From NCBI GenBank assembly GCA_945861465.1, contig CAMAVB010000023.1, positions 1 through 48,702 on the forward strand: 48,702 nucleotides of DNA, given 5' to 3'. Source of the DNA: Candidatus Kuenenia stuttgartensis (GTDB lineage Bacteria; Planctomycetota; Planctomycetia; Planctomycetales; Planctomycetaceae). Under the pieces are notes generated by a model that saw nothing but the letters and a program-made list of their open reading frames with translations, was not told where the DNA came from and made no database searches. This document shows, piece after piece, positions 1 to 48,702 of the stretch. Position numbers and translations under genes: made by a program. How positions within the stretch are numbered: position 1 is the first letter of the stretch; every line of letters starts with the position of its first letter.

Positions 1-116
1 CAGGATGTCCAGGAAAGCCATTGGATGCGATTGGACAAAACAGACCCAGTTGGCGACATTATCCGCGTGCTGAAAACTTTCCTGAACGACAACTCTCAAT
101 AACAAAGGATGACGAA

Positions 117-224
117 ATGGGCGACAAAGGCGGTAAAAAGGATAAGGAAAAGAGCAAGAAGCAAAACGCGGACAAAGCGGGACAGAAGGCGAAAGGGAAG
201 CAGGAAAAATCCCAATCGAAGTGA
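117..224 (+). CDS. Small lysine-rich protein (35 aa)
   Basis: The 35-residue product begins MGDKGGKKDKEKSKKQ and consists almost wholly of Lys, Gln, Asp, Gly and Ala, with no membrane segment or signal peptide. Short proteins with this MGDKGGKKDK-type start occur in many bacteria and have no known function; that is recognition from memory. I chose the ATG at 117 because an AAAGGA ribosome-binding sequence sits about 7 bases before it, and the reading frame upstream of it has no protein-like character. The extreme charge suggests a disordered, possibly nucleic-acid-binding peptide, which is inference only. Confidence 0.6.
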   Translation: MGDKGGKKDKEKSKKQNADKAGQKAKGKQEKSQSK

Positions 225-1160
225 GCTGGACCGAAATCGCGCCCTCTCGGCGAGAAGCCGGGCGGGTGCGAAATGTTCCGGCCAAGGCTTTTCTGGGGTC
301 ACTGTTGATGCGATACTCGTGACCTGCGGCCTGAAAGCGAGTCTTCTCCAGTCTGAACCGCTGTCTTATGGCCTTCAGGACTGCCGTCAGTTCAATCAAC
401 ACCGCGAGTTGCCGGGATCCCTCGCTCACTCGGGATGCGTCCACCTGAAGTGCCTGGGCTGCAGTCGTTTCATGCCAACGTAGCGATCACTTCCCCGTTC
501 AACGGACTTACATTTGTAGTCCGATTAACAGCAACATCTGATTGAGTACTCCAGACTTGGCGAGTCAAATCGATGTCGCGTCGGCGTGTCGGACCGGAGC
601 AGGCATGAGAGGTTCTGTTTCACACTCCAGTCGTGACCACGGACGCAGTCAATATAGATCCGATCGCCTGGTCAAACGAAGTGCCCGAAGTCGGCTGGAA
701 GAGTAATCGAAACTGACTCCTGCCGGTTCGTCCTGCGTGAGGAACGACGTGGGAATATCTGCCCCCGGAGTAGTCGAGGCAAACGAATTCTGGTGTTTCC
801 GGGTCCGGCTCAAGAACGGGGCTGGCCAGCCATCAATTTGACTTAACTGAGGATCTTGTGGCTAAGTCGCAAAACGCGTCGGCCTATGGACCGATGTCAC
901 GAATCGCCAGCAACGCTGTCTGGCGGCAGTTTCAGTGATCTTCAAGTCTTGCCAAAAGTTTTCGTTGGTATCGGCGAGAAATTCGATCTCGATCTGGCCG
1001 TCTCGCGTCGTGTCCCGGCTTAGATTCAACGCATCGGAGCGATTCAAGTCCGTCGAGTTCGCCGCCTGGCGGCGTACAAGGTTCTGATCACACAATTTTT
1101 ATGTGAGCCAGTTGAATCCAAAATTCGTCAACTGTTGTCCCGCGATGCAATAGGCGTCCC
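225..1160. other. Spacer without a convincing gene
   Basis: Short open frames exist on both strands, the best being a 77-codon minus-strand frame at 862-1095. None has a clear ribosome-binding site, a recognisable family or consistent codon use. The NRPS gene ends at the right edge. I see no obvious terminator hairpin followed by a T run. The stretch may hold decayed gene fragments. Confidence 0.5.
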
Positions 1161-4100
1161 TTAAGCTTCCGGTGTCTTGTGCGCTGGCCGCACCTTGGGT
1201 GTAAGATGATCCAGCCGCTCACTGAGTTGCCGCGCCAGTTCCTTGACATGAGGTGAATGCAGTATCGTTTCGTGGTTCCCGTTAATATGGCAGATGTCAG
1301 GATCGTCAATGAATCGGGACCAGCCGAGATCAGGTGATGAGTCGCCGAGCAGCGACCGTGTTCTGGCACGGAAGAGGGTCAGTTTTACTGAGCACCGCTC
1401 CGGAATATAGTCGCGAAACCCAGCGAAAACGGTGCGCATCAGTTCGCGGTTCTGCGTCTGGACGCGACTCGCATCAAACACGTCGTCCAGCTCGGCTGTG
1501 TATCGCTCCCTGGATGTCAGCCGACGTCGCATATGGCGGAGCTTTCGACCGGCGCTGCCGATCCAGCGGCTGACAGAGATGTCGCGCAGCTCTTCACGTA
1601 ACCAAAACGGCAGATTCGTTACGATTCCCCGCAGCGTTTTTAGGCGCGTCCGGGTCTGCCGTGGCAAACCTCGACGTCCGGGACCAGTATCGATGACGGC
1701 CAGCAGATCGACAGTCTCGCCCATGTCGTGCAGCTGGCAGGCGACTTCATATGCCATGAAGCCACCATAGGAAAAGCCAGCCAGCGCATACGGACCATGC
1801 GGCTGATACGCTCGCAGCGCAGAGACGAAGTGGGTCGCCGTTGTGCGGAAATCCTGAAACTGTTCCAGATTCCGCGGTGACAGCGCGGGCTGCAGTCCCA
1901 GCACAGGAAAACGGGTTCCGAATTCGTCAAGGAGGGGCTTTGAAAACAGCAGTTCCCCACCGATCGACGGCATCAGAAACAACGGGCGGCCTGCACCGTT
2001 CGGCTGGAGTTCCAGCAGAGAGACCAAACCCATCTCGGAGCGCGCCTCTGCGAGCAGCGCTGCGAGGTGGCGAATCGTGCCATGCTGGAACAGCAATGCC
2101 AATGGCAGCCTTCTCCCGAACGTGGTTTCGATCCGTGCGAACAGGCGCACGGCCAACAGCGAATGACCGCCCAGCTGAAAGAAATCATCGTCAACTCCCA
2201 CTCGATCCACCGGAAGCAATTCACACCAGATCAAAGCCAGTTTATGTTCGATTATGCTGCGAGGAGCCAGGTAACTCGTTTGAAGTTCCGGACGGGAGTC
2301 GTCAGGGGCTGGCAGCGCGCGTCGATTGATCTTGCCGCTGGAGGTCAGGGGAATCACGTCGATTTCAACAAATGTCGAGGGCACCATGTACTCGGGAAGA
2401 TTGGCCCGCAGGTGTTTCCTTAAGTCAGAGGGGCTCGGCACCGTTTCCGCGGTCGTGACAAAATACGCCACCAGCCGTTTATCGCCCGGACGGTCTTCCC
2501 GCAGGATCACGACGCTGTGTGCAATATCGGGATGCGCGTTGAGTACACTTTCAATCTCACCCAGTTCAATGCGAAACCCCCGCAGCTTCACCTGATCGTC
2601 GATCCGTCCCAGGAACTCGAGGTTGCCGTCCGCACGCCACCGACATAGGTCGCCAGTGCGGTACAGTCTCGCATCGCCAGTTTGCGAGAATGGATTAGCG
2701 ACAAACTTCTCAGCCGTCAATTCCGGACGGTTCAGATAACCACGGGCCAAACCTGCTCCGCCGATGTACAGTTCACCCGGGACGCTGATCGGAACCGGCT
2801 GTCGCCGAGCGTCCAGCACGTAAACGTGAGTATTGGCAATCGGGCGACCGATCGGTATTCGCGGCTCCTTCGATGCCGCGTCACAGTGCCAGGATAATGC
2901 GTCGATGCAGCACTCTGTCGGACCATACAGATTGGTGAGCTGCACATGGGGAAGGAGTGCGAACAACTGGCGTTGGTCTGAGACAGTCAGCTCCTCACCA
3001 CCGCTAAATAGAAGCCGGAGACTGTCCAGATGAGGGAAATCCGGCTCGTCCACCAGTGCGCGCAGGAGCGTGGGAACGACCTGCAGGACTGTAATTCGTT
3101 TCTCGCTGATCGTCCGGACGAGATCCGTCGGCACCCGATGCTCACCGGGATACGCCAAGGTGAGTCGGGCGCCACAGTGCAGCGGGGCAAAGAATTCCCA
3201 TACCGAGGCGTCGAAGCTAACGGGTGTCTTCTGCAGTACATTGTCGTGGGCATCAAATGGGAATGCATTAAGCAACCAACCCATGTGGTTGGAAATGGCG
3301 CGATGCGTCAACGTCACGCCCTTTGGCGTTCCTGTCGATCCTGACGTGTACATGACATAGGCCAGGTGGTCTGCTGCGACTCCGGAAGATGGGTTAGAAC
3401 AGTCACAGGCCTTCAGCACGGCGGCTTCAATGTCGATACACGTCACGCTGCAACCAATGGGCGGAAAGCGATCGTACAGAGACGACTGCGTAACAAGATG
3501 CTCGACAGCTGCATCCTGCAGCATGAACTCCAGCCGCTGCGGCGGCAAAGCGGCATCCAGGGGCACGTAGGCTCCACCGGCCTTCAGGATACCGAGGACG
3601 CCGACGACGAGTTCTGCTGAGCGTTCCAGGCACAGTCCCACCAGCGTTTCCGGCCCGACTCCCAGCGCGATCAGATGATGGGCCAGTTGATTGGCCCGCT
3701 CGTTCAGTTCGCGATAGGTCAGCTCCTGTTCTTCAAAGATGAGGGCGATCGCATCGGGCGTTCGTTCGACCTGCTCCTCGAACAATTGATGCACGCATTT
3801 GTCGCCGGGATACTCGACCGCTGTGTCGTTCCACTCCACCAGCAGCTGATGACGCTCGGCTTTCGTCAGCAGCGGCAGATCGCTGATTGGCTGATCCGGA
3901 TCTGCGACAATCCCTTCCAGCAACGTCACGAAGTGGCCCACCATCCGCTCGATCGTCGATCCATCAAACAGATCGGTGCTATAGATCAGGATGCCGCGAA
4001 GCGTCGTCTCCCGCTGCCACACATGCATTTCCAGATCAAACCGCACCCGTTGACTGCTCGACGGCAACTGCAAGACGTCCAGATCCCGCAATGCCATACC

Positions 4101-7100
4101 CGTCTCTGAAAAATTCAGCAGCTGAAAAGTGACCTGGACCAGTGGGGTGCGGTTGAGCAGACGTTCTGGCCGTAATTCTTCCACCAGTCTTTCGAAAGGC
4201 AGATCCTGATGGTCGTAGGCTCCCAGCGACACCTCACGCACGCGACCCAGCAGTTCCCGGAACGTGGGATCTGCAGAAAGGTCCGTCCGCAATACCAGCG
4301 TGTTCACGAAAAAGCCAATCAGGTCCTCCAGTTCATCGTGGCTGCGTCCGGCCACCGGCACACCTACGGCAATGTCGTCCTGACCGCTGTAGCGCGACAG
4401 CAGCGTCTGAAAAGCAGCCAGCAGCGTCATGTGGAGCGTCACGCCGGACGCCTGACTCAGCGATTTCAATTGGGCGACCAAGGTCTCCGGCAGTTCGAAG
4501 TTCTGGCGAGCGCCCCGATAAGTGGGCACCGACGGACGAGACCGATCCGCCGGCAACTCCAGCACGCTCACATCAGCCAGTTGTCCGCGCCAGTATTGCA
4601 GCAGTTGTTCCAGTCGCGGGCCCTGAAGCTGGTCCCGTTGCCACACCGCATAATCGGCGTACTGCACAGGCAAGTTCGGCAGGTCTGGTTCCGCGCCACG
4701 GCAATAAGCATTGTACAGACGACCCAGCTCACGCCACAGCACAAGTTGCGACCAGCCATCGCTCGCGATGTGATGGAGCGTCACCAGCAGCAGATGCTCG
4801 TCGTCCGCAAGCTGCAGCAGTTGAGCGCGAAGCATCCGGTCGGTGTGCAGGTCAAACGGCTTGTCCGCCTCCAGCCGACAACGCAACACGATCTCCGCGG
4901 ACTGCTCTACTGACGCGAAGGAACTAAGATTCCCGATCGGCAAATCAAATCGTTCGGCCGACTGAATCACCTGCACCGGTTGCTCGCCGATCATGGCAAA
5001 CGTCGTCCGCAGCGGCTCGTGCCTTCGTACCACTTCTTCAAAGGCCCGCCGCAATGCGTCCACGTCAAGAGCGCCTCGCAGTTTCCAGACATACGGCATG
5101 TTGTATGCCGTCAGCTCTCCCTCAATCTGCTCCAGAAACCACAGCCGCTGCTGGGCGAACGACAGCAATAGCAGACTGGTTCGATTCCGGGTTTTCGACG
5201 ACCGCAGGAGTTGCTGTTCCCGAGCGAGCGACACGCGACTGGATGCTTTCGTTGAGGATAAATCAGGTCGGAGCGATGCAATGTGCATAGCCAGTAAGTT
5301 AACGGTCCGATGCTCGAACAGATCGCGGACTTCGATTTCGACACCAAACGCCTGAGATGCGCGCACAGCGATTCTCATGGCAACCAGTGAATCCCCTCCG
5401 AGTTCGAAGAAATCATCTTCGACCCCAATATCGCTCAGTCCAAGGCAATTTGCCCATATATCTGCCACGTGATTCTCGAAGGTTGTCTGCGGACTTTTGT
5501 ACGCCGCCGAAAGCGCGGAACGAGCGCTCTTCATGAACCCTTCATCCATACACCGCGCTATCAAAGCCTGCCGATCGACCTTCCCTTGAATGGTATGTGG
5601 CAGGGACTCGACATAGCGAAACACACTCGGAATCGCATATTCCGGGAGATGCGATGCACACCATCGCCGCAACTGAGCAATGGACCCGGGTTCCGATTCG
5701 CCACGAACAAACGCGACAAGCTTGACCTTGTCATTCCTCTTGACGGACACGACCGCCGCGCTGATTACATTCGGGGCGTTGATAATGACTTTTTCCACTT
5801 CGGCGATCTCGACTCGATTTCCACGGACCTGAACCTGTGAATCGCATCGCCCGAGGTGCTCAATGAGACCGTTTGTATGTTGACGGCCCAGATCACCAGT
5901 CCAGAGCCAACGGCCATTGGGATCCGCAGCAATCCCTCGATAGACCTGAGCGGTGAGTTGCGGCTGCCGCCAGTATCCGGGAGACAGGTAACGGCTCGAT
6001 ACGACAATCTGTCCAGTTTGAAATCGCGGCACCTCCTCTCCGGACTCATTGACGATCCGTACCTTGTAATCGTCAGTCGGGAAGCCAACGGGAACCGTTT
6101 CTAAAACGCGGTCAAAATCGACATCAGCGAAGCAACAGCAGCAAATGCCTGTTTCGCTTAACCCATAGATGATTTCCAGTTGACAACTCGCAGAAAACTG
6201 CTGATGAAATTTTCTGACTTCAGACTGAGAAACTGCCTCTCCACCCAGAATTATGACGCGAGCGTCAGGGAAATGATTCTCACTGGGAAGTGCCCACATC
6301 AGTTCCCGAAACAACGAACTGACCAATCGACAGACGGTGATTCGCTCATTGCTCAGCCAACTGCGAAATCGCCCGATACCATGAGTCCGCAAATCAAACG
6401 GGTATAGAGTCGCGCCAGACAGAAGTGCTGAAAAAATTTCACGCAACCCCCCAATCACTCCAGGCGAGAGGACCTGTGAAACTCGATCCGCGGCATTGAG
6501 GCTATGCCGATGAATGAATCGAGTGACTTCAGATCCAAGTGCTCGGTGTGTATGAACGACACCTTTGGGTTCGCCAGTCGATCCCGAAGTGTAAATGATG
6601 CAGGCTGCTTCATCCGACGAGCCGCTTGGCAAGCAGATCTGGTCGGTACCGGCCGCCTCGGAATCCTCCCAGATCAACACGCGACCTCCAAACGCGAAAG
6701 GGACATTCAGATGGTTCTGATCTGTGACAAGGTATTCAGCACCGCAGTGGCGAAGGATTGAGTCGACGCGTGCCTGAGGATGCGCGGGATCGAGATACAC
6801 GAAGATCCGCCCAGCTCGCAGCGCTGCGAGAATCCCGACGACTGAGGGAAGACCTCTCTGAGTCATCACTGCGACGACTTGCCTCTTCCCGGGATCGGGT
6901 TCGCCGATGCGCCACGCAAGTGCCTCGACCCGTTCGCGCAACTCTGCGTACGACAGAGACTCCTCGCTCATCACCACTGCGGGCCGGTCAGCATGCATGT
7001 TCACAGCCTGCTCGAATCCGCCCCACAGCCTCTCGGTCACAGCAGTCGTGTGCTCATACCCGCATGGGCACGAACAACCCGAGCTATTCGATTCCAGCAT

Positions 7101-8105
7101 GGTCATTGCATTCGTTTCGACTGTCGGATTTGGAAATAGCGGCAGCGAATTGCTGGCCATCTGATGGGCCGTTTCGGTCATGCCGCAGGATTCGATGACG
7201 GGCACTCCGAATATCTCTTCCAGCTTCGCCATGATCGCAGGAGGCAGCGCCGACGACGAGTGAATCAGACGCAGGCTGTGGCTGCTGCACACAGACGAAT
7301 CGCGAGTCATCGCGATGATCGACTGGTGGATCGTAGGCACGGCGGAATACCAGGTGGGTCGGCACTGCGCGATCCATTGAGGGAACTGCTCACTATCGAA
7401 ACCCGGAGTACAGATTACCGAAGCGCCTGCGATCGAGGAAAGCAATACGCCAACGAGCCCGTGAATGTGAAACAGGGGCATTACGTTGAGGCACAGATCG
7501 TCCGGCGTCAGGGCAAGCGTACGCGCGATGGCCGCGGCCGAAGCACAAAGGTTTCGATGAGTCAGGGGAACCATTTTCGGTCGGGACGTAGTCCCCGATG
7601 TGTGCAGAATCATCGCCACATCATCCGCTGTGCCGGGATCAGGGGGGACTTCCGTGGTCGCGCCGAGGCCACGGAAATGGAATTGGCCGGCCTGCGAAGA
7701 TGATGCCTCGAGGTCCAGCACCCTGATTCCGGAATTCGCGGCAATCCCGCGGACAGGCGAGTCGGAATTCGCCGGCACAATGACAGCCGTGGCATTAAGG
7801 TCCGAGAGATAAAACTCCAGTTCCTGAGCGCCGTATTGAGGATTCAGCGGCGCACAAATCGAGAACGAAGACACACCCAGAAACACCGACGCCATTGTTG
7901 GCCCGTTTGGCAGAATCACGGCGACTGTGTCCGCTTTGCCAATACCCGAAGCACGAAGCACCGCTCCCGTGTAATTCACCTGCCGTCGTAGTTCGGCAAA
8001 GCTCAGAGGCTCGCCTGAAGGAGCAGACAGAGACCGACAGTTGCCGTCAGCGCGACGGATCAGATTCGCCAGACTTAAGGAATCGCGTGATGCGTCAGAA
8101 TTCAT
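1161..8105 (-). CDS. Nonribosomal peptide synthetase, A(truncated)-A-T-C-A-T-TE
   Basis: A 2314-residue multidomain synthetase that would assemble a two-unit product and release it with its own thioesterase. Domains in order: residues 8-320, the front half of an acyl-CoA-ligase-like adenylation domain (HTSGTTSRPK at 168-177, GMTETAHQMASN at 308-319) that stops there; 360-850, a complete adenylation domain (YTSGSTGEPKG, TGDL, GRCDSQVQVRG, GKVDR); 873-940, a carrier domain with LGGDS (Ser906); 980-1410, an LCL-like condensation domain with HHIASDG at 1111; 1435-1935, a second full adenylation domain; 1945-2015, a carrier with LGGHS (Ser1982); 2037-2300, a thioesterase with GFSYGG (Ser2112) and a late His2278. 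Aligned by eye to GrsA, the last A domain gives the code DAWQFGLID, which I recall for glutamine. The first full A domain lacks the Asp235 that binds the amino group, so it may load a non-alpha-amino acid. The start overlaps the stop of a small upstream frame (ATGA). Confidence 0.93.
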   Translation of the reverse strand: MNSDASRDSLSLANLIRRADGNCRSLSAPSGEPLSFAELRRQVNYTGAVLRASGIGKADTVAVILPNGPTMASVFLGVSSFSICAPLNPQYGAQELEFYLSDLNATAVIVPANSDSPVRGIAANSGIRVLDLEASSSQAGQFHFRGLGATTEVPPDPGTADDVAMILHTSGTTSRPKMVPLTHRNLCASAAAIARTLALTPDDLCLNVMPLFHIHGLVGVLLSSIAGASVICTPGFDSEQFPQWIAQCRPTWYSAVPTIHQSIIAMTRDSSVCSSHSLRLIHSSSALPPAIMAKLEEIFGVPVIESCGMTETAHQMASNSLPLFPNPTVETNAMTMLESNSSGCSCPCGYEHTTAVTERLWGGFEQAVNMHADRPAVVMSEESLSYAELRERVEALAWRIGEPDPGKRQVVAVMTQRGLPSVVGILAALRAGRIFVYLDPAHPQARVDSILRHCGAEYLVTDQNHLNVPFAFGGRVLIWEDSEAAGTDQICLPSGSSDEAACIIYTSGSTGEPKGVVHTHRALGSEVTRFIHRHSLNAADRVSQVLSPGVIGGLREIFSALLSGATLYPFDLRTHGIGRFRSWLSNERITVCRLVSSLFRELMWALPSENHFPDARVIILGGEAVSQSEVRKFHQQFSASCQLEIIYGLSETGICCCCFADVDFDRVLETVPVGFPTDDYKVRIVNESGEEVPRFQTGQIVVSSRYLSPGYWRQPQLTAQVYRGIAADPNGRWLWTGDLGRQHTNGLIEHLGRCDSQVQVRGNRVEIAEVEKVIINAPNVISAAVVSVKRNDKVKLVAFVRGESEPGSIAQLRRWCASHLPEYAIPSVFRYVESLPHTIQGKVDRQALIARCMDEGFMKSARSALSAAYKSPQTTFENHVADIWANCLGLSDIGVEDDFFELGGDSLVAMRIAVRASQAFGVEIEVRDLFEHRTVNLLAMHIASLRPDLSSTKASSRVSLAREQQLLRSSKTRNRTSLLLLSFAQQRLWFLEQIEGELTAYNMPYVWKLRGALDVDALRRAFEEVVRRHEPLRTTFAMIGEQPVQVIQSAERFDLPIGNLSSFASVEQSAEIVLRCRLEADKPFDLHTDRMLRAQLLQLADDEHLLLVTLHHIASDGWSQLVLWRELGRLYNAYCRGAEPDLPNLPVQYADYAVWQRDQLQGPRLEQLLQYWRGQLADVSVLELPADRSRPSVPTYRGARQNFELPETLVAQLKSLSQASGVTLHMTLLAAFQTLLSRYSGQDDIAVGVPVAGRSHDELEDLIGFFVNTLVLRTDLSADPTFRELLGRVREVSLGAYDHQDLPFERLVEELRPERLLNRTPLVQVTFQLLNFSETGMALRDLDVLQLPSSSQRVRFDLEMHVWQRETTLRGILIYSTDLFDGSTIERMVGHFVTLLEGIVADPDQPISDLPLLTKAERHQLLVEWNDTAVEYPGDKCVHQLFEEQVERTPDAIALIFEEQELTYRELNERANQLAHHLIALGVGPETLVGLCLERSAELVVGVLGILKAGGAYVPLDAALPPQRLEFMLQDAAVEHLVTQSSLYDRFPPIGCSVTCIDIEAAVLKACDCSNPSSGVAADHLAYVMYTSGSTGTPKGVTLTHRAISNHMGWLLNAFPFDAHDNVLQKTPVSFDASVWEFFAPLHCGARLTLAYPGEHRVPTDLVRTISEKRITVLQVVPTLLRALVDEPDFPHLDSLRLLFSGGEELTVSDQRQLFALLPHVQLTNLYGPTECCIDALSWHCDAASKEPRIPIGRPIANTHVYVLDARRQPVPISVPGELYIGGAGLARGYLNRPELTAEKFVANPFSQTGDARLYRTGDLCRWRADGNLEFLGRIDDQVKLRGFRIELGEIESVLNAHPDIAHSVVILREDRPGDKRLVAYFVTTAETVPSPSDLRKHLRANLPEYMVPSTFVEIDVIPLTSSGKINRRALPAPDDSRPELQTSYLAPRSIIEHKLALIWCELLPVDRVGVDDDFFQLGGHSLLAVRLFARIETTFGRRLPLALLFQHGTIRHLAALLAEARSEMGLVSLLELQPNGAGRPLFLMPSIGGELLFSKPLLDEFGTRFPVLGLQPALSPRNLEQFQDFRTTATHFVSALRAYQPHGPYALAGFSYGGFMAYEVACQLHDMGETVDLLAVIDTGPGRRGLPRQTRTRLKTLRGIVTNLPFWLREELRDISVSRWIGSAGRKLRHMRRRLTSRERYTAELDDVFDASRVQTQNRELMRTVFAGFRDYIPERCSVKLTLFRARTRSLLGDSSPDLGWSRFIDDPDICHINGNHETILHSPHVKELARQLSERLDHLTPKVRPAHKTPEA

Positions 8106-8454
8106 GGGTCTTCTCGGACTGGTTTTCCAGCGACAGAGGCGGGATCTGAATCTTTGCCAGTTGTGACGTCCCCTGGCGAACGTTCGCCGGGGCGGCGAGC
8201 ATGACTCGTGGCGGTTCGCGTTGTGTTCCAGTTGGCCATCAGAATCTGCTGCGCGTCAGAGAGTTGCACTGTGGTTTCCACCGTGTCCAGTCGCATGTCG
8301 TTGAGGCTGATGCCTTCGAGACAGAACTGCCCATCAACCAGGATGGCATCAGCCCCGGTGCAGGAGAAGCCAGAAACATATCATGCCCCGTGGAAAAGGC
8401 GGAACGCAATCTAAAAACCCCGTCCAGCGAGCCGAGCAAGTTATCAGAAGTCAA
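8102..8454 (-). pseudogene. Small unidentified ORF with an apparent frameshift, coupled to the NRPS
   Basis: Two overlapping minus-strand frames read as one protein if joined. The upstream frame starts at 8454 (MTSDNLLGSLDGVFRLRSAF). The downstream frame continues with ADAILVDGQFCLEGISLNDM and ends with a TGA that overlaps the NRPS ATG at 8102-8105. One extra G in the GGGG run near 8354-8357 would join them into roughly 115 residues. It does not resemble MbtH, the usual small NRPS partner. It could be a real gene with a sequencing error, a decayed gene, or chance. Its position between the phosphopantetheinyl transferase and the NRPS, with an ATGA junction, argues for a once-translated operon member. 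The rest of the spacer (8455-8582) shows nothing recognisable. Confidence 0.35.
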
Positions 8455-8582
8455 TTCCGGGACCTCTTGAGAGATGGGCTGAAAATTACAAATTCCTGAA
8501 AACGACTGTGATTCTTGCAGACCCAGCCGTTGCGAGAATGCTCGAGTTTCGGCCCCGTCAGACTGTACATGCCTATCGTCTG

Positions 8583-9380
8583 TCAGATTTCAAAGGGAGT
8601 GTGTTGGCTGCAGGCTCTCGGCGTCACGATCGCGGCCACGTAACCGTCAGATGGGACGAAAGTTCTCACGGCAAACTCGGGGCATTCTTCACCGCCGACC
8701 CGCAAGGTGACAGTGTGTTCTGAAATGGAATCAATCATCAAGACCTCTACCGACGTGAGCGGACGGTCAAGCCCCACTCCGATCGCCTTCAGGTACGCCT
8801 CTTTGCAGGTCCAGTACCGATAGAAATACTCAAGCCGCGAAGTTGCTGGAAAGGTTTCGAGAGTGACCCTTTCGGATGGGGATAGGCATGACTCAATCAT
8901 CATCTCGAGATCAGAAAGTGGCCGGACGCATTCCAAGTCAACGCCGATGGCGCCAGCCTGAGTTACGGCGATGAGAGCCATCTCCTGTGAGTGGGTCGCC
9001 GTGAACTCAACCGAACGCAAAGATTCAGCCAAACAGGGTTTTCCAAACGCCTCCGTACGAAACTGCACTGACTGTGGTTCATTACGAAGGTATCCAGCTA
9101 AAATCCTTCGCAGCATCCCGCGGCGTACGATGAAGCGATTCCGATCAACCTCAAACCTGTACTTCAAACTGCGGTCTCGTTCCCCTTCCGACAAGAGAGC
9201 CTGCAACTTTTGTATTGACGATTCGTCGCGATCCAGGCAAATCCTCCAAATGTGGACTGAATTGCTGCCGTCAAGTGACTCACCAGATACGCCGCGCGAC
9301 AAGTCGCTTTCTTCGCAGCATTTGTTCTTGCAATTCGTCATGACGCAGTTATTGGCTGCACTTCGCAGCGGAGGGATCAC
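8583..9380 (-). CDS. Sfp-type 4'-phosphopantetheinyl transferase
   Basis: Transfers the phosphopantetheine arm of coenzyme A onto the conserved serine of carrier domains. The 265-residue product carries the family's magnesium and catalytic motifs: IGVDLE at 145-150 (Asp148, Glu150) and WTCKEAYLKAIGVGL at 190-204 (Lys193, Glu194, Lys198). The CoA-binding region reads TATHSQEMALIAV, where most relatives have an SHSG-type sequence. The first 42 residues are Cys-rich and not family-like, so translation may begin at the internal Met14 (9341) or later. It lies upstream of the NRPS on the same strand, so it very probably activates that enzyme's two carrier domains. A separate AcpS at 25982-26362 would serve fatty-acid synthesis. 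Confidence 0.9.
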   Translation of the reverse strand: MIPPLRSAANNCVMTNCKNKCCEESDLSRGVSGESLDGSNSVHIWRICLDRDESSIQKLQALLSEGERDRSLKYRFEVDRNRFIVRRGMLRRILAGYLRNEPQSVQFRTEAFGKPCLAESLRSVEFTATHSQEMALIAVTQAGAIGVDLECVRPLSDLEMMIESCLSPSERVTLETFPATSRLEYFYRYWTCKEAYLKAIGVGLDRPLTSVEVLMIDSISEHTVTLRVGGEECPEFAVRTFVPSDGYVAAIVTPRACSQHTPFEI

Positions 9381-10517
9381 GAATCATCTTTGTCGAGAAC
9401 CGTTCGACCGAAATGTGTCGTAGAAACTGATGGCTATTTTTACCCAGAGGCTGTCAAAACACGAGATAAAACCTCATTGCGATGTCATGTTTGCTGGTTT
9501 TTTCAAGCTCGAACACTGAATGCGTCGCGGCGCTTCCCGACCTTCGTTTCCGGGCGACCGGCCACCGCCACATCAATTTGATCGTCCAGGCCTGCGGAAT
9601 AACATCGAGTGGCGCAGTCAAAGCGACTACGGACGCGATTTCATGAGCGAGTGGGTGATCGCGACCGCAGCGTGCAACAGTTCCCACGCAGCGCACTCAT
9701 GAGGGAGTGTCCTGAGTCAGATTTGTACCACCGATCGAAGCTTCGATCCAACAGACCGAAAACTGAGACCTGATGCCCGATCCTGTTCCGGTGAGACCGA
9801 CCTGAGCGAGTTGTCACATTGTCTTTCACTGCTCCGGTCACATCGACCGGAGCAGCGAATGCTGTGGCGATAGTCTCGCAGGTGTAGTCAAATTGATGGC
9901 AAGCCAGGTGCGTTTTCTGGACACGTCGGCGATCACCAGAATCTGGTGCATTTTGGCGAATTTGGCGGCAGATATTCCGATGTCATTGCTCCCTCACGAT
10001 TAACCGTCCGGAGTGAGTAACGATCTGTTCGGTAGAGGATCGACTTGATCGGGACTTCCTCTTCGATTCGCGATCCCCAGGCTGCTGTGGTCGGTGAAAT
10101 CAGGCACGTACGAAGATTCGTGGGATGGACGTGGGCGGACGTGGGCGGACGTGGGTCGAATCTACTTCTGGATCCAGCACCAGGATCTGGCTTCACTCCG
10201 ATCTGCAGATGTGTGGCTGATCTTGCAACGCTCTCACTGCCATTTTTCAGAACGACGCAAGATGCCGGCGACTTCGTTTCCGAGGCCATTGCCAGCATCT
10301 CGTGACATCGCGTTCGGCACTGAGTAGACTGCCTGCGATCTCGCCCCCGATTGATTCCGTTCGCATCCGAATGTACGCACACAGGTCCCGGCTGAGCATG
10401 CTCCAGACGACCGGACCTTCGCCATCGAAACATTTGCGGTCACAGAATCAATTCCCGGAATCTGAAATCGCGGAGATTGATCCACCGAAAGTCCAGCTGA
10501 CCTGTAAGGAATTGACC
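9381..10517. other. 1.1 kb spacer between the divergent NRPS locus and PLP enzyme
   Basis: No gene is supportable here. The longest frames (for example 9933-10433 on the minus strand) look like low-quality shadow translations. A 10-bp unit, GTGGGCGGAC, is repeated in tandem at 10131-10150 with partial copies on either side. The promoters of the leftward phosphopantetheinyl transferase and rightward PLP enzyme should lie here, but I cannot pick out credible -35/-10 boxes. Confidence 0.5.
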
Positions 10518-11480
10518 ATGCACAGAACTGATCAAGTTTGTCCGTCCGTCCTGGATGCGATTGGCGGTGTGCCGATCGTGGAGTTGTCACGCCTGACGCG
10601 TGGGTTGAACGGCCGGATCGTGGCCAAGCTCGATTACCTGAATCCTTGCGGCTCGAAGAAAGACATTATCGCACGGTTCATCATTGAGGAAGCCGAGCAG
10701 GAAGGCTGGTTAAAGCCAGGACAGACCGTCGTCGAGGTCACAAGCGGCAACACAGGCAACGGCGTCGCGATGGTGTGCGCCGTGAAAGGCTATCCTTTCG
10801 TCGCGATCATGTCGCGCGGCAACTCGCCAGAGCGTGCGGCCATGACTCGCGCGCTCGGCGGCGAAGTAATTTTGGTGGATCAGGTGGCGGGCGTCGCAGG
10901 ACACGTGACAGGGGAGGATTTGTCCCTTGTAGAAGAAACCGCCGTGCGAATCGTGCAGGAACGATGCGCGTTTCGCGTGGACCAATTCCGACGTGAATCC
11001 AATGTCCGCGCGCATTATCTCATCAGCGGGCCGGATTTCCTGCGGGCGACCGGCGGGCGAATCGACGCTTATTGCGATCTCGTCGGGACTGGCGGTTCGT
11101 TCGCCGGGTGTGCGCGAGCGTTCAAAGAGTACAATCGCGGGATTCAATGTTTCGTGGTCGAGCCTAAAGGGGCCGAGGTGCTGGCGGGGTGTCTGGCGAC
11201 TTGTTGTGGCCACGTCATGCAGGGCGCCGGTTACGCTCGCGAGCTGCCGCTGGTCGACAAGGCGGATGTCGATGGCTACCTCGCAGTCAGCGATACAGAC
11301 TCCATTGAACTGGCGCGACGACTGGCTCGCGAGGAAGGCATTTTCGCCGGCTTTACCGCAGGGGCGAACGTGGCGGCGGCGTTGCAGTTGCTGCGTGGCG
11401 AATTCTCCGGAAAGACGATCGCCGTGAGCATTTGCGATACCGGTCTGAAATACCTCAGCACGGGGCTTTGGGATCAATGA
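10518..11480 (+). CDS. PLP-dependent cysteine synthase family enzyme
   Basis: A 320-residue fold-type II PLP enzyme of the cysteine synthase/cystathionine beta-synthase family, which performs beta-replacement on serine-derived substrates. NPCGSKKD at 42-49 holds the expected PLP-binding Lys48, TSGNTGNG is the substrate-binding loop, and GTGGSFAG is the phosphate-binding glycine loop. The ATG at 10518 is preceded by AAGGA at suitable spacing; the frame extends further upstream but without family-like sequence. True cysteine synthases and relatives such as SbnA (diaminopropionate synthesis) or cysteate synthase share these motifs, so the acceptor cannot be assigned. It lies divergent from the NRPS locus, so precursor supply is possible but unproven. 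Confidence 0.85.
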   Translation: MHRTDQVCPSVLDAIGGVPIVELSRLTRGLNGRIVAKLDYLNPCGSKKDIIARFIIEEAEQEGWLKPGQTVVEVTSGNTGNGVAMVCAVKGYPFVAIMSRGNSPERAAMTRALGGEVILVDQVAGVAGHVTGEDLSLVEETAVRIVQERCAFRVDQFRRESNVRAHYLISGPDFLRATGGRIDAYCDLVGTGGSFAGCARAFKEYNRGIQCFVVEPKGAEVLAGCLATCCGHVMQGAGYARELPLVDKADVDGYLAVSDTDSIELARRLAREEGIFAGFTAGANVAAALQLLRGEFSGKTIAVSICDTGLKYLSTGLWDQ

Positions 11481-11579
11481 TGACTGCACATCGAACAACC
11501 TCATCGCCGATCTGAAGCATTGTGAGGTGCCAGATTCATTGCGAACAAACAACTCTCTCCTCTCTCCTCGATCAGAGGA

Positions 11580-14222
11580 CTACACATCGTCATCCTCGCT
11601 GTCCGTCAAATCAACCTCCGGTTCCGGCGGATCGTCGAGCAGCGGCAGGTCGAATTGAGTTTCAACGCATTCGGCGATCTGGCAGAGACGCCCGAGAACA
11701 CGGGCCTGCAGTGGTGGCAACGCTCGACCAATCGCATCGGCGGCTTCGTAAAGACCAACAGGATTTTCCCGGTCCGGAAGTTCTTTGAGCAGATAATCCG
11801 CCACGGAGATATCCGCTTGAGCATGATCAAACGGGTACGGCAGGTTCTCGAACGATGCTCGCAAATTCAAAATATGGGCGTACAGTTCCTGCATTGACAG
11901 TTTAATATGGTTGATCAACTGCACGTTGTCGTTGTGGTCGGACAGGATCGACAACAGTTTCCCCATCGTGATCTGTGCATCACGAATCATCAGAAGTTGC
12001 CCCAGCCGCTCATTGACGTGCTGAAACATGTGCAGCAACTGATCAATTTCAGCCACCAGAAATCCGTCCTTCGCCAGCGCTGGAGCCAGTTCTTTCGTTC
12101 GCGCAATTTTCAAGCCTGCATAAAGCCGTGCAGCAACCGCCTCCTCAAACGCAACGAGTTTCGCCTCCATCCTGCCCTGCCTGATTTTCGCAGCTTCTTT
12201 CTCTTGGCTTGTTTCGCTGCGGGAAGTCAGCGAAACGGAAAAGTCTTTCGTGCGGACTCGAATGCCAGCCTGCATCAGGGCTTCCGCGAGTCCGATTTCG
12301 ATGAGTTGCGTATCGGCATCGTCGTATATCTTCCATGCCTTGCCATAGCCTTCCGCCAGATTCAGCATTTTTGCACGGTGACGTTTGAGGTGAAGCAGAG
12401 TTGTGGCAATATCCGTCGCAGTCTCCCATGCTTCGTTCGGAGTCGGGAGGGCTCGATACCACGAAACATAGTCCCGGAAAAACCTCCGCAGCGCCTTCCA
12501 CGCAGCCTGCTGGACCTTCAATCGTTCCATCAATTCATCGACGGGATGAATGTCCGACTTCTTGAGTTCGTTTCCGAAAATCTCCTTGTAGTAATCCCAC
12601 GTCACGGCACGCGACAGAAAATCAAATCGTCTGAATAGATGCGATGCAGGGAGGCGAAGCTGGAAGATCCCTTCCGTATTCTCCAGTGCCGCGCTCGCCA
12701 TGCGTTCGGTGTCAGCGGGATGAGTGTCCAACAGGCCAGTTTTTGATTCCAGAATCATCACATCGATTTTGGTATGCACTGCCTCCGGCAACTGATCCGC
12801 GTTGAGGAGAATCAACTTTGGCAAATTGTCTCCCAACCTTCCTTCGCTGTAAAAACCGCCCAGATCGTTGATGGCTCCGCGATACGCGACGTTCAGGACA
12901 GCCAACTGCCGCGCGGTGGTCGCGAAGGTGCGACTTCCGGCCAGGCGTGCTTCATGCCGGTCAGCATCGAATTCCATTTGGCGCAACAGATAGCCACTGA
13001 TCAAGTATCCGGCCATCATGAGTACCCACAGCACTTTGCGAGTCAGCCAGACACACAGCCGCGTCAGATACAAAACCCAGCCAATACGAATATCGATGCT
13101 GTGCGACCATTCCGCCAGGCGATCATCCCACGCATCGCGTTCATAGACGACGCGCGTGAACCATAGGCTGATCGAACGAATCAGATACGACAGCCGCATT
13201 CCCGCACCCTGGGCAAAATGGCCGAATTCATGAGCCAGGACACCGGCAAACTGCCGCATCGTGAGTCCCGCGACGAGTGGCATTCCGATTGTCAGCACCA
13301 GATCGTTGCCGACCATGCTGAGCAGGCCCCGGCCGAAACTGGCGCTGGCGTTGATGTTGCAATCGATGTCGATGCGGCGTGGTCGAGGTGAACCAACGGC
13401 TTTACAGATCCGATCTACAAATTCGAACAGCAGAGGATCTTCTTCGGGTTTCAGAGTCCGTCTGCCGGAATCCTTTGCAGGCTTCGAAAACAACGGCTTC
13501 AGCATAAACAGAATCAATACGACGCCGGCAATCATTGGCGTCAGATAGGCCAATAATGCAAAGATCGCCGCGCGCCCGGAATTGCGACCGGAGGTAGACT
13601 GAGATGCTGAGGAGATCATACCGGAATGATTCGCAGCGTGATAATAGACAAGCCAGCCCACCGCGAAAATCATGGCCAGATAGATGAGCGGCAACATGAT
13701 CATCAACAGCGACGTCAGTGCGATCCCGATGCGATAGGAAGCGACCACGGGAACAGGCTGAATGGCGGGACTTGTAAATGATGCAAACACTTTCTGTCGC
13801 AACGTTTCAAAGTCTTCAGGCGGTGCCGACAGAGTTGCCGCAGTGTGTCGCACCGATTCTGCCTGCATGTCCTGAGGCCCACGAACCACTCTCGCACGAG
13901 TGGTTGGCTCTGCGGTGTCATCGGTCGCGATCGCCACGACAGGCTCATTCAATTCGTCCGGAGCAATGCGTCTCGCTCGGCGAATCATCGGCGCAGTCTG
14001 AGACACCGGTTTTGGTAAAGGTGTGGCTGTTGCAGCCGGCGGATTTGATGAACTCTTTTTGGTCGGCGCAGTGGATGCCTGTGTCGTTGCGGCTGCGTCT
14101 GCCGCAACGCCCGGTACTGTGATGACTTCTTTGCACGCCACGCAACGAATACGTTTTGCTGCAAGTTCATTTTTGACTGCAAACGCAGCTCCACACGCTC
14201 GGCATTTCACCGAAATGGCCAT
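11580..14222 (-). CDS. M48-family membrane zinc metalloprotease with N-terminal zinc ribbon
   Basis: An 880-residue protein. The N-terminus has two CxxC pairs (CRAC at 7-10, CVAC at 27-30), typical of a zinc ribbon. A Pro/Ala/Thr-rich linker follows, then two hydrophobic segments near 163-192 and 218-243. The peptidase motif HEFGH is at 331-335 inside VLAHEFGHFAQGAG, with a further hydrophobic stretch and the downstream EFDADRHEA region that should supply the third zinc ligand. This is the HtpX/Ste24-like (M48) arrangement, so an integral inner-membrane protease is expected. The C-terminal 400 residues are helical and acidic, ending EVDLTDSEDDDV, with no assigned role. It is much longer than HtpX (about 290 aa). 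It converges with the PLP enzyme, leaving about 100 bases between stops. Confidence 0.88.
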   Translation of the reverse strand: MAISVKCRACGAAFAVKNELAAKRIRCVACKEVITVPGVAADAAATTQASTAPTKKSSSNPPAATATPLPKPVSQTAPMIRRARRIAPDELNEPVVAIATDDTAEPTTRARVVRGPQDMQAESVRHTAATLSAPPEDFETLRQKVFASFTSPAIQPVPVVASYRIGIALTSLLMIMLPLIYLAMIFAVGWLVYYHAANHSGMISSASQSTSGRNSGRAAIFALLAYLTPMIAGVVLILFMLKPLFSKPAKDSGRRTLKPEEDPLLFEFVDRICKAVGSPRPRRIDIDCNINASASFGRGLLSMVGNDLVLTIGMPLVAGLTMRQFAGVLAHEFGHFAQGAGMRLSYLIRSISLWFTRVVYERDAWDDRLAEWSHSIDIRIGWVLYLTRLCVWLTRKVLWVLMMAGYLISGYLLRQMEFDADRHEARLAGSRTFATTARQLAVLNVAYRGAINDLGGFYSEGRLGDNLPKLILLNADQLPEAVHTKIDVMILESKTGLLDTHPADTERMASAALENTEGIFQLRLPASHLFRRFDFLSRAVTWDYYKEIFGNELKKSDIHPVDELMERLKVQQAAWKALRRFFRDYVSWYRALPTPNEAWETATDIATTLLHLKRHRAKMLNLAEGYGKAWKIYDDADTQLIEIGLAEALMQAGIRVRTKDFSVSLTSRSETSQEKEAAKIRQGRMEAKLVAFEEAVAARLYAGLKIARTKELAPALAKDGFLVAEIDQLLHMFQHVNERLGQLLMIRDAQITMGKLLSILSDHNDNVQLINHIKLSMQELYAHILNLRASFENLPYPFDHAQADISVADYLLKELPDRENPVGLYEAADAIGRALPPLQARVLGRLCQIAECVETQFDLPLLDDPPEPEVDLTDSEDDDV

Positions 14223-14446
14223 GATGCCTCTCCGACGCCAGTTCCTTCTTTTTCAGGTGTACTTTAGAGAGTTATTACTATTTTCTCATGTCCTGCAGGT
14301 TATTGCCGCAAAATATTTCTGATCATTTGGCACGCCAGTAATGGACGAACATTTCGGTGACATTGATCTTCACGCGACTATCTCGGTTTCAAAATAGGGC
14401 GACAGAATCACCGGATACACGCGGTAACCGACTTTCGTTCCACCGC

Positions 14447-14527
14447 TCATGTCCTCAACTCCTCGAAATTCTTCCTGATCGTCGCGGCGAGCGTGATGGC
14501 TTCGGTGTTGAGGTCTTGCCGTGCCAC
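14447..14527 (-). pseudogene. Fragment matching the C-terminal tail found at 15580
   Basis: The minus-strand frame ends with LNTEAITLAATIRKNFEELR and a stop. This closely matches the tail PNSEAVDLAAKFRKNFEEFG ending at 15580, beyond the second repeat copy. DNA identity over about 60 bases is roughly three quarters by eye, so the two are diverged paralogous ends, not a fresh duplication. The upstream side is cut off exactly where the palindromic repeat begins. The parent family is not recognised. Confidence 0.5.
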
Positions 14528-14773
14528 ATGCCCGCATCCCAACGGGCCAACCACATGCCAGCCCTGGGACCGCCATCCCCCAAACCGCCGGAACCCTGAA
14601 GGGGCGATACAAATTGCGTTCCCGCGTCCCGTCATGATTCATCGTTTCCGTCGTGGGTTCGTTTGCATGTCATTGACGCGCTTGTGCCGCCCCGTTGGGG
14701 CTTGGAACATGTTATGGAACCAATTCCTGGGGCGTTGCCCCAGGCTGATATGTATTGCCCCATTCGGGGCGAA
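14528..14773. repeat. Compound palindromic (REP/BIME-like) repeat, copy 1
   Basis: Two mirrored arms surround a roughly 90-base centre. The right arm is the better preserved and holds three small hairpins: GCCCCGTTGGGGC at 14689-14701, GGGGCGTTGCCCC at 14729-14741 and GCCCCATTCGGGGC at 14757-14770. The left arm carries their diverged complements from about 14530. A second copy in the same orientation lies at 15316-15564, on the other side of the RAYT transposase. Confidence 0.8.
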
Positions 14774-14804
14774 ATCGCAATTGGTCGAATCGCAATTATG
14801 AAAC

Positions 14805-15260
14805 TTAATCCCACACATATCGTTCATCGAATTCAACTCCGTGTTTCCTGAACAACAAACGCATCTCGTCCTGGAATGACATTTTGCGATGATGTTCGGC
14901 CTGATTCTGGATGTACTTCTTCACGACTTCGACATTCGATTCACTGACCGAAAACCCGGCATATCCGCCTTGCCATGTAAACAGGTGATTGCCGGAACCC
15001 TCGCCGGTTTTCATCCATTTTGAACTGCCTTTTTTGACCTCTTCAACCACATCTTTCAATGCATAATTCTTCGAAAGCAGGAACAAGGCATGAACATGAT
15101 CTTCGACTCCGCCAATAATCAATGCTGGATTCTCCATCTTTTGGAAGATCCCCGCCTGATAGGCCCAAAGTCTCTCCTGAACATCTTTGGGAATCCATGG
15201 CGTGCGATGTTTGGTGCTATATATCAGGTGAATCAGGTTTTTTACGAGAGATTGCGGCAT
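14805..15260 (-). mobile_element. IS200-like / REP-associated tyrosine transposase (RAYT)
   Basis: A 151-residue Y1 transposase, a single-strand HUH nuclease. It begins MPQSLVKNLIHLIYSTKHR, the standard start of this family. The metal-binding HUH motif is His-Val-His in VEDHVHALF, and the likely nucleophile is the Tyr in VEVVKKYIQNQAEHHRK. The gene is intact. It lies between two copies of a compound palindromic repeat, the arrangement expected for a RAYT with its REP-like substrates. Unlike full IS200/IS605 elements there is no tnpB. Whether it still moves itself or only the repeats cannot be told from one locus. Confidence 0.9.
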
Positions 15261-15315
15261 TGGTGTTTTCTCCCAGTGATTAAATTGGGGCGGAATTCCA
15301 ATTGTGTTTTGTCTT

Positions 15316-15564
15316 CACGGCCCGAAGGGTCAATCACATGCCAGCCCAGGGCAACGCCCTGGGAATATGATCCCCGATACCGGTCGAGCCCTGAAAGGGC
15401 GGCATAAATTGCGTTTTCGCGTGAGATCATGATTTTTCAATTCTGTCGTTCGTCGGTGTGTCATCGTCCATTTGTTTCGCCCCGTTGGGGCTTGGGGACT
15501 TTGTGGACTTCCTTTCCAGGGGCGTTGCCCCAGGCTGATTTGCGGGTGCCCCATTCGGGGCGGA
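15316..15564. repeat. Compound palindromic (REP/BIME-like) repeat, copy 2
   Basis: The left arm contains AGGGCAACGCCCT at 15347-15359 and GCCCTGAAAGGGC at 15388-15400. The right arm contains GCCCCGTTGGGGC at 15479-15491, GGGGCGTTGCCCC at 15519-15531 and GCCCCATTCGGGGC at 15548-15561. The arms are inverted relative to each other, and the whole unit is a direct repeat of copy 1. It lies immediately downstream of the damaged TIR-NB-ARC gene, whose run-through frame reads into it. Confidence 0.85.
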
Positions 15565-17303
15565 ATGCTTTGGTTGTCACTATTTCCCAAACTCCTCAAA
15601 ATTCTTCCTGAACTTCGCCGCCAGATCGACGGCTTCGGAGTTCGGGTCTTCCAGTTCGACGTGAATCTCACGCAGCGGTGTCCCCGTTGTCCACTCCCGG
15701 TTGTCTGCCCCCCAGAACTCGACTCGTCTGCAACATGTTCTAAAAAGTGGGCAATAAAGACCGCTGTCGCACGTCGCCACCAATCTGAGAATTCCCGGCC
15801 TGTAAGATTCACCCGCTCCACAGTCTGCACCAGCCCGTGGAACTGTGCCATGCGACCATCGAACTGCGCCATCGAGTAACGCTTCAGGGAAGTCAGCGCC
15901 TGACGGATGAAAAGTTCATCGTTTGGTGATGCTTCGCTCCCCGCACCGAACAACTCGGTGCATAGACACACCTCCTTTGCGGAATCCACAAACATCTTCA
16001 TGGGCATCGGCGTGGCAGCCATGAAAGCGGCCAGACGCAGCACAACGCGGGATTCTGCGGGAAGCTTCGCCACCGTGGTCTTCCATGTGGTAATCACCGC
16101 ATCTGGGTATTCTGTCGAGCCAAGGGCCTTGAGCGTGAGCAGTTCGGCGGCTGACTCGGCATAGAGTTTCAGGTAGTCACGGAAGCCGAACGCCGCACCC
16201 TGCTCCCCGATGTAGGCTGCGGCCTGTTCCAGCGCGAGCGGAAGGTAGCCAAGGCTTTCTGCAAGCGTGTCACCGGCACGGCTTTCATCATCCGAAAGAC
16301 CATCCGACTCCCGACCCGAGCGACGCAGCAATAACTCGCGCGCCGGTTCCTTCTCCAGGACGTGCAGATAGATTGTCTGGATGGCTGCGGACCAGCCGGC
16401 ATAGCGCGAAGTAATGGGCGTATGACAACTGCCGGTCTTTGGGATCCATGCCTGCGCGGTCTCCTCGTTTTCGGCGTTGTCCAGAATCAGCAACCGGCGG
16501 TCGCGGCTGTTCAATGCTTCCAGTGCGCGACGGGCCTTGATGTCATCGGTGAGACCGCTGCCGGACAGATCGGGAAACAAAATGTCAAAGATGTGGGCAA
16601 ACTCGGTCTCATAGCCCAGGCGAGTGTCCACCCAGAAAATCTGTGGATACAGCCGCCAGAATTTTTCCGCATACTGACGCGCCAGCGTAGTCTTTCCCAC
16701 GCCACCCAGCGCGGCGATGGCGCGGACGCGTCCCTGAGTCAGCACGGCTGTCGGATTCTGGTGCAGTTGCTCGTGGATGCGGAGCAGATCTTCCTCTCGA
16801 CCGACAAAGTACGGATTCGCACGGTAACGCAGGTGTGCGAGATGGCGAGCACGGTCTGGCTGCGCTGCGGCCAGCAAAGTCCGCAGTGCAGCAAACAACC
16901 GCGGCCAGTCCGCGTTGTTTCCGTCGCTGAGGTCCATCGACTGCGACTGATGGCTGACCAGCGGTGGCGTACTCACGTCCTCAAACCGGCCTTCGCACAG
17001 AATCGGAATCACCGCCTCCGCGCCATAGGTCTCAAACCTGGTCCACTCCGAGAGTCGCCATCGCGGAGTGAGTACCGGCAGCATGACTCGCGATTCTTCC
17101 GCGCCCCGCTCGATTTCCCGATGCCAGTCACAACCGGGATGAAGCCGAGCTTTGTCGAACCACACCGTGAAGCCTGCAGTCTGCAGTCGGCGATGCAATT
17201 CTTCCGCAATAGCAAAGTCGACCGAGGCATAGCTGATGAAACAGTCGTAAGGCATGGGTTTTCGTGCGATCATATTTACTCGGGGACACAGAATGAACAG
17301 CAT
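15330..17303 (-). CDS. TIR-NB-ARC (NLR-like) protein with damaged C-terminus
   Basis: The frame is 657 codons, but only about the first 530 look like protein. A TIR domain (about 19-105: YDCFISYAS, then SEWTRFE with candidate catalytic Glu91) is followed by an NB-ARC ATPase: Walker A GGVGKTT at 200-206, Walker B LLILDNAE at 271-278, YLPLALEQAAAY at 353-364 and FHGLVQTV, the usual sensor-region motif, near 488-495. TIR domains on such proteins usually cleave NAD+ as anti-phage or signalling effectors. After about residue 530 the frame is nonsense and runs into the palindromic repeat; a neighbouring frame carries a protein-like tail to 15580. One extra G in the GGGGGG run near 15711 would join them. 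The usual TPR sensor repeats are missing. The start at 17303 lies 9 bases after the DUF4058 stop, with AAGGAG upstream. Confidence 0.8.
   Translation of the reverse strand: MLFILCPRVNMIARKPMPYDCFISYASVDFAIAEELHRRLQTAGFTVWFDKARLHPGCDWHREIERGAEESRVMLPVLTPRWRLSEWTRFETYGAEAVIPILCEGRFEDVSTPPLVSHQSQSMDLSDGNNADWPRLFAALRTLLAAAQPDRARHLAHLRYRANPYFVGREEDLLRIHEQLHQNPTAVLTQGRVRAIAALGGVGKTTLARQYAEKFWRLYPQIFWVDTRLGYETEFAHIFDILFPDLSGSGLTDDIKARRALEALNSRDRRLLILDNAENEETAQAWIPKTGSCHTPITSRYAGWSAAIQTIYLHVLEKEPARELLLRRSGRESDGLSDDESRAGDTLAESLGYLPLALEQAAAYIGEQGAAFGFRDYLKLYAESAAELLTLKALGSTEYPDAVITTWKTTVAKLPAESRVVLRLAAFMAATPMPMKMFVDSAKEVCLCTELFGAGSEASPNDELFIRQALTSLKRYSMAQFDGRMAQFHGLVQTVERVNLTGREFSDWWRRATAVFIAHFLEHVADESSSGGQTTGSGQRGHRCVRFTSNWKTRTPKPSIWRRSSGRILRSLGNSDNQSIPPRMGHPQISLGQRPWKGSPQSPQAPTGRNKWTMTHRRTTELKNHDLTRKRNLCRPFRARPVSGIIFPGRCPGLACD
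15580..15783 (-). pseudogene. Out-of-frame C-terminal tail of the TIR-NB-ARC gene
   Basis: This frame overlaps the end of the TIR-NB-ARC frame and supplies a better-formed ending, including TPLREIHVELEDPNSEAVDL and a stop. Its first 20 or so codons are shadow sequence. The useful part begins around 15710, where a G homopolymer marks the probable indel. The tail matches the fragment at 14447-14527. The domain is not recognised. Confidence 0.5.
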
Positions 17304-17312
17304 GATGTTTGT

Positions 17313-18071
17313 TCACTCCTTCGGAAGTTCCCCCGTCGTGACGGCCATGCGGAGCTGTTGAGGCAGCACGTTCCATGTCGCTTCGTAAGTCGCCTCCAAC
17401 GGAACTTTGACATGCAAATGTGGTGTCAGAAGCAGTGGCATGTCGGGCATGGTGTCGCCAATCGCAAGTGGTTCAATGTAGGCGACTTTCTCGCGCCCGG
17501 CCTGGTACGACATGAGCAAACGATCCAGCCCGTCCGGCAGCTCAAACGGCTGATCTTCAATTTCATCCCAGATGAGTTTGTGCAGTCCTTTGGGACCTCG
17601 GACGGTAGGCGGGAACAGATCGACCACCAGCACATGGACGCCCGCCTCGATGAATTCAACAGTCTTGTCCACGAAATTCCGGATCGCACCACGTTTGTCC
17701 TTGTTTCCCGGTGAAACAATTTCGATGACAGCGACGATCCGGCCAAGGTGATGGCGGACGACTATCCGGTTTGCGCGACCAGCGTAAATTTCTTCGGAAC
17801 TGCGTTGAACAATTCGAGACGCTGGTGCCTCCAGCGTCGCCGTGCTTCCGGCTCTCCTCTCCAGCGATGACGTTTCAACTTCGTTGAGTGGTGCGTAGTC
17901 TTCGATCGCCAGAATATCAGGTTCCTTTACGCCCGCACGCCGTTCAACCAACGCTGAGAGGTTTGGCGGCAGGAGTCCACCGTTCAACGCATCCGACATT
18001 CGAATTGACCAACTCTGGTGGAAATGGTGAAACAGTCCCGACGGCACTCGGCTCCAGTCATGAATCGGCAT
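17313..18071 (-). CDS. DUF4058 family protein
   Basis: A 252-residue protein starting MPIHDWSRVPSGLFHHFHQS, the characteristic N-terminus of DUF4058. Members are frequent in planctomycetes and cyanobacteria and have no established function. The middle contains IVAVIEIVSPGNKDKRGAI, a strand-plus-loop with Glu and Lys that resembles a restriction-endonuclease-like core; that structural idea is inference. The frame stays open to 18230, but family similarity begins at the ATG at 18071, which I chose. It lies just upstream of the TIR-NB-ARC gene on the same strand with a gap of 9 bases, so the two are probably co-transcribed. A fragment of a second DUF4058 gene lies at 19032-19182. Confidence 0.85.
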   Translation of the reverse strand: MPIHDWSRVPSGLFHHFHQSWSIRMSDALNGGLLPPNLSALVERRAGVKEPDILAIEDYAPLNEVETSSLERRAGSTATLEAPASRIVQRSSEEIYAGRANRIVVRHHLGRIVAVIEIVSPGNKDKRGAIRNFVDKTVEFIEAGVHVLVVDLFPPTVRGPKGLHKLIWDEIEDQPFELPDGLDRLLMSYQAGREKVAYIEPLAIGDTMPDMPLLLTPHLHVKVPLEATYEATWNVLPQQLRMAVTTGELPKE

Positions 18072-18251
18072 GGGAAGTCCTCGTTGGATATCTGCAGGAA
18101 GATCAATGTCGAATTTGCTGATGGTTATTCTATCAGCGGCAAGGTCAAACAAACCATTTGTTTCTGCATGCACACAATGACGGGCCGACGCGGCTTTGTG
18201 GGCCACTGGTCCCACCCTGATTAACTCCAATGGCGTGGACTTAAGCGTTTT

Positions 18252-18335
18252 TCAGTGAGCCGCACGGCGCTAGCCGCCAGTGTTTTCCTGCTTTGTCAGG
18301 AACAGTGACCGGTGGCTAGCGCCATTCCGCTCACC
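18252..18335. repeat. Palindromic element, same family as the one inside hsdR
   Basis: The left arm GTGAGCCGCACGGCGCTAGC and right arm GCTAGCGCCATTCCGCTCAC are inverted around a roughly 35-base centre. The central CAGTGACCGG also resembles the centre of the hsdR element (CAGTCACCGG). It is in the gap between the DUF4058 gene and the 18355 gene, both on the minus strand. The remainder of the 283-base gap shows nothing else. Confidence 0.85.
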
Positions 18336-18354
18336 AAGTCCACATCATTGCTGA

Positions 18355-18927
18355 TCAACTCGCCGACGGTTCCGGTTCGTCGTCCTCGGGCGAGATGTCA
18401 GCCAGGGCGTCGCCGATCTGAAACATGAAATGGTCCATCTCCTTCGAGTTCTGCCTGGCCTGTTCGGCGGATTGCTCTTCCGTCACTTCGAATGCACGCG
18501 TGCCGAGTCGTTCCACCGCCAGTTGAGTTGACTGAATGACGACGCGGCCGTTGCGGTGACTGAACCATTCCAGATAAAGGCACTTTCGCCATGTCGTTTC
18601 TGGTTGGTCACCAGCGTAACTACGTTCGACGAATTCCTTTGGCGAGCACTCAAAGTGCCGGATCATTTGATCGGCCGTGACGTCACCGATTGTTCCCGTT
18701 TGATCTGTGGCGATTCCATCCAGTTGAAGTTCTTCCGCCCAATCCGGAATAGGGTCGATGCGAACGATGCGAAACTTCCAGCCCGCGAGATCCGGATGAC
18801 AGTTTCCGACAAGTTTCAGTTTCAACGGCTCGTCCCGTCCCTGAATCCGCACCCAGCCGATCGTCCAGCCAGGCTGCGTGTTATCCAGTTCGCCTTCAAG
18901 CACCCATTCCGATGGTCGCCATGCCAT
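18355..18927 (-). CDS. Conserved hypothetical protein
   Basis: The 190-residue product starts MAWRPSEWVLEGELDNTQPG. It has a beta-rich N-terminal half (GWTIGWVRIQGRDEPLKLKL, then a FRIVRIDPIP strand) and an acidic, probably disordered C-terminus (SPEDDEPEPSAS). There is no signal peptide or membrane segment. I recall related proteins with this MAW-PSEWVLEGELDN start from planctomycetes, without a function. I chose the ATG at 18927, two codons inside the open frame, because GAGG lies about 9 bases upstream. It is on the same strand as the DUF4058 gene. Confidence 0.7.
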   Translation of the reverse strand: MAWRPSEWVLEGELDNTQPGWTIGWVRIQGRDEPLKLKLVGNCHPDLAGWKFRIVRIDPIPDWAEELQLDGIATDQTGTIGDVTADQMIRHFECSPKEFVERSYAGDQPETTWRKCLYLEWFSHRNGRVVIQSTQLAVERLGTRAFEVTEEQSAEQARQNSKEMDHFMFQIGDALADISPEDDEPEPSAS

Positions 18928-19031
18928 AATCAAGACCTCAAAATCTGCATCGCCCGAGTTGCCTCAGTGGAGCAGCATAACCAGTTTGCACTCATTCCGA
19001 CAAACGCACACTTCCGCAGTGCTTTGATTCT

Positions 19032-19182
19032 TCAAGCCAACGGGAGTTTGCCAGTCGTTACTGCTGAACGCAACTGTTCGGGCAGGATTTTCCAGGTTGC
19101 TCCGTATGTCGTTTCCAACGGGACTTTGACGTGCAATTGAGGCGTCAGGAACAGTGGCATATCGGGCATCGCGTAGCCGCAT
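19032..19182 (-). pseudogene. C-terminal fragment of a second DUF4058 gene
   Basis: Translated from about 19178 to the TGA at 19032, this frame reads MPDMPLFLTPQLHVKVPLET and ends EQLRSAVTTGKLPLA. It aligns residue by residue with the C-terminus of the DUF4058 protein at 17313-18071 (MPDMPLLLTPHLHVKVPLEA and QLRMAVTTGELPKE). Only about 48 residues remain and nothing upstream matches the rest of the family, so this is a decayed paralogue. No function is expected. Confidence 0.75.
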
Positions 19183-19357
19183 TCATACCACATACTTTCG
19201 GTCTCTCACCAGGCCTGCACGAGTCGGAGAAAGACGTTGCCTGCGTTGTACTATTGCCTTTTGAACTGATCGAAGATGCTTGTTATCATGGAGAAGGAGG
19301 ACCAACAGCCGAAATTCTTTGGCTCGGCTTCTAACTGTTTTAAGGCGTCGCGACAAT

Positions 19358-20428
19358 ATGGGTTCGATGAAACAGAAGCGTCGAAAGCAGGCATTAAAAC
19401 AGTGGACTGAATTTCAAGGTCAACATGACCTGTCAGACGACGACGCACAATTGGCACGCCAGACCGGTTTTACGCTTAAGCGACTGCAAACTCTGCTGCT
19501 CACCGGCGGCTCAGACGAGGCGCTGTCTGTACCTCAGCGGATTCGCGAGATCCACCGTGCCTGGCAGGAGAACGTCGTGGCGCGCAAGGCCGCAATGGAC
19601 GCGGGCTTGATTGAGCCCAAAAAGAAATTTCCGAACAAGGATCCGAAACACGACCCGCAGTGGGCTAAAGCCAAACAAGTCTGCCGGCTGAACATGGACG
19701 ACATTCGCAAAGCCAAAGAGTTGGGACTGAGTCCACGAGCGCTGATAAAAAATGTCCCCGGTCCATCGCAGCAATGGAAGGCTCCGGTCAAGGTGTGGAT
19801 TCAGGAATTGTATGAGAAGCGCGTCCACTCGCGCGGCGCGAGTTCGGACCAAGAAAATGCTGAGTCGAATGACAGCCAGAAAGTAGGAGAGTCGGGCCAG
19901 ACTTCCAGCAGCAAACACAAAGCTGATCACGACAGTATCGTTCGCGATTGGGAGCAGAACGCTCAACGCAATGACGATGAGAACTATGAGTTTCTGCGAA
20001 GTCTGAAGATTCGGGAATATGGTTTCGAGCCCGATGCGTTGGCCGCTGAGCTGCATGAGAGGGCGTTTCAAATCATCGATTGCACGCTGTGTGCGAACTG
20101 CTGCAAGACGAAACGGCCGAAGTTCGACGAATCGGATGTCGAGCGAATTTCCGCCCACCTGAATATGGACGAATCTGAATTGATCGACACGTACCTGAAG
20201 CCCAATCCAAACGATCCGCCGTACAACACACGACAAATGCCCTGTCCGTTTCTCGGCGAGGACAATCGCTGTACGATCTACGACGTTCGTCCGACGGTGT
20301 GCCGCGAGTACCCACACACCAACAAGAAAGATCTCGTATTCAGAACGAGGGGTGTTGCCGCCAATTCGCTCGTCTGTCCAGCGGTTTACTGGATCGTTGA
20401 ACAAATGAAACACCAGGCCGGTCAGTGA
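19358..20428 (+). CDS. YkgJ-type cysteine cluster protein with helical N-terminal extension
   Basis: The 356-residue product has a C-terminal cysteine cluster: CTLCANCCKTKRP, then MPCPFLGEDNRCTIYDVRPT and VCREYPH, with a last Cys in LVCPAVYW. This is the YkgJ/FliB-like zinc or iron-sulfur cluster domain, whose role is poorly known. The first 200 residues are charged and helical (KQKRRKQALKQWTEFQGQHD onward) with a Ser/Gln-rich linker, and have no recognised domain. I chose the ATG at 19358 because the frame upstream is not protein-like and AAGG precedes it; the ATG at 19367 is an alternative. No partner gene is evident. Confidence 0.75.
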   Translation: MGSMKQKRRKQALKQWTEFQGQHDLSDDDAQLARQTGFTLKRLQTLLLTGGSDEALSVPQRIREIHRAWQENVVARKAAMDAGLIEPKKKFPNKDPKHDPQWAKAKQVCRLNMDDIRKAKELGLSPRALIKNVPGPSQQWKAPVKVWIQELYEKRVHSRGASSDQENAESNDSQKVGESGQTSSSKHKADHDSIVRDWEQNAQRNDDENYEFLRSLKIREYGFEPDALAAELHERAFQIIDCTLCANCCKTKRPKFDESDVERISAHLNMDESELIDTYLKPNPNDPPYNTRQMPCPFLGEDNRCTIYDVRPTVCREYPHTNKKDLVFRTRGVAANSLVCPAVYWIVEQMKHQAGQ

Positions 20429-20529
20429 CTTGTCGGCTCAACTGATTCGTCTACTGTGTCTGGCACCGGCATCTTTGTGATATTCCTCAAGAATCCTGCG
20501 GCATCCGGCTGATAACTTGAACCCGAGAA

Positions 20530-21414
20530 TCAAATCTTGACGTCGCCCTGGTCAGCCAGTTCCTTGGAATCCGCAGCTTGGAACCAGCCAGCGATATCAA
20601 ACGGAATTTCCAGTCGTTCGTGATGCTTTTCCAGTGCGGTATTGATCCGTGTTGCCAGGTTCTTGTTTTCGCGGCCAACACGCTGACGGATCAGTGCTTC
20701 AAACAAGTCTCCGAAATTCTGAACGGCCTTTCCTTTCAAATGGCTGATTCGCCGCAGGCTGAAGTCCGTCAACTGTACCTCTGCCTCGGTCACATCGGGA
20801 ATGAATCGCAGTCGTGTTCCCTTATCGTTCTGCACGACTTCTGATTTCACATCCAGAACCAAATGCAGAGTCACATCGGCGACGGCCTCAGCGCTGATGC
20901 TCCACAGCATGACTCCGTAACTCCACTGCTGCTGCCGACCTGTGACTCGCAAGCGTGCTGACACCTCGACATCGTAGCGTTGGGTTCCTTTCTCCGGCTC
21001 AGGCAATCGTGCGGCGTTCAGTTGGAATCGCTCTACCGGATCGACCAGCTTTCCGGTCGCCTGCAGCCAGTTTCCATGATTCACATGCTTCCAGCGACGA
21101 TTCGTATCTAACCGGCCGTCGCTAAAACGAATATTCAGGCCGGACTGGATTTTCTTTTCATCGCCCCAGCCGTCATCGTCTTCGAACTCCGGAGGAATCA
21201 ACAGCAGTGCGATGCCACGAATAAAGTCGGTGGCTTCACGCGGTATTTCCTGTCGCGTAGTTCCAGCAGTGCTGACATTCGCTGTCGCTGGGGGTTGTTC
21301 AACTGCATCCCACGGCGGAATGATCAACTCAGGAGGTTCCGGTTCCTGGGCAGCATGGCAATTACAGGCACATGCGAGCAGAATTGACAGTAGAATCAGA
21401 CATTCGCTCCGCAC
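20530..21414 (-). CDS. Secreted protein of unknown function
   Basis: A 294-residue protein with an N-terminal signal peptide (MRSECLILLSILLACACNCH, cleavage likely after HAA). A Pro-rich segment is followed by a folded region of alternating strands (YDVEVSARLRVTGRQQQWSY, VTLHLVLDVKSEVVQND, EVQLTDFSLRRISHL) and a helical C-terminus. The CNC in the leader could serve as a lipobox-like site, but the context ACNC is weak. I do not recognise the family. Export to the periplasm or cell surface is the only supported inference. Confidence 0.7.
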   Translation of the reverse strand: MRSECLILLSILLACACNCHAAQEPEPPELIIPPWDAVEQPPATANVSTAGTTRQEIPREATDFIRGIALLLIPPEFEDDDGWGDEKKIQSGLNIRFSDGRLDTNRRWKHVNHGNWLQATGKLVDPVERFQLNAARLPEPEKGTQRYDVEVSARLRVTGRQQQWSYGVMLWSISAEAVADVTLHLVLDVKSEVVQNDKGTRLRFIPDVTEAEVQLTDFSLRRISHLKGKAVQNFGDLFEALIRQRVGRENKNLATRINTALEKHHERLEIPFDIAGWFQAADSKELADQGDVKI

Positions 21415-21576
21415 CGACGACTCCTTTCACTCGGCATTCTACACGACACGTGCGAATTGCTGAAGGCGATATTCTCTGTGCTGATCAGCCTTGTGCTCTG
21501 TCACGAATGGATCGATGGGTGGCCGGTGTTGGAGGGCGCTCATGCCTCGTTAAACCAATGAATTGGCGTTGAAACT

Positions 21577-21654
21577 GTAGGCCGGACCAAGCGGAGCGCC
21601 GTTCCGGCAAGGTCGGCCAAATGCCGGAACGGCGCTCCGCTTGGTCCGGCCTAC
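21577..21654. repeat. Perfect 33-bp inverted repeat
   Basis: The arm at 21577-21609, starting GTAGGCCGGACCAAGCGGAG, is repeated exactly in inverted form at 21622-21654 around a 12-base centre. It lies just past the end of the threonine aldolase gene, so it could act in transcription termination, but it is far longer and more perfect than an ordinary terminator and has no T run. It looks like a dispersed palindromic element. Confidence 0.9.
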
Positions 21655-21679
21655 CCAAAAATCAAGTCTTAACAGAGCA

Positions 21680-22831
21680 CTACTTCGAATACGGCCCGCT
21701 GCCGACCAGCGGACGATCCGCGAAGCCTTGCCCTATGCAATGGCGAATCACCTCAATGGTCTTTGCGATATTCGCTGTCGTCACATCGAGGTGCGTGACT
21801 GCCCGCATGCGTTGTCCTCCCATCGGACCGATCAAAACGCCCTGCTCTTTCAATGCACCGGCAAGTTGAATTGCGAGCCCGAGTCCGGCTTCAATTTCGA
21901 AGAACACCAGATTCGATTTCACGCGCTCGACGTCAATCCGGATTCCCTGAATCGACGCGAGCCCCGTCGCGAGTTGACTGGCATTCGCATGATCGTCCTT
22001 CAGTCGTGCGACGTTGTTCTCCAATGCATAGATGGCAGCGGCGGCAACAATCCCCGACTGTCGCAACGCACCGCCGAACAGTTTTCGAATTCGCCTGGCT
22101 CGTGCGATGTCGTCGCGGCTGCCGACAAGGATTGATCCCATCGGACAGCCAAGGCCCTTCGAAAAGCAGATCGAAATCGTATCAAAGCATTTGCCAATAT
22201 CGGCTGCCGAGTATCCTCCTGCGACGATCGCATTGAACAGTCTTGCCCCGTCAAGGTGTCGTTTCAATCCATTTGTCGTGGCCCAGTCAGAAACGCGCTG
22301 CAGGTGGTCCAGCGAATAAACGTGGCCGCCGCCCAGGTTGGTTGTATTTTCCAGACACACCAGTCGCGTCCGGGAGTAGTGCTGGTCGTTCACACGGATC
22401 TTGCCTTCCAGGACGTCCACATCCAGCAATCCATCTGCGGCAACAATTGTGCGGACCGTCACGCCGCTCAATGCTGCGGCAGCGCCACCTTCGAAATTTG
22501 AGATATGACCGGTTTCGTTGATGAGCAGTTCATCGCCAGGCAGACAATGCACACGCACGCCCATTTGGTTGCTCTGAGTCCCGGAACAAGCAAACACCGC
22601 CGCCTCGTGCCCGAACATGTCGGCGACGGACCGTTCCAGTCGATTGACAGTCGGATCTTCACCCATGATGTCATCGCCAACTTCCGCAGTGATCATGGCC
22701 TGCAACATCGCCGGCGTTGGCCGAGTGACCGTATCGCTACGAAGATCAATGATTTCTGATGACCCGGATTTCAAGGGAATGGCTTTCGAAGAACGGGAAT
22801 GGGTTGGAAAAACTCGGCAAAATTGAACCAC
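21680..22831 (-). CDS. ltaE: Low-specificity L-threonine aldolase
   Basis: A PLP enzyme that splits L-threonine or L-allo-threonine into glycine and acetaldehyde. Motifs: DLRSDTVTRPTPAML at the N-terminus, GDDIMGEDPTVNRLE, the LENTTNLGGG and HLDGARLFNA regions, and CFSKGLGCPMGSIL with the PLP-binding lysine. Length is a little over the usual 340 residues because the frame opens at a GTG at 22831. The family normally starts a few residues before DLRSDTV, so a TTG near 22771 is a plausible alternative start; no ATG exists in between. It is divergent from hisD. Confidence 0.9.
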   Translation of the reverse strand: MVQFCRVFPTHSRSSKAIPLKSGSSEIIDLRSDTVTRPTPAMLQAMITAEVGDDIMGEDPTVNRLERSVADMFGHEAAVFACSGTQSNQMGVRVHCLPGDELLINETGHISNFEGGAAAALSGVTVRTIVAADGLLDVDVLEGKIRVNDQHYSRTRLVCLENTTNLGGGHVYSLDHLQRVSDWATTNGLKRHLDGARLFNAIVAGGYSAADIGKCFDTISICFSKGLGCPMGSILVGSRDDIARARRIRKLFGGALRQSGIVAAAAIYALENNVARLKDDHANASQLATGLASIQGIRIDVERVKSNLVFFEIEAGLGLAIQLAGALKEQGVLIGPMGGQRMRAVTHLDVTTANIAKTIEVIRHCIGQGFADRPLVGSGPYSK

Positions 22832-23183
22832 AGACTGTACTTCGGTCCGCAGGTAGCTTCAATCAGGCAGCGACAACATATACTTCACGCGGTCGAGAAC
22901 GAGTGATCAGCCGGAGTGCGCTAGCGGTTTGTTGATTTAGTGACGATCAGGAGTGTTTTCGTTTAACCCGATGCAGTAGGCGAGGCGTTCCCGTGGCATT
23001 CCTCCCCTTTGGGTCGGGTTAAACGACTAAATCAACAGCCTCCAAGCACCCGGTTATTGAAGGGAATGCGGACCTAACCGGACGCTGATGCGTACCGGCT
23101 GATAAAACAGGGCCTCATTCAGATCCGCGCGGAGTATAGTAACCATTTCATGCGCAGTCTCTTAACGGCAACAGTTTCGACAG
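22832..23183. other. Divergent intergenic region between ltaE and hisD
   Basis: About 350 bases that must hold the promoters of both flanking genes. Its middle is occupied by an inverted repeat (22931-23036), listed separately. I could not assign promoter boxes. Confidence 0.5.
22931..23036. repeat. Inverted repeat with one interrupted arm
   Basis: The right arm TCGGGTTAAACGACTAAATC pairs with a left arm made of GTTGATTTAGT and CGTTTAACCCGA. An extra 18 or so bases split the left arm. This looks like a palindromic repeat that gained a short insertion. Confidence 0.75.
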
Positions 23184-24551
23184 ATGATCCCACCACTGGC
23201 CATTACCACCATCGATTGCCGTCAGAGCGACGCGAGAGGACTTTTTCGCCAGCTCCGCGATAAGCTCAGCCCACGTGGAGATGTCGTTTCGGAAGCCGGG
23301 CGTCAACGAACCATTGAGCTCTTCGGCGAACCGCTCAGCCCGCGCGAAGTCGTCCGGCGAATTTGTGATGACGTGCGCAATCGCGGTCTCGACGCTGTGC
23401 TGCACTACACGTCCAGACTGGATCGGCGTGACCTCACGCCCGAAACGATTCGCGTGACTCCGGAAGAATTGGCGTCAGCGGGACGGCAGGCGTCGCCCGA
23501 ATTCCTTGCCACAATTCGGCAGATCCGCGACAACATTGCAGCGTTTCAGCGGGCCATTCTCCCGCACGATGCTCGGGTCGTGCGATCGGCTGGGAGCGGA
23601 ACGGTCGAGCTGCGACAGCGACACCTGCCGATGAAACGTGTCGGAATCTGCGTGCCAGGCGGTGCTGCTGCGTATCCATCGACCGTGCTGATGACGGCTG
23701 TCCCGGCGATGACAGCCGGTGTTCGAGAAATCGCGATCGTGGTCCCGCCAACACCCTTTGGCGGTTATAACATCGATATGCTGGCGACCTGTCATGAGAT
23801 TGGCGTGACAGAAGTCTATCGCGTTGGCGGGGCTCAGGCCGTGGCCGCGCTGGCCTATGGAGTTGAGGGCATCGCACGAGTTGACAAAATTGTCGGACCG
23901 GGCAACCTGTTCGTAGCACTTGCCAAGCAGCATGTCTTCGGAGACGTGGATATTGACAGCATTGCCGGCCCGAGCGAGGTCATTGTGCTTGCCGACAGAA
24001 CCGCTCGACCGGAATTTGTGGCCGCAGATCTGATCTCACAGGCGGAACACAGCCCCGGCTCCGGGGTACTCATCACATGGCATGAGCCATTGATCGCAGC
24101 CGTGCTGCAGGCACTGGAGCAGCAGTTGGCTCAATTGTCCCGTGGCGACCTGGCGCGGCAGTCGCTGGAAGACTACGGAGCCCTGATTCTTGCACGCAGT
24201 GCAGTGGAAGCAGCCGAACTGACAGATCTGCTGGCTCCGGAGCATCTCCACATTTCGATGGACGATCCGGAAGTCATGCTGAATCAGATCCAGAATGCGG
24301 GGGCCATTTTTCTAGGTCATTACACTCCGGTTGCTTTGGGTGATTACATCGCAGGGCCATCGCATGTTTTACCCACCGGCGGCACAGCCCGATTCGCCAA
24401 TGGCCTTGCAGCAACGGATTTCCTGAAACGCAGTTCCGTGATTCAGTACGACGCTGCCGCATTGAATGGCGATGCTCCGCACGTGCGCCTGATGGCCGAA
24501 AAAGAGGGCCTTACCGCTCACAGTGCGAGCGTCGATATTCGGTTGAAGTAG
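23184..24551 (+). CDS. hisD: Histidinol dehydrogenase
   Basis: Catalyses the last two steps of histidine synthesis, oxidising L-histidinol to L-histidine with two NAD+. The 455-residue product is a little longer than the usual 430. Clear family blocks are RVGICVPGGAAAYPSTVLMT, YRVGGAQAVAALAYG, DKIVGPGN, DSIAGPSEV and SQAEH (zinc and substrate region), LLAPEHLH with the catalytic Glu-His pair, and GDYIAGPSHVLPTGGTAR. The chosen ATG fits the N-terminus of the family with a short extension; its ribosome-binding site is weak. It stands alone, not in a his operon. Confidence 0.97.
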   Translation: MIPPLAITTIDCRQSDARGLFRQLRDKLSPRGDVVSEAGRQRTIELFGEPLSPREVVRRICDDVRNRGLDAVLHYTSRLDRRDLTPETIRVTPEELASAGRQASPEFLATIRQIRDNIAAFQRAILPHDARVVRSAGSGTVELRQRHLPMKRVGICVPGGAAAYPSTVLMTAVPAMTAGVREIAIVVPPTPFGGYNIDMLATCHEIGVTEVYRVGGAQAVAALAYGVEGIARVDKIVGPGNLFVALAKQHVFGDVDIDSIAGPSEVIVLADRTARPEFVAADLISQAEHSPGSGVLITWHEPLIAAVLQALEQQLAQLSRGDLARQSLEDYGALILARSAVEAAELTDLLAPEHLHISMDDPEVMLNQIQNAGAIFLGHYTPVALGDYIAGPSHVLPTGGTARFANGLAATDFLKRSSVIQYDAAALNGDAPHVRLMAEKEGLTAHSASVDIRLK

Positions 24552-24649
24552 CGACAACGGAAGAGTCGCGATTTCGAACATTTTTCGCTACGCTTCACGA
24601 TCGTGCCTCTCATCCTCCACTTCCCGATTCACAACCGCGACATCGCACT

Positions 24650-25468
24650 ATGATCAAATCCGCCATCACTGTCAGCATTGTCGGACAGGCTCGCAAGGGT
24701 CCGTTTGTGTTTCATGATGATGTCGCGCACGCCTGCCATATCGCGTCACAACTTGGATTCGATGCCGTCGAGCTGTTTGCCCCGTCGGCTGATGCGATCC
24801 GAAGCCTGCCTCTGGCTGACCTGCTGCAGCGGCATAACTTGCGACTCGCAGCGGTGGGCACAGGCGCTGGAATGGTGGTTCAAAAACTGCAACTGTGCGA
24901 TCCGGACTCGGCGCGGCGTCAAAAAGCCGAACACTTCATCCGTGACATCATGAGTGCCGGTGCTGATTACGCGGCTCCTGCCATCATTGGTTCGATGCAG
25001 GGAAAATGGGACGATGTGGTCGATCAGCCCACCGCACAGGGATATTTGCGAGATGCTCTGCAGCGTTTGGGCGAACATGCCGAATCGCTCGGCACGACGT
25101 TGATCTACGAACCGCTCAATCGCTACGAAACCAATATGGCGAATACGATGCAGCAAGGTGTGGAGCTTCTGAGACCGCTGGCCACGACCTCAGTAAAACT
25201 GCTGGCTGACCTGTTTCACATGAACATCGAAGAAGTATCGGTCGCCGATGCGTTGCAAACCGCCGGGGCGCAGATTGGTCATGTGCATTTCGTGGATTCC
25301 AACCGGCAGGCTGCTGGACGAGGCCATATAGACTTCGCGCCGATTGCCTCTGCCCTCGCATCAATCGGCTACGATGGTTACGCTTCCGCCGAAGCATTCC
25401 CGATTCCCGATTCACTGACGACGGCTCGGCAGACAATCGAAACCTTTCGGCGCTGCTTCCGGCCATAG
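24650..25468 (+). CDS. Sugar-phosphate isomerase/epimerase-like TIM-barrel protein
   Basis: The 272-residue product belongs to the xylose-isomerase-like TIM-barrel superfamily (AP endonuclease 2 fold), which includes hydroxypyruvate isomerases and ketose 3-epimerases. The expected metal ligands are visible: Glu in LIYEPLNRYE, Asp in LLADLFHMNIEE, His in GHVHFVDSNRQ and the final Glu in ASAEAFPIP. It ends just before an RbsD/FucU gene and acpS on the same strand. With RbsD/FucU next door a sugar isomerisation role is likely, but the substrate is not determinable. Confidence 0.83.
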   Translation: MIKSAITVSIVGQARKGPFVFHDDVAHACHIASQLGFDAVELFAPSADAIRSLPLADLLQRHNLRLAAVGTGAGMVVQKLQLCDPDSARRQKAEHFIRDIMSAGADYAAPAIIGSMQGKWDDVVDQPTAQGYLRDALQRLGEHAESLGTTLIYEPLNRYETNMANTMQQGVELLRPLATTSVKLLADLFHMNIEEVSVADALQTAGAQIGHVHFVDSNRQAAGRGHIDFAPIASALASIGYDGYASAEAFPIPDSLTTARQTIETFRRCFRP

Positions 25469-25473
25469 CTCAT

Positions 25474-25497
25474 GTAGCTTGACTCTCCGAGTCGAGT
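25474..25497. repeat. Short dispersed repeat, copy 1
   Basis: A 24-base sequence beginning GTAGCTTGACTCTCCGAGTC, with the small hairpin GACTC-TCC-GAGTC. It is identical to 30062-30085. It sits in the 59-base gap after the TIM-barrel gene. Confidence 0.85.
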
Positions 25498-25527
25498 ATT
25501 TTTCTCCCTCGTTTGGACTCTTCCTTT

Positions 25528-25980
25528 ATGCTCCGTTCTGAACTCATTCATCCAAAGATTTCCGAAGTTCTGGCGCGAGCGGGACACAGTTCCAAAGTGC
25601 TGATTGCAGATGGCAACTATCCCGCAGCGTCTGCGATCGGTCCCAGGGCAGAATTGGTCAGCCTGAATCTGGCACCAGGATTGGTGTCGGTATCTCAGGT
25701 GTTGAAGGTATTGCTGGCTGCCATCCCGATCGAGGCCGTCAACACGATGGGAATGCCGGACGATGATCCATACCGGCTGCCGCATGATCCGCCGGTCTGG
25801 AATGAGTATCGCAGTATTCTGTCGAATGCCGGAATGACGATTGAATTGCAGCCGATCTCCCGCTGGGAGTTTTATGACGCTGTCGATTCACGCGATCATG
25901 TACTCACGATTCAGACCGGTGATCAGTCGCTGTGGGCGAATCTGCTGCTGACCGTTGGAGTTCGCAAAGCAGGCGAATGA
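25528..25980 (+). CDS. RbsD/FucU family sugar mutarotase-like protein
   Basis: The 150-residue product starts MLRSELIHPKISEVLARAGH and contains HSSKVLIADGNYPA, the conserved first-strand and active-site region of the RbsD/FucU family. Members interconvert anomers of sugars such as ribose or fucose. The late segment WEFYDAVDSRDHVLTIQTGD matches the conserved C-terminal part. I preferred the ATG at 25528 to a TTG five codons earlier. It lies 1 base upstream of acpS. A ribose-type ABC importer is encoded 9 kb away, so the two may share a sugar pathway (inference). Confidence 0.85.
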   Translation: MLRSELIHPKISEVLARAGHSSKVLIADGNYPAASAIGPRAELVSLNLAPGLVSVSQVLKVLLAAIPIEAVNTMGMPDDDPYRLPHDPPVWNEYRSILSNAGMTIELQPISRWEFYDAVDSRDHVLTIQTGDQSLWANLLLTVGVRKAGE

Positions 25981-25981
25981 C

Positions 25982-26362
25982 ATGATCATCGGGATCGGCA
26001 CGGACATTGTGGAAATCGAACGCATTCGGGAAATGATTGAACGCCACGGCGATCATTTTCTGAAACGGTGCTTCACGCACAATGAAATTGAATATGCCAA
26101 CCGGCATCGTGATTCCGCAGTCCGCTTTTCCGGTCGCTGGGCTGCCAAGGAAGCCGTTGTCAAAGTCCTCGGGACCGGCTTTGTGCAGGGCATCACGTTT
26201 CACGATATTGAGGTGATTTCATTGCATACTGGTCAGCCGACAGTACAGTTGTCCGGAGAGGCACTGCAGATCAGCCAGCATTTGAAGATTGCGGAAATCA
26301 AACTGACGATCTCACACGCTCGCGAATACGCGACGGCGACCGCAATCGGGATTTCGGGCTGA
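25982..26362 (+). CDS. acpS: Holo-[acyl-carrier-protein] synthase
   Basis: Transfers 4'-phosphopantetheine from CoA to the acyl carrier protein of fatty-acid synthesis. The 126-residue product has the family start MIIGIGTDIVEIERI (magnesium-binding Asp) and FSGRWAAKEAVVKVLGTGF with the second metal ligand Glu. It is of normal length. The ATG at 25982 begins one base after the RbsD/FucU stop, so the two are probably translated from one message. Confidence 0.96.
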   Translation: MIIGIGTDIVEIERIREMIERHGDHFLKRCFTHNEIEYANRHRDSAVRFSGRWAAKEAVVKVLGTGFVQGITFHDIEVISLHTGQPTVQLSGEALQISQHLKIAEIKLTISHAREYATATAIGISG

Positions 26363-26481
26363 CATTCAGGACAGGTCGGATTAGTTGCATACGACATATC
26401 TCGCGCTGGTGACTTGAAACGATCGCGTTTGGAAACTACATCTACTTCCGTAACGAAGTCAGCCGCATTTGGACCGCCTGT

Positions 26482-26817
26482 ATGACCGATTCGTTTGATC
26501 CATATTCCTCTCCGTCTCAGTACGGCCAGCAACCGTACGGACAAATCAATGCGGGTCTCAGGCCCGATGTTCCGAATCACCTCGTCAAGGCGATTCTGGC
26601 GACCTGCTTTTGTTGCCTGCCCTTGGGCATTGTGGCCATCGTATTCGCGGCTCAAGTGAACGGAAAGCTGGACATTGGCGATTATACGGGAGCAACCAGT
26701 GCGTCGAAACAGGCGAACATGTACGGCAACATCAGCATCGGACTTGGCATTCTGCCAGTCATTGGCATGCTGGTGATTATGGCGATAGGTCTTATTGCGG
26801 GAGGCCTGCAGCAATGA
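26482..26817 (+). CDS. CD225/dispanin family membrane protein (paralogue 1)
   Basis: A 111-residue protein with a Pro/Gln/Tyr-rich N-terminus (DPYSSPSQYGQQPYGQ), then PNHLVKAILATCFCCLPLGI, VAIVFAAQVNGKLDIGDYTG and a second hydrophobic segment at the C-terminus. The double-hydrophobic layout with a Cys-rich first segment and the charged AQVNGKLxxGDY loop defines the CD225 (interferon-induced transmembrane-like) family. The bacterial role is unknown; in animals relatives alter membrane fusion. It is followed by a paralogue and by a DUF2752 protein. Confidence 0.85.
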   Translation: MTDSFDPYSSPSQYGQQPYGQINAGLRPDVPNHLVKAILATCFCCLPLGIVAIVFAAQVNGKLDIGDYTGATSASKQANMYGNISIGLGILPVIGMLVIMAIGLIAGGLQQ

Positions 26818-26969
26818 TGTTAAAACTGGATAAAATCCTGCTGAGTGCCGAAGTTGATTAATCCCGGGATTATTTGGTCCGTTCAGGTGAGACGAACATG
26901 TAGGTTTGTTTGTTTCAAGAATTCTTCACAGATTCCTCACGTCGCTCGAAATTTCGAAAGGTGCATTCC

Positions 26970-27305
26970 ATGTCAGGTCAGACGCCGTTCAATCCATATT
27001 CAGAACCTGCTTCGGGACAAATGGGTCAGGGTGGCCCACGCCCCAATATTCCGAACCATCTGGTGAAGGCCATTATTTCCACGATCTGCTGCTGCATTCC
27101 ATTTGGAATCGTCGCCATCGTTTTTGCCGCGCAAGTCAATGGCAAGCTGGATTCCGGGGACTATGCTGGTGCCCAGAAGGCTTCACAGCAAGCCAATATG
27201 TGGGGCAACATCGCGATTGGCGTTGGAGTCGTTGTTAACATTCTTGTCGTCGTCGGCCAGATACTTATTGGGATGGCTGCTCAACAGGGTCAGCCTGGGT
27301 TCTGA
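26970..27305 (+). CDS. CD225/dispanin family membrane protein (paralogue 2)
   Basis: A 111-residue paralogue of the preceding protein, sharing PNHLVKAI, CCxPxGIVAIVFAAQVNGKL and GDYxGA with the same spacing. The C-terminal hydrophobic segment differs (GVVVNILVVVGQILIGM). The start at 26970 is supported by AAAGG upstream and by alignment with paralogue 1. Its TGA stop shares its last base with the ATG of the DUF2752 gene, so translation of the two is likely coupled. Confidence 0.86.
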   Translation: MSGQTPFNPYSEPASGQMGQGGPRPNIPNHLVKAIISTICCCIPFGIVAIVFAAQVNGKLDSGDYAGAQKASQQANMWGNIAIGVGVVVNILVVVGQILIGMAAQQGQPGF

Positions 27306-27880
27306 TGTTTTCAATGAACGAGGAACGAATGCAAACACAACGATTCCTGCGGCGATGCGGCTTTTTGGCCGCCGTCGCAGGAATCGTTTGCCTTGGGTAC
27401 GTCCTGTTTCGAAAGAACCCATCAGGGGATTGGCAAGCATTCTTTCCCAAGTGCATGTTCTTTTGGGCGAGCGGCCTGCATTGCCCAGGCTGCGGTTGCC
27501 AGCGAGCCGTTCATCACCTGCTCAACGGACGAATCCTGCTCGCTCTGCAATGCAATGCGATGGTCATCATCGCCTTGCCCTGGTTGACATGGGAAGCCGC
27601 CCGAGCGTCGCTGCTGTTTCTTGAACTGCCAGTTCCACGATTCATGGCAATTCGTTGGCGGCTGAGCGGCAAACAAGCCATGTCGATTGCCGTCGCGGTG
27701 ACTGCCTTCTGGATCCTTCGAAACGTCCCCTGCCGTCCGTTTGAATGGCTGGCGCCGCCAGTTATGCTCCCCGAGCCAAACGCCGAACGTTCACACTTCG
27801 TTTCGATCGCCATTCACGGCCCATCGACGGACATGAATGTCCATCCTACTCCTGCCGCAGCAGAGAAAAGCCGCGGATGA
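27305..27880 (+). CDS. DUF2752 domain membrane protein
   Basis: A 191-residue protein with a first membrane segment (FLAAVAGIVCLGYVLF) and the DUF2752 signature FWASGLHCPGCGCQRAVHHL with LLNG following. Further hydrophobic segments are MVIIALPWLTW and QAMSIAVAVTAFWIL. DUF2752 proteins are small membrane proteins of unknown role often found beside CD225 proteins. The start overlaps the stop of CD225 paralogue 2. Met4 and Met9 are alternative starts. Its 3' end overlaps the end of pgsA by 35 bases in convergent orientation. Confidence 0.85.
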   Translation: MFSMNEERMQTQRFLRRCGFLAAVAGIVCLGYVLFRKNPSGDWQAFFPKCMFFWASGLHCPGCGCQRAVHHLLNGRILLALQCNAMVIIALPWLTWEAARASLLFLELPVPRFMAIRWRLSGKQAMSIAVAVTAFWILRNVPCRPFEWLAPPVMLPEPNAERSHFVSIAIHGPSTDMNVHPTPAAAEKSRG

Positions 27881-28475
27881 CGTAAATCAGTCCGCTCCAG
27901 ACTGTCACTCCGACGGCAATCCACAACAGCACATCGCGAACGCCGGGCAGCCACGGCCAGTTGAGCGATTCGGAAAGTGACAACAGACTGACGGTGACGG
28001 CCACGCATTGCAGTGTCATCTTGAGTTTTCCCGCCATGCTGGCGGAGAAATCTTTGCCCTCCTTTTCGAGGATGCCGCGCAGACTGGAAACGAACATCTC
28101 GCGACCGATGATGATGATCACCATCCATGCATTCACTCCGGAATCAGCCTCTCCCTGCTTTTCGAGCAGAAAGACAAATGACCCGCACACGATGACTTTA
28201 TCCACAAACGGGTCCAGAATCCTGCCCAGAACGGTGATCTGCTTATAGCGCCGAGCCAGATATCCATCGAGCGCGTCGGTGGAGGCGGCGAAGACAAACA
28301 ACGCTGCGGCCGAGATCCACCAGCCGCCAGCTGAGATCATCGAGAACAGCAAAAGCGAAAGCAGCAGCCGTGTCCCGGTGACCAGGTTGGGCATGTTCAG
28401 CGACTCACGCCCCAGCACAGCCTTGCGTTTTACTGCAACTGCAGTTGTCAGCGTTGAAATATCTACGTTTGACAT
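27846..28475 (-). CDS. pgsA: CDP-diacylglycerol-glycerol-3-phosphate 3-phosphatidyltransferase
   Basis: An integral-membrane enzyme making phosphatidylglycerol phosphate, the committed step to phosphatidylglycerol. The CDP-alcohol phosphotransferase motif D-x2-D-G-x2-A-R-x8-G-x3-D-x3-D is complete in TDALDGYLARRYKQITVLGR followed by ILDPFVDKV. Several hydrophobic helices are visible. The first 27 residues are not family-like; the family usually begins near MPNLVTGTRLL (Met28), so the start is uncertain. It lies 9 bases downstream of rimO on the same strand. Confidence 0.93.
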   Translation of the reverse strand: MSNVDISTLTTAVAVKRKAVLGRESLNMPNLVTGTRLLLSLLLFSMISAGGWWISAAALFVFAASTDALDGYLARRYKQITVLGRILDPFVDKVIVCGSFVFLLEKQGEADSGVNAWMVIIIIGREMFVSSLRGILEKEGKDFSASMAGKLKMTLQCVAVTVSLLSLSESLNWPWLPGVRDVLLWIAVGVTVWSGLIYVIRGFSLLRQE

Positions 28476-28484
28476 AATGTCATT

Positions 28485-29921
28485 CTACTCGTCGGTCTCT
28501 TCGGCCAGGACATCAGCAACCATGCCGACCAGGTCATAATCCTGTCGCTCCATGATTTCGACCGGTACCATATCGCCCGGCTGCAGATCGACACCGCGGA
28601 CAATCACGTTCGCATCAATCTCCGGAGCATCCGCATAAGAACGGCCCACATAAACGCCGTCACCAATCTCTTCATCGATCAGCACATCCAATTCATAGCC
28701 GATCATCTTGTCGGCGTGTGCAAAGGCAATATCCTGCTGCAACGCCATCAGTTCGTCGCGGCGGGCCTCTTTTACGTCTTCCGGTAGGTGCCCCTCCAGT
28801 TTCACCGCCGGCGTGCCTGGTTCCAGCGAATAGGTGAAAACTCCCATGCGTTCGAAGCGAGTTTCCTCGACGAATTGTCGCAGTTCTTCAAACTGCTGAT
28901 CAGTTTCACCAGGAAATCCCGTAATGAAGGTGGTTCGCAGAACCACGTTCGGAATTCGCTCCCGCAGCTTACTCACAAGCTCCCGCGTCTGATCAGAATT
29001 CACGCGACGTTGCATACGTTTCAGCACTGCAGAATTGATGTGCTGAAGTGGCATATCGAGATATGGCAGGATGTTACCGGAATCCGCAATCACGTCGATG
29101 AGTTCGTCGGAGAAGTTGATCGGGTACAGGTACATCAGACGAATCCAGTCAATGCCATCGACTTTTTGCAGCTGCCGCAGGAGTTCCGCCAGACGCACTT
29201 CGCCGTACAGGTCCATGCCGTAATACGTTGTGTCCTGCGCCACAATGATCAGCTCCCGCATTCCGTCATCGACAAGTTCTCGCGCTTCATCGAGCACCAT
29301 CTCAATCGGTTTGGTCACGTGCTTGCCCCGCATCGACGGAATCGAGCAAAACGTGCAGGTTCGATCACAGCCTTCTGAAATCTTCAGATACGCATAGTGT
29401 GCCGGCGTTATCCGTAGTCGTGACTGATCGTTCATCGCTTTGATCGGAGCGGGACGAAAGAGTTCTCGTTGCTCCCTGTTTCCGCCAACGAGCCGATCGG
29501 CAACTTTGGTGATTTCGTCACGTCCAAAAACACCGACGACGTGATCGATATCCGGCATTTCCTTCAGCAGGCCGCCGTCCGCTTCCAGTCGCTGAGGCAG
29601 GCATCCGGCGACGATGACGCCTTTTGTTTTGCCTTCCTTCTTGAGGTCCAGCATCTCCTGAATGACCGATCGCGATTCCTGCCGGGAACTTTCAATAAAG
29701 CCACAGGTGTTGACGATCACAAAGTCCGCGCCATCAGGGTCGGAGACCAACGAATAACCGTCCAGCGACAGCGACCCCAACATCTTTTCACTATCAACAA
29801 GATTTTTCGGGCAACCCAGACTCACAAAGGCATACGTGCCTTTCGACTGGCCCGGTTCGCCGGAATTTCCCTGAGACAATGGACGTGATTCGGGCAAGTC
29901 AATAATCGGGAGTGATGTCAT
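28485..29921 (-). CDS. rimO: Ribosomal protein S12 methylthiotransferase
   Basis: A radical-SAM enzyme that methylthiolates the conserved aspartate of ribosomal protein S12. The N-terminal UPF0004 domain has FVSLGCPKNLVDSEKMLG, an interior NTCGFI and GCLPQR, supplying the three cysteines of the auxiliary cluster. The radical-SAM motif CDRTCTFCSIP gives the CxxxCxxC cluster. The C-terminal region around DVLIDEEIGDGVYVGRSYAD matches the TRAM domain. I place the start at the ATG at 29921, where the family-like N-terminus begins, rather than at 30023. rimO and pgsA look like an operon. Confidence 0.96.
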   Translation of the reverse strand: MTSLPIIDLPESRPLSQGNSGEPGQSKGTYAFVSLGCPKNLVDSEKMLGSLSLDGYSLVSDPDGADFVIVNTCGFIESSRQESRSVIQEMLDLKKEGKTKGVIVAGCLPQRLEADGGLLKEMPDIDHVVGVFGRDEITKVADRLVGGNREQRELFRPAPIKAMNDQSRLRITPAHYAYLKISEGCDRTCTFCSIPSMRGKHVTKPIEMVLDEARELVDDGMRELIIVAQDTTYYGMDLYGEVRLAELLRQLQKVDGIDWIRLMYLYPINFSDELIDVIADSGNILPYLDMPLQHINSAVLKRMQRRVNSDQTRELVSKLRERIPNVVLRTTFITGFPGETDQQFEELRQFVEETRFERMGVFTYSLEPGTPAVKLEGHLPEDVKEARRDELMALQQDIAFAHADKMIGYELDVLIDEEIGDGVYVGRSYADAPEIDANVIVRGVDLQPGDMVPVEIMERQDYDLVGMVADVLAEETDE

Positions 29922-30061
29922 TGAGCGAGTACTTTTGAACGAGGGTTGGTCGGAAACCAAGCATGATGCCGGACTCCAACGTTTTGAACGGGACAGTTTA
30001 CAGGCAAAGGACAAAAGGGCCACAATCGGAATTCCGGATTCCCTTGGTTGGCGCGATTTCG

Positions 30062-30085
30062 GTAGCTTGACTCTCCGAGTCGAGT
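30062..30085. repeat. Short dispersed repeat, copy 2
   Basis: Identical over 24 bases to 25474-25497, including the GACTC-TCC-GAGTC hairpin. It lies in the gap just after the end of the 30103 minus-strand gene, upstream of rimO. Confidence 0.85.
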
Positions 30086-30102
30086 GAGAAGCCCGCTGCC
30101 CA

Positions 30103-31830
30103 TTACTTTGCCTTTTTCGCCAGTTCCTTTGCTGATTCGATCAGTCGGTTCTGGCGGATAGCCAGATCATGCACTTGTTTTTGCAACGCAGGAAGGTCAT
30201 CCGTCGTTGTCGATTGCAGCAGCCCATCGACCTGTTTTGTCCGACGATTCACCTGCAATTGCAGTGATCGAAGCACGCGAATTTCGGCCATTAGTTCCAC
30301 CAGACCGGGCTTTTCCTGACTCGGATCGCGTTGTTGCTGTTCCTGCTTCTGTTGTTCCTTCATGTTCTGCATCTCTTTTTGAGTGGTCTCAATCAGCTGC
30401 TTCAGAGACTCCAGGATGTCCTTTTGAACAGATTGCGTCAGTTCGCCGACTTTGTATTCCTGCATCCAGCCACTTACGGAATTCATATCCGCTTCGATGT
30501 CTTCGACTGCAATGACGATCGCGACTGATGTTCCCTCTTCCCGCAGCAGATTAACGGTCTGCGCACATTCCTGCGTCAATTCCGACTGTTGCTGAGACAA
30601 CTCACGACAGCGACCGTAGTTCAAGTCCAGCCAGTCTTTCTGTGGCGTTGCGGCGACACCAACCGTGCCTTCATGGATCGCAGTTTCCGCCTGCAGCATG
30701 CGCTGGAATCGCGCCTCCAATGACGCCAGCATCATTTCTTTTTCTTCTTCACGCAACTGACGCAGCATTGCTTCCAGCTTTTCCGCCGCTGCATGTAGTT
30801 CTTCCATCGCATTGTCTTCATTCTTCAGCGCTTCCTCGCGATTCTGCTCCTTCAATTTCTCAATCGCCTGTTCCATCTCTTCGCGGGCCTTTTCCAGTTG
30901 CTCACGACCGGGTGTCTGCTTGTTCTTGTCAGACTTCTGCTGCCCGGATTTCTTACCACCGGATTTCTGATCGCCCGGTTTTCCTGCACTTTCAGACTTC
31001 TGGTCCGACGGTGATGGCTTTCCCTTTTCCGGCGATCCTTTCGATGGATTGTCCGATTGCTGTGGGTCGCCTTTTCCTGTTTCATTGTCTTTAGGATCCC
31101 CATCCTTCGGATCCTGGACGCCGTCTTTTGGCTCACTCTCCTTCGGATCGCCGTCTTCAGCACTCTTTTCTTTGGCGTCTCCGTCTTTACCTGGGCTGTC
31201 CTTGCCGTCCGTGGAATCCTGATCATCATGACCACGCATAGATTCGAGCAATTTGTCGGTTTCGCTGATTGCGTTCTGCTGTCCCGGAGCCGCACTGGAC
31301 GGTGCGGGGGAATTCTGAGTCGCCGCGCGGACGGACCGTTGTTCTGCTAACACACTGCGCACATCCTTGAGCAGCCCATTCAGACGATCACGTTCGCGTT
31401 CTACGGCACTCCGCCGATCTTCGCTCTGCAGCAGCTTCAGCAGCGCCTGCAGACTTTCGATCACATCGGCCTGCTTCTCCGAGGCGTTCCCGATTTCTCC
31501 GGATTCAATCAACGCGACCACACCTTCAATTTCTTCCTTGATGCGACCTTCTCGTCCCTTGCCGATCACACGACGCAATAAGTCCGCTCGTTCAGGATCC
31601 TGACGACCCAGGATGTCGGCCATCTGCGTCAGCATGCGTTCGAATCGAGCATACCGTCCGCTCACGGCCAGTTGATCATCACGCAGTGATTTCGGCGTCA
31701 CATTTTCGCCAGCGACCGCCGGCGGCGATGCAGGTACGTCAGTGATCGACCGCGCGTCCTGCCCTGCAGCAGTTTGCAGCAAAGCGAGCAAAGCGACGAG
31801 CGTCAAAGCGAATCCAAAAGGTTGCATCAT
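30103..31830 (-). CDS. Secreted charge-rich coiled-coil protein
   Basis: A 575-residue protein with a signal peptide (LTLVALLALLQTAAGQ, cleavage probably after QTAAG). Residues about 195-310 are a disordered block of repeating KDGDPKE/NPSKGSPEKGK-like units rich in Lys, Asp, Pro, Ser and Gly. Helical coiled coil follows (EQLEKAREEMEQAIEKLKEQ, EKLEAMLRQLREEEKEMM), plus further heptad-rich helices to the end. No enzymatic motif is visible. It lies downstream of the DUF4175-like membrane protein on the same strand; I recall similar pairs in other planctomycetes, suggesting an envelope complex, but the function is unknown. Confidence 0.75.
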   Translation of the reverse strand: MMQPFGFALTLVALLALLQTAAGQDARSITDVPASPPAVAGENVTPKSLRDDQLAVSGRYARFERMLTQMADILGRQDPERADLLRRVIGKGREGRIKEEIEGVVALIESGEIGNASEKQADVIESLQALLKLLQSEDRRSAVERERDRLNGLLKDVRSVLAEQRSVRAATQNSPAPSSAAPGQQNAISETDKLLESMRGHDDQDSTDGKDSPGKDGDAKEKSAEDGDPKESEPKDGVQDPKDGDPKDNETGKGDPQQSDNPSKGSPEKGKPSPSDQKSESAGKPGDQKSGGKKSGQQKSDKNKQTPGREQLEKAREEMEQAIEKLKEQNREEALKNEDNAMEELHAAAEKLEAMLRQLREEEKEMMLASLEARFQRMLQAETAIHEGTVGVAATPQKDWLDLNYGRCRELSQQQSELTQECAQTVNLLREEGTSVAIVIAVEDIEADMNSVSGWMQEYKVGELTQSVQKDILESLKQLIETTQKEMQNMKEQQKQEQQQRDPSQEKPGLVELMAEIRVLRSLQLQVNRRTKQVDGLLQSTTTDDLPALQKQVHDLAIRQNRLIESAKELAKKAK

Positions 31831-31843
31831 ATCGGCATTCCAA

Positions 31844-31866
31844 GTGGGGCACGCTTTCAGCGTGCC
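31844..31866. repeat. GTGGGGCACG-type hairpin repeat
   Basis: GTGG followed by GGCACGCTTTCAGCGTGCC, a perfect 8-bp hairpin with a 3-base loop. It is a shorter relative of the element at 37404-37450. Confidence 0.75.
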
Positions 31867-31955
31867 GTGTCTTGAGGAAAAATCAACATTTGTGAATTTA
31901 TAAAGCCGTCAGGAAACCTGACTAGACTTCGCACAAGAAGGAATGAGGCAGCGAC

Positions 31956-32035
31956 CGGCGAGCGGGGGACGTGAGTCCCCTGATTTCTGCGGCAACCACG
32001 CGGTCAATCAGGGGATTGACATCCCCCGCTCGCCG
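31956..32035. repeat. Palindromic repeat with CGGCGAGCGGGGG arms
   Basis: The left arm begins CGGCGAGCGGGGGACGTGAG and the right arm ends CATCCCCCGCTCGCCG. An inner pair, CCCCTGATT and AATCAGGGG, extends the stem. It lies between the DUF4175-like gene and the coiled-coil protein gene on the minus strand. Confidence 0.85.
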
Positions 32036-32095
32036 AAGAAATCGATCAATTCCAATCACGTGCATCATACATAAGAAGCGGGCCTGAGCAGCAAA

Positions 32096-34531
32096 TCAAA
32101 TACCCTTCAGTTTCTCAAGCAATTCGCGTTTCTGAAGATCTTTCATATTCTGCATCAGCTCTTCAAGTTTATCCTCAATGGCCTTTCCTTCCTTCAGCAA
32201 TTCGTGGAATTCGGCCATATCCCGGACGTTCTCCAGAATCACCTTCAGTGACACGATTACGTCCGAAACCTTTTCGCTGGAACGATTTACAAGCGATTCT
32301 GTGGGCTGCAAATCCATCGCCGCGACTCGAAATGCACTCACAGCGCGATCTGCGGTTGCCATCATTTCGCCGGAAACGTCCTGCAGTGGGCGGACGATCA
32401 TGGCGCGCATGTCCTCCGCTTGCTGCTGCGGCGGAATGGCATTATTTTCAAGTTGCTGCACAATTTCCTCAAATCCTTCTACGATCGAATTGAGTTCATT
32501 GGTCTGCCGACGGAGATTGTTTCCACTGCGCGTGGCCGAAGTATTCAGGCTGGCTCGATCTTCCACGGTTGGTGACGCACCTGCCGCATCCACGCGCCTC
32601 GCGACATCAGAATGAAACTGCAGGTCGTCCCGTACTTCTTCAAGCTGTGCGATGACTTCCTCGAAGCGATTTCGCAGCGAAATTTCCCGTGTGTACAGCA
32701 GCGACAGCACTTCTTCGTTGCTCACAATGCGAAACAACAGCGGTTCACTGCGTGTCGCCGCAGGAGTCGGCATTCGATTGTCGTCCGACGCAACCACGGA
32801 CAACGTCAGCGTCTGACCTTCAGATAACTCCAAAGGCTGCAGGTCGAAGATCTCAAATGGCTCATCATCACTTCGCTGCAGATCGAAGTCAGTCGCATGT
32901 ATCGTTGGTACTCGTCGAAATGGTCTTGGTCGCCACGTGGATTCATCATCCACGAGAAATTCGAATCCTGCAGACCTCAATCCATAATCATCACGGATGC
33001 GGCCTGCCACAGGAATGCGGGCTAGTCGCGTTACCGCGTTGCCAACGCCATTCATCTGAGCCACCACGATCGGTGGAAAGTCCGGGATTCCCTGCACTCG
33101 CAATGTTTCCGGGCTGGCCGACATCACATCATCGTCGTCATGCAGAAAGAACCTCAGATTCGCGCTGGACGGAATTTGCAGGACGGAATTGTCGGTAGTG
33201 ATCGTCTTTGTCGCGGCTGGTTCCGCAACATCACCAGCGGTCGTCGTCGTGTCGGGCGGAACAATCATCATGCGGGCCGTGATCGTGCGTCCGTCGATGG
33301 AAAGTAAAGGTCCACTGCCTGAATTTGACGATGTCAGTTCGTCCCGCAACAACAAGCGCGACGAGTCACGATCCCCCGACAATTCAAACTGATCGGAAAC
33401 GATCCGCACGGCCTGCAGCGACTTGCCGCTGGTCGCAACCAGCTCAAACGACGTTCCGATCGGCAATTGCACTTCGCTGCCAGTTACAGTCAACATCCGT
33501 TCGCGGAGCTGATTCCAACCCGTATAATCCGGATACGTACACATCAACTGCACAGCATCAATCCCCGGCGGATTCACGACGTCGATCCGGTACGGAACTC
33601 GCGTCCGGTAGTCGCCAGCGAGCAATTCAATCTCGACGGGTTCCCGCAGCTGCGTCACGACGAATCGAAAAGTCCGGTCAGACGATGTGGACACGTAAGT
33701 GCGACTTCGCGATCCATCGAAGCGAATCACATCGACTCGCACACGATCCGGAACAATCCACATTTGCCCTGCCTGCGGTCCTCCATCCGGAACCGTCATT
33801 TCCAGTTCCAGATCCGCGCCGCGCGGATGTCGATAAGTCAACCTTTCATCAATGGCCTGAAACGCAATGCGCCGATCGCCTGGTTGGGAAATCGCGTGCA
33901 GCACAAGATCGGTCAATCGCTGATGATAGATTTCGTCGCAACGCACGAACGCACTCCACCATCGTGTCAGACTCTGCGGACTCACGAGGCCAACGCACGC
34001 CACTGATAACATCAAGCCACCGGACATCAGTCCGAGTCGTTTTAGATTGGAAGTATCAAAGACATCCTCAGCCGCCACATTGTCGGCAAGTGCGTCAGCT
34101 TCCCGCACCGACCGTTCGAGCATTGGCTTTACCAATGGTCCTTCGTCATAAATAACGTGCGCTGACTCCACAGACGTAATCAGGCGATCCTGAAACTGCG
34201 GAAATCGTCGTTCGAGAAGCAACGCGATGTCTGAGTCGCGAATCCGTCTGACCAAAGGCAAAATGACACGCCTCGCCAGGAGCAGCATTCCACACGGCAA
34301 TAACACTGCCAGCAGAATCGCGCGAAGTCCGACGGGAAGTTCCAGCTTCTGCAGCTGAAACCAGCCGGCGTCCAGAGTCGTCGTCGTCCAGAAGACGATC
34401 GCCGCACAGCACACAAGAAACAACAACCCCGAAATCATCGCATCTCGCCGCAGTCGCAGCTTGACACGACGCAGCAGTCTCCGGACGGAGTGCGGTAGAG
34501 GAATTCGATTAGAAGAATTTGATGACGGCAT
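32096..34531 (-). CDS. DUF4175-like membrane protein
   Basis: An 811-residue protein. Two hydrophobic helices near the N-terminus (MISGLLFLVCCAAIVFW and AILLAVLLPCGMLLL) are followed by RDSDIALLLERRFPQFQDRL, and a third helix (GLMSGGLMLSVACVGLVS). A long beta-rich extracytoplasmic region contains YPDYTGW and FRFVVTQLREPVEIELLAGD, and the C-terminus is coiled coil (LKEGKAIEDKLEELMQNMKD). This layout matches the DUF4175-type proteins of Bacteroidetes and planctomycetes. I start at the ATG at 34531 because residues before it are not protein-like. It is followed on the same strand by the secreted coiled-coil protein, a likely partner. Confidence 0.75.
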   Translation of the reverse strand: MPSSNSSNRIPLPHSVRRLLRRVKLRLRRDAMISGLLFLVCCAAIVFWTTTTLDAGWFQLQKLELPVGLRAILLAVLLPCGMLLLARRVILPLVRRIRDSDIALLLERRFPQFQDRLITSVESAHVIYDEGPLVKPMLERSVREADALADNVAAEDVFDTSNLKRLGLMSGGLMLSVACVGLVSPQSLTRWWSAFVRCDEIYHQRLTDLVLHAISQPGDRRIAFQAIDERLTYRHPRGADLELEMTVPDGGPQAGQMWIVPDRVRVDVIRFDGSRSRTYVSTSSDRTFRFVVTQLREPVEIELLAGDYRTRVPYRIDVVNPPGIDAVQLMCTYPDYTGWNQLRERMLTVTGSEVQLPIGTSFELVATSGKSLQAVRIVSDQFELSGDRDSSRLLLRDELTSSNSGSGPLLSIDGRTITARMMIVPPDTTTTAGDVAEPAATKTITTDNSVLQIPSSANLRFFLHDDDDVMSASPETLRVQGIPDFPPIVVAQMNGVGNAVTRLARIPVAGRIRDDYGLRSAGFEFLVDDESTWRPRPFRRVPTIHATDFDLQRSDDEPFEIFDLQPLELSEGQTLTLSVVASDDNRMPTPAATRSEPLLFRIVSNEEVLSLLYTREISLRNRFEEVIAQLEEVRDDLQFHSDVARRVDAAGASPTVEDRASLNTSATRSGNNLRRQTNELNSIVEGFEEIVQQLENNAIPPQQQAEDMRAMIVRPLQDVSGEMMATADRAVSAFRVAAMDLQPTESLVNRSSEKVSDVIVSLKVILENVRDMAEFHELLKEGKAIEDKLEELMQNMKDLQKRELLEKLKGI

Positions 34532-34851
34532 ATGACTGGGTTGCGGGGTGTGTAATAACGTACGGTCGTCGATATGTGCCCAGTGTAACAACCAAAACGT
34601 CCTGCGGCGAGTGGCACGCGTCAGCTTGCCGGGACATCGCCATTCACTCACCTTTCGCCATGATAAGAGACCGAGGGACTATGGGGATGCGGTATGGCTG
34701 AGTCGCAGGTGCGATACCACCGTTTTCCGCGCTGGAGCTTTGCTCGCGCCGCTTGTAGCCACTCATCGCAGTCGATAGAATCTCCCGCTATTGGCTGGTT
34801 TCGTCACTGAAATCTGACAGCGAATTTCCATCGTCTTGAAAGGTCTCCGAG
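34532..34851. other. Divergent spacer upstream of the sugar ABC transporter
   Basis: About 320 bases between the leftward DUF4175-like gene and the rightward transporter genes, without an obvious palindromic element. A GAAAGG ribosome-binding site lies 8 bases before the ATG at 34852. No operator or promoter could be assigned with confidence. Confidence 0.45.
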
Positions 34852-35991
34852 ATGCGTTTTAGTCCCCTGCCCTTCGCGCTTCTGGTAGGATTGAGCATTC
34901 TGGGTCTCTCTGGCTGCAGGGAGAGCAACGATTCCGTCGGGACAGGCAGTCAAGCGGCCCCCGCCGGAACCGACCCTGTCCCGACCACAACGGGCAAGAA
35001 AAGAATCATCCTTCTCAACAACACCGAATCCCCGTTCTGGGACGCTGCCCGAGCTGGCATCGCTAAGGCGGCTGAAGATCTAAAGCTGGAAGAAAACGGC
35101 TTTACTGCAAGCATGGACAGCAACACGAATGGGGAAGAAGGTCAGATCGAAAAGCTGCGTCAGTATGGTACTCAAAGTGACATCGCGGCGGTGATTATTT
35201 CGCCGACATCTGCCACCAATGCGGCCATCGCCGATGAACTGAAGAATCTTAAGGAGAAGGGAATTATCATCGGGACATTTGACAGCGACCTCGACACGAA
35301 ATTCCAGGAAACTCGCGAGTTCTACGTCGGCACCAACAACACGCGCGGCGGTGAAGTCCTGGGAACAGCGGCAAAAGGCCTTCAACCGGATGGTGGCGAA
35401 TACGTGCAGTTCGTCGGCTATGACAGCATGCAGAACGCCGTACAGCGGATGGATGGATTTACCAGTGCCGCCGGTGACAAGTTCACCCAGAAAGGTCGGC
35501 GAACGGATGATACTGACCGAAACCGCGCACGCGACAATGTTCGTGATTCGATCGATCAGAACTCAAGCCTGAGTGTGCTTGTTGGCATCTGGTCTTACAA
35601 CGCTCCCGCGATCGTTGATGTTGTCAAAGAGAAAAACATGCGGGACAAATTTACGATCGTGACGTTCGACGCCGAACCAATCGCCATTGAGCAAATGTCC
35701 GAAGGCATGATCGATGCGATGGTCGTGCAGAATCCGTTCGGCATGGGTTACGACTCCGTTCGATACGTTTATTCAAAACTCAGGGGTGACGCCGCGACGA
35801 TCGCTGAAATGTTCCCGAACATGAAGGACTCAGGCGGCAATATCCGAGACACCGGATTGAAGATTGTGGCACCAGATGAAGGCTCCCCGCTGACACCGGA
35901 GATGTTCAAGGAGTTTGGTCCGTCGGTGCAATTTCTGAAATTGTCTGAATTCAAGGCATGGTTGAAAGAGTACAACCTGACGAGTTCGTAA
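34852..35991 (+). CDS. Sugar ABC transporter substrate-binding lipoprotein (RbsB-like)
   Basis: A 379-residue periplasmic binding protein. The signal ends in a lipobox, GLSGC, making Cys22 the lipidation site. A Ser/Thr/Pro-rich tether precedes the domain KKRIILLNNTESPFWDAARA. That and AAVIISPTSATNAAIADELK, GIIIGTFDSDLD and the FVGYDSMQNA region are the type I periplasmic binding fold of the ribose/galactose family (Peripla_BP_4). It would deliver a sugar to the permease and ATPase encoded next. Sugar identity cannot be read from sequence alone. Confidence 0.93.
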   Translation: MRFSPLPFALLVGLSILGLSGCRESNDSVGTGSQAAPAGTDPVPTTTGKKRIILLNNTESPFWDAARAGIAKAAEDLKLEENGFTASMDSNTNGEEGQIEKLRQYGTQSDIAAVIISPTSATNAAIADELKNLKEKGIIIGTFDSDLDTKFQETREFYVGTNNTRGGEVLGTAAKGLQPDGGEYVQFVGYDSMQNAVQRMDGFTSAAGDKFTQKGRRTDDTDRNRARDNVRDSIDQNSSLSVLVGIWSYNAPAIVDVVKEKNMRDKFTIVTFDAEPIAIEQMSEGMIDAMVVQNPFGMGYDSVRYVYSKLRGDAATIAEMFPNMKDSGGNIRDTGLKIVAPDEGSPLTPEMFKEFGPSVQFLKLSEFKAWLKEYNLTSS

Positions 35992-36101
35992 GTTCGGTGC
36001 AGGATGGGCGTTCTGGCCCGTCGACTCGCAGTTGGACAAGATTGTCCGACCTAACTTCTGTAGCACGGGGGCTCCCTCTCAAGAAGATCGACAATCGTTG
36101 C

Positions 36102-37346
36102 ATGAACTCCAGTAGCCCATCGTTTATCCGCAAGCTTTTGTCGTCGGTAGAGTTCAAACTCATCCTTGCATGGCTCGCGGTTGTCGTCGCCACAATCCTG
36201 CTCGACTCCGGTCACACATACTGGAACAAGCCCGGTGCGGCAGCGGAGTTGATTATTCGTCAAACGGTGCTGTTGGGACTGTTCGCACTCGGTAGCGCGG
36301 TGATTATCATTTCCGGTGGCATCGACCTGTCGAGTGGTTCGATGATCGCGATGAGTGCGACAGTGTTCGGCGCGTTATTGATCGTGGTTGATCCGGTAGG
36401 ATTCAAAGCAGGCCACGTCTCGGCGATTGCGATCATCGTCGCAACTCTAGGCTCAATCCTGTCCGGGGCGATGGTTGGGACGCTGCATGCGTGGCTGATT
36501 ACGTGCGTCGGTTTGCCTCCGTTTATCGCCACACTCGCCACGCTCGTCGGACTGCGAAGTTTCAGCCGCGGATTGACTCAGGCAGTTATGGAAGGCAAAT
36601 CCCAAATCGACTTTCCGGACGCTGGCCTGCGGAATATTATTAAAGACGTCAATTATGTCTCGATCGTTTTTGTCGTGCTTGCGCTGGCCACCTGGTTTCT
36701 GATGAGTCGCACTGTGACCGGGCGTCATCTGCATGCGATGGGCGGCAACGAACAGGCAGCAAAGCTCAGCGGTATTCGGACCGAACGTCTAAAATGGCTG
36801 GCGTACGTGATCGGTTCAGTCACGGCATCCATCGTGGGAATTGTCTATTTCGCGGACACCAGTTCTGCTAAGCCCGATACCCTGGCGCGCGGTTATGAAC
36901 TCAACGCGATCGCCGCGTCTGTGATCGGAGGCTGCTCACTTCAGGGAGGCGTGGGAACGATTTTTGGTACGGTGCTGGGTTGTCTGTTCCTGCGTACAAT
37001 CATTGATGCTGTGAACAAGATTGTGGGAACAGGCGCGGATGTTTACGAAGGCATGATTGTCGGTATCGTCGTGGTTCTGGCCGTGACCTTCAGCCAGCGC
37101 GGAGCCAGAACAGAACGACGTCCGTTCTTTGGAACACTGATTGGCTGGGCTGCGATTCCCGTGCTGAGTTTACTGGCGGGACTGTCATTTATGCTGTTCT
37201 TTCGAGAGAAGGAGTGGTTTTTCATAAGGCCGACGATGTGGCCCCAATTCCTGCCGTGGTTTCGTGGAATTTATGCCGTCGTGTTCGGAATCATCGTGGC
37301 AGGGCTGTTGTTTGTTCGAGGACTCATTGAGGTTAAACAGAAGTGA
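36102..37346 (+). CDS. Sugar ABC transporter permease (RbsC-like)
   Basis: A 414-residue membrane protein with about ten hydrophobic segments. Ribose-permease family features are GSAVIIISGGIDLSSGSMIA, LPPFIATLATLVGLRSFSRG, TGRHLHAMGGNEQAAKLSGI with the coupling loop, and the ASVIGGCSLQGGVGTIFGT segment. I start at the ATG at 36102, since the upstream extension of the frame is not membrane-like. A C-terminal extension with two extra hydrophobic segments (after about residue 345) makes it longer than E. coli RbsC (321 aa). It sits between the binding-protein gene and the ATPase gene. Confidence 0.92.
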   Translation: MNSSSPSFIRKLLSSVEFKLILAWLAVVVATILLDSGHTYWNKPGAAAELIIRQTVLLGLFALGSAVIIISGGIDLSSGSMIAMSATVFGALLIVVDPVGFKAGHVSAIAIIVATLGSILSGAMVGTLHAWLITCVGLPPFIATLATLVGLRSFSRGLTQAVMEGKSQIDFPDAGLRNIIKDVNYVSIVFVVLALATWFLMSRTVTGRHLHAMGGNEQAAKLSGIRTERLKWLAYVIGSVTASIVGIVYFADTSSAKPDTLARGYELNAIAASVIGGCSLQGGVGTIFGTVLGCLFLRTIIDAVNKIVGTGADVYEGMIVGIVVVLAVTFSQRGARTERRPFFGTLIGWAAIPVLSLLAGLSFMLFFREKEWFFIRPTMWPQFLPWFRGIYAVVFGIIVAGLLFVRGLIEVKQK

Positions 37347-37403
37347 GCGGCAAGGTGCTGGGCGGACTGTTGATTTGATTGTTTAGGACTGAGACAGAAA
37401 TAA

Positions 37404-37450
37404 GTGGGGCACGATTCCATCGTGCCGGGCACGTTATAAACGTGCCCCAC
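37404..37450. repeat. GTGGGGCACG palindromic repeat
   Basis: GTGGGGCACG at 37404 and CGTGCCCCAC at 37441-37450 are exact inverse arms. Inside are two small hairpins, GGCACGATTCCATCGTGCC and GGCACGTTATAAACGTGCC. It is related to the hairpin at 31844-31866 and lies between the permease and ATPase genes of the transporter operon. Confidence 0.9.
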
Positions 37451-37484
37451 GTCCAAAAGACGACAGTTATTTCTGCGCCGGTCC

Positions 37485-37554
37485 TTAGCGGCGAGCGGCA
37501 GGCGCAGCAGGCCTGGGTGGCAGCAAGCAGTTTTCGCCTCCGCCTCGCCGTTAA
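37485..37554. repeat. Inverted repeat with TTAGCGGCGAGCGGCAGGCG arms
   Basis: The left arm at 37485-37504 pairs with CGCCTCCGCCTCGCCGTTAA at 37535-37554, with three mismatches over 20 bases. The centre is GC-rich. It is about 35 bases after the GTGGGGCACG element, inside the transporter operon. Confidence 0.8.
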
Positions 37555-37621
37555 ACGATGAATCCCGAACACATCATAAAATCAAGCGTCCGCTAGCGCC
37601 GATCCACTCAGAAACACATCC

Positions 37622-39136
37622 ATGCAACCCATCATCTCAATCCGCAACGTCGGCAAACAATTCGGGGCCGTCCATGCACTCGACAATGTCAGTTTTGACG
37701 TTGCGTCTGGCGAACTGCATGCCGTGATGGGGGAAAACGGAGCGGGCAAGAGCACGCTCATGAAAATTCTGTCCGGTGTCATTCGTGACTTCGAAGGCGA
37801 ATTGCGCCTGCGGGGCGAGCCGGTTCAGTTCTCCAGCACGCGCGATGCGGAGCATGCCGGGATGAGCATTATTCACCAGGAACTGAATCTGGTCGAGCAA
37901 TTGTCGGTCGCTGCCAATATCTTTCTGGGACGCGAATCGCGATCATGGCTGGGAATTCTGAGTCAACGGAAAATGGATGACCGCGCCGCCGCTCTGCTCG
38001 CGGAACTGGATACGAACATTTCTCCGCGTGCCCTGGTGAGTACGCTCCGCGTCGGCGACCAGCAACTGGTGGAAATCGCGAAAGCGCTTTCGCTGCAGTC
38101 GGACATTCTGATTATGGACGAACCGACCAGCGCGCTCACGGAATCCGAAGTCACCAGGTTGTATCGAGTCATCGACAAGCTCCGCACACGCGGTGTGACA
38201 ATCTTGTATATCTCACACAAAATGAATGAAGTGTTCCGACTGGCGGATCGCATCACCGTTCTGCGCGACGGGAAATTCGTGCAGACCGTAAACCGCACCG
38301 ACACCACGCCTCGCGCGATTGCGCATATGATGGTCGGAAGAGATCTTGAGCCGCGGAATAAGCACACGACCGAGCGCGCCGCCTCTGTCGTGCTGGAAAC
38401 TCGACACCTCTCGTTGCCGTGGCCAGGGCATTCTCGCGGCTGGCGACTTAAGGATGTCAGTCTGAAACTGCATCGAGGCGAGATTCTTGGCGTCGCAGGT
38501 CTGATGGGCGCGGGACGAACCGAATTGCTGGAGTGCATATTTGGAGCGAGCGATCTGCCGCCTCAGGGCGAAATCCTGATTGAAGGCAAATTACGTCGCT
38601 TCAGTCATCCGGCGCAGGCCATGCAGTCCGGAGTCGCAATGGTGACAGAGGATCGCAAACGACTTGGCCTGTTTGCCCACATGACTGTTCGCGAAAACAT
38701 CACGGTGTGTGCGTTGAGCGACGTGTCGTCCGTGGGCGTCATCGGTCACGGACGTGAAACGTCAGCAGCGATGAGTCAGATCAAGTCAATGTCCGTCAAG
38801 ACTGATGGCCCTGAAGCCATGATCACGACGTTGAGCGGCGGGAATCAGCAGAAATGCATCATTGGCCGCTGCATGTTGACGAATCCCAAAGTGTTGTTGC
38901 TCGATGACCCCACACGGGGTGTGGATATCGGCGCGAAAGCAGAACTCTATCTGCTGATGGAACAACTGGCCTCCGCAGGTATGGCGATTGTTGTGACGTC
39001 AAGTGAACTGCCGGAACTGTTGACCGTAAGCGACCGGATTCTGGTACTCAGCGAAGGTGTGTTGACCGGCGAATTCAGCCGCTCCGAAGCGACAGAACAG
39101 GGCATTATGGAAGCCGCCACCAGGGCTCAGGTGTAA
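37622..39136 (+). CDS. Sugar ABC transporter ATP-binding protein (RbsA-like, two ABC domains)
   Basis: A 504-residue protein with two fused ATPase domains, the RbsA/MglA layout. The first domain has Walker A GENGAGKST at 37-45, Q-loop SIIHQELNLVEQLSV and Walker B ILIMDEPTSALT. The second has the degenerate GLMGAGRTELLE typical of these proteins, the signature LSGGNQQK and the Walker B-like LLLDDPTRGVDIGAK. The family normally relies on one functional site. It powers the permease encoded upstream. The 275-base gap before it, holding two palindromic repeats, is long for one operon. Confidence 0.95.
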   Translation: MQPIISIRNVGKQFGAVHALDNVSFDVASGELHAVMGENGAGKSTLMKILSGVIRDFEGELRLRGEPVQFSSTRDAEHAGMSIIHQELNLVEQLSVAANIFLGRESRSWLGILSQRKMDDRAAALLAELDTNISPRALVSTLRVGDQQLVEIAKALSLQSDILIMDEPTSALTESEVTRLYRVIDKLRTRGVTILYISHKMNEVFRLADRITVLRDGKFVQTVNRTDTTPRAIAHMMVGRDLEPRNKHTTERAASVVLETRHLSLPWPGHSRGWRLKDVSLKLHRGEILGVAGLMGAGRTELLECIFGASDLPPQGEILIEGKLRRFSHPAQAMQSGVAMVTEDRKRLGLFAHMTVRENITVCALSDVSSVGVIGHGRETSAAMSQIKSMSVKTDGPEAMITTLSGGNQQKCIIGRCMLTNPKVLLLDDPTRGVDIGAKAELYLLMEQLASAGMAIVVTSSELPELLTVSDRILVLSEGVLTGEFSRSEATEQGIMEAATRAQV

Positions 39137-39569
39137 TTTACCGCCGGAAAGATGTACTTATCCGCCGCTGCACTCATCCCACAAATCGCGATGGACTTTC
39201 CGGCTTGGATTTAGATTTCCTGGAAGACAGTCGCCACCAGTGCACAGCCACTTCTTCATCCGACCATGTTTTCACGATATCCGTTCTTGAGCATTGATTT
39301 CTGGATTTGAAGGACGCTCTGGATGACATGGCATTCGCAACTGCTGCAGCCCATCGCGACCGAGTGTATTCCGTAGCTCGCGGCAACCCACGATGTCATC
39401 GGAGTCCGGATCCTGATTGTTGGGCCCCGCCCCATCTTCTACTCGGTTCACAGTCGAAACTCACCATACTACCGCGATTATCATCCACACGATAAGCTCT
39501 CCACCATTAATGGTAAAACCGCCTCATATCCAGCCGTGCGTTCGTCCAGTCGTCTTAACCAAGAGCACC
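39137..39569. other. Spacer before the restriction-modification island
   Basis: It holds a short transposase-like remnant (39174-39290, minus strand). The other 280 bases up to hsdM have no clear gene. The hsdM promoter should lie here, but I cannot assign it. Confidence 0.5.
39174..39290 (-). pseudogene. Remnant of a REP-associated-type transposase
   Basis: The frame contains RTDIVKTWSDEEVAVHWWRL. From memory this matches the segment that follows the SNHxH motif in a class of planctomycete Y1 transposases (typically RPDVVxxWSDEEVARRWW). The HUH part and the catalytic tyrosine region are gone and the flanking residues are scrambled, so only a fragment remains. Confidence 0.4.
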
Positions 39570-41363
39570 ATGAACCAAACCAACTTGTCCTCCTTCATCT
39601 GGTCCGTAGCAGACCTCCTGCGAGGCGACTACAAGCAATCCGATTACGGCAAGGTGATTCTGCCCTTCACGGTCCTCAGGCGTCTGGACTGCGTCCTGGA
39701 GGGCACGAAAGATGCCGTTTTGAAGGAGAAGGAAAAGCGGGAAACAGCCGGCCTGAACCCGGAGCCATTTCTACTCAAGAAATCCAAACAGTTGTTCTAC
39801 AACACCTCGCCGCTCGACATGAAGACGCTGATGGGCGATCAGGACAACATCCGGGAGAACCTGTACGCCTACGTTCAGGCATTCTCACCGGCAGTGCGAG
39901 ACATCTTCGAATGCTTCGACTTCCATACACAGGTTGAGCGGCTCGCCAAAGCCGGACTGCTGTATCTGATCACCGAGAAGTTTGCTGGCATCGACCTTCA
40001 TCCCGAGACCATCAGCAACGCCCAGATGGGAACGGTGTTTGAGGAACTGATTCGAAAGTTCGCCGAACTGTCCAACGAAACCGCCGGTGAACACATGTCG
40101 CCGCGCGACGTAATCCGGCTGATGGTGAATCTGCTGTTCATCGAAGACGACGACCTGCTCTGTAAACCGGGTATCGTCAGGTCACTCTATGATCCCACGG
40201 TCGCGACGGGTGGCATGCTCTCGGTGGCTGAAGAACATCTCGCCGAATTGAACCCGGACGCCCGCCTGGTCATGTACGGGCAGGAATTGAACGCCGAGTC
40301 CTATGCGATCTGCAAGGCGGATATGTTGATCAAAGGACATGACATCAGCAACATCATCCTGGGGAACACGCTGTCAAATGATGGGCTCATTGGCAAGCTC
40401 TTCGACTACATGCTGTCCAATCCTCCGTTTGGCGTGGAATGGAAGAAGATTGAAGCCTTTATTCGCAAGGAATTCGAACAGCAGGGTTTCAACGGCCGCT
40501 TCGGTCCGGGCCTGCCACGAGTCAGCGATGGTTCACTACTGTTCCTGATGCATCTGATTTCGAAGATGCGACCGGCCAAAGACGGCGGCAGTCGGTTTGG
40601 CATCGTCCTGAACGGTTCGCCGCTGTTCACGGGCAACGCAGGCAGCGGGGAAAGTGAGATCCGCCGCTACGTGTTGGAAAACGATCTGGTCGAAGCCATC
40701 ATCGGACTGCCGACGGACATGTTCTACAACACGGGCATCAGTACGTACATCTGGATACTGACCAACCGCAAACTGGAACACCGACGCGGTAAGGTTCAGT
40801 TGATCGACGCCAGTGCCATGTGGCAGAAGATGCGAAAAAGCCTGGGGAGCAAGCGGAAGGAACTCAGCCCCGAGCACATCGAGGGAATCACACGCCTGTT
40901 TGGCGAGTGCAAAGAGGTGTATCTTGATCCTGAGACGAACAAACCGATCAGTCGGAAGGCGCTGGCCTCGGGGGTTCCGGCCGTCCCGATCAGCCGCATT
41001 TTCAAGAACGAAGACTTCGGCTATCACACGATCACGGTCGAACGTCCTCTGCGAGACGCATCCGGCAACATCGTCAAAGGCACGAAGGGCAAACTGAAAG
41101 GCAAGGTCCAGCCGGACGCGAATCTGCGTGACACAGAGAACGTGCCGCTCAGCGAAGACATTCAAGCTTACTTCAAGCGCGAAGTCCTGCCGCATGCTCC
41201 GGATGCGTGGATTGATCACGAGAGGACCAGAGTCGGCTATGAGATCCCATTCAACCGGCACTTCTATGTCTTCAAGCCGCCGCGTGATCTGGCGGCAATC
41301 GACGCGGATCTGAAAGTCGTCACCGATCGAATTCTGACGATGATCGGAGGACTGTCGAAGTGA
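39570..41363 (+). CDS. hsdM: Type I restriction-modification DNA methyltransferase subunit
   Basis: The 597-residue N6-adenine methyltransferase of a type I system. The N-terminal helical HsdM domain (SSFIWSVADLLRGDYKQSDY) precedes the SAM motif DPTVATGG at 208-215 (usual form DPxxGTGG; Ala replaces the first Gly) and the catalytic NPPF at 284-287. The C-terminal part includes RKELSPEHIEGITRLFGECK. The protein is somewhat longer than many HsdM proteins. I chose the ATG at 39570, where family similarity starts. Its TGA overlaps the GTG of the next gene by four bases. Confidence 0.96.
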   Translation: MNQTNLSSFIWSVADLLRGDYKQSDYGKVILPFTVLRRLDCVLEGTKDAVLKEKEKRETAGLNPEPFLLKKSKQLFYNTSPLDMKTLMGDQDNIRENLYAYVQAFSPAVRDIFECFDFHTQVERLAKAGLLYLITEKFAGIDLHPETISNAQMGTVFEELIRKFAELSNETAGEHMSPRDVIRLMVNLLFIEDDDLLCKPGIVRSLYDPTVATGGMLSVAEEHLAELNPDARLVMYGQELNAESYAICKADMLIKGHDISNIILGNTLSNDGLIGKLFDYMLSNPPFGVEWKKIEAFIRKEFEQQGFNGRFGPGLPRVSDGSLLFLMHLISKMRPAKDGGSRFGIVLNGSPLFTGNAGSGESEIRRYVLENDLVEAIIGLPTDMFYNTGISTYIWILTNRKLEHRRGKVQLIDASAMWQKMRKSLGSKRKELSPEHIEGITRLFGECKEVYLDPETNKPISRKALASGVPAVPISRIFKNEDFGYHTITVERPLRDASGNIVKGTKGKLKGKVQPDANLRDTENVPLSEDIQAYFKREVLPHAPDAWIDHERTRVGYEIPFNRHFYVFKPPRDLAAIDADLKVVTDRILTMIGGLSK

Positions 41364-42505
41364 ACAAGAACCAACTTGTGCTCTACTCGCAACTCTTGTC
41401 CGACATTAAGGAGCGAGTCCGCAGCGCTCAACATAGGGCGATTCTGTCTGCCAATGCGGAGATGGTCCTGATGTATTGGGACATCGGTCGGATGATTGCC
41501 GCCAAGAAGGAGCGTGAAGGCTGGGGGGCCAAAGTGATCCCTCGTTTGGCCGTCGACCTGAAGAACGAACTCCCGGAGGAAAAGGGGTTTTCTCCTGCAA
41601 ATCTCAAGCGAATGGTTCGATTTTGGAACGAATACCCAGCATTGTGCTCGATTGGCGCACAGCCCGTGCGCCAAATTGCGACTGAGGCATCTTCGACGGT
41701 CGGGAACGAAATTAGCGCACCGTCCGTGCGCCAATCGCCGGATCGAACAGGAGAGAAGCCGGACGAGGTTCTGTTTTTGAGATTAAGCTGGAGCCACAAT
41801 ATCGTCCTGATGCAGAAAATCGAGGACCTGCCGACTCGTTTGTGGTACGCCCGCCAGGCTTTGGAGCACGGCTGGTCCCGTGAAATTCTCACGGCGAACA
41901 TCAAATCTTCTGCCCACACACGGCAAGGAGCTGCCGTCAGCAATTTCGGTAATCGCTTGCCAGCGGTTCATGCTGAGCTGGCAACCGGGCTGCTCAAAGA
42001 TCCCTACTTGTTCGACTTCCTGACGATGGAAGACCATTTTCACGAACGTGAACTGGAAACTGGGCTGCTGACTCACATCGAAAAATTCCTGCTGGAACTG
42101 GGGCGTGGCTTTGCGTTCGTCGGACGTCAGTATGAACTGACCGTCAGCGACAGAGAATTCTATCTGGATCTGCTGTTCTATCACTTGCAGCTGCGTTGCT
42201 TTGTGGTCGTCGATCTGAAGAAGGGCGAATTCAAACCAGAGTATGCAGGCAAGATGAACTTCTACTGTTCGGCTGTGGATGATTTGCTGCGACATGAGCA
42301 TGACCAGCCAACACTGGGCCTGATACTGTGTCAGACCAAAGACCGCATCATTGCTGAATACTCTCTGCGAGACATCGATAAACCAATTGGCGTGGCCGAC
42401 TATGAACTGACACGAGCCCTTCCCGAAAAGCTGGCCTCCAGCCTGCCCAGCATTGAAGACATCGAAGCCGAGCTATCGAAGGATCTGGCGGAGGACGAGT
42501 CATGA
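41360..42505 (+). CDS. YhcG-type PDDEXK nuclease domain protein (DUF1016)
   Basis: A 381-residue protein. The N-terminal DUF1016 part has MVLMYWDIGRMIAAKK and LPEEKGFSPANLKRMVRFW. LSWSHNIVLMQKIEDLPTRL leads into the PDDEXK domain, with FYLDLLFYH (Asp270) and FVVVDLK (Asp285, Lys287). Such proteins often sit within type I restriction operons; their role there is not settled. It starts with GTG overlapping the hsdM stop and ends in an ATGA overlap with hsdS, so it is integral to the operon. The variable linker at about 96-126 carries two small palindromes, listed separately. Confidence 0.92.
   Translation: MNKNQLVLYSQLLSDIKERVRSAQHRAILSANAEMVLMYWDIGRMIAAKKEREGWGAKVIPRLAVDLKNELPEEKGFSPANLKRMVRFWNEYPALCSIGAQPVRQIATEASSTVGNEISAPSVRQSPDRTGEKPDEVLFLRLSWSHNIVLMQKIEDLPTRLWYARQALEHGWSREILTANIKSSAHTRQGAAVSNFGNRLPAVHAELATGLLKDPYLFDFLTMEDHFHERELETGLLTHIEKFLLELGRGFAFVGRQYELTVSDREFYLDLLFYHLQLRCFVVVDLKKGEFKPEYAGKMNFYCSAVDDLLRHEHDQPTLGLILCQTKDRIIAEYSLRDIDKPIGVADYELTRALPEKLASSLPSIEDIEAELSKDLAEDES
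41652..41734. repeat. Two small palindromes in the linker of the YhcG-like gene
   Basis: TTGGCGCAC-AGCCC-GTGCGCCAA at 41652-41674 is a perfect 9-bp hairpin. TTAGCGCAC-CGTCC-GTGCGCCAA at 41712-41734 is the same with one mismatch. The two are offset by exactly 60 bases (20 codons) and encode the similar peptides GAQPVRQ and SAPSVRQ. Confidence 0.85.
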
Positions 42506-43866
42506 GCTTTCCGAGATACCCGAAGTACAAGGACAGTGGCGTTGAGTGGCTGGGGGCGGTGCCGGAGCATTGGGGTATTGACCGATTCAAACGCTCAACC
42601 ACAGTCTGTAGGAACGGAATTTGGGGCAATGAGGCTCAGGGCGACGCTAATGATATTCAATGCGTACGAGTTGCAGATTTTGATCGCGGTCGTATGACTG
42701 TGAATGATGATGTGCCAACGATTCGCAATGTCACTGAGATTGAACGGAAAGACCGAACGTTATCTCGCGGTAACCTGCTCCTGGAGAAGTCTGGTGGTGG
42801 CGAATTGCAACCCGTTGGATTCGTGGTCCTCTTTGACCACCCAGAGCCGTCGGTCTGCTCGAACTTTGTTGCCAAGGTTGAACTTGCCACCAACATGTCT
42901 CCCTCGTATTGGCGTTACTGCCATGCTGCTGCATACGCAGTGCGCCTCAATGTTCGATCAATCAAACAAACGTCTGGCATTCAGAATCTTGATCAGTCGC
43001 AGTATCTCGATGAGCGAGCGCCATTCCCGCCCTTTCCCGAGCAAACCGCCATCGCCACCTTCCTCGACGCGGAAACCAGCAAGATCGACTCACTGATCGC
43101 GGAGCAGCGGCGGTTGATTGAGTTGCTGAAAGAAAAGCGGCAGGCGGTCATCTCCCACGCGGTGACCAAAGGACTGAACCCCGATGCGCCGATGAAGGCG
43201 TCCGGCATCGAATGGCTGGGGGATGTGCCGGAACATTGGAGCGTGGCTGCCGTAAGGTTTCGATACACAGTGCAGCTTGGGAAGATGTTGGACACGGAGA
43301 AGATCACGGGCAAGCATTTGCAGCCATACCTTCGAGTGTTCGATGTGCAGTGGGGCGCGATTAATGTTGAAGAACTTCCGCAAATGGATTTCGATCCATC
43401 CGTTCGGGATCGGTTCCGCCTTGCGCCCGGCGATCTGCTCATTAATGAGGGGGGCAGCTATCCGGGCCGTTCCGCGATCTGGAATGGGGAATTGGAGGAA
43501 TGTTATTTTCAGAAGGCGCTACACCGACTGCGCCCATGTGACGCGACGACAGACACAACGAGATTCTTTTTTTACACTATGGCGTGGGCGACTGCCCGTG
43601 GTGTCTTCACAGCAGGCGGCAACGAAAGCACGATAGAACATCTGCCTGCGGAAAAATTTCGTAAGTATCGTTTTGCATTCCCGCCAATCTCGGAACAATT
43701 TGCTATCGCAGACTTCTTAGACAATGAACTTGGCAATTTCGAAACTCTCACCACCGAAGCCACCAGTGCCATCGACCTGCTTCAAGAACGCCGCACTGCC
43801 CTGATCTCCGCCGCCGTCACCGGCAAAATCGACGTGCGTGAATTTGCCAACGTGGGGGCTGCATGA
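42502..43866 (+). CDS. hsdS: Type I restriction-modification specificity subunit
   Basis: The 454-residue DNA-recognition subunit with two target-recognition domains. The first half starts KDSGVEWLGAVPEHWG and ends FPEQTAIATFLDAETSKIDS. The coiled-coil spacer (LIAEQRRLIELLKEKRQAVI) is followed by the second TRD, opening with ASGIEWLGDVPEHWS and ending FPPISEQFAIADFLDNELG. The second conserved helix ends IDLLQERRTALISAAVTGKI. The internal repeat is normal for HsdS. It overlaps its neighbours by four bases on each side. Its last 69 or so conserved bases are present again 460 bases downstream. Confidence 0.95.
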   Translation: MSFPRYPKYKDSGVEWLGAVPEHWGIDRFKRSTTVCRNGIWGNEAQGDANDIQCVRVADFDRGRMTVNDDVPTIRNVTEIERKDRTLSRGNLLLEKSGGGELQPVGFVVLFDHPEPSVCSNFVAKVELATNMSPSYWRYCHAAAYAVRLNVRSIKQTSGIQNLDQSQYLDERAPFPPFPEQTAIATFLDAETSKIDSLIAEQRRLIELLKEKRQAVISHAVTKGLNPDAPMKASGIEWLGDVPEHWSVAAVRFRYTVQLGKMLDTEKITGKHLQPYLRVFDVQWGAINVEELPQMDFDPSVRDRFRLAPGDLLINEGGSYPGRSAIWNGELEECYFQKALHRLRPCDATTDTTRFFFYTMAWATARGVFTAGGNESTIEHLPAEKFRKYRFAFPPISEQFAIADFLDNELGNFETLTTEATSAIDLLQERRTALISAAVTGKIDVREFANVGAA

Positions 43867-44367
43867 TTACGACTCTAAAAATCACGCTCATTCGTGGCGG
43901 ATATTGCGAGGATGAATGGACGGCGAACATCGAGTTGGACGAATCGTCTGCGCTGATCGAACTTCATGACGCCATTCAAAGGGCAGTCAAATTTGACAAC
44001 GATCACGGGTTTTGTTTCTTCGTGGCGAGGACGGATCGTAGCCGCCATCAAGAGGATTTTGATGACGAGAATGGATTGGTCTTCACCAAAACTATCGGCG
44101 AAATGTTCCCATTGCCATCGAAACAATCGTTGTTCTACCTGTTCGACTGGGGAGACTCGTGGATATTCAAGGTCTCGGCGACGCGCAAACGCCTTAAGGA
44201 ACCCGCCACCGGTGTGAGCTACCCCAGAGTTGATAGCGAATTGGGAACAAGAACTGTGCAGTATCCGCCAAACGACGAAGACGAATAATGATTTTCTCCA
44301 TCGACCTGCTTCAAGAACGCCGCACGGCCCTGATCTCCGCTGCCGTCACCGGCAAGATCGACGTACG
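43770..44367 (+). repeat. Direct repeats of the hsdS 3' end flanking the pRiA4b-like gene
   Basis: Copy 1 is 43770-43838 inside hsdS and copy 2 is 44299-44367. They align over 69 bases with about four or five substitutions, mostly at third codon positions, and both encode IDLLQERRTALISAAVTGKI plus DVR. Confidence 0.92.
43863..44288 (+). CDS. Plasmid pRiA4b ORF-3-like protein
   Basis: A 141-residue protein with the pRiA4b ORF-3 family pattern: an N-terminal strand (LKITLIRGG), LIELHDAIQRAVKFDNDHGF, and FYLFDWGDSWIFKVSATRK. The family is widespread on mobile DNA with no firm function. Here it begins in an ATGA overlap with hsdS and its TAA shares a base with the ATG of the following 35-codon frame. 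It therefore sits precisely between the end of hsdS and a second copy of the hsdS end, suggesting insertion by recombination at the hsdS tail. Confidence 0.8.
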   Translation: MITTLKITLIRGGYCEDEWTANIELDESSALIELHDAIQRAVKFDNDHGFCFFVARTDRSRHQEDFDDENGLVFTKTIGEMFPLPSKQSLFYLFDWGDSWIFKVSATRKRLKEPATGVSYPRVDSELGTRTVQYPPNDEDE

Positions 44368-44395
44368 CAGGTTGGTCGAAACAGTGGCACAGTGA
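44288..44395 (+). CDS. Duplicated HsdS C-terminal tail as a 35-residue ORF
   Basis: The ATG overlaps the TAA of the pRiA4b-like gene (TAATG). After MIFS the frame reads IDLLQERRTALISAAVTGKI, then DVRRLVETVAQ and TGA. It reproduces the conserved C-terminal helix of HsdS with a different ending. It could be a translated peptide, or the stranded original 3' end of hsdS after the upstream gene was inserted. The differences from copy 1 being largely synonymous suggest it has been under coding selection. The next 126 bases up to the ImmA/IrrE-like gene contain no gene. Confidence 0.6.
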   Translation: MIFSIDLLQERRTALISAAVTGKIDVRRLVETVAQ

Positions 44396-44521
44396 AACAA
44401 AAGGTGCGAAAATGCGAAGATTGTGCCGGTGAACGCAGGGAAGTTGGGGTCAGATTCCTGTCGTTTCGATGGTAGAATCGTCGGGATGGTTGCGAGTTCG
44501 TGGGGTCCGTGGTTGTAGGTC

Positions 44522-45670
44522 ATGGCAAACGTCATCAATATCAAACCAGAACTGATTCGCTGGGCGGTGGACCGCTCTGGTTTGTCGTTGGCTGAATTTC
44601 CGGATGCCGTTCAGGAATGGATCGGAGAAAAGAAGCAGCCGACGTTCAGCAAGTTGGAGGCGTTCGCCAAGAAAGCAATGGTTCCTTTTGGGTACTTGTT
44701 TCTCGATCAACCTCCGATCGAGAGACTGCCCATGCCCGATTATCGCACGATGCGGGACAAAGCGATCCGGCGACCAAGCCCCAATCTCCTGGAGACGATT
44801 CAGGACATGCAGCTCCGCCAGGCGTGGATGCGGGAGTATCTCGTCGAGGAAGGACATACGGCACTGCCGTTCGTTGGGTCTGAGAACCTGGACAGTGGCA
44901 TTGCGGAGACAGTGATCAGCATTCGACGCTGGCTGGAAATTGACGAAGACTGGGCAAGCGATCAGGCCACGTGGGAAGACGCGCTGAGTTTTCTGGTTCG
45001 GAAGATTGAAGCCGCTGGCATTTTGGTCTTCACGAACGGCGTTGTCGGAAACAGTACCTACCGCCTGCTCGATCCCGAAGAATTTCGCGGCTTCGTTTTC
45101 ACGGATCCGATAGCACCGCTGATCTTTGTGAATGGCAAAGATTCCAAAGCCGCTCAAATGTTTACGCTCGCTCATGAATTGGTTCACATCTGGATTGGTG
45201 AAGACGCCTTGGTGAATCTCCTGGAAATGCAGCCAGCAAGTGATGACTGTGAAAAATTCTGTAACCGGGTGGCAGCCGAGTTTCTGGTTCCTGCGGCAAA
45301 GTTGAAAGCGGCCTGGCCAGGAGTCAATCAACAACCGTCTCCACTTATAAAGCTTGCGGGACGCTTCAAAGTGAGTCCGATCGTTGTGGCGCGACGGGCG
45401 AAGGACCTGAAGTTGATAACGACGGATGAATTCTTTGCGTTTTATCATTCGTACATGGATGAAGTGCGGCGTGAAAGAAAGGCCAGAAAAGGCGGCGGCG
45501 ATTTCTACCGCACGCAGAACGCAAGACTTGGGCGTCGCTTTGGGCGGGCAGTCATTGCAGCCGCAGAAGCTGGAAGAGTGTCGTATCAGCAAGCCTTTGA
45601 TCTGACACGACTCTATGGCAGCACGTTCGACCGGTATGCCGCGTTCCTGAAGCAGCAGGAACGCCGATGA
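44522..45670 (+). CDS. ImmA/IrrE family metallopeptidase-like protein
   Basis: A 382-residue protein. The N-terminal 60 residues (INIKPELIRWAVDRSGLSLA, then TFSKLEAFAKKAMVPFGYLF) look like an Xre-type HTH. The zinc-peptidase motif HELVH is at 218-222 in MFTLAHELVHIWIG, with Glu further on in CNRVAAEFLVPAAKL, the usual ImmA/IrrE arrangement. Relatives cleave repressors or act in stress and mobile-element control. The next gene, DUF4411, overlaps its stop by four bases, and the pair is a known toxin-antitoxin-like combination. Here the pair lies inside a type I restriction operon. Confidence 0.9.
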   Translation: MANVINIKPELIRWAVDRSGLSLAEFPDAVQEWIGEKKQPTFSKLEAFAKKAMVPFGYLFLDQPPIERLPMPDYRTMRDKAIRRPSPNLLETIQDMQLRQAWMREYLVEEGHTALPFVGSENLDSGIAETVISIRRWLEIDEDWASDQATWEDALSFLVRKIEAAGILVFTNGVVGNSTYRLLDPEEFRGFVFTDPIAPLIFVNGKDSKAAQMFTLAHELVHIWIGEDALVNLLEMQPASDDCEKFCNRVAAEFLVPAAKLKAAWPGVNQQPSPLIKLAGRFKVSPIVVARRAKDLKLITTDEFFAFYHSYMDEVRRERKARKGGGDFYRTQNARLGRRFGRAVIAAAEAGRVSYQQAFDLTRLYGSTFDRYAAFLKQQERR

Positions 45671-46194
45671 AACGTGATAACAAATACTTGCTCGATGCTG
45701 ACACGTTCATGACTGCCCATAGGCAGCACTACCGGTTTTCATTTTGCCCGGCTTATTGGAAAGCGATCTTGTTGCATCATGGCAGTGACAGTGTTGCGAG
45801 CATTGTGCAGGTTCGGAAAGAACTTCTCCGGGGCAAGGACGCATTAAGCGGATGGGTCGCGGATGATGTCCCGGGATCATTCTTCAAGGAAACGACGGAC
45901 GCCAAAGTTCTGCAGACATATTCGACAATCGCGAAATGGGTTGTGTCACAGCCGCATTTGGCACCCGCTGCCCAGGCGAAGTTTGCAAGTGGCGCTGACG
46001 GCTGGTTGGTTGCGTACGCGAAAGTCAATGGGTATGCGGTTTGTTCTTACGAGGTGTCGGCACCAGAATCCAAGTCGAATATCAAGCTTCCTGACGTTGC
46101 AAACCAGTTTGGTGTGATCTGCGCAAAGCCGCCTGAAATGATGGAGAATCTCGGTGTCAGAATGATTCTTCCACGCAAGGTTCCGGATACATGA
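45667..46194 (+). CDS. DUF4411 family PIN-like protein
   Basis: The 175-residue protein starts KRDNKYLLDADTFMTAHRQH; the LLDADTF aspartates are the first acidic pair of a PIN-type ribonuclease site. A Glu in VRKELLRG and the late GADGWLVAYAKV Asp fit the remaining acidic positions. DUF4411 proteins usually follow an ImmA/IrrE gene, as here, and are presumed toxins of the pair. Both ends are ATGA overlaps, with the protease gene upstream and hsdR downstream, so it is expressed within the restriction operon. Confidence 0.85.
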   Translation: MKRDNKYLLDADTFMTAHRQHYRFSFCPAYWKAILLHHGSDSVASIVQVRKELLRGKDALSGWVADDVPGSFFKETTDAKVLQTYSTIAKWVVSQPHLAPAAQAKFASGADGWLVAYAKVNGYAVCSYEVSAPESKSNIKLPDVANQFGVICAKPPEMMENLGVRMILPRKVPDT

Positions 46195-48702
46195 GCCTTC
46201 ACAAAGAAATCAGCTTCGAAGTCGAAATCTGCGGACACCTGGCCGGACAGGGTTGGGCGTATGCCGACAAGGATGCCGCCGAGTATGACCGCAAGCTGGC
46301 ACTGTTTCCCGCTGACGTCCTCGCATGGGTCCAGGCGACACAGTCTGCCGCATGGGACGCTCTGACGAAGAATCACGGGGCCGCTGCTGGGGATACGCTG
46401 TTGAGCCGTCTGCGGCAGTCGATCGATCAGCAGGGTACACTGCATGTCCTGCGGCATGGCTTCGATGTCCTCGGTCTGCGGAAGGAAATCAAGCTGGCTC
46501 AGTTCAAACCTGCTCTGGCCATGAACCCCGACATCATGTCACGCTATGCCGCCAATAGGCTGCGAGTCGTCCGGCAGGTGCGGTATTCGCTGCACAATGA
46601 GAACAGCATCGATCTGGTGTTGTTCCTGAACGGCGTTCCGGTCGCGACAGCGGAACTGAAAACCGATTTCACTCAAAGCATTGATGATGCCGTCGATCAG
46701 TACCGCTTTGACCGCAACCCGTCACCCAAAGGCCAGAACCCGGAACCGATGCTGTCGTTTCCCAACGGCGCATTGGTTCACTTTGCCGTGAGCAACTGCG
46801 AAGTTCGCATGACAACGCGGCTGGACGGCACCCGGACACGTTTCCTGCCGTTCAACCTCGGCGACAATGGAGCGGCAGGCAATCCCCTGAATCCCAACGG
46901 CCACCCGACAGCCTACCTGTGGGAACAAGTCTGGGAGCGTGATAGTTGGCTGGAAATCCTCGGGCGCTACCTGGTGGCTGAACGTGACGACAAGAAGAAC
47001 CTGAAGACGATCATCTTTCCGCGTTATCATCAGTTGGATGTGACGCGGAAACTTCAGGCCGCGATACTGGCAGAAGGTGCGGGGCAGAAGTATCTGATTC
47101 AGCATTCGGCCGGGTCGGGCAAGACGAATTCGATTGCATGGTCAGCGCACTTCCTCGCGGATCTGCATGATGCCGACAACAAGAAGGTGTTCGACACCGT
47201 TCTGGTGATCTCTGACCGCAACGTGATCGACAGTCAGTTGCAGGAGGCTATCTTCGGCTTCGAACGCACAACCGGCGTGGTTGCGACCATCAAAGGCGAT
47301 GGCGGCAGCAAGAGTTCCGAACTGGCCGAAGCATTGTCCGGCGATAAGAAGATTGTCGTCTGCACGATTCAGACTTTTCCGTTCGCCATCAAGGCCGTGC
47401 GGGAATTGGCAGCGACTGGTGGTAAGCGCTTCGCCGTGATTCCCGATGAGGCGCACAGTTCGCAGACAGGGGAAGCGGCGTCGAAACTGAAGCAGGTATT
47501 GTCTGCAGAAGAGCAGAAGGAACTGGCCGACGGCGGCGAGGTCAGCAGTGAAGATATTCTGGTCGCGACGATGTCCAGTCGGGCAAACGATCAGGGAATC
47601 ACGTATGTCGCGTATACGGCGACGCCCAAGGCCAAGACGATGGAACTGTTTGGCCGTCGTCCTGATCCATCGAAACCAGCGGGTGCAGGCAATCTGCCGC
47701 AACCGTTCCATGTCTATTCCATGCGGCAGGCGATTGAGGAAGGTTTCATCCTCGATGTGCTCCAGAATTACACGTCGTACAAGCTGGCATTCAAGCTGGC
47801 CCAAATCAGTGAGCCGCAAGGCGCTAGCCGCGGGTCGAGTTCTGACGGCGGACAGTCACCGGCGGCTAGTGCCTTGCCGCTCACTGACGTTGAAGTCGAA
47901 CGTAGCGCGGCCATGAAAAAGCTGATGGGGTGGGTCCGTCTGCATCCATACAACATCGCTCAGAAGGTTCAGATCGTTGTCGAGCATTACCGCGAAACAG
48001 TGGCACCGCTGCTCGACGGTAAGGGCAAGGCGATGGTGGTCGTCAGCAGTCGCCTGGAAGCTGTTCGCTGGCAACTGGCGATCAACAAGTACATCAAAGA
48101 CAAAGGCTATTCGCTGACGACGGTGGTGGCGTTCTCCGGGGAAGTGGACGATAAAGAATCCGGGCCGGAACCATTCAAGGAAACCAGCAAGGAACTGAAC
48201 CCGAACCTGAACGGGCGTGACATCCGCGAAGCCTTCAAAGGCGACGAATACCAGATCCTGCTGGTGGCGAACAAGTTCCAGACCGGCTTCGATGCGCCGC
48301 TGCTGTGTGGCATGTACGTCGATAAACGACTAGCAGGCATTCAGGCAGTCCAGACACTGTCCCGGCTGAACCGCAGCTATGAACGTGACGGCGTGAAGAA
48401 GGACAAAACGTACGTTCTGGACTTCGTGAACGAGCCAGACGAGATCCTGGCTGCCTTCAAGACTTACTATGCGACGGCGGAACTGTCTGACGCCACCGAT
48501 CCGAATATCGTCCTGAACCTGCGCTCAAAACTGGACGCTGCGGGATACTACGACGAATTCGAAGTCAATCGCGTCGTGGAAGTGGAACTCAACCCCAAGA
48601 GTAAGCAGAGCGATCTACAGGCCGCTGTGACTCCTGTGGCAGACCGGCTGGTCAAACGGTTCGCCGCTGCCAAGGTCGCGTACAGGGATGCTCAGGAAGC
48701 CA
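46191..48702 (+). CDS. hsdR: Type I restriction endonuclease subunit R (incomplete at window end)
   Basis: The motor and nuclease subunit. The 837 codons visible begin MSLHKEISFEVEICGHLAGQ. The PD-(D/E)xK nuclease site is SIDLVLFLNGVPVATAELK. The helicase motor has Walker A SAGSGKTNS (Lys311), the DEAH box IPDEAHSSQTG, AYTATPKAKTMELFG, and the late motifs VANKFQTGFDAPLL and QTLSRLNRSY. The gene continues past the window edge, so the C-terminal HsdM-contact region is missing. Between KLAFKLAQI and VEVERSAAMKKLMGW there is an extra Gly/Ser/Ala-rich stretch encoded by a palindromic DNA element (47806-47887). The start overlaps the DUF4411 stop (ATGA). Confidence 0.96.
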   Translation, partial: MSLHKEISFEVEICGHLAGQGWAYADKDAAEYDRKLALFPADVLAWVQATQSAAWDALTKNHGAAAGDTLLSRLRQSIDQQGTLHVLRHGFDVLGLRKEIKLAQFKPALAMNPDIMSRYAANRLRVVRQVRYSLHNENSIDLVLFLNGVPVATAELKTDFTQSIDDAVDQYRFDRNPSPKGQNPEPMLSFPNGALVHFAVSNCEVRMTTRLDGTRTRFLPFNLGDNGAAGNPLNPNGHPTAYLWEQVWERDSWLEILGRYLVAERDDKKNLKTIIFPRYHQLDVTRKLQAAILAEGAGQKYLIQHSAGSGKTNSIAWSAHFLADLHDADNKKVFDTVLVISDRNVIDSQLQEAIFGFERTTGVVATIKGDGGSKSSELAEALSGDKKIVVCTIQTFPFAIKAVRELAATGGKRFAVIPDEAHSSQTGEAASKLKQVLSAEEQKELADGGEVSSEDILVATMSSRANDQGITYVAYTATPKAKTMELFGRRPDPSKPAGAGNLPQPFHVYSMRQAIEEGFILDVLQNYTSYKLAFKLAQISEPQGASRGSSSDGGQSPAASALPLTDVEVERSAAMKKLMGWVRLHPYNIAQKVQIVVEHYRETVAPLLDGKGKAMVVVSSRLEAVRWQLAINKYIKDKGYSLTTVVAFSGEVDDKESGPEPFKETSKELNPNLNGRDIREAFKGDEYQILLVANKFQTGFDAPLLCGMYVDKRLAGIQAVQTLSRLNRSYERDGVKKDKTYVLDFVNEPDEILAAFKTYYATAELSDATDPNIVLNLRSKLDAAGYYDEFEVNRVVEVELNPKSKQSDLQAAVTPVADRLVKRFAAAKVAYRDAQEA
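47806..47887. repeat. Palindromic element inserted in frame in hsdR
   Basis: Arms of 26 bases at 47806-47831 (starting TCAGTGAGCCGCAAGGCGCT) and 47862-47887 are inverted with two mismatches around a 30-base centre. Read through in the hsdR frame it encodes a stretch starting SEPQGASRGSSSDGG and ending LPLTD, with no stop. It is the same family as the intergenic element at 18252-18335. Confidence 0.92.

Follow-up and report, generated by a model that had tools for sequence, protein, structure and literature searches.

The insert-bearing hsdR and its surroundings

The window (the whole stretch of 48,702 nt that was analysed) carries a type I restriction-modification cluster with hsdM, hsdS and hsdR (Table 1). 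The contig ends inside hsdR, of which 837 residues are visible. Nuclease, helicase and domain-3 segments and the HsdR fold were found in this partial protein by Pfam, PADLOC and Foldseek, with the EcoR124I HsdR as the top Foldseek match; TIGR00348 gave 158.8 bits on the partial protein, below its cut-off of 284.55 bits. Between hsdM and hsdS (41360-42505) lies a gene for which PADLOC gave a match to a candidate defence family, PDC-S02, at E 4e-140. Two 70-nt copies of the 3′ end of hsdS, 43769-43838 and 44298-44367, could be observed, which are 94% identical and 529 bp apart. In the congeneric genome G014, three matches to this piece were located upstream of hsdR, and the copies are possibly a trace of hsdS shuffling.

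Table 1. Positions of the hsdR element, its parts and related features in the window
Feature	Position	Strand	Basis
hsdM, type I methyltransferase, same cluster as hsdR	39417-41363	+	PADLOC
hsdS, type I specificity subunit, same cluster	42502-43866	+	PADLOC
hsdR, R subunit of a type I restriction enzyme, 3′ end beyond the contig	46191-48702	+	Pfam, PADLOC, Foldseek
90 bp replacing 27 bp of native linker (NDGKEFDDK in G014 and G011)	47802-47891	+	orthologue alignment
REPIN-like element, two 27-nt units around a 22-bp spacer	47809-47884		fold, unit model, pairing
Left 27-nt unit, C7/G24 subtype, exact consensus	47809-47835	+	unit model, 49.8 bits
Spacer; right end GGACAGTC like the spacer end of the 18255-18334 element	47836-47857		comparison of copies
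Right 27-nt unit, G7/C24 subtype, one mismatch	47858-47884	-	unit model, 46.5 bits
Intergenic relative; units 18255-18281 (+) and 18308-18334 (-), 26-bp spacer	18255-18334		fold, unit model
Y1 transposase gene P0002	14805-15260	-	Pfam

Within hsdR a 76-bp palindrome was found, in which two 27-nt units (GTGAGCSGCAAGGCGCTAGCCGCSGGT) stand inverted around a spacer. A sequence-only reading of the same DNA had described an 82-bp palindrome with inverted arms at 47806-47887. The arms were borne out, since RNA folding of that span gave -61.9 kcal/mol (z -8.4), with none of 200 shuffles as stable, and 28 of 38 positions were paired in the 76-bp core, compared with 20 in the top 76-bp stretch elsewhere in hsdR. 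Regarding the extent, the palindrome itself stood, but the edges common to other copies are those of the 76-bp core; the outer TCA/TGA of the longer span occurs beside few other paired copies only. The proposed kinship with an intergenic element at 18252-18335 was likewise confirmed by two unit matches in each of both elements.

Either unit can form its own bulged hairpin with the 5′ foot ahead of it, and the two inverted REP units fold together as one hairpin, which is the anatomy of a REPIN. A small stem, CSGC-AA-GGC-GCTA-GCC-GCSG, is proposed to follow the GTGAG foot. It is supported by covariation of unit positions 7 and 24, where G-C is swapped for C-G (14 and 7 rows; 38 units from 30 loci, 23 distinct); covariation on both sides was seen at this one stem pair only. 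GTGA serves as the foot of the unit, its first position being A, T or C in some of the copies, and differs from the GT[AG]G foot of the GTAG-tagged REP superfamily. Two further palindromes were observed between ORFs of the window, one at 21578-21653 that is stronger than that in hsdR (32/38 pairs over 76 bp) and one at 31958-32033 (26/38 pairs over 76 bp).

Insertion into the HsdR linker

The reading frame of hsdR was found to be open through the element and, as had been read from the letters, the translation contains no stop. Orthologues of two genomes of the same genus, L120 in G014 and L121 in G011, are collinear with the window from 46190 to 47800/47801 and resume at 47892, with flank DNA identities of 88.9-91.2%. 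Where these orthologues encode NDGKEFDDK, the window HsdR has 30 residues, QISEPQGASRGSSSDGGQSPAASALPLTDV, giving a net gain of 21 residues in frame. The earlier estimate of about 27 added residues therefore had to be corrected, 30 codons standing against nine and the native linker being partly lost. As both orthologues are empty, the element is shown, on the evidence of aligned genes, to be an insertion in hsdR with loss of part of the native linker, as the sequence-only reading had supposed. The native linker comprised nine residues in 11 of 11 close homologues compared.

The site is spanned by 68 of the 75 HsdR loci taken from named genomes, and 67 of these are without the insert, in agreement with the statement in the earlier reading that typical HsdR proteins are continuous here; conservation of the extra residues in HsdR proteins without the palindrome had been named beforehand as an argument against that reading. 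The compared stretch was 23-27 residues long in the 67 homologues and 44 in the remaining one, L206. A first set of 19 other loci, overlapping with the 75, contained 18 empty sites and one locus, L138 (31% identity), with an unrelated longer stretch. The same insertion was found in one of 397 genomes of the class, the window's own; the Caspian genome carrying L206 lies outside that sample. Neither a rule for the target nor a duplication of it could be made out, and comparison of the insertion-site flanks by eye revealed no common target.

The sole exception among the 68, L206 (JAQBZB010000225), derives from bin casp150-mb.46 of a Caspian Sea planctomycete (G411). It showed a 67-bp in-frame pair of the same family at 3779-3845, ATGAGCGGAATGGCGCTAGCCACCGAT and GTGAGCGGCACGGCGCTAGCCGCCGGT, inserted a few bases from the window's site at almost the same codon but belonging to a different subfamily. 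The other hsdR of this bin, L180, is empty and has 89% DNA identity next to the site. Since the exact unit of L206 is unlike the window's units and is, by score, of a type numerous in its own genome, we infer that the window and L206 represent two separate insertions. L206 is without residues 22-105 and its pieces are spread over three frames, so that it may be a dead copy.

The window's genome is a binned draft of 474 contigs in which the unit is repeated, and a copy from elsewhere might in principle have been joined into hsdR during assembly. Such an artefact is highly improbable, however, as the hsdR genes of G014 and G011 align in unbroken order on either side of the element, the reading frame is maintained, none of the other listed pairs shows the spacer of this copy, and the same arrangement recurs with another subfamily in a second genome (L206). 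An element of 76 bp is, moreover, shorter than common read lengths.

Structure models, which had been suggested as a check, were obtained with AlphaFold for both alleles. The HsdR with the insert (mean pLDDT 75.6) showed values below 50 at residues 538-587 and a coil between helices 530-539 and 571-582, and the empty orthologue (mean pLDDT 78.3) showed values below 50 at residues 539-565 and a coil at 538-549. The insertion site is thereby predicted to be an unstructured linker, modelled as coil in both proteins with low confidence (pLDDT <50) exactly there. Outside the linker, dN/dS was 0.042 against G014 and 0.052 against G011, and against G014 it was 0.055 before and 0.023 after the insert; by these codon comparisons hsdR is shown to be under purifying selection. 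The Walker A, DEAH, motif III, nuclease and motif V-VI segments were unchanged. The dN/dS of 0.04-0.05 together with the intact motifs suggests that the window HsdR works, and lends support to the earlier view that the insert is tolerated. Alternatively, hsdR might be decaying and the insert might be an early scar, as the split and shortened L206 would recall; this is unlikely in the window, where 837 codons are open, the catalytic motifs are intact and dN/dS is low, although pairwise rates could miss a very recent loss of constraint.

The repeat family and its candidate mover

The 8.2-Mb genome was found to contain 70 exact copies of the 12-mer GGCGCTAGCCGC, compared with 8 of the reversed control. 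With a model of the 27-nt unit, at least 103 matches at E 0.001 were obtained, a lower bound because 150 of 7649 first-look candidates were scored, and these form 75 elements. About 100 further unit copies thus accompany the element in hsdR; their absence had been named beforehand as an argument against the reading, and the high copy number is that of REPINs. The 75 elements comprised 28 inverted pairs, with spacers of 15-29 bp in 27 pairs and of 150 bp in one, and 47 elements counted as single units, several of which keep a degraded second unit. The relatives of the window's genome are Planctomycetaceae bins. Among 59 genomes (own included), unit matches were found in 17, 12 of these belonging to the 18 genomes of this genus; G005, of the same genus, had 123 and G411 had 116. 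Many intergenic copies (L002, L063, L065, L072, L075 and others) also have longer flanks in common outside the units, such as CGGTCAGATTTGAGGTTTT at one end and ACACGTCCCTCAGTC at the opposite end, which gives the impression of a REPIN within a larger repeat; the in-gene copies are without these flanks.

REPINs are described as REP doublets forming hairpins (PMC3116915). As presented in that source, they have in common with the hsdR element the inverted short palindromic units, the spacer, the many copies and the mostly extragenic location, and they are thought to be moved in trans by a Y1-type RAYT, as is proposed here. The hsdR element differs in its GTGA foot and in sitting in a gene, and no cognate transposase was found in its genome. 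There, the stretches around all 19 Y1_Tnp matches were scanned for the unit, allowing up to 8 mismatches at 15 loci and up to 6 at the other 4, and no transposase flanked by it was detected in this draft assembly; a related second REP family lies near two of them, L043 and L044. Arrays of this second family (GCGAGCGGCAGGGCGTCAGCCCTCCGA and variants) could be observed around Y1 transposase genes at L043, L044 and L366, in G000 and G014. The Y1 gene of the window itself, P0002, was rejected as the mover because the repeats beside it, two imperfect 56-nt sequences in inverted orientation (14716-14771 and 15318-15373), have no relation to the hsdR element.

In the congener G005, a gene for a Y1_Tnp protein of 191 residues (G005:C277) is located between two inverted units, one with 2 mismatches and one exact. 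It scored 25.1 bits with Pfam Y1_Tnp (cut-off 23) and was not among the matches to NF047646 (REP-associated tyrosine transposase) at E 0.01 or better. Beyond this locus, none of 30 scanned Y1 loci of nine relatives came under 7 mismatches to the unit. The closest relative of the G005 gene in the window's genome showed 35% identity, and G411 contained short pieces only of a gene of this type, some with stops. Because the G005 gene has two inverted flanking units, the mover is likely to be a Y1 (IS200-like) transposase; in the window's genome it may have been lost or may be unassembled. Class 3 Y1 transposases are reported mainly from Planctomycetes, Acidobacteria and Proteobacteria, with atypical high-copy repeats (PMC6006769). 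The HUH and Y----Q motifs given there for this class can be matched by eye to NHVH and YVTEAQ of the G005 gene, whereas the class 3 repeats have a CnGA foot and GTGA predominates here.

In-gene copies and parallel insertions

The in-gene count proposed earlier gave 11 of 75 elements inside ORFs of at least 285 aa, compared with 41.6 expected from 3000 random placements in the same loci, indicating that genes are avoided by the family; as in REPINs, most elements (64/75) are not inside such ORFs. These numbers rest on ORF calls without a gene finder. Coding support was obtained for 7 of the 11, by aligned homologues for hsdR, C317 (DUF6797, LamG, cytochrome c) and C13 (GDSL-like), and by Pfam for C291 (Toprim), C1 (DUF1581/1583), C9 (NACHT, FGE-sulfatase) and C99 (halogenase-like). 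The unit is translated as [VML]S[GR][KT]ALAAG in six of the seven, hsdR using the other open frame.

Taken together, the element is very probably a REPIN-like, non-autonomous member of a numerous family that was moved by a Y1 transposase and inserted into the hsdR linker that joins two helices before the second helicase domain, where it is tolerated. An IS200-like HUH transposase would have acted in trans on single-stranded hairpins, and some 12-13 bp of the native linker would have been lost at or after insertion, which would have set the frame. The copy would have survived as one frame of the pair is stop-free and as it lies in an unstructured linker, and the enzyme would thus work with a Gly/Ser/Ala/Pro-rich linker longer by 21 residues. 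Copies that entered a folded part or did not keep the frame would have disappeared, in line with the low number of family members found in genes.

The unit in C317 was also found in the G011 orthologue, while the G004 orthologue is empty. In the G003 orthologue this junction is occupied by 99 bp, in frame, of another REP family, GCGAGCGGCAGGGCGTCAGCCCTCCGA, the one seen in the L043 arrays. Each of the two genes, hsdR and that for the DUF6797/LamG protein, has been entered by two distinct insertions, which lie at identical or almost identical codons in different genomes. These repeated insertions at the same linkers are the most striking observation. It is conceivable, if rather doubtful, that certain protein linkers of planctomycetes, among them the helicase linker of restriction enzymes, are entered by REPINs again and again, that a few linker codons are hot spots through target preference or tolerance, and that REP families without kinship thereby give rise, each on its own, to linker peptides in the same positions. 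The two natural pairs of parallel insertions can be used to test whether REPINs choose their sites or merely survive there.

The same parallels might point to selection for the insert, with a longer linker or an mRNA hairpin tuning the restriction enzyme: two subfamilies entered the same hsdR loop, the hairpin is very stable, and in the DUF6797/LamG gene, where relatives have two different REP families at one codon, a REP-derived peptide is common to G000 and G011. A benefit of this kind nevertheless appears improbable, as 67 of 68 homologues manage without an insert and L206, the second hsdR copy, appears damaged; one allele pair, rather than a series, cannot separate tolerance from benefit. 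On the preferred reading of a tolerated insertion, the empty alleles document a miniature mobile element joining a defence enzyme that looks functional, which has hardly been described in this phylum, and the GTGA-tagged family together with the G005 transposase between two units provides a testable mover.

In-frame REPs in genes are already known, and the hsdR case adds to them. PMC3733652 reports GTAG- and CGTC-tagged REPs and REP dimers in ORFs, encoding 20-30 residues, with a preference for DNA repair genes and many cases in DNA-handling proteins; it also mentions two Xanthomonas recB genes struck at about the same site, and REP families in Planctomycetes. Compared with that account, the tag here is GTGA and the parallel insertions are of different subfamilies or families; the words 'restriction' and 'hsdR' are absent from the main text of that source. 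Among open-licence papers, judged by title and start of abstract, no report of a palindromic insertion in hsdR like this was found. The palindromic elements (RPEs) of Rickettsia, reviewed in PMC2229807, enter genes in frame and are translated, and the sequence-only reading had likened the element to them. The likeness is apt for its behaviour, but in anatomy the element is closer to REP/REPIN sequences: RPEs are described there as 105-146 bp long and are presumably of other sequence, whereas a 27-nt REP unit is present here, in the phylum Planctomycetota.

Among the remaining in-ORF copies, those in C48 and C79 are located at the N-terminal edge and may precede the true start, and those in C408 and C417 lie in ORFs that gave no Pfam match. 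The peptide in C13 is common to G014; the linker of the other homologues is variable, and no clean empty site was seen among them. For C291, one paralogue showed similar residues and a distant paralogue showed a different linker.
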